A DNA stretch of 22,819 nucleotides, taken from IMG/VR virus record IMGVR_UViG_3300035130_000240, positions 1 through 22,819 of that record, one strand, 5' to 3'. Numbering within the stretch: position 1 is the stretch's first letter; each line of letters starts with the position of its first letter. This document shows positions 1 through 22,819 of this stretch, piece by piece. Under the pieces are notes generated by a model. The model saw nothing but the letters and a program-made list of their open reading frames with translations. It searched no databases and was not told the DNA's origin. Made by a program: the position numbers and the translations under genes. The stretch comes from a virus.

Positions 1-1887
1 TAGCGCAGATGCGGACCGAGCTGCTTCGTCAACCTTGGCTGCCATCTCGCCAAAAGCTAACTCGTTAGCCTGCTCGAACTTCTCCACTTGTTCGATTTCT
101 ACGGATAGTACGCCGCGTCTGTCGACCAGGCTAGCCAGCCTCAGCTTTAATTCGGCCATACCCTGCTTTTGGTTGCGCATGGCCTCGACTATCTCGCCGG
201 TTACTTGTTTGCTGCGTTCGTTCAGCTTGGTCACGTTGTTCGCAGCTTGCGCGCGCTCGCCAGTGAGCTTGTCCATCACTTGGCTAGCCGACTTCAACAG
301 TGAGACGACCTCGGAATAGATTTCGCCATAGATCTCGGCGCCAGTTATTTGCTCCACGAGTTTGATACGATCTGGATAACGCAGAGCTGTGAACCTAGTT
401 TGCAAGTCAGACGTGAGGAACACACTGTGCTGCAATACCGCTTTGCTTCGCCCGATAAGGTTTCTAATAAGATCATCAGTATCGCGGCTGACACGGCAAC
501 TGATCTCCTCCTCGCCTGCCCACAACCTCACCTTGTTCGGGTGGCGACTACGCATCACGAGATAAGGCTTGTGGTTCACGAAGAATGAAAGCTTGACGTG
601 GCAGGACTTGTTTCCCCAATGAATCACGTCGTCGCCCGTGTACTCTCGAAGCGAAACACCGGTCAACGCCCAGAAGATAGCCTCAACGATAGTCGACTTG
701 CCGACACCGTTGTTGCCCATTATCGCCACCAAGCCACGGTTGGCCAAGTTGATGGTGTCCTTACGTATGCTCTGGAAGTTGACGATCTCTACCTCGTCGA
801 ACTCGATGGATGCAGCGTGCGTATCTGCTTTGCTTTTACACTTGTCGATGATGTGGAGCCCATACTCGAGAATGCGTTCTCTGTCGCCCTCACTGTCGAA
901 TAGCATCACCTCGTCGACAGCTTTGCGAAAGTTCTCTTCCGGCGAGAACGACTCGTCTATTGCCGGCATATCATCGGATAGCTTCTTGTCCGGAATCTCT
1001 TCGATGCGTGCGCCAGCAGCCAGACAAGCGACAAGCTCGGCAACCTCGCGCGTCTTGCTAGTGCATTTCACCCGAACGTAAGCGTTCTCGTAACCGTCAG
1101 GCGTCTCCTGCCAATACTCTGCGTCATCTTCGTTCAAGATTTCTACGGTGGAAAACGGTCTTTCATGCGGGTTGACCAGCCTAGTCACTTCAAAGTAGCC
1201 ATCCTGTTCCACCTCGGCAAGAACGGCGCCTCTAGGCGAAGTAGCACCATTCTGGCTGTCACGGAACGAACGAGATAGGATAGCACCAACATTGAAGAAA
1301 TGCCCAGCTAGGGTTTTTGGCGCGTGTTGGTGGCCATTGAACGTCAAACAAGGGAATTGATCCGGAGTTACACCAAAATCGCACACCCTCCCGCTGTCCA
1401 TTATCCCGCCAAACACGTCCAAGTGGGTGAGACACACCTCAGCCTCTTCGGGCACCTTAATACCCTTGATATCGCTCGCCCATGGGATGCAATACAGCCA
1501 ACCCCACAACAGCATCGGCTTGTCGATGACTTTGTCGACGATCGGGCGCAAAAACTCTAGTATATGGATACGATGTTCTTCGGAGTAAGTGTCATGATTC
1601 CCCGTCAAGAAAATCAGCTTGGCGCCAAAGTCGTTGCACACTCTCTTCATATATACGATGAGTTCGGTAGCCAACTTCAACGAGATGGTTTCAACATGAC
1701 CCGTAGACTCGAACAGGTCACCCAGACAAGCTACGACCTTAGGCCTGTTCTTGCAGATTTGGTCAGTGAGCCAATCGAAAGACCGCTCCACCTGATGGAG
1801 GTAGTCAGACAGACCATCGCTGGTCGGTTTACTGAACTCAGCCTTGGGCGTGATGTGGGGGTCAGAGAATATAAACAACCGCTTCAT
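1..1887 (-). CDS. SbcD-SbcC (Mre11-Rad50 type) single-chain fusion, 3' end beyond window
   Basis: One open frame of 629 codons runs without a stop from an ATG at 1887 to the window edge; I translated every codon. Residues 1 to about 350 form an SbcD/Mre11/T4 gp47-like calcineurin-type phosphoesterase with metal-ligand motifs SDPH (8-11), GDLFE (56-60), GNHD (96-99), THLD (154-157) and GHQH (185-188). From about residue 360 a Rad50/SbcC/gp46-like ATPase lobe follows, with Walker A GNNGVGKST (391-399), a Q-loop-like stretch (about 477-500) and then a charged coiled coil from about residue 515 to the edge. In T4, E. coli and archaea these are two proteins forming a nuclease-ATPase complex that processes DNA ends. 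The residue 310-352 linker corresponds to the Mre11 C-terminus that normally binds Rad50. The ATG overlaps the upstream TGA (ATGA), with GGAG 8 bases before it. The second coiled coil, Walker B and signature motif should lie to the left. Confidence 0.93.
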   Translation of the reverse strand, partial: MKRLFIFSDPHITPKAEFSKPTSDGLSDYLHQVERSFDWLTDQICKNRPKVVACLGDLFESTGHVETISLKLATELIVYMKRVCNDFGAKLIFLTGNHDTYSEEHRIHILEFLRPIVDKVIDKPMLLWGWLYCIPWASDIKGIKVPEEAEVCLTHLDVFGGIMDSGRVCDFGVTPDQFPCLTFNGHQHAPKTLAGHFFNVGAILSRSFRDSQNGATSPRGAVLAEVEQDGYFEVTRLVNPHERPFSTVEILNEDDAEYWQETPDGYENAYVRVKCTSKTREVAELVACLAAGARIEEIPDKKLSDDMPAIDESFSPEENFRKAVDEVMLFDSEGDRERILEYGLHIIDKCKSKADTHAASIEFDEVEIVNFQSIRKDTINLANRGLVAIMGNNGVGKSTIVEAIFWALTGVSLREYTGDDVIHWGNKSCHVKLSFFVNHKPYLVMRSRHPNKVRLWAGEEEISCRVSRDTDDLIRNLIGRSKAVLQHSVFLTSDLQTRFTALRYPDRIKLVEQITGAEIYGEIYSEVVSLLKSASQVMDKLTGERAQAANNVTKLNERSKQVTGEIVEAMRNQKQGMAELKLRLASLVDRRGVLSVEIEQVEKFEQANELAFGEMAAKVDEAARSASAL

Positions 1888-2252
1888 GGTAACTCCACAA
1901 CTATCAACGGCTTCCCATACAACCTAGCCTTATCTATGACGTCCTTTGTTCCACCGGATCGTTTGTGCCAAAACGCAACAACGACCTGAGCCTCGTTGAC
2001 GATGGTAGTGTTCCTGAACTTCTCCGGATTAGCTATGTTGCCCGGCACCTCCTCAACGGCGTGCTCCACCACCGGAATGCCCTTGGTTCGCGCAGCATAT
2101 GCCGCTGTTCTGTCCACGCCATCGGCAGCGCCACTGATCAACTTCTCAGCCTTAACCAGCCAACAACCAACGAACTCGCTCACCAGCCTCAAATCTGGCC
2201 ACCCACGAGACCCGACTACCGCCACCCTCTTTCCTGCAAACCAGTTTATCAT
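1884..2252 (-). CDS. SLOG/DUF2493-like Rossmann-fold protein (DprA/YspA-type fold)
   Basis: A 122-residue single-domain protein. It shows a SLOG-superfamily pattern: a first beta strand with VVGSRGWPD (12-20), a second conserved loop SGAADGVDR (40-48), an arginine-asparagine turn FRNTTIV (79-85) and a terminal FW...SGGTKDVI (94-106) before GKPLIVVE. DUF2493 and DprA-related proteins with this fold bind nucleotides or nucleic acid, and some act as sensors. The exact ligand cannot be told here. The start is the ATG at 2252, which overlaps the TGA of the 5' nuclease gene as ATGA; an upstream in-frame start would overlap that gene more deeply. Its own stop overlaps the SbcD-SbcC start as ATGA, so it is translated between two DNA-end-processing nucleases. 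A role in that process is only inferred. Confidence 0.8.
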   Translation of the reverse strand: MINWFAGKRVAVVGSRGWPDLRLVSEFVGCWLVKAEKLISGAADGVDRTAAYAARTKGIPVVEHAVEEVPGNIANPEKFRNTTIVNEAQVVVAFWHKRSGGTKDVIDKARLYGKPLIVVELP

Positions 2253-3232
2253 CGCACCAGCCGTTGAAAGGGGACAACCCACGTGTGAAGGTCTTTAAGT
2301 ATGGAAAAGATATCGAGTTTGGTGAGCAAGCTCTTCACAGCCGACAAGTCTATATCTGGTTTCACCGACAGCTTGTCGTCAAACACCGGCATTAACGGAC
2401 CCCAGTCCTCCAACGGAAGAAACATCAGCTCATGGTTTCGCCAAACGATTTCCATGTTGTTGGCCACTCGCTGAACGCGTTTGTTACTACTACCGTCGCA
2501 AAACTCGAACAGCTCGGTGAACGGATACTCATAAGGCAGACATCCATGGCCTATTTCGAATATCTCCTCTATCGTCTTCTTCCCGACACCAGGAATGCCA
2601 GGAATATTGTCGTTGCCTGGGTCACCCGAAACAATGCGGCGAAGCTCGAACTCCTGTTGGTTTCTATCGAAGATCTGCTCGAAGTTGTCTACGTCGACGA
2701 CTTGCTTCGCTATAGCCCTAACCACCTTGACAATAGCATCATCATTTTCACGAACCAGCTGCAGCATGTCCTTATCGTCAGAGACAACATAAACCGCATG
2801 TGCCATTCTTTCTTCGTGCTCGAAGTAGTCGCATAGTGCAGCGATAACGTCGTCAGCTTCCCAACCATCAAATCGCCAAGCATGCACGCCAAGCTTCGGC
2901 AACAAGTAAAGAAGACAAGACCGCTGATAGTTGAATTTCTCCTTGAACTCCTTTGTCTTGTCGTCAAGTTCCTCGTAAAGTGGGTCGTCTTTATCGCGAT
3001 AACGGTTCCCTTTGTAAGGCGGATACTCCTTACGGCGACGCTTCGAGACACCCCCGTCATAGATAACGACGCATTGCTTGGCTCGGAAGGTATGTAGCGC
3101 AGCATTAATGCTGCGCAAGGTGCCAAAGAGACCTCCGGTTGGTTTACCCTGGTGACTCTCAAGGTCGGCCGTCTCGGGTACTCGCATATTACGATGGAGT
3201 AGATGATTGCCGTCAACGACTAGTGTTCTCAT
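2249..3232 (-). CDS. 5'-3' exonuclease / flap endonuclease (PIN-like FEN family)
   Basis: A 327-residue protein of the family containing Pol I 5'-nuclease, T5 D15 and T4 RNase H. It would remove RNA primers and 5' flaps. Metal-binding acidic residues appear in order: D7 in LVVDGNHLLHR, D59 in VIYDGG, E125-A-D127-D128, and D152-D153-x-D155 in VSDDKDML. A helix-hairpin-helix, GDPGNDNIPGIPGVGKKT (203-220), carries further Asp residues. The basic arch segment KRRRKEYPPYKGNR (64-77) is typical. The start chosen is the ATG at 3232, because the protein fold begins at once with MRTLVVDGN; an in-frame start 27 codons upstream adds unrelated sequence overlapping the previous gene. The gene overlaps the RlpA-like gene by 20 bases. 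The family A polymerase in this operon lacks a 5' nuclease domain, so this separate protein probably supplies it. Confidence 0.9.
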   Translation of the reverse strand: MRTLVVDGNHLLHRNMRVPETADLESHQGKPTGGLFGTLRSINAALHTFRAKQCVVIYDGGVSKRRRKEYPPYKGNRYRDKDDPLYEELDDKTKEFKEKFNYQRSCLLYLLPKLGVHAWRFDGWEADDVIAALCDYFEHEERMAHAVYVVSDDKDMLQLVRENDDAIVKVVRAIAKQVVDVDNFEQIFDRNQQEFELRRIVSGDPGNDNIPGIPGVGKKTIEEIFEIGHGCLPYEYPFTELFEFCDGSSNKRVQRVANNMEIVWRNHELMFLPLEDWGPLMPVFDDKLSVKPDIDLSAVKSLLTKLDIFSILKDLHTWVVPFQRLVR

Positions 3233-3737
3233 AGCCCTGCCCTGCGTTCGTGTTTTCTCCAACCGGGATCGATAATTCGCACACTCTCGAATAGAAGAAC
3301 ACAACTCGATCAAACGCTTTGTGCCCGATGGCTCTGGCTACTAGTCTAGTAAGGTCGAACTTCCCGCGCCGTTTCCACCCGGGTTGGAGCTTGATCTGTG
3401 CCTGCCACCAGAAACAGACCCGACCCCACTTGTGTCTCTTGGGAGTGCCGATGCCCCCCTTCGAGGGGCCTTTGTACCTTCGACAAGGAATAACCGCGCC
3501 CCAAGGTCCACGGTCCGAAACAACAGTTCGGACACAAGCTCCTGTGCGAATATTACACACAAAACCGGGGGTACCAAGAGGAAGTCTACGGTGAGCGATG
3601 TGATTGTCTTTCTTAGTGAATCTAGTTCCATCAGCTTTATGAGTGCCACAGTTCCCGTCTCCTGGATAGTAAATTGTCGCCGCACCGACTTCTACTCGAT
3701 ATTCACTCGATAAGCTAAGCAAAAACCACAACAACAT
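3213..3737 (-). CDS. Exported RlpA-like double-psi beta-barrel protein
   Basis: A protein of about 174 residues with a short hydrophobic N-terminus (MLLWFLLSLS) that looks like a signal peptide, possibly cut after VEVGA (15-19). Next comes an RlpA/expansin-like double-psi beta-barrel: ATIYYPGDGNCG (20-31), HIAHRRLPLGTPG (46-58) and the hallmark VVSDRGPWG (72-80). RlpA proteins bind peptidoglycan, and some are lytic transglycosylases acting on denuded glycan. The C-terminal half is basic, has additional Cys residues and is not recognised. I chose the ATG at 3737 because AGGA lies 8 bases upstream; the ATG at 3746 would add Met-Thr-Arg and has no well-spaced Shine-Dalgarno. Start and RBS overlap the recombinase stop codon. 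A cell-wall protein inside a replication operon is out of place; roles in lysis or wall remodelling are guesses. Confidence 0.77.
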   Translation of the reverse strand: MLLWFLLSLSSEYRVEVGAATIYYPGDGNCGTHKADGTRFTKKDNHIAHRRLPLGTPGFVCNIRTGACVRTVVSDRGPWGAVIPCRRYKGPSKGGIGTPKRHKWGRVCFWWQAQIKLQPGWKRRGKFDLTRLVARAIGHKAFDRVVFFYSRVCELSIPVGENTNAGQGYENTSR

Positions 3738-3738
3738 T

Positions 3739-4800
3739 CTAGTCATCCTGCGTTGGTGGCCACGAGGCCTCGGCACAGTTGGAAAGGTATTCCAGAAGAT
3801 CTGGATACTTATCCATCACCTTGGGTAGCTGTTTCATCCAAAACTGGACCTGCTCCCCAGGCTCCGGATAGTCTGGAACAACGACCTGCCCGGCATCCAT
3901 ATTGACGTATCGGGAGTTGTCTAGTAGGTAAACCACAAGCTCGTATCCAGGATGGATGCCAGAATCGTACATTAGAGGCAAGTCGACCGTGTAATTGGGC
4001 GCTTGCATCTTGTCCTTTTTGCTCAGCACAGTTACCAAAATCCCACTGTGCGACTCCGGATAGTCCCACCGTTTGTTGCGCCAAATCTTCAACCGCTTAG
4101 ACGCCCAGAAACGGAGAGCATTACCGCCAGACGCAGCAATCTTACGCGACCCATCACCACCACCTCGACCTTTGCCCTTGTTGATGGTGGTTATCGTCTG
4201 GCTGACAAATACCAAAGAGGCATTAGCCTTAGGTAGCAATGGGCTTACCGTACGCAGCATCTGGCGAATCTTGCGAGCTTTATCGGCGATGCCATCCTTG
4301 TATAGATCACCTTCCTTCTCGCCCTCCGTTTGGCTGCTACTAATCGTGTCCCAAAAGATGCCAATAGGCATACCCTTCGGAAACTTGCCGGGCATAGTCA
4401 ACCTGTCCACGGTACGCAACAAAGCCTTAGCACCAAGCTCTACCGTGTCTGCCTGCAAATGGAGATGACGGTCGTTGTCGTGCCCCATTGCCAACGCACG
4501 TTCCCGATCCCAGCCTGTTTCTGCATCAAGAAGAACGCTAATTCCACCGCTTTGTTGAAAGCCGACCATCATGTGCTGCGCAACGGTCGACTTACCGACG
4601 CTCTCGTCTCCGTAAACCTCCATCACCCGGCCAAGCGGCACGCCACCACCAAGCAACAGGTTAAGAATGAAAGAGGTGGTCGGGATACGAACCTTGCCCG
4701 CGTCGGACAGGTTGGGATCGGGGCCAGCAACCGCCACCTCCATTTTGAGGTCTTTGTTGATGGCAACTGCTATATCGCGAATTTCTTGAATGAATGCCAC
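3739..4800 (-). CDS. RecA/UvsX-type recombinase
   Basis: A 353-residue strand-exchange ATPase. Walker A is GDESVGKST (64-72). The segment VLLDAETGWDRERAL (89-103) carries the RecA catalytic glutamate at E94. Walker B is IGIFWDTISSS (146-156), followed by SLVFVSQT (195-202). A glycine-rich DNA-binding L2-like loop spans about 208-227 (NKGKGRGGGDGSRKIAASGG). Size and plan match bacterial RecA cores and T4 UvsX. It should form filaments on single-stranded DNA with the SSB encoded just upstream. The start is a GTG at 4800, directly after the TAA of the SSB gene, with AAGGGG 6 bases upstream. The C-terminus is acidic (PPTQDD), as in many recombinases. Confidence 0.93.
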   Translation of the reverse strand: MAFIQEIRDIAVAINKDLKMEVAVAGPDPNLSDAGKVRIPTTSFILNLLLGGGVPLGRVMEVYGDESVGKSTVAQHMMVGFQQSGGISVLLDAETGWDRERALAMGHDNDRHLHLQADTVELGAKALLRTVDRLTMPGKFPKGMPIGIFWDTISSSQTEGEKEGDLYKDGIADKARKIRQMLRTVSPLLPKANASLVFVSQTITTINKGKGRGGGDGSRKIAASGGNALRFWASKRLKIWRNKRWDYPESHSGILVTVLSKKDKMQAPNYTVDLPLMYDSGIHPGYELVVYLLDNSRYVNMDAGQVVVPDYPEPGEQVQFWMKQLPKVMDKYPDLLEYLSNCAEASWPPTQDD

Positions 4801-5901
4801 TTACTTCCCCTTTTGCTGCTTGGCGTTGCTGCAGCTCAACTCCTCGTCGCAGAGTAAACACTTCTCCAACTCATGGTTGAACCCAACGGACCCGTCGTTA
4901 TGGGTCTCAGGGTCATCCAACGCCGCGTGGCAAGCCGGCAAATCGGTCGGTTTCACGTCGCCAATGTCGTCCGCCTTGCTCGCTCGGGCTCTGCGCTCGT
5001 GCTTCTCGTCGTCGCTTGGCTTCTTGACGTCGCGGTCTTCTTCGTCCTCGTCACGCCGACGCCTGCGTTCGCTGCGATCATCATCATCCTCGTCACGCCG
5101 ACGGGTGCGACGCTCGCGACGATCATCGTCATCATCCTCGTCACGCCGACTAGACCTGCGTTCGCTACGGTCATCGTGTTCGTCCTCATGTTTCCTGAGG
5201 TAATACCGCTCCATCTGCTTCGCCATGCTGCGAATCTCAGCCAACTTGTCATCGTCGGGTGGGCTGACGATTTTGTCGAGGTCGAAGATTTCGCCCATCC
5301 ACTTAGCAATCATCTCATCGCTCTCATGCAGAGGTGAGCGATCCGGGTCACGGTCGGGCTTGTAGTCAATGAAGGTCCGCTTTTTGTTCTTACCCTTCCC
5401 TCGTTTCTCCTTCCGAGTGATGGTGACGTCGAAACCGCGCTCGATATCCGAGAGGTCGCCAACCTTGCGGTTGTCGAACTGCAAAACGAACCAGTTGCGT
5501 ACACCGGGGGTATATCGAACGATCTGAGGACCTTTATCCTCCTCGTCACGATCGATGATGTTGGCATAGTAAGCCCACGACGTCTCTTGCCGACCAAGGT
5601 TGAGGTTAGGCAACTTCTTCAAGATGCGATCAATAGCATCGCAAATGGGGCACCTGTCGAAGACATCCGGCCACGTCAACAGACAGTCGCGGACCTCGTT
5701 ATCCGGCTTGATCTGGAAATGTGTGCCGAACTTGCGAAAGAATATCCCCTTGGCGCTGTATGGTGGTAGCAAACGATGGATGTTTTCATCTTTCCATTCG
5801 TAACGCTCGATATCGCGAAGTGGGCCTTTCTGATCCTCCTGCTCGCGAACTCGCTCTGCTTCTTCGTGGATCTCGTCCCAATTTACCTCATGAACTATCA
5901 C
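4801..5901 (-). CDS. gp32-like single-stranded DNA-binding protein with charged repeat tail
   Basis: A 366-residue protein whose N-terminal part resembles T4 gp32. Candidate zinc ligands are H61, C73, C84 and C87; the spacing closely follows gp32 (H64, C77, C87, C90), including the CPIC pair. The core (about 40-210) has many aromatic and basic residues. A tail from about 238 to 300 then alternates Arg-rich and Asp/Glu-rich blocks, encoded by an imperfect tandem repeat. The C-terminus carries further Cys/His (C324, C348, C351, C357) that could bind a second metal. T4 gp32 is 301 residues with a plain acidic tail, so this one is longer and built differently. The GTG at 5901 is preferred because AGGAG sits 7 bases upstream; an in-frame ATG at 5937 lacks a Shine-Dalgarno and overlaps the previous gene. 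The recombinase follows immediately. Confidence 0.86.
   Translation of the reverse strand: MIVHEVNWDEIHEEAERVREQEDQKGPLRDIERYEWKDENIHRLLPPYSAKGIFFRKFGTHFQIKPDNEVRDCLLTWPDVFDRCPICDAIDRILKKLPNLNLGRQETSWAYYANIIDRDEEDKGPQIVRYTPGVRNWFVLQFDNRKVGDLSDIERGFDVTITRKEKRGKGKNKKRTFIDYKPDRDPDRSPLHESDEMIAKWMGEIFDLDKIVSPPDDDKLAEIRSMAKQMERYYLRKHEDEHDDRSERRSSRRDEDDDDDRRERRTRRRDEDDDDRSERRRRRDEDEEDRDVKKPSDDEKHERRARASKADDIGDVKPTDLPACHAALDDPETHNDGSVGFNHELEKCLLCDEELSCSNAKQQKGK
5041..5185. repeat. Imperfect in-frame tandem repeat within the SSB gene
   Basis: The 15-base string CCTCGTCACGCCGAC on the plus strand starts at 5046, 5088 and 5136, giving units of 42 and 48 bases with diverged flanks rich in ATCATC. Both spacings are multiples of three, so the reading frame is kept. 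The coding strand gives alternating Arg-rich and Asp-rich blocks in the SSB tail. Such units can expand or contract by slippage. Confidence 0.85.
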
Positions 5902-5908
5902 TTGGTTT

Positions 5909-5913
5909 CTCCT
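5909..5913 (-). promoter_or_regulatory. Shine-Dalgarno site that fixes the SSB start
   Basis: AGGAG on the minus strand lies 7 bases before the GTG at 5901 and overlaps the TAG stop (5914-5912) of the upstream gene. It is the only good ribosome-binding site near the 5' end of the SSB gene, which argues against the in-frame ATG at 5937. Confidence 0.75.
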
Positions 5914-6406
5914 ATTGTTGATTGTCGACTTCTTCATGTCGGCGAACGTTGACAGAAATGTCGTTTATCTTATCGTTTCTTCGGATCACCATCTGCTCCA
6001 GCTTCACCAAGTCGCGAAGCAAAGCATCCGATGCATCCTTTTGATCCTCAGCATCCCTCACTTCTTCACTTATGCCAAGCAATGCCTCCCTATCTTCTTT
6101 ATTATATTTACGCCCGGTCTCCGCCTTATCGGGCAACGTCAACCGCTCGTTGCCTTTAGCCCGCTCCAAGTTGCGCTTAGCAGCGATAGCATAATCGGTG
6201 TATCTACTCACAAGATAGACCATGGCCGCTTCGATGCGCTGCTGCTTCGCCCATCGGTCGTTTTGGTCCTTTGGGCTAGTATCGTCGTCCAAGCTCAGCG
6301 CATAAACAATGCGCTTGACTACGACCCGATCCGACTTTTCTAGCTCCTGATTGACTACTAACCGACTAGCCAACAGCCTAAACTCGTCGAACTGGTCTTC
6401 GTTCAT
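5912..6406 (-). CDS. Hypothetical charged helical protein (164 aa)
   Basis: I do not recognise this protein. It is 164 residues, rich in Arg, Glu, Asp and Lys, with no Cys and no membrane segment. Long stretches look helical, for example residues 60-80 and 105-150, so a coiled-coil or bundle fold is likely. It begins with an ATG overlapping the TGA of the upstream 68-codon gene (ATGA) and ends in a TAG lying inside the SSB Shine-Dalgarno. It is therefore made from the same message as SSB and recombinase, and an accessory role in replication or recombination is possible but unproven. Confidence 0.75.
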   Translation of the reverse strand: MNEDQFDEFRLLASRLVVNQELEKSDRVVVKRIVYALSLDDDTSPKDQNDRWAKQQRIEAAMVYLVSRYTDYAIAAKRNLERAKGNERLTLPDKAETGRKYNKEDREALLGISEEVRDAEDQKDASDALLRDLVKLEQMVIRRNDKINDISVNVRRHEEVDNQQ

Positions 6407-6609
6407 CGGTTACACCTATCGATATGAAGAGCCACACTTGTCGACAAACGATCAAGCTTGTCCTTGGTCAACGACATCTGCTTTTTCCACTCAGCAAACT
6501 GCGTCCTGGTTATCCGATGGTTATTCTGGACGATGCTTGCCAACGTCGCCACTCTCTGGCTTACCGAACGAAACTCGTCAAACAACCTCTTGTCTGCTTC
6601 TACTCTCAT
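6403..6609 (-). CDS. Small hypothetical coiled-coil-like protein (68 aa)
   Basis: A 68-residue, mostly helical, charged protein beginning MRVEADKRLFDEF and ending HIDRCNR. Hydrophobic residues recur at heptad-like spacing (residues 10-60), suggesting a short coiled coil. The ATG shares its A with the TAA of the 22-codon membrane gene (TAATG), and its TGA overlaps the next ATG (ATGA). The in-frame region upstream has other ATG codons, but those would cover two small genes in another frame. The function is unknown. The order small membrane peptide then soluble coiled coil recalls two-part phage gene sets, but lysis genes are not usually here, so I make no claim. Confidence 0.66.
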   Translation of the reverse strand: MRVEADKRLFDEFRSVSQRVATLASIVQNNHRITRTQFAEWKKQMSLTKDKLDRLSTSVALHIDRCNR

Positions 6610-6677
6610 TAATCTAACAGCCACCCTATCAACAGAGCAAACCCTACTGCTGCTAGTATCCATCCCATGCCACTCAC
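6609..6677 (-). CDS. Micro-gene for a 22-residue single-span membrane peptide
   Basis: A GTG at 6677 overlaps the TGA of the upstream 51-codon gene (GTGA) and opens a 22-codon frame ending in TAA. That TAA shares a base with the next ATG (TAATG). The peptide is almost wholly hydrophobic (WILAAVGFALLIGWLL, residues 6-21) with a final Asp, enough for one membrane span. The two tight junctions and the sharply hydrophobic composition support a real gene. No homologue is recognised. It is too short for a classical holin and could be a membrane anchor or a small inhibitor. Confidence 0.6.
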   Translation of the reverse strand: MSGMGWILAAVGFALLIGWLLD

Positions 6678-6829
6678 GGCCACACCTCATAGTCGTCCCC
6701 CTCCCAAGCGTAGCCTTGAACACCGCCACGCCACTGCACCACAAACCAGCCTGGCAGCCCGCCTTTGTCGGGACCCAGCACCTCGCCTACCGCCCCACTG
6801 CTGGTGCGGATCCACGCCCCCATCCTCAT
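6674..6829 (-). CDS. Small hypothetical protein, SH3/KOW-like pattern (51 aa)
   Basis: A 51-residue protein starting MRMGAWIRTSSG and ending DDYEVWP. The order 'turn, WIRT, G-x-VGEVLGPD, GWFVVQW, GYAWEGDDYEVW' alternates hydrophobic strands with turns, as in KOW or SH3-like small barrels found in many tiny phage proteins. The start is the ATG at 6829: GGGAGGTG lies 8 bases upstream and the ATG overlaps the TGA of the 36-codon gene (ATGA). The frame stays open much further upstream, but that part lies inside the polymerase gene and reads as non-native sequence. A nucleic-acid or protein binding role is possible. Confidence 0.68.
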   Translation of the reverse strand: MRMGAWIRTSSGAVGEVLGPDKGGLPGWFVVQWRGGVQGYAWEGDDYEVWP

Positions 6830-6936
6830 CGGACCGGCACCTCCCGCTCTCGCACCACGAACCCCGCCAGCCCGGTCACAACAGCCGCATTCTTTACTCC
6901 GACCAAGCGACAAAGCCACGACCTCATGCAGCTCAT
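6826..6936 (-). CDS. Micro-gene, 36-residue hypothetical protein
   Basis: An ATG at 6936 overlaps the polymerase stop TGA (ATGA), and the TGA at 6828-6826 overlaps the ATG of the next gene (ATGA). The frame exactly fills the space between two better-supported genes. The peptide has a basic, Cys-containing start (MSCMRSWLCR), a small-residue hydrophobic middle (NAAVVTGLAGFVV) and a charged end (REREVPVR). The middle is short for a membrane span, so location is uncertain. No family is recognised. The main support is the perfect double stop-start junction. Confidence 0.5.
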   Translation of the reverse strand: MSCMRSWLCRLVGVKNAAVVTGLAGFVVREREVPVR

Positions 6937-9923
6937 TCGCAGTTACTCCGCTCGGGAAAACGCCAGACAGACTTGATGGTTGACGTGTTGTTTCCCTCGT
7001 CGTCCTCTTCATCTTCCCTCTCAATCTCCACGATCTTCGGTCTGGGTATCCACTTGAGTACCACAGCCTTGAACTTGGCAAAATGTTCTGGCTTACCGGA
7101 GATAGACACCAGCCCATTACCTAGCAGCTTCATCTTAAGTGTCTCGCCCCAGCTAACACCAACGTCGAAGTCCACTGCCAACGGTACCCTAAGCCAATCC
7201 AGATTTTCGGATGGCCAGTCCTCCATGATTTCCTTGAGCACCAAGGCATAAGCCAACAGCTCTCCGGGATAAATAGAACTACAAATGGAGTCATGAATTG
7301 TCGCCCAAATGCTCGACTTGAAGTCGTCTGCTTCTATCCGCTCCGTGGCCATGGTCAACGCGTTGGTGCAGATGTCTCCTGCGGTCATCTGTATGGGGTT
7401 GTTTATACCGCGTCGGCGGAGATCATCCTTATCGTATTTCTTCTTGTCTAGTATGCGTCGAAAGCCCCACTCGCTCCATACCTCGCCATCTTGCTGAGCC
7501 TGCTTCTCCTGCTGTTTATGATAGCGCCGGACAGACGGAAATGTGTCTAGATACTTCTTGATGATCTTCTGGGCTTTCGCCTTGGAAATGCCCAGCTGAC
7601 CAGCCACAGCTGCAGCACCACGACCACCGATCGCAACGCCGAGGGATACCGCTTTGTGTGAGCTTCGCTCAACGCTCGTTACGCTCTTCTCGTCTTTACC
7701 TTGGCAAAGAGCCGTCACCAAGGTATGGATATCTCGGCCCTCCCGAAAGGCCTTTATCATCTCCTCGTCGCCACAGTAGTTAGCCAAAACACGCAATTCC
7801 TGCTGCGACCAGTCAGCAATCAAGATTAACCCAAGATCGTGTAACGGGATTACACACTCCTTGGTTACGGAGCCTCGGGTGATCCCATGCCAAGGTGGTA
7901 CGCCTTTGCAGTTGTATCGCCCCGTATCCGTCGTCCTGATGCCGAACTGTGCATGCGCTACGTCCTCAAGGTCAGCATATTTGGGTATCGGCTTGAGAAA
8001 GCTGCTGTTCAGCTTCGCGGCTGCGTTATACCGCTGAAGCTCCTTGATTGCCTTTACCTTCTCATCTATCTCGATCTTGGTTGAGTCTCGTTTAGCTTTA
8101 TCCAGTTTGTCATAAAGACTAACCAAAATATCGTTCAAGACGTCTTTGTCCGCAGATGGGGCACCTGCGTCTGTTGTTCTGATCACTGGGCACTTGAGGA
8201 TATCGAACAACCACACACGTTTGTTGCGCGGCGAAGACAGCTTTATCTCCTTCGGCACTTTCTTCACCTCTGGCATGTCTTCTAGCTTGCGCCGCACCTG
8301 ATCTTCGTAGCTCTGGTCAAACCACTGTTGGACTTCGTCCATGGTCTGCTGCATTTCTTGGTATGCCTGCTCAAACCGACGAAGGTCGAGCTTTATTCCT
8401 CTTCGCTCCATCTCCACAGTGGGCAAAATAGCAGGCACCGTGACTCGTTCGTGTGGGTCTAACAGCCCCTCTTCGTCCAGCAAATCGGTCAGCTTTTCGT
8501 GTAATCGGCCAGTACTGTCAGCATCAGCACAGCAATACCTATGCACGAGGAACAAGTCTAAGTCGCCCATGTGGCGTTCGCGATAAATCACTTTATCAGC
8601 ATCGACCTCGATCGCCCACGGGTTGTGCTTCTTGTCGGTCAGCCGACTTAGATTGTCAGTCAAGTCTAAGGTAAGCTGTTCATATTGGCCTTCGATGGGC
8701 AACCACGGAGGCAAATCCAGAAGCGCCTGCTCCATTTCATCTTTGTGGCTGACCATACCGAGGTATCGCGTAGCCAACGTCTCCAAATTCTTCTCACCCA
8801 TGTCGTTGTAAAGCGACCAATGAGCAAGATAGGTATCGCCTGCTACCTTTTTGGGGAAAATGCCTACTCGGTTAAGCCAATGGATATCGAACTTGAGGTT
8901 ATGCCCTACCAACGGCACTGTCGCCAGCAAGTCGTTGGTCATATGTATAATCGCCCGTAAGCTAATCGTATCCTTCCAAAACGGCGACTCCGGATGGTTG
9001 AACGGCACAGTGTACCCACGCCCAGGTCTATCGGAAAGCGAAAACAAGAGCAGTTCGCCGTAGGGAAGCAAGAAGCTGTGCAGCCCAGTGGTCTCAGTAT
9101 CGAGCGCCACAAAGTCGATATGCCCTTCGCGATAAGCTCGTTTGATCTTGGTGTAGACCTTTTTGATCTTCTCCAATGAGTCGAGCAGAACGTATTTGTC
9201 CCAAGGTACCTGGTCCTCGCCAGTTATCTTCTTCGTCAGATATGATAAATCCTCGAGGATATACTGCCTGGCTTCCTCGCCACCTCCGCGCAGAACGTAT
9301 GACGGATGAAAAGTCGGCCAGACAGTAAACTCCTCGCATTTGAACTTCGGAAAGCCATGCTTCTCCCCTCTCTCAATGGCTTTCCTGCGTTGCAGCTGAG
9401 TATGCGTGTCCTTAGGCAACAGACCCATCTGATCCGTAGACTTCAGCCACTTAAGGAGCTTGCCAAATCTGAAGTCTATCGATGGAAACTCGGATACCCA
9501 ACGCTTACGGCGAACGCCGCTTATCGCCTTGGCATCGGGGATGAAAAACTTCGCAGAAGTATAACCTAACGGCACGATGAACACCGGTCGCAACCTCAAC
9601 ACTTCCGCTTCGATATACGGCCGGCAAGCTTCTATTTCTTCTGGTTCGGGTGGGCGTACTCCTTTCCTCCGGTTCTTCGGATTCCGCAACGGCACGCACC
9701 TAACGACGTTGGTCCAACGACACCACTCCTCATCCACGCCAGCTTGTTTCATCAAGCTCTTCAGCTCACGCCAAGCTTCGCCAACAAAAGCCTTGCCTTG
9801 TTCGTCCTCATCCCGTCCTGGCGCTTCGCCGACGAACAAGACGATTGGCTTTTCGGCACCTCGCGCGTTGACCTTCACCGTTGTCGCCGACTTGTGCAGC
9901 CGGCAGCGCGTACAGTCACCCAT
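6933..9923 (-). CDS. Family-4 uracil-DNA glycosylase fused to family A DNA polymerase (3'-5' exo + pol)
   Basis: A 996-residue fusion. Residues 1 to about 230 form a complete family-4 (Fe-S) uracil-DNA glycosylase: cluster ligands C4, C7, C76 and C100 (the 69-residue gap between the second and third matches thermophilic UDGs), motif GEAPGRDEDEQGKAFVG (32-48), and HPSYVLR (206-212). Residues 268-480 form a DEDDy proofreading exonuclease: D275-x-E277, N342...D346 and Y463...D467. Residues 490-930 form a Pol I-type polymerase: motif A IADWSQQELR (702-711), O-helix R753...K757, and motif C IHDS (876-879). The O-helix has Leu761 and Ile765 where E. coli Pol I has Phe762 and Tyr766. An acidic tail (968-976) follows. 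There is no 5' nuclease domain; a separate FEN gene lies downstream. The ATG follows the GroES TAA by one base. This is the likely replicative polymerase, and the glycosylase could check for uracil at the fork. Confidence 0.95.
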   Translation of the reverse strand: MGDCTRCRLHKSATTVKVNARGAEKPIVLFVGEAPGRDEDEQGKAFVGEAWRELKSLMKQAGVDEEWCRWTNVVRCVPLRNPKNRRKGVRPPEPEEIEACRPYIEAEVLRLRPVFIVPLGYTSAKFFIPDAKAISGVRRKRWVSEFPSIDFRFGKLLKWLKSTDQMGLLPKDTHTQLQRRKAIERGEKHGFPKFKCEEFTVWPTFHPSYVLRGGGEEARQYILEDLSYLTKKITGEDQVPWDKYVLLDSLEKIKKVYTKIKRAYREGHIDFVALDTETTGLHSFLLPYGELLLFSLSDRPGRGYTVPFNHPESPFWKDTISLRAIIHMTNDLLATVPLVGHNLKFDIHWLNRVGIFPKKVAGDTYLAHWSLYNDMGEKNLETLATRYLGMVSHKDEMEQALLDLPPWLPIEGQYEQLTLDLTDNLSRLTDKKHNPWAIEVDADKVIYRERHMGDLDLFLVHRYCCADADSTGRLHEKLTDLLDEEGLLDPHERVTVPAILPTVEMERRGIKLDLRRFEQAYQEMQQTMDEVQQWFDQSYEDQVRRKLEDMPEVKKVPKEIKLSSPRNKRVWLFDILKCPVIRTTDAGAPSADKDVLNDILVSLYDKLDKAKRDSTKIEIDEKVKAIKELQRYNAAAKLNSSFLKPIPKYADLEDVAHAQFGIRTTDTGRYNCKGVPPWHGITRGSVTKECVIPLHDLGLILIADWSQQELRVLANYCGDEEMIKAFREGRDIHTLVTALCQGKDEKSVTSVERSSHKAVSLGVAIGGRGAAAVAGQLGISKAKAQKIIKKYLDTFPSVRRYHKQQEKQAQQDGEVWSEWGFRRILDKKKYDKDDLRRRGINNPIQMTAGDICTNALTMATERIEADDFKSSIWATIHDSICSSIYPGELLAYALVLKEIMEDWPSENLDWLRVPLAVDFDVGVSWGETLKMKLLGNGLVSISGKPEHFAKFKAVVLKWIPRPKIVEIEREDEEDDEGNNTSTIKSVWRFPERSNCE

Positions 9924-9924
9924 T

Positions 9925-10275
9925 TTACTCGCTCGGCACGTCTAGTGCTTCGTCCAATAACTTCTCTGCCCCTTCCTCAAACTCGACGCGAGCTTGGCAG
10001 TCAGCCCACTTGACGATGGTCACGTTCTTGTTGCCCAGACGGAATACGGTACCGATGTACCTAGCAATGAGCCAGTACTCACCGGGCTCACACTGCGGTT
10101 TGGTTTCGGGTCGGTTGGGCAAACCTGGCCCAACTTCGATGATCTTGGCTAGGTTGCTTTCTTGCCGATCCTCGTGGAACGGCATGATTACACCGGCCGG
10201 TGTTCTGGTTGAGTCAACCCGTTGTACCAACACAAGATCGTGGTGCACATGTACTTTCTTTACGCTGTAGATCAT
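9925..10275 (-). CDS. GroES/Cpn10-like co-chaperonin
   Basis: A 116-residue GroES homologue. It has the Cpn10 opening VHHDLVLVQRV (10-20), which matches the HDRVLVKR type, then a mobile-loop equivalent STRTPAGVIMP (22-32) that would contact GroEL. IIEVGPG (45-51) matches the AVGPG element, and GEYWLIARYIGTVF (about 64-77) matches the VLFGKYAGTEV strand. Some phages, such as T4 (gp31) and RB49 (CocO), encode their own co-chaperonin so that host GroEL can fold the major capsid protein; this one keeps recognisable Cpn10 sequence, unlike gp31. No GroEL is present in the window. The ATG overlaps the upstream TGA (ATGA). The acidic C-terminal extension (EEGAEKLLDEALDVPSE) is extra. Confidence 0.88.
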   Translation of the reverse strand: MIYSVKKVHVHHDLVLVQRVDSTRTPAGVIMPFHEDRQESNLAKIIEVGPGLPNRPETKPQCEPGEYWLIARYIGTVFRLGNKNVTIVKWADCQARVEFEEGAEKLLDEALDVPSE

Positions 10276-10517
10276 TTTCTTGTCCTTTGCTGTTTCTTGT
10301 GGTCAGGGTTGTATCGGCGAATAGTTATGTCCAGCCCGAACTCTCCGCTGTCGTTCTCCCAAGGAAACGCATGGATAACGGAATCAGTAAGATCCAGTTG
10401 AGCTGGCACACGTGCCTTCGTGAAATAATAACGATCACCGTTGGCGTTTTCTGCGCCGACTAGGCCAATACGGATCTTTTCCATACCCACTACGGCCTCT
10501 TCTGAATCGTTTGGCAT
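10272..10517 (-). CDS. Hypothetical protein (81 aa), overlapping primase 3' end
   Basis: An 81-residue protein with no recognised family. The segment from residue 12 (MEKIRIGLVGAENANGDRY) to about 70 alternates strands and turns; the end is basic (HKKQQRTRK). An ATG at 10517 has AAGGA 7 bases upstream; an internal ATG at 10484 is an alternative that would begin at MEKIRIG. The gene overlaps the end of the primase gene by 83 bases in a different frame, longer than any other overlap here. Its stop overlaps the GroES ATG (ATGA). Confidence 0.7.
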   Translation of the reverse strand: MPNDSEEAVVGMEKIRIGLVGAENANGDRYYFTKARVPAQLDLTDSVIHAFPWENDSGEFGLDITIRRYNPDHKKQQRTRK

Positions 10518-11499
10518 TACCTTGTCCTTGCCCCCGCAAGGTGAAAATCACCCGGTTGCGTAGGCTGAATGGCAGCGCTTCTTTCCTTCGCTGCTCGAAG
10601 TCAGTGCAAGAGTCGGGGTCCTCGTCATAGTCGAACTCGACCAACGACACCGAACACCGACGCTCGGTTAATGCTTGAGCCAACGCCACAGCATCTTTCC
10701 GCGCATCACCATCCAGAGCGACCACATACTTATCGAACTTAGCCCTAACCAACATAGAAATTTGAGCGTCAGAAATGTTCTTCCCGTACGTGCCTACTGC
10801 GTCGTCACCCACAGCAATCGCAGAGAATACCCCCTCTGTGATCACCACTTCCGTATAGGCAATAGCCGCAGACAGATGAAATACCTGAGTCCGGGCGTTC
10901 GTGCCTTCCGGGTTTTTATACCTGAGCTTGTGGCCGCGATATGTGCGGGCTACCCAATAGCAGCAGTCGCCATAGTCGTCAAAGTCAGGAATAACTACCC
11001 GTCCTTCCCCCGCATAGTATTTCCTCTCCTCTTTAGTCATTTCGGCCAAATCTTCAGTACCGAACCCAATCCGATAGCGTTCGATGATTCGCCAGCTGAG
11101 CCCACGCTTCGCCAAGTACTGATAAGCCTCACTGCCTTCGATGACTTCCATGTAGTCCTTTGGCAGCTCGACAGGCACAGCATACCTAGGCATGAACCGA
11201 CGGAAGCCTTTTATTTCCTTGACAAACTCGCTCCATCGAGCCGCTGTGTATCGATGGTCCTCTACGCCTTGACCACAAAGCAACCGCTTAACCGGACCGC
11301 TAGCCTTGCATCGCATGCAGTGGTACCAACCAACGACACCATCGATCACCAAGCTAGGATTAATATACAACCGATATTTTTGGTCCTGCTTGCCCACACG
11401 TGTTGAGCAAAACGGGCATTTGAAGCGTAGCTCGCCTTTGCCCGTAGTCTTAAAGTCGCCCAGTATTCGAGCGAACGGGTTTATCTGAACAAACGCCAT
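10435..11499 (-). CDS. DnaG-type primase (zinc finger + Toprim)
   Basis: A 354-residue primase. An N-terminal zinc-binding domain has CPFC (28-31) and CMRC (61-64), typical of the CHC2/T7 gp4-like zinc finger that reads the template. The Toprim core has VVITEGVFSA (218-227) with the catalytic Glu222, YVVALDGDA (258-266) with D263-x-D265, and an acidic cluster FDYDEDPD (289-296). It would make RNA primers with the DnaB-like helicase of the same operon. It is shorter than bacterial DnaG and lacks an obvious helicase-binding domain. The start is the ATG at 11499, sharing one base with the upstream TGA (TGATG). The last 30 or so residues are very basic (for example RRRKRQR) and are encoded where the next gene overlaps, so the tail may be a by-product of overprinting. 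Confidence 0.9.
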   Translation of the reverse strand: MAFVQINPFARILGDFKTTGKGELRFKCPFCSTRVGKQDQKYRLYINPSLVIDGVVGWYHCMRCKASGPVKRLLCGQGVEDHRYTAARWSEFVKEIKGFRRFMPRYAVPVELPKDYMEVIEGSEAYQYLAKRGLSWRIIERYRIGFGTEDLAEMTKEERKYYAGEGRVVIPDFDDYGDCCYWVARTYRGHKLRYKNPEGTNARTQVFHLSAAIAYTEVVITEGVFSAIAVGDDAVGTYGKNISDAQISMLVRAKFDKYVVALDGDARKDAVALAQALTERRCSVSLVEFDYDEDPDSCTDFEQRRKEALPFSLRNRVIFTLRGQGQGNAKRFRRGRSGYGKDPYWPSRRRKRQR

Positions 11500-11768
11500 C
11501 AATAAATCGGGTTACACGCTCTACCGCGAGCCAACAACGACCGAAGGGCCTTGTTCGCCAAAGCTTTGGGCGTCATCCTGTAGTCCTCGCTGGCGCTGAA
11601 CTCCTTCTTGAACGTGCCCCATTTAGCTACCACTCGACGAACCAACACGTATCGTGGCAATTTCCTCAGCTTACGAAGCTTGGCGCCCAACGCCGCTTCC
11701 TCCCTAGCTCTCTGCTCCCAATACTCGCGCCGTCTCTGTTCCTCTTCGGTCTCTTCCCGCTTATCCAT
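11499..11768 (-). CDS. Hypothetical highly charged helical protein (89 aa)
   Basis: An 89-residue protein. Residues 1-40 are nearly all Glu, Arg, Lys and Ala (for example REETEEEQRRREYWEQR) and should form a long helix. The rest (PRYVLVRRVVAKWGTFKKEF and onward) is basic and could bind nucleic acid. No family is recognised. The ATG at 11768 has AGGA 6 bases upstream and overlaps the preceding gene by 8 bases; the TGA overlaps the primase ATG. It sits directly between the PurZ-like region and primase. Confidence 0.72.
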   Translation of the reverse strand: MDKREETEEEQRRREYWEQRAREEAALGAKLRKLRKLPRYVLVRRVVAKWGTFKKEFSASEDYRMTPKALANKALRSLLARGRACNPIY

Positions 11769-12003
11769 AAGTGATCCTTTTGAACTCGCCCCATGTCAGC
11801 GGGTATACACCAACAGTAGTCTTCCTGTTGACAAGAACACCTAGTTGGGTCACCCTAGCTCCGTTAGGCGCATGCGCACCACCAATGTGCAAAGACTGAC
11901 CGTATTCCTTGATGTCTTCGTCGTCGGCCACCACATATTCTTCGCCTTGCCTTACTGCCAACCTAATGGCCTTACCTAATCTAGTGTCCTCCGGAAATAT
12001 CAT
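11761..12003 (-). CDS. Hypothetical protein (80 aa) coupled to the PurZ-like gene
   Basis: An 80-residue protein starting MIFPEDTRLGKAIRLAV and ending WGEFKRITYG. It mixes helix (8-20) and strands (VTQLGVLVNRKTTVGVYPL, 53-71) with a Gly/His-containing turn (LHIGGAHAPNGA, 39-50). It does not show HD, MazG or Nudix motifs, so there is no sign that it is a nucleotide hydrolase. The ATG overlaps the TGA of the kinase-PurZ gene (ATGA), which places it under the same translation control. I do not recognise it. Confidence 0.75.
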   Translation of the reverse strand: MIFPEDTRLGKAIRLAVRQGEEYVVADDEDIKEYGQSLHIGGAHAPNGARVTQLGVLVNRKTTVGVYPLTWGEFKRITYG

Positions 12004-13589
12004 GCCCACACCCGACGGTCGATGATCGCATTCGGCCCGAACTCCTTAGAGACCAGACTGACTGGAACACCGGTCTGTTCCTCGATGCGCTTGATCAGGT
12101 GCTTGGCGGTGGAGTCCAACTCATCAAAACTCGTTGCTGCCCGGTTTTTGATATTCAGGTAGTCGACAAACGTCAAGGCAATGTCGGTGGGGGCATTAAG
12201 GTGACAACTTTGCCTGAGCAAACCCCAGTCGAACTCGCCAATGCGTCGCTTGCGCTTGGTCGTAGAGGTGGTTTCCGTTTTCTGAAGCTCAGCAAGGTCA
12301 ATGCCTGCACGCTCATGAATTTCCTCGATAGTGATCTCCTTGAACATTGGCCCACTGGTTCCTCCTTGAGGAGACTGCACACGAATAGGATAGGTACGGC
12401 AGATCATCATCACGCGGTTGACTCTCGACGGAGGAACACCGGCCTCGGACAATAACCCGCTGATGGAACAGTCACGGCTAGTGCAGTAAGGAAAAGGGCC
12501 ATGGTGAAGACTGAGCCCAGTACCCTGAGTACCTTCGACGAGCACGCGACGACCCTCGGCGTAAGCCGACTCCAGCACCGACATCGTAGGCGTGATGTAC
12601 TTCTTTAGATCGTCGTGATTACCGGCCAACACCGTGTCCAACCCACGAAGTACCTTTCGCGCCGTTGCCTGGCCAACACCTTGCCCAGTCGACCCTATCT
12701 CGCCCACAAGCCCGCGTGCCTCCTTCTCCTTGTCCTCGTCGCTGATGATCATGGCGTTCGGGTCGATGAACAGCCTATCCGGACCAAGACCACACTCCTT
12801 GATCTCGTCGAGCAGACGGGGTACGTACATCACTGCGCCGGGTGCCAACACGATCTTGGCCTTGGTACAACGAGTACCGGAGGGTAGATGGTGAAAAACG
12901 TAAACACCCTCGGGTTCCCAGACGGAATGGCCGGCATTTGGTCCGCCACTGCGGATAAGGACATCGTATTCCTTGGCGACATAGGCAGCCACATTGCCTT
13001 TGCCTTCGCTACCATACTGACCGCCCAGCAACACGTCCACCGAACGATGCTCGCTTGGAGCCTCACCCATGATGATCAACGCGCGCCCAAAGGTCTGGCC
13101 AGGAGAAGACCAACCCGTGTCGATCACGCCATCCGACAGATCGGCGAGCTTGTTGACCGCCTGCTCAACCGGGCAACGCTTGGCGCTATCATAGTCGGTG
13201 TCGATCACATTGAAGTTGTTGCGTACCTTGAACCGTTCGCGAAGCATCCGGTCAGGAGCAATCAGATGAATATGCGTTACCAACGCAAAACGCTCACGAA
13301 TGGCACGCACCTGCTCGGGAGTACGCACGGCGTCGATCACGAAACCGATACCACATCCCTCCACGTCGGCCTCCATTTCCTCCACGATCCATCGGCCATT
13401 CGTATCTCCATCCAAGCTACGGCCTAGCTCCTGCAGCAGCTCACGATTCTGGTTAGCGCCGAGTCGCTTGCGGATAGCCTCCCTGGTCTTGAAGTGCCGC
13501 ATGCCAAACCTACGAGCCAAGTTCTCGGCAAGATGCGACTTGCCAGACGCGATAGCGCCAGTAATCAACACCACTCTATTGGACAGCAT
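12000..13589 (-). CDS. purZ: P-loop nucleoside-monophosphate-kinase-like domain fused to PurZ-type adenylosuccinate synthetase
   Basis: A 529-residue fusion. Residues 1 to about 160 form a P-loop kinase-like domain with Walker A GAIASGKS (11-18), VIDAVRTPEQV (84-94) and LIAPDRMLRERF (109-120), resembling NMP/dephospho-CoA kinases. Residues 185-529 form a short, phage/archaeal-sized adenylosuccinate synthetase with P-loop GGQYGSEGKG (189-198), GGPNAGHS (215-222), GSTGQGVG (299-306), VEGTQGTGLSLHHG (351-364) and TTKRKRRIGEFDW (443-455). PurA uses an Asp in its GDEGKG loop to attack IMP; here it is Ser194, as in PurZ, which takes dGMP plus Asp toward 2-amino-dAMP (dZMP). Host PurB would finish the reaction. 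The fused kinase could phosphorylate dZMP or dGMP, but its substrate is unknown. AGGAGG lies 5 bases before the ATG at 13589. An archaeal-type PurA is the main alternative. Confidence 0.87.
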   Translation of the reverse strand: MLSNRVVLITGAIASGKSHLAENLARRFGMRHFKTREAIRKRLGANQNRELLQELGRSLDGDTNGRWIVEEMEADVEGCGIGFVIDAVRTPEQVRAIRERFALVTHIHLIAPDRMLRERFKVRNNFNVIDTDYDSAKRCPVEQAVNKLADLSDGVIDTGWSSPGQTFGRALIIMGEAPSEHRSVDVLLGGQYGSEGKGNVAAYVAKEYDVLIRSGGPNAGHSVWEPEGVYVFHHLPSGTRCTKAKIVLAPGAVMYVPRLLDEIKECGLGPDRLFIDPNAMIISDEDKEKEARGLVGEIGSTGQGVGQATARKVLRGLDTVLAGNHDDLKKYITPTMSVLESAYAEGRRVLVEGTQGTGLSLHHGPFPYCTSRDCSISGLLSEAGVPPSRVNRVMMICRTYPIRVQSPQGGTSGPMFKEITIEEIHERAGIDLAELQKTETTSTTKRKRRIGEFDWGLLRQSCHLNAPTDIALTFVDYLNIKNRAATSFDELDSTAKHLIKRIEEQTGVPVSLVSKEFGPNAIIDRRVWA

Positions 13590-14939
13590 TTAGTCCTCCT
13601 CTTCATCTCGTTCTTGTTCAATTTCCTCTGCTGTAAGCTGGCGAACGTAGCAAGCTCCCAGGTCCGTAAACAGCGGAACGACGTATTTGCTCCGCCCACG
13701 ACGCACCTTATCAACCCACATACGCGCTCTGCTGTTGATGTGTTCCTCGTTTGTTTGATTGAAGCTGACGATGCCGTCGGCCTTTGCTGCTTTTAACCAA
13801 CTATCAGCAATATTATCCATGGTAATTACGTCTGTGTCCTTGTCTGGTCGCCACCGCCTTACTTGCGAAGCTACCCAAACAAGCACATCGAAGTCAGCAG
13901 CAATGGCGCCAAGCTCGCTATACACCCGGCCCATGTTTAGGTACATGTTGTCGTGGTTGTACGGCCTAAACTCGTCTGGATAGTCAACAATGAGCATCGC
14001 CGGCCGCACACCATCAACCGCAATTAGCCTTTCCAGATAAGCCCTGACGCCTATTGGGTTGATCGAATATGACGAGTAGTACTTGATGCGTAGGTACCGC
14101 TCAAGAAGACGATCTAACTTGGCTGCCTTGCGAAGGTACTCCTCCGAACCATCGGTTACGTCGTCTATCGACAGAAGCGACAACCGCGCACCGTACCTAG
14201 CACTGACGTCCAGTTCGTCAAGATCACCAATGGTTATATGGACGACCGGTAAGGCCTCAGTGGCAATGCATACCGCACCAAAGTTGGTGAGCAACTGGGA
14301 CTTACCGATACCAGGCATACCCATCACTATCCACACCTCACCCCTACCTGGCCCACCACGCAACCCACGGTCGAACATCGGGAAGTTGGTCGGTATCTTG
14401 CCCCGGTTATAAACCGACTCCCTTGCCATCGAAGGAAGATCATAGAAGCTACCGAACAGCTGAGTGCCAAGTTGGTTCGCGTTTGACCCAACAGCGGCAG
14501 CGTCGCTGATCAGTCTGGTAACTTTGTCGAACTCGTCATCGTCTTCTATTAGGTCCGTAGCCTCAATAATGGCCACGCGCATGGCCTGGCGCTTACCAAA
14601 CCGGATCACCCTTTCGCTGATCGCGTCTCGGTCTAGCAAGTTCACTCGGTAAAGATCAGCAATCTCGGAGAGTATGTCGTCTATTTCCTCCTTCGGCACC
14701 TTGTATGAAGTCGCGAACTCCTTTATTTCCTCGACCAACGTCGCATGGCTAGGCACTTGCCCGTGCCGTTCCACCAAATCCAAACAAACACGAGTGGCAG
14801 TTGAGAGATACGGATAGTCAAAATAGCGCGGATCTATAACATCCTGGTAGTCACGCAGAAAAGTGACGTCACGCAGGCATAAGGCGGCTATTCGGCGCTG
14901 GAACGCCTCGGTGTATCGATATGTCTCCTGCCGACTCAC
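13590..14939 (-). CDS. DnaB/gp41-like replicative helicase
   Basis: A 449-residue protein. The N-terminal 150 residues are helical, as in DnaB-family N-domains. The C-terminal RecA-type motor has Walker A GMPGIGKSQ (207-215), the preceding GGPGRGEVWIVMG, Walker B MLIVDYPDEF (316-325), and a later ADSWLKAAKADGIVSFNQ stretch like the motif 3/4 region. The end is acidic (EEIEQERDEEED). It should be the ring helicase that unwinds DNA at the fork and works with the primase three genes downstream. The GTG at 14939 overlaps the TGA of the upstream gene (GTGA) and is preferred; an in-frame GTG at 14945 is possible. The last codons contain the strong Shine-Dalgarno of the kinase-PurZ gene. Confidence 0.88.
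   Translation of the reverse strand: MSRQETYRYTEAFQRRIAALCLRDVTFLRDYQDVIDPRYFDYPYLSTATRVCLDLVERHGQVPSHATLVEEIKEFATSYKVPKEEIDDILSEIADLYRVNLLDRDAISERVIRFGKRQAMRVAIIEATDLIEDDDEFDKVTRLISDAAAVGSNANQLGTQLFGSFYDLPSMARESVYNRGKIPTNFPMFDRGLRGGPGRGEVWIVMGMPGIGKSQLLTNFGAVCIATEALPVVHITIGDLDELDVSARYGARLSLLSIDDVTDGSEEYLRKAAKLDRLLERYLRIKYYSSYSINPIGVRAYLERLIAVDGVRPAMLIVDYPDEFRPYNHDNMYLNMGRVYSELGAIAADFDVLVWVASQVRRWRPDKDTDVITMDNIADSWLKAAKADGIVSFNQTNEEHINSRARMWVDKVRRGRSKYVVPLFTDLGACYVRQLTAEEIEQERDEEED
13595..13600 (-). promoter_or_regulatory. Perfect Shine-Dalgarno for the kinase-PurZ gene
   Basis: AGGAGG on the minus strand lies 5 bases before the ATG at 13589, inside the Glu-Glu-Asp codons that end the helicase gene. 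It is among the strongest ribosome-binding sites in the window, whereas many neighbouring genes rely on stop-start overlap, so this enzyme may be translated at a high level. Confidence 0.8.
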
Positions 14940-15319
14940 CGCCACCCAACCGAATACACCGGAAACGGGATACGAATATCGATAAAGTTCCTGGGGTCGT
15001 TCTGGCCGGGACTAACTCCTCTTTCGTCGGCTGCGTCCTTCAGTCGCTGGTTATGCTCGTCGAGCGCTGCGACCAGATTTCGCACCTTAGATCTGGCCTT
15101 AGCCAATGGCACACCAGACTCAGTGATGAACTCCCTGACTTCCTGGACCAACTTCTCCAAGGTGGGGTCGATCTCCTGCAACGACTTTCCCTCGCCATAA
15201 TGTTCAGCATAGGCTTGTGCGCCGCGTATCTCGATCTCTTCCAAATGTTCCATTCTAGCATCCACCATAACCAACAACTGACGAAGGAAAGGAAAGTCAA
15301 AATCCGTATATGTGATCAT
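14936..15319 (-). CDS. Hypothetical helical protein (127 aa)
   Basis: A 127-residue protein, mostly charged helix (for example MEHLEEIEIRGAQAYAEHY, 23-41, and VRNLVAALDEHNQRLKDA, 79-96), with a more extended C-terminus (IDIRIPFPVYSVGWR). No family is recognised. Both ends overlap neighbours: its ATG with an upstream TGA (ATGA), its TGA with the helicase GTG (GTGA). Its place just before the replicative helicase would fit a helicase loader, but it has no P-loop and the role is a guess. Confidence 0.75.
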   Translation of the reverse strand: MITYTDFDFPFLRQLLVMVDARMEHLEEIEIRGAQAYAEHYGEGKSLQEIDPTLEKLVQEVREFITESGVPLAKARSKVRNLVAALDEHNQRLKDAADERGVSPGQNDPRNFIDIRIPFPVYSVGWR

Positions 15320-15594
15320 TTGAGAAGTCCCTTCACTTGCTGCCTAGTTTGGCCTGTTGTAGCCGTAAACTCGTGCATCTGGTCCTTCTTTCGCCGACCA
15401 GCAACCCACGCCAGCTCAGTTAACGCGTTCTTCGCCCACATCTTCGTTGCTTGGTTGTGCAGTTGCTTCACACACTCGGCTGGGTCATCACCTTTTTCCA
15501 GCTCAGCCGTCAACGTCACCGAAGGTTTTATCGTTTCGTACTTCGCCACGGCTATAGCCTGGCTAATCGTCACCGATACTTGGGTTATCTTCAC
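15316..15594 (-). CDS. Small conserved-looking phage protein (92 aa)
   Basis: A protein of about 92 residues. The order VKITQVSVTIS...YETIKPSVTLTAELEKGDDP (about residues 1-40), followed by a helical, basic second half, resembles small phage and bacterial proteins of unknown function with a beta-hairpin then a helix. I chose the GTG at 15594 because AAGGA lies 8 bases upstream; an in-frame ATG at 15603 has the purine stretch directly against it. Either way it overlaps the ribbon-helix-helix gene by 32 or 41 bases. The stop overlaps the next ATG (ATGA). Confidence 0.7.
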   Translation of the reverse strand: MKITQVSVTISQAIAVAKYETIKPSVTLTAELEKGDDPAECVKQLHNQATKMWAKNALTELAWVAGRRKKDQMHEFTATTGQTRQQVKGLLK

Positions 15595-15931
15595 AATCCT
15601 CATCCTTTCTGTGTTTCAGAAGACTGTCCACTGCTGAGAGCGTTTTCTGGTCAGTAACTACCCCAGCCACACAATTGGCGCAGAACACATGTTTATCTCC
15701 GGCCAACGACCTACGACACTTACGGCAAGCTCGCGCCTGTTTAACGCCGAATTTACCGCCCATCATCATACTAATCGCAGCGCTTATGAATTCTGACCGA
15801 CCACGAAAGTCATGGTGGTTAGCTATGTAGCTATCCATAGCGTTTAGTTGGTCTTCGGGCAAACAAATATTAACTCGCTTGGTGGGTTCGTTATAGAATA
15901 GCGACCGTTTAAGCCCACCTCTAGTCTTCAT
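15563..15931 (-). CDS. Ribbon-helix-helix DNA-binding protein with zinc ribbon
   Basis: A 122-residue protein. Residues 17-56 fit a ribbon-helix-helix (CopG/Arc-like) fold: strand KRVNICLPEDQLNAMDSYI followed by GRSEFISAAISMMM. A four-Cys zinc ribbon follows: C69-x2-C72 and C84-x2-C87 (ACRKCRRSL, FCANCV). The tail is acidic. Ribbon-helix-helix proteins bind DNA operators as dimers, so this is the most likely transcription regulator of the long operon and might bind the palindrome noted at 22653-22669; no direct evidence links them. Its ATG overlaps the upstream TGA (ATGA). Confidence 0.8.
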   Translation of the reverse strand: MKTRGGLKRSLFYNEPTKRVNICLPEDQLNAMDSYIANHHDFRGRSEFISAAISMMMGGKFGVKQARACRKCRRSLAGDKHVFCANCVAGVVTDQKTLSAVDSLLKHRKDEDCEDNPSIGDD

Positions 15932-16197
15932 TTTCCCTCTTCCTTTATGTCTAGCTTGACGTGCCGCCCACGAGTCATGGCCACGAACATCTTATGCAAG
16001 GCGCCGACCGTGGCGCCTCCTTTGCCAATGATCTTGCCATGGTCAGATTTATTCGCTATTATCGTAAACCGCAAACAGTCCGGGTCTTCTACCTCTCTCA
16101 CCTCCAAGTCTTCAGGATGATCGACTACCTGGACTAAAACATCTTCCAACAACTCCTCATACGCCGTCACCTTTTGGTATGGCAAATCTGTAGTCAT
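15928..16197 (-). CDS. KH-domain RNA-binding protein (KhpA-like)
   Basis: An 89-residue, single-domain protein. It has DLEVREVEDPDCLRFTIIA (30-48), then the KH signature DHGKIIGKGGATVGALHKMF (52-71) with the GxxG loop GKGG (58-61), and ends in a strand (HVKLDIKEEGK). Size and order match bacterial KhpA, an RNA chaperone/binding protein, rather than a ribosomal KH domain. In a phage it might act on host or phage mRNA. Its ATG overlaps the TGA of the UvsW-like gene and its TGA overlaps the next ATG (both ATGA). Confidence 0.85.
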   Translation of the reverse strand: MTTDLPYQKVTAYEELLEDVLVQVVDHPEDLEVREVEDPDCLRFTIIANKSDHGKIIGKGGATVGALHKMFVAMTRGRHVKLDIKEEGK

Positions 16198-17663
16198 TTC
16201 TTCTTGCTCTTCTTCTTCTTGTAGAACAAACTACGATCCAAAGTCAACTCGATACCCATCATCTCCTGCATATGGTCAAGCGACTCCGCAAACGTAAACT
16301 CCTCTACGCCGTACGTCCACATCCGCGTTTTGCTGTGATTCTCCAAGAACACGTGGTTGTCGTCGTAGAAGTCGAATATAAATACTCGGTTATCTCCTTC
16401 CTTGGGCCGCATGCCTCGGCCAGCACGCTGGATAGTGCGGCGATACTTCTTCATCGCCGTAGCCATGATGAGCACATTGACGGTAGGTACGTCAAAGCCC
16501 TCATCAAGTACAGTAGTGGCGAGCATTACCGCTTGGTCGCGCTTGTTTATGTAAGCCGCAACGTCGTCCACTGACCACTTGTGTCGCTTTATAACACCCG
16601 ATGCCTTCCAGATAGACACCTGCTTGTTGCCTTGGACCAAAGCACACTCAATACCTTGCCTCTCGGAAAGCTCGGCCGCAATGCGCTCACCATGCTTGAC
16701 ATGGCCAACAAAGATCATCACCCGGTTGCCGCCTTGGTAGCTGCTCTTCGCCAAGGAGACGATCAGCGAATTTCGTTTTTTATTGCCGACGATCCCCGCC
16801 TTGTACACCGAGTTCCACGACCAAGTGGGTATTGACCCAGAATGTGGCCGGGTAACGCAAACCACTGGTTGAGCCAAATAGCCTTGATCGCGTAACGCCT
16901 TGGACGAAATATTGTAGATGATAGGACCAGTCAGTCCCTGCAACACGAGGTCGTCATAGCAGTATTCTTGTGGGTTCTCAAACGCGGTAGCAGTAAAGGC
17001 CAAACGACGAGGTGCGCGCAAACGCTCACAGATATACGTCCATCTGGCAGCTCTGGCGTGGTGTGCCTCGTCAAGCATAATCATGTCTGTGCGTTCCAAG
17101 TCCGTCGACTCTTCCCTTAGTCGTTTGTACGCAGAGTCAACAACGCAGACATAGACCTTGGCGCCAGGCTTGTATTTGTGCCCATAGCCTACAACGCAAA
17201 CATCGGGTATTCCCCACTCTTTGAACTTACTGCCGGTCTGTTCGGTAATGAACCCTTGCGGACAAAGGTATAGCACCACCTTAGCCAAGTTGCGCTCAAA
17301 CATATGCATTATCGTGGCGGCAGCGATGTTGGTTTTGCCAGAACCAGTAGGCGCCTGAACGATGCCACGACCCCAATATACAGCTTTACGTACGGCCGAG
17401 ACTTGGTAGTCGCGCAGGATACAACCATTCAGCGCAAACTCGTCGACATCGGGTAGCTTGTCCAGCTTTACATTAGCGACGTCCTCAACAATACGCACGT
17501 CCATGCCGCACTGCTCAAGAAACGGAATAAGCCCGGTATAGAAACAGTCCTTAACTAAAAGGCTGCCTTCCTCGAACTCGTCGAGCAAACCTAGCAATTG
17601 GTCCCTTTCCTCTTTGGCCAGGTTCGTAGCGATGGTAAAGACAATGTCGCGTTTAATAATCAT
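16194..17663 (-). CDS. UvsW-like superfamily II DNA helicase
   Basis: A 489-residue helicase. An N-terminal region of about 80 residues precedes a Q-motif-like LRDYQVSAV (83-91). Motif I is APTGSGKTN (104-112), motif II LDEAHHARA (197-205), motif III FTATAFEN (223-230), motif V TTVLDEGFDVPTVNVL (383-398) and motif VI QRAGRGMRP (412-420). The end is a Lys-rich tail (YKKKKSKKK). T4 UvsW and RecG/Rad25-like helicases reverse forks and unwind recombination intermediates. It is expected to act with the recombinase and SbcD-SbcC encoded later in the operon. No Shine-Dalgarno is visible before the ATG at 17663; an 8-codon mini-frame bridges it to the upstream gene. Confidence 0.9.
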   Translation of the reverse strand: MIIKRDIVFTIATNLAKEERDQLLGLLDEFEEGSLLVKDCFYTGLIPFLEQCGMDVRIVEDVANVKLDKLPDVDEFALNGCILRDYQVSAVRKAVYWGRGIVQAPTGSGKTNIAAATIMHMFERNLAKVVLYLCPQGFITEQTGSKFKEWGIPDVCVVGYGHKYKPGAKVYVCVVDSAYKRLREESTDLERTDMIMLDEAHHARAARWTYICERLRAPRRLAFTATAFENPQEYCYDDLVLQGLTGPIIYNISSKALRDQGYLAQPVVCVTRPHSGSIPTWSWNSVYKAGIVGNKKRNSLIVSLAKSSYQGGNRVMIFVGHVKHGERIAAELSERQGIECALVQGNKQVSIWKASGVIKRHKWSVDDVAAYINKRDQAVMLATTVLDEGFDVPTVNVLIMATAMKKYRRTIQRAGRGMRPKEGDNRVFIFDFYDDNHVFLENHSKTRMWTYGVEEFTFAESLDHMQEMMGIELTLDRSLFYKKKKSKKK

Positions 17664-17686
17664 CGGTTAAAATCTTGAATCATCAT
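17660..17686 (-). CDS. Possible 8-codon coupling minigene
   Basis: An ATG at 17686 overlaps the TGA of the Cys-rich gene (ATGA). The 8-codon frame (MMIQDFNR) ends in a TGA that overlaps the ATG of the UvsW-like gene (ATGA). It would hand ribosomes across a gap of 19 bases to a start that lacks a Shine-Dalgarno. So short a frame could arise by chance, so this is a weak call. Confidence 0.25.
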   Translation of the reverse strand: MMIQDFNR

Positions 17687-18012
17687 TCTTCCGTATCGGG
17701 GCCCAAGGTATCCCAACAACTAGTCAGCCCGCTGTCGACAACCTCCTCAGCTTCGTACGATGCGCCGTGAAGATAATGCTGCCGGCCTTCGCCACAGACT
17801 ATACAATCCGGGCTGTCAGAAGACTGCTCGACAAAATCGTGCGGCAAACCGTCGTGTAGCCTTTCTACAAACCCACCAGCGTCGTATATTCTATCACGAA
17901 TCAGGATGTCTGGAGCCCGGCTCATCCAGAACACACAACCTGGCGTATGGCACTCACCACCATCTCCGCGAAGGCAAGCATCACAAATAATCACCACTGC
18001 CCTATTTAGCAT
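17683..18012 (-). CDS. Cys/His-rich putative zinc-binding protein (109 aa)
   Basis: A 109-residue protein beginning MLNRAVVIICDACLRGD. The N-terminal block CDAC...ECHTPGCVFW (10-29) and a second CIVCGEG (about 70-76) suggest one or two metal sites. The C-terminal third is acidic. Small phage proteins with a C-x2-C...C-x4-C-x-FW start are common and uncharacterised. It overlaps the upstream 260-residue gene by 11 bases. Confidence 0.75.
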   Translation of the reverse strand: MLNRAVVIICDACLRGDGGECHTPGCVFWMSRAPDILIRDRIYDAGGFVERLHDGLPHDFVEQSSDSPDCIVCGEGRQHYLHGASYEAEEVVDSGLTSCWDTLGPDTEE

Positions 18013-18784
18013 CGTTCAACCATCCCCAATTATAGATATGAAACCGACCATCGAAATAAAGGTCGCTCGGCACCAACGGAAAAAACCACCGACCACCCAA
18101 GCAACGAGCTTGTTGGTGCACCACCAACGCCTGTCGCTGAATCTTGAACAGAAGTGGCCGGTTGTCCTCCACCGTGTCTTGTATCTCGTTGATCTGGGTT
18201 ATCGACGACACGTCACGCAAACAGTCAAGCGCTCGCGTGTACAAACCTAATGCCTGCTCCTCGATCAACTCGCGATCGGCTTTCCTTTTAATTTCCTCCC
18301 ACTCACTGAAGAGATAATGAGCATCCCGACCTCGAAGCACCTGATCGAGATACACCAACACCTTGCACGCATGAGTAAGAGACAGGATCGAATACGAAGT
18401 GAACCAATGCCGCTTGAGATAAGTAATGATATAAAAGATGGGCGGCGTTAACGCGATCAGCGGAAAGGTAAAGGTACAGATATTGACCAGCCGCTGCTCG
18501 CAAATGTTATGCGTCAACAACGGCGAGTTACCGCCGTACCACTCAGTTCGATAACTAACTGAGTAGCCAGCCCAATAATTGTTGAGGAAAGAAACCGGCA
18601 GATCAGGGAGATCTACCTCGGGCAACGGAGGAAAATCTAACGAGGGAGGTTCTTCTTCTTCCTCCTCGCCAATTTGTCGCCCGTATTCGTCAGGATCGAA
18701 GAGCTGGAGGGAGGCAATCTCCAGCTGCTGTTGGTAAGGCAGACGCCGAAACTCCTCTGTCCCAACAGCAGGTAGTGTCGCCAC
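18002..18784 (-). CDS. Hypothetical protein with one hydrophobic segment (260 aa), first gene of the operon
   Basis: A 260-residue protein that I do not recognise. Residues 36-66 are acidic and Pro-rich (GEEEEEEPPSLDFPPLPEVD) and probably disordered. Residues 98-121 (LVNICTFTFPLIALTPPIFYI and on) are hydrophobic enough for one membrane span. The second half is helical with many aromatic residues. The start is a GTG at 18784 with GAGGGG 5 bases upstream. It is the first gene after the strong promoter, about 60 bases from the predicted RNA start. First genes after strong phage promoters often act on the host, but that is only a suggestion. Confidence 0.72.
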   Translation of the reverse strand: MATLPAVGTEEFRRLPYQQQLEIASLQLFDPDEYGRQIGEEEEEEPPSLDFPPLPEVDLPDLPVSFLNNYWAGYSVSYRTEWYGGNSPLLTHNICEQRLVNICTFTFPLIALTPPIFYIITYLKRHWFTSYSILSLTHACKVLVYLDQVLRGRDAHYLFSEWEEIKRKADRELIEEQALGLYTRALDCLRDVSSITQINEIQDTVEDNRPLLFKIQRQALVVHQQARCLGGRWFFPLVPSDLYFDGRFHIYNWGWLNDAK

Positions 18785-18852
18785 AACAGCCCCTCAGCAA
18801 AACCAGCGATTTAGCGCTTCAGCAATTAGCTGTGATCTCGACCAAGGGACGA

Positions 18853-18882
18853 GTTATACCACAGCTCGATTGGGGCTGTCAA
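18853..18882 (-). promoter_or_regulatory. Strong sigma-70-type promoter with extended -10
   Basis: On the minus strand TTGACA (18882-18877) and TATAAC (18858-18853) are separated by 18 bases, and TGG directly before the -10 gives an extended -10 (TGn). The expected start is near 18846, leaving a leader of about 60 bases before the GTG at 18784. The TGA stop of the upstream gene is inside the -35 TTGACA. This should let host RNA polymerase transcribe the whole DNA-metabolism operon. Confidence 0.8.
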
Positions 18883-19172
18883 GTATTTGCGTCAGGCAGA
18901 CTGTCGCAGAATGCCTCCACCTCCGGAAGAAGAACTGCCAGGTCTGGCATGTCGGTAGGCTTGAAGTTGGCGCCTCGGCGCCATTCGGACTTTCCGTTGA
19001 CCTTCACCTTGCGGAAGAAGACAATATCGTAGAAGGTCTTTCTGGCGTACTTATTCTTGTAAACGACGACGGAGATGTACCCCTCGCGAAACATCCGGAC
19101 CATCTTGCTGTACAACTTCTTGCCCGGGTCAGCAGATTCCGCATCTTGCTGCTGGCGAGGTTTGTATGCCAT
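18879..19172 (-). CDS. Small conserved-looking protein (97 aa)
   Basis: A 97-residue protein beginning MAYKPRQQQDAES. The middle, GYISVVVYKNK (32-42), FYDIVFFRKVKVNGKSEWRR (about 48-67) and then NFKPTDMPDLAVLLPEVEAF, reads as a beta hairpin followed by a helix. Many small phage proteins with this 'strand, K-dGeW, F-p-dLPdL, helix' order exist, and they resemble PC4/Whirly-like nucleic-acid binders in outline. That function is not proven here. The ATG at 19172 shares one base with the stop of the MuF-like gene (TGATG); a GTG one codon earlier is possible. Its 3' end forms part of the downstream promoter. Confidence 0.75.
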   Translation of the reverse strand: MAYKPRQQQDAESADPGKKLYSKMVRMFREGYISVVVYKNKYARKTFYDIVFFRKVKVNGKSEWRRGANFKPTDMPDLAVLLPEVEAFCDSLPDANT

Positions 19173-20035
19173 CACTTTCGCCGTTTCTGCTGTTGCTTGA
19201 TCTTCCGCAAGACAGTTTTGGCGGAGAGGTGCTTGCGTTTAGCTCTACGTACGTCGGCCGCTGAAACCTGATCGATGCGAAGCTCGCAGTAGCAGTTGCC
19301 ACGGCACCTGGTCTGGCCGGCTTTCGGCGTAGTAGGGAGGGTGTCAGGTGTGTAAGGGTTGTAACGAGCAATCAGCTTGCAGTCGTCGCAAGGAGCATCG
19401 CTTTGCAATACCCAAGTGATCACCACATTAGGCCCAACAGTGAGCACACGAGCAGATTCGTAAACAGATCGCATGGCGGCAGCATACAAACCCGCCCGAT
19501 ATTTCAACTGCTTATCGCTCTGAGTCTTCGCTTGGCGCAAGAACTTTTTGAAATATCCGAATTCCTCGTTGAAGTACGAAGCTACCCACTTGTTCTCATT
19601 CTTGTCGAGGTCGTAAAGCTGGCCTGTCGCCTTGACCAAACCGACTGACTTCATCCCAAGCTGAAATGCTCGTTTTACTGTTTCCTTGAACGCTATCGAC
19701 GCACGAGCTTGCGCACGTCGGAGCGAGATATCGCCTGCTTTGACCTTGTTGAGCTGAGTAAGCAGATGTTTGTGGAGCGACTCGACCTCTTTATCCAACG
19801 CCTTAGAGGCAGCGCGAGCGTGGCCGCGCTGCGAAGCTTTGAATCGCCGCTGCTTTTGGAGATCACGGACGGTTCGTTGCTTAGCCTTCGTTGGCTTGGT
19901 CGCTGAAGCTAAGTCCTTAGACTCAGCCAAGCGACGAAGCTCGGCCAACACGTGAGGCACAATCGTATCGCTCACGCCGAATACAGCACAGCGTTCGCGA
20001 ACAACCTCCTCAAGCCTTGGGGTTTCAGCATTCAT
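19172..20035 (-). CDS. MuF/SPP1 gp7-like minor head protein
   Basis: A 287-residue protein. The first two thirds are basic and helical (for example residues 45-135). The C-terminus has the head-morphogenesis signature: TWVLQSDAPCDDCKLIA (207-223), then TPDTLPTTPKAG (229-240), and RCRGNCYCELRI (243-254) with C216, C219, C244, C248 and C250 as probable metal ligands. MuF-like proteins sit near the portal in the capsid and are usually encoded next to it, as here. The Lys/Arg-rich end suggests DNA contact. A 20-codon micro-ORF separates it from the portal gene. ATG at 20035. Confidence 0.8.
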   Translation of the reverse strand: MNAETPRLEEVVRERCAVFGVSDTIVPHVLAELRRLAESKDLASATKPTKAKQRTVRDLQKQRRFKASQRGHARAASKALDKEVESLHKHLLTQLNKVKAGDISLRRAQARASIAFKETVKRAFQLGMKSVGLVKATGQLYDLDKNENKWVASYFNEEFGYFKKFLRQAKTQSDKQLKYRAGLYAAAMRSVYESARVLTVGPNVVITWVLQSDAPCDDCKLIARYNPYTPDTLPTTPKAGQTRCRGNCYCELRIDQVSAADVRRAKRKHLSAKTVLRKIKQQQKRRK

Positions 20036-20037
20036 GG

Positions 20038-20100
20038 TTAAATAAGGTATTTAGACCGAGACGCCCGACAAGCAGCCGACACCTTACGCGCAATGGGCAT
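20038..20100 (-). CDS. Possible 20-residue micro-ORF between portal and MuF-like genes
   Basis: The 68-base gap between the portal stop and the MuF-like ATG is nearly filled by an ATG-to-TAA frame of 20 codons (MPIARKVSAACRASRSKYLI). It starts 3 bases after the portal TAG and stops 2 bases before the next ATG. The peptide is strongly basic. T4-like phages have very small head-core genes near the portal gene (for example gene 67/68), so position alone makes it worth noting. There is no clear Shine-Dalgarno, so support is weak. Confidence 0.3.
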   Translation of the reverse strand: MPIARKVSAACRASRSKYLI

Positions 20101-20103
20101 TAT

Positions 20104-21795
20104 CTAGTTGACGTCGCCTAAGCTCAACGCACCAACGACACGCTTTATTGCCTCATCTATTTCCACCAAACCAACACCATTGCCGCTGTCTTCGCTTTCC
20201 TTAGCTGACGCCTTACCCCCGCCAGGTGGGCCCGTTTGTGGTTCGGCCTGTGGCGCCTTGGGCTCTTCCTGTGGCGCAGGTTGGCCTACGACGGGTTGAC
20301 CAGGTCGCTGTGGCTGCTGGGCAGGCCCAGGCTTAGCAAAGTCCTGGTCTCCGTTCTCCGCGTCACGACCTAGTCCTCGGATGAACTTCCCGACCTCTTG
20401 GTCAGACAACCAAAGCACGTTCTTGAGGATGTAGATCGACCAGTCACGCTTCTTCAGCTCCAGTTGTTCGCCAACTGCGCTCATCCGCTCGGCAACGTCG
20501 ATGATCTGCTGCCAAGCCTCTAGCTTGTCCAGAAGCTCGACGAGCGACGGCTGAACCATCATCACTTCGAACTTCTTCTCATCGGTCGGCAAACCGAGGT
20601 AAGCGAAATGGATCTGACAGAGCCGCTTGAGCCCGTTGCGCACAGCTCGTTGCAAGCTCGCCACCGCACGAGCCCACTTAAGCGACTGTGAGCTAAGCGT
20701 AGCCTTGGCGTTGATGTCGCCCTCGAACCCGAAGTAAGCTTTGGGCGCACGAAGCGAACCATAAAACTTATCGCGGAAATACTCTACGTCGGCAGCTTCC
20801 TTGACGTCAGTGATCCCCTCGTGTGTCTCGACTCGACTGTTGCTATTCTCCTTGACGGGCCAAAACTCGTCCTCGGTCCAAGCGTACGGATCGAACCGGC
20901 TATCAAACCTGCCCGTTGCCGGATCGACGTAGGTCTTACGCTTCAATGCCCGCTTCCACCGCTTGAGGATGCGCACTTCCTCCTCGACCGGCGAACGGCC
21001 GACGTCGACAAAGTATGTTTTGCGGTCGAGCGACCTGGTGACGCGCATAATCATCAACAGGTCATCAAGGATCTTCATTTGCTTGGCAATGCGCTCACTA
21101 CCAGCAAGCAAGCTCGTACCGTAGATATTCGGCCACTTCTGGCGCGGCAGACGTTTCTTACGGAAAATACGCCAATGCAAGATATCCCACGGGTCATAGC
21201 TCGGCTTAACGTCGCTACCATCGCCACCTGCGTTGATGCTAGCTGCCACTCTCTGCCGATACTTACCCAGCCTACTCGTTTCCTCGAACCCAACGAGTAT
21301 GCCTTGTTTGTTCTCTATGCGTTCGATGTCACGCGGGTCGCGCCAGAGAATATGGGTAATGCCTTTGTTTGGCTGGGTAAACAGCATGGCCATATCGTCG
21401 CCATATTTGCCCAGGTCACGTGCAAGACCCTCGATCCACTCCTCCACGTTCAACACCTCGTGGAGTAGTTTATTGCCGGCCACCTGCAACTTTTGGTCTT
21501 TGGCCTCGAGCCATACCGTCTTCTTGCGCTGCTGATCCAGCTGTGTACAGTCCTCGGCATACGCGTCTAGTACGGTGGCCACGTCGCTCATATTGTCCAT
21601 AGCGTCGTAGACATCGTACCGATCTTGTCGTTTCTGCTGGTCGAACCCCATCTCGTCGTGGTAACGGTCCGCCGGACTCAACGGCTGCATCGCCGTAGAT
21701 ATATCTGCTCGGTCTCGTTTGGTTATCTCGGGTGGGCGCTTGCTTCCTGGCCAACCAAACAAACCTTTGAGCGCTTGCATAAAAGAAGAAGGCAT
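20104..21795 (-). CDS. Portal protein, T4 gp20-like
   Basis: A 563-residue portal. The order matches the T4 gp20 type: early YHDEMGFDQQKRQDRYDVYD (45-64), DMSxVATVLDAYAEDCTQ (about 68-85), WRDPRDIERI, DILHWRIFRK, and the strong RAPKAYFGFEGDINAKATLS block followed by an ARAVASLQRAVRNGL helix and the PTDEKKFEV strand. It forms the 12-subunit ring at one capsid vertex for DNA packaging and tail attachment. A Pro/Gln/Ala-rich disordered stretch (about 482-540) precedes the C-terminal helix, longer than I would expect. AAGGG lies 8 bases before the ATG. Confidence 0.88.
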   Translation of the reverse strand: MPSSFMQALKGLFGWPGSKRPPEITKRDRADISTAMQPLSPADRYHDEMGFDQQKRQDRYDVYDAMDNMSDVATVLDAYAEDCTQLDQQRKKTVWLEAKDQKLQVAGNKLLHEVLNVEEWIEGLARDLGKYGDDMAMLFTQPNKGITHILWRDPRDIERIENKQGILVGFEETSRLGKYRQRVAASINAGGDGSDVKPSYDPWDILHWRIFRKKRLPRQKWPNIYGTSLLAGSERIAKQMKILDDLLMIMRVTRSLDRKTYFVDVGRSPVEEEVRILKRWKRALKRKTYVDPATGRFDSRFDPYAWTEDEFWPVKENSNSRVETHEGITDVKEAADVEYFRDKFYGSLRAPKAYFGFEGDINAKATLSSQSLKWARAVASLQRAVRNGLKRLCQIHFAYLGLPTDEKKFEVMMVQPSLVELLDKLEAWQQIIDVAERMSAVGEQLELKKRDWSIYILKNVLWLSDQEVGKFIRGLGRDAENGDQDFAKPGPAQQPQRPGQPVVGQPAPQEEPKAPQAEPQTGPPGGGKASAKESEDSGNGVGLVEIDEAIKRVVGALSLGDVN

Positions 21796-21800
21796 TGTTG

Positions 21801-22010
21801 CTACCCTTCATCCAACTCGTCCCAAGACCCGTCGGGTAGTGAAACGGTGAACTGTACCCCGTTTACCGGATCGTACAATGTAATCTCTTCGTACTCGCCT
21901 TCGTTAAGCTGATGACATGGAATGCCTACAGCATCGCCAGACGGAGCTACCCACAGGAGCCAACAAGCTCCTTCGTCTCCCACGTAATGACCAATGAACT
22001 TCGGCTTCAT
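21801..22010 (-). CDS. Small hypothetical protein (69 aa)
   Basis: A 69-residue acidic protein beginning MKPKFIGHYVGDEGACW. It alternates strands and turns (CWLLWVAPSGDAVGIP, VQFTVSLPDGSWDEL) and looks like a small all-beta fold. No family is recognised. The ATG overlaps the TGA of the winged-helix gene (ATGA); the TAG is just before the portal start and lies inside its ribosome-binding region. Confidence 0.72.
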   Translation of the reverse strand: MKPKFIGHYVGDEGACWLLWVAPSGDAVGIPCHQLNEGEYEEITLYDPVNGVQFTVSLPDGSWDELDEG

Positions 22011-22252
22011 CGCTTACCCATCGGGTAATAGACGGCAATCCGTTGTTTACGGCGTCGACAATATTTCGTCGGGCTCGCCACAACGTCCTTCGTGTATTTC
22101 TTAATCACCAAGCCCTTATCCCAGAGCTGACGACACACATTGGCGGCTACGCGCGGTTCGTCCTTTAGTGCGCTGGCCACTTGGCTCACCGTCGTCCCCT
22201 TGTCGCCGCGTTCCCTGATCAAGTCTAACGCCTTTTGTTGATTCTCAGTCAA
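22007..22252 (-). CDS. Winged-helix (MarR/ArsR-type) DNA-binding protein
   Basis: An 81-residue protein. It starts TENQQKALDLIRERGDKG (2-19), a first helix, then TTVSQVASALKDEPRVAANVCRQLW (20-44), a helix-turn-helix with a recognition helix, followed by KGLVIKKY (46-53) and a strand RIAVYYPM, which form the wing. This is the usual winged-helix layout. It is the right size for a small regulator and may control the block of structural genes. The start is a TTG at 22252 directly after a TAA; no clear Shine-Dalgarno is seen, so the start is uncertain. Confidence 0.68.
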   Translation of the reverse strand: MTENQQKALDLIRERGDKGTTVSQVASALKDEPRVAANVCRQLWDKGLVIKKYTKDVVASPTKYCRRRKQRIAVYYPMGKR

Positions 22253-22381
22253 TTATAACACCAGAGCGACATAGACTAAAAGACCCACCACGACTGCCAA
22301 GATCACGCCGATCACGATGTAAACCGTTCTCATCGACTCGTCGTGGTCCCACGGATTGTTGCTGCGATTCCTCTGTTTCAT
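22253..22381 (-). CDS. Small single-span membrane protein (42 aa as called)
   Basis: The C-terminal 24 residues (TVYIVIGVILAVVVGLLVYV and on) form one clear membrane span after a polar N-terminus (MKQRNRSNNPWDHDES). I take the ATG at 22381; an ATG at 22333 would leave only the span. The frame remains open up to about 22564, where it would add a second hydrophobic run (LLVLSFFFCVFSLFRFF) over a T-rich stretch, but no usable start with a Shine-Dalgarno was found there. The function is unknown. Confidence 0.5.
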   Translation of the reverse strand: MKQRNRSNNPWDHDESMRTVYIVIGVILAVVVGLLVYVALVL

Positions 22382-22652
22382 TGATTTTGGCTCGTCGAAC
22401 GACGCATCGTCATTCGGTGATACTCTTCTGGGCTTAAGCTTTTCCGTTTGTCTCTGGCTTGGCCCACTCTTACTCCCTGGCTTCCCAAAGAAACGAAAGA
22501 GAGAAAACACGCAAAAGAAGAAAGAAAGAACCAGCAATTTTGATCTAACTTGATTGCCTAACAAGTTGATTCTAACTACGGTGAATCACGTCCGGTCGTT
22601 TTGGTCTGATAGAGTGCCGACACCACTCTGACTGGCTCTGGACTGGCCTGAA

Positions 22653-22669
22653 GTTCGCTTTAAGCGAAC
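22653..22669. promoter_or_regulatory. Operator-like inverted repeat
   Basis: GTTCGCTT-T-AAGCGAAC is a perfect inverted repeat with 8-base arms around one central base. Such symmetry suits a dimeric repressor or activator. It lies in the gene-free region before the winged-helix and portal genes. Confidence 0.5.
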
Positions 22670-22682
22670 ATTGATTGGTCTT

Positions 22683-22701
22683 TGCGCGCGCGTGCGCGCG
22701 C
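22683..22701. other. Alternating purine-pyrimidine GC run
   Basis: TGCGCGCGCGTGCGCGCGC is 19 bases of strict pyrimidine-purine alternation, nearly all CG steps. Such sequence can form left-handed DNA or a cruciform under supercoiling. It is the most extreme simple sequence in the window. Confidence 0.6.
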
Positions 22702-22819
22702 TTCGCAGAAATCGATATTAAATTCGGCTCTATGTAACGATTCGCCCTTACGAAACTGGCAGACGAGCCGGGTCCCCCGATACTCACCAAAGACTTAAAA
22801 TGAATATCCGTCTCGCGGT

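Follow-up and report, generated by a model that had tools for sequence, protein, structure and literature searches.

A kinase–PurZ fusion in a phage replication operon belongs to a branch of synthetases encoded in cells beside predicted DarT-like genes

Introduction

PurZ-type enzymes have been described mainly from phages with Z-DNA, in which 2-aminoadenine replaces adenine, and a few archaeal sequences lie at the base of their tree. The product of PurZ is a succinyl nucleotide (dSMP), which host enzymes convert to dZMP and then to dZTP (PMC12884076). At the active site, ordinary PurA needs a catalytic Asp that is 99% conserved in that family (PMC12884076), and in S-2L PurZ the substrate is contacted by T273, a residue found only in PurZ (PMC8342488). 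Known Z phages also carry DatZ/MazZ or DutZ/DmtZ/DUF5664, in most cases together with the polymerase DpoZ (PMC8342488, PMC12884076, PMC8599892).

Here we analysed an open reading frame (ORF) from an incomplete phage genome, available as a 22,819-base virus record (hereafter the window, meaning the whole stretch of DNA that was analysed). A first-pass annotation had described the product as a nucleoside-monophosphate (NMP)-kinase-like domain joined to a PurZ-like synthetase, and had suggested a phage enzyme that might channel product to a dZMP kinase in a Z-genome phage. From sequence comparison and phylogeny, we conclude that the window protein represents the phage branch of a hitherto undescribed kinase–synthetase family within the Ser-type (PurZ) clade.

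Results

A single gene encodes both domains

The ORF was confirmed as a single unbroken frame on the minus strand, a strand that the first-pass annotation had not given, and Ser194 was located in its GGQYGSEGKG motif exactly as claimed there (Table 1). An adenylate-kinase-fold domain (residues 4–177) is followed by a PurZ-type adenylosuccinate synthetase (residues 180–529). Pfam assigned AAA_18 to residues 7–125 (9.2e-8) and Adenylsucc_synt to residues 325–479 plus an earlier stretch (4.7e-58), while the best PHROG match was '2-aminooxy adenylosuccinate synthetase' (3.8e-73). An AlphaFold2 model of the fusion, for which 52 natural homologues served as alignment input, had a mean pLDDT of 91.6 and a pTM of 0.84, and structure comparisons bore out the folds of both domains. 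In public annotation, homologues of the fusion are called adenylosuccinate synthetase and nothing more.

Table 1 Features of the fusion gene and its surroundings in the window.
Feature	Position	Strand	Basis or remark
Kinase–PurZ fusion ORF	12000..13589	minus	529 aa + stop, ATG start, single unbroken frame
NMP-kinase-fold domain, residues 1–177	13059..13589	minus	AAA_18, structure matches
Walker A GAIASGKS, residues 11–18	13536..13559	minus	G11, G16, K17 invariant (52 fusions)
DAVR motif, residues 86–89	13323..13334	minus	D86 and R89 at least 90% conserved (52 fusions)
Probable LID arginines, residues 119–123	13221..13235	minus	R119 invariant, R123 at least 90%; putative LID role
PurZ-type synthetase domain, residues 180–526	12012..13052	minus	Adenylsucc_synt 4.7e-58, structure matches
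GGQYGSEGKG, Ser194 at PurA catalytic-Asp position	12996..13025	minus	Column comparison
PIRV-(insert)-SGPM, residues 401–415, PurZ-type insertion	12345..12389	minus	Column comparison
T441 to K445	12255..12269	minus	T441 at S-2L PurZ T273 position
D476	12162..12164	minus	Asp as in PurA/PurZ0; Asn or Gln in PurZ
DnaB-like replicative helicase, abuts fusion upstream	13590..14945	minus	PHROG_19 1.6e-44
DNA primase, downstream, same operon	10435..11502	minus	PHROG_47 9.9e-40
Pair of small ORFs (82 and 89 aa), fusion–primase interval	11499..12009	minus	No family match
Family-A DNA polymerase with N-terminal uracil-DNA-glycosylase-type domain	6933..9923		Helix-O motif without usual Tyr

The fusion was found on eight IMG/VR contigs besides the window. 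One of these, the sister contig G001 (31,158 bases), is 99.83% identical to the window over 20,056 bases and encodes an identical fusion protein; the seven others, like 79 cellular loci, carry a full-length fusion at 41–51% identity to the window protein. Because the arrangement recurs on this sister contig and in dozens of diverged homologues, an assembly chimera was ruled out, and the fusion is not a product of chance. On contig G005 (56 kb) the fusion gene runs across the contig ends. Isolated phages gave no fusion among the 225 INPHARED records having a match, in agreement with the earlier remark that no phage enzyme of this form had been described.

The synthetase domain lies in the Ser-type clade, outside archaeal PurA

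When the synthetase domain was compared with solved structures (VIA-align), the highest score was obtained with archaeal PurA (5k7x, Z 44.7), followed by dGMP-bound phiVC8 PurZ (6tnh, 40.6) and PurZ0 (7vf6, 40.3). NCBIfam models behaved similarly, the archaeal PurA model reaching 278 bits and the PurZ model 207.3 bits, each below its own cut-off (300 bits for PurZ).

Diagnostic columns, compared in 110 sequences, separated the families. The catalytic-Asp column held Ser in all PurZ, PurZ0 and fusion sequences and Asp in all PurA. Ser194, R398, P401, I402 and S412 were common to the fusions and the remaining Ser-type sequences, PurZ and PurZ0 included, whereas nearly all PurA differed at these columns; the PurZ-type insertion in the PIRV–SGPM segment measured seven residues versus one in PurA. 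The position of T441 was Gly, as in PurA, in 5 of the 29 cellular fusions of the tree set. All 52 aligned fusions had Ser in the Ser194 column, but the IMG/VR and 79-locus searches used a pattern requiring GS, so that the Ser state there is partly conditioned; for this reason the Pseudomonas fusions matter, as they came from a search that placed no condition on Ser and had Ser in 7/7 genomes. Position 476 carries Asp, a residue shared with PurA and PurZ0 but not with PurZ, so that the phosphoryl donor is probably GTP.

Two maximum-likelihood trees were built, with branch support given as SH-aLRT only. In both, all Ser-type synthetases formed one clade beside archaeal PurA (SH-aLRT 100), and the kinase fusions formed their own branch inside it (99 and 96), falling within neither the PurZ branch (99) nor the PurZ0 branch (100). 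The first-pass annotation had named placement inside ordinary archaeal PurA as grounds for abandoning its proposal; the synthetase fell outside archaeal PurA in both trees, and together with the diagnostic residues these rule out that assignment. The statement that the domain matches PurZ thus stands for Ser194 and the PurZ-clade residues, but not for membership of PurZ itself, as the fusions form a third branch apart from PurZ and PurZ0 and score 207 bits against a cut-off of 300. Phage fusions were scattered and formed no single clade in either tree, with that of phage G006 at the base of the fusion branch and that of G002 among cellular fusions, and the trees give no direction of transfer.

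These comparisons bear on the simplest alternative, namely that the protein is an ordinary IMP-using adenylosuccinate synthetase whose fused kinase converts AMP to ADP. The best solved-structure match and Asp476 would both fit such an enzyme. We nevertheless regard it as very improbable, given the Ser at position 194, where PurA requires Asp (PMC12884076), the PurZ-clade residues and the tree placement. Moreover, an ordinary Asp-type PurA was also present in 15 of 15 fusion-carrying cellular genomes checked, which argues against a housekeeping role for the fusion.

The kinase-fold domain retains a catalytic set

The P-loop NMP-kinase-like domain reported ahead of the synthetase was recovered by structure as well as by Pfam. 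VIA-align matched it to 3lw7, an AMP-bound adenylate-kinase-related protein (Z 18.1, 162 residues aligned, rmsd 3.0), and to adenylate and uridylate kinases (Z 15–17), and Foldseek matches were to adenylate kinases and UMP/CMP kinases. Across the 52 aligned fusions, which are 43–51% identical to the window protein, G11, G16, K17, Q93, H106, H108 and R119 were invariant, and R49, D60, W67, D86, R89, R123, E142 and D153 were at least 90% conserved. This conservation indicates that the kinase catalytic machinery has been kept, and with the fold, P-loop and conserved arginines all present in the window protein, phosphotransfer is predicted.

In 14 of the 79 cellular loci a further kinase of this family, encoded as a stand-alone ORF, lies near the fusion; on contig G004 such a kinase is directly upstream of it. 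An N-domain profile search found no stand-alone copies of the fusion-type kinase near single-domain PurZ phages. In locus L026 the stand-alone kinase (5974–6555) lies directly upstream of the fusion and keeps DAVR, and the fused copy, which is of cellular type, reads DHVG and no longer has the DxxR Arg. Stand-alone kinases directly upstream of the fusion were also seen in L143, L146, L148, L154, L158, L164, L167, L173, L175, L176 and L181. The L026 pair and the recurrence of a second kinase ORF would suit a kinase-fold domain that serves as a nucleotide-binding sensor or switch, gating the synthetase without phosphotransfer. Since the window protein keeps the full catalytic set, as do nearly all of the 52 fusions, we consider a sensor role of this kind quite unlikely.

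A proposed purine-nucleotide-editing activity

The reading that we favour, with moderate confidence, is a bifunctional purine-nucleotide-editing enzyme in which a synthetase using (d)GMP, Asp and GTP is joined to a (d)NMP kinase. For the fusion we infer the following substrates, donor and order of steps. With GTP, the C-terminal domain would activate a guanine monophosphate (most likely dGMP) at its 6-oxo group and would then join the activated nucleotide to aspartate, yielding 2-amino-N6-succinyl-(d)AMP. The host lyase PurB would convert this succinyl nucleotide to 2-amino-(d)AMP, and the N-terminal domain would phosphorylate a purine (d)NMP of the same route, which could be dZMP or a feeder nucleotide. 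The phage copy would have been recruited from the cellular family.

Such an activity is favoured by the residues that set PurZ and PurZ0 apart from PurA (Ser194, R398, P401, I402, S412 and T441), by the single Ser clade in both trees, by the fold matches to PurZ, PurZ0 and an adenylate-kinase-related protein, by the conserved residues of the kinase domain, by the helicase–fusion order kept in phage G008 and by the separate PurA of the cellular genomes. It is disfavoured by raw similarity, which puts archaeal PurA no further from the fusion than PurZ, and by the Gly-bearing minority of cellular fusions at the T441 position. The two domains would not catalyse adjacent reactions: with dSMP as the synthetase product, the fused kinase would not perform the next step unless it used the succinyl nucleotide or made dGMP. 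The suggested channelling to a kinase for dZMP is therefore not borne out, as an adenylosuccinate-lyase step would intervene (PMC12884076). The kinase domain may also act on a nucleotide outside the purine-editing route.

The phage gene sits in a replication operon with few signs of Z-DNA

In the window, the DnaB-like helicase gene and the fusion are followed by genes for primase and family-A polymerase. Phage G008 has the same helicase–fusion order with proteins ~50% identical to those of the window, which suggests that the fusion has long been part of the replication operon of this lineage. The portal protein of the window phage is similar to those of T4-like myoviruses. Also among the replication genes are a GroES-like co-chaperonin (9925–10275) and a KhpA/B-type KH-domain protein (15928–16197), and sister contig G001 encodes a pair of MoxR-type ATPase and von Willebrand A proteins (L005:3138–6008) and a ThyX thymidylate synthase (L005:8341–9189).

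The first-pass annotation had suggested that this gene may belong to a Z-genome phage, in which the fusion would be a dedicated enzyme with its kinase converting dZMP to dZDP. Besides the PurZ-clade synthetase with its PurZ-specific residues and the position in the replication operon, two observations are consistent with this proposal. Two unrelated phage contigs have a nucleoside-deoxyribosyltransferase-superfamily gene near the fusion, directly downstream in G006 (L189:2677–3378) and ~2.6 kb upstream in G002 (L182, ORF 2144–2926); the superfamily includes DmtZ. In addition, two positions at which phiVC8 DpoZ diverges from its family (PMC8599892) likewise differ in the window polymerase, where they are Leu and Ser.

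Other observations point the opposite way. A search for homologues of DatZ, MazZ, DutZ, DmtZ and DUF5664 (phmmer, E 1e-3) found none on the 31-kb contig, G008, G005 or G006, although for the 31-kb contig this absence is weak evidence because the genome is incomplete. A homologue of a Z companion was present within 6 kb at 45 of 71 single-domain Ser loci; among fusions, this held for 2 of 79 cellular loci and for one of five phage contigs. The polymerase motif AVSLGVAIGG has neither Phe nor Tyr at the DpoZ helix-O position (the alignment is slightly ambiguous here), and hence lacks the Phe that replaces the helix-O Tyr in both DpoZ groups. S-2L itself has no DpoZ, so this polymerase is not universal in Z phages. 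The separate fusion branch and the lyase step between the two fused activities also weigh against a dedicated Z-genome enzyme, which we regard as a serious but doubtful candidate. 2-Aminoadenine in the DNA of the window phage is thus possible but not indicated by gene content, and with its closest relatives being cellular and beside a DarT-like gene, the protein represents a new PurZ-family branch and no proof of a Z-DNA phage.

Cellular relatives form an operon with DarT-fold and macrodomain partners

The first-pass annotation had treated the fusion as a phage enzyme, but the cellular data show that it is not confined to phages, its main home being a cellular operon. The 79 best loci on genome contigs, all with the full-length fusion, came from 10 bacterial and 3 archaeal phyla (13). 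Occurrence was patchy: the fusion was found in 7 of 199 Pseudomonas genomes and, of 96 Verrucomicrobia genomes, in the query alone. Eight plasmid records, mostly rhizobial, covered at least 80% of the protein, and 8 of 11 matching plasmids were typed conjugative.

Clustering of neighbouring ORFs at the fusion loci identified two partners. A profile search placed an ORF of DUF7002 (PF22531), a family without described function, nearby in 79 of 79 cellular loci, normally directly downstream of the fusion. An ORF of ~457 aa, encoding an ImmA/IrrE–macrodomain protein, lay directly upstream in 53 of 79; at locus L103, for example, the two genes occupy 7615–8277 and 4599–5966, respectively. Among open-licence papers, we found no mention of DUF7002 and nothing relevant on a kinase–PurZ fusion or on such an operon.

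An AlphaFold2 model of DUF7002 (pLDDT 92.9) had E. coli DarT1 (8baq) as its best structure match (Foldseek 7.9e-5; Z 10.9 over 163 residues), with DarT1 scoring above other ADP-ribosyltransferases. A sequence search of the PDB gave nothing significant for DUF7002, so that the predicted DarT-like fold comes from structure comparison only. The upstream protein combines an ImmA/IrrE-type peptidase domain (Pfam Peptidase_M78; PADLOC capP 4.6e-20) with an ALC1/TARG1-class macrodomain (9.8e-44 to 5e3b, SCO6735), and an ALC1-class macrodomain has been reported to remove DarT marks from DNA (PMC9411070). The cellular relatives thus place a predicted DarT-fold gene beside a macrodomain gene, an arrangement that suggests a DarTG-like conflict or stress system to which a nucleotide-editing enzyme has been added.

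On a plasmid of Rhizobium sp. Kim5 (L270), the fusion and DUF7002 occur without the macrodomain gene, near AbiJ-NTD4, RelA/SpoT and AAA-ATPase genes, in surroundings that look like a defence island. A Sinorhizobium medicae plasmid (L269:5995–8057) carries a single-domain Ser-type synthetase outside a phage; the next gene appeared by eye to be of dCTP-deaminase/dUTPase type with a membrane helix, and toxin–antitoxin genes are close by.

Given these partners, the phage gene could be a captured part of a cellular conflict system, used for counter-defence or superinfection exclusion, for instance through changes to the nucleotides or DNA that the DarT-fold partner targets. The patchy operon with its conjugative rhizobial plasmids, the nature of the two partners and the scatter of phage fusions over the trees, which fits repeated capture, would all agree with this. 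However, the gene abuts the replicative helicase in both the window and G008, an odd place for accessory cargo, and has been retained at this site between phages at 50% identity; in addition, DUF7002 and ImmA–macrodomain genes were absent from the window, G001, G002, G005, G006 and G008 (the cellular-type operon is present on G003, G004 and G007). As the defence role of the operon is itself putative, capture for counter-defence seems rather unlikely to us, and nucleotide editing within the replication operon remains the reading we prefer.

Discussion

Our results add a third, kinase-fused branch to the Ser clade, one that is widespread in bacteria and archaea and always near a predicted DarT-fold gene. 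This raises the question of whether cells make 2-aminoadenine nucleotides, for defence or otherwise, and it means that a Ser signature and a PurZ annotation alone do not identify a Z-DNA phage. As a speculation that we think improbable as a whole, the cellular loci could constitute a mobile, multi-phylum system in which kinase–PurZ makes 2-aminoadenine (or succinyl-2-aminoadenine) nucleotides and acts with a DarT-fold ADP-ribosyltransferase and a macrodomain, the altered nucleotide marking, protecting or poisoning DNA; phages would then have brought the enzyme into a replication operon as a means of changing their own DNA or nucleotide pool.

Comparison with known systems

The nearest described relatives are PurZ and PurZ0. 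With PurZ/DgsS of phiVC8 and S-2L (6fm1, 6tnh, 7odx) the fusion shares Ser for Asp, the PIRV insertion, Thr at the T273 position and the fold (Z 38–41), but it differs in its fused kinase, in GSEGKG where PurZ has GSTGKG, in Asp rather than Asn/Gln at the donor-base position, in its tree branch and in having no DatZ/MazZ neighbours detected on the 31-kb contig. PurZ0 (7vf6; Arthrobacter phage Wayne, Streptomyces phage Hiyaa) is likewise Ser-type, with GGQ(F/Y)GSE, 31–35% identity and the donor-base Asp that probably denotes GTP use; it differs from the fusion, which has a kinase domain, a separate branch and no DutZ/DmtZ neighbours. Archaeal short PurA (5k7x, Pyrococcus horikoshii) has the compact fold with archaeal deletions and is the best structural match, but it retains the catalytic Asp, lies outside the Ser clade and has no kinase. 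The N-terminal domain, for its part, resembles Sulfolobus 3lw7 (UPF0200) and adenylate kinases in fold, P-loop and arginines, although these are stand-alone proteins with ~20% identity to the fused domain.

DarTG toxin–antitoxin systems resemble the cellular operon in pairing a DarT fold, predicted here for DUF7002, with a macrodomain, of the ALC1 class in the operon. The cellular operon differs by adding an ImmA/IrrE peptidase domain and the kinase–PurZ fusion; its DUF7002 falls outside PADLOC models and its toxicity is putative, and the window phage has neither partner. Finally, the anti-phage dCTP deaminase (PADLOC dCTPase) also joins a P-loop domain to a nucleotide-converting enzyme, and its model gave partial, weak matches to the N-domains of the L103 fusion (3.4e-9) and the window protein (5.3e-6); the catalytic partner there is a deaminase, whereas in the fusion it is a synthetase.
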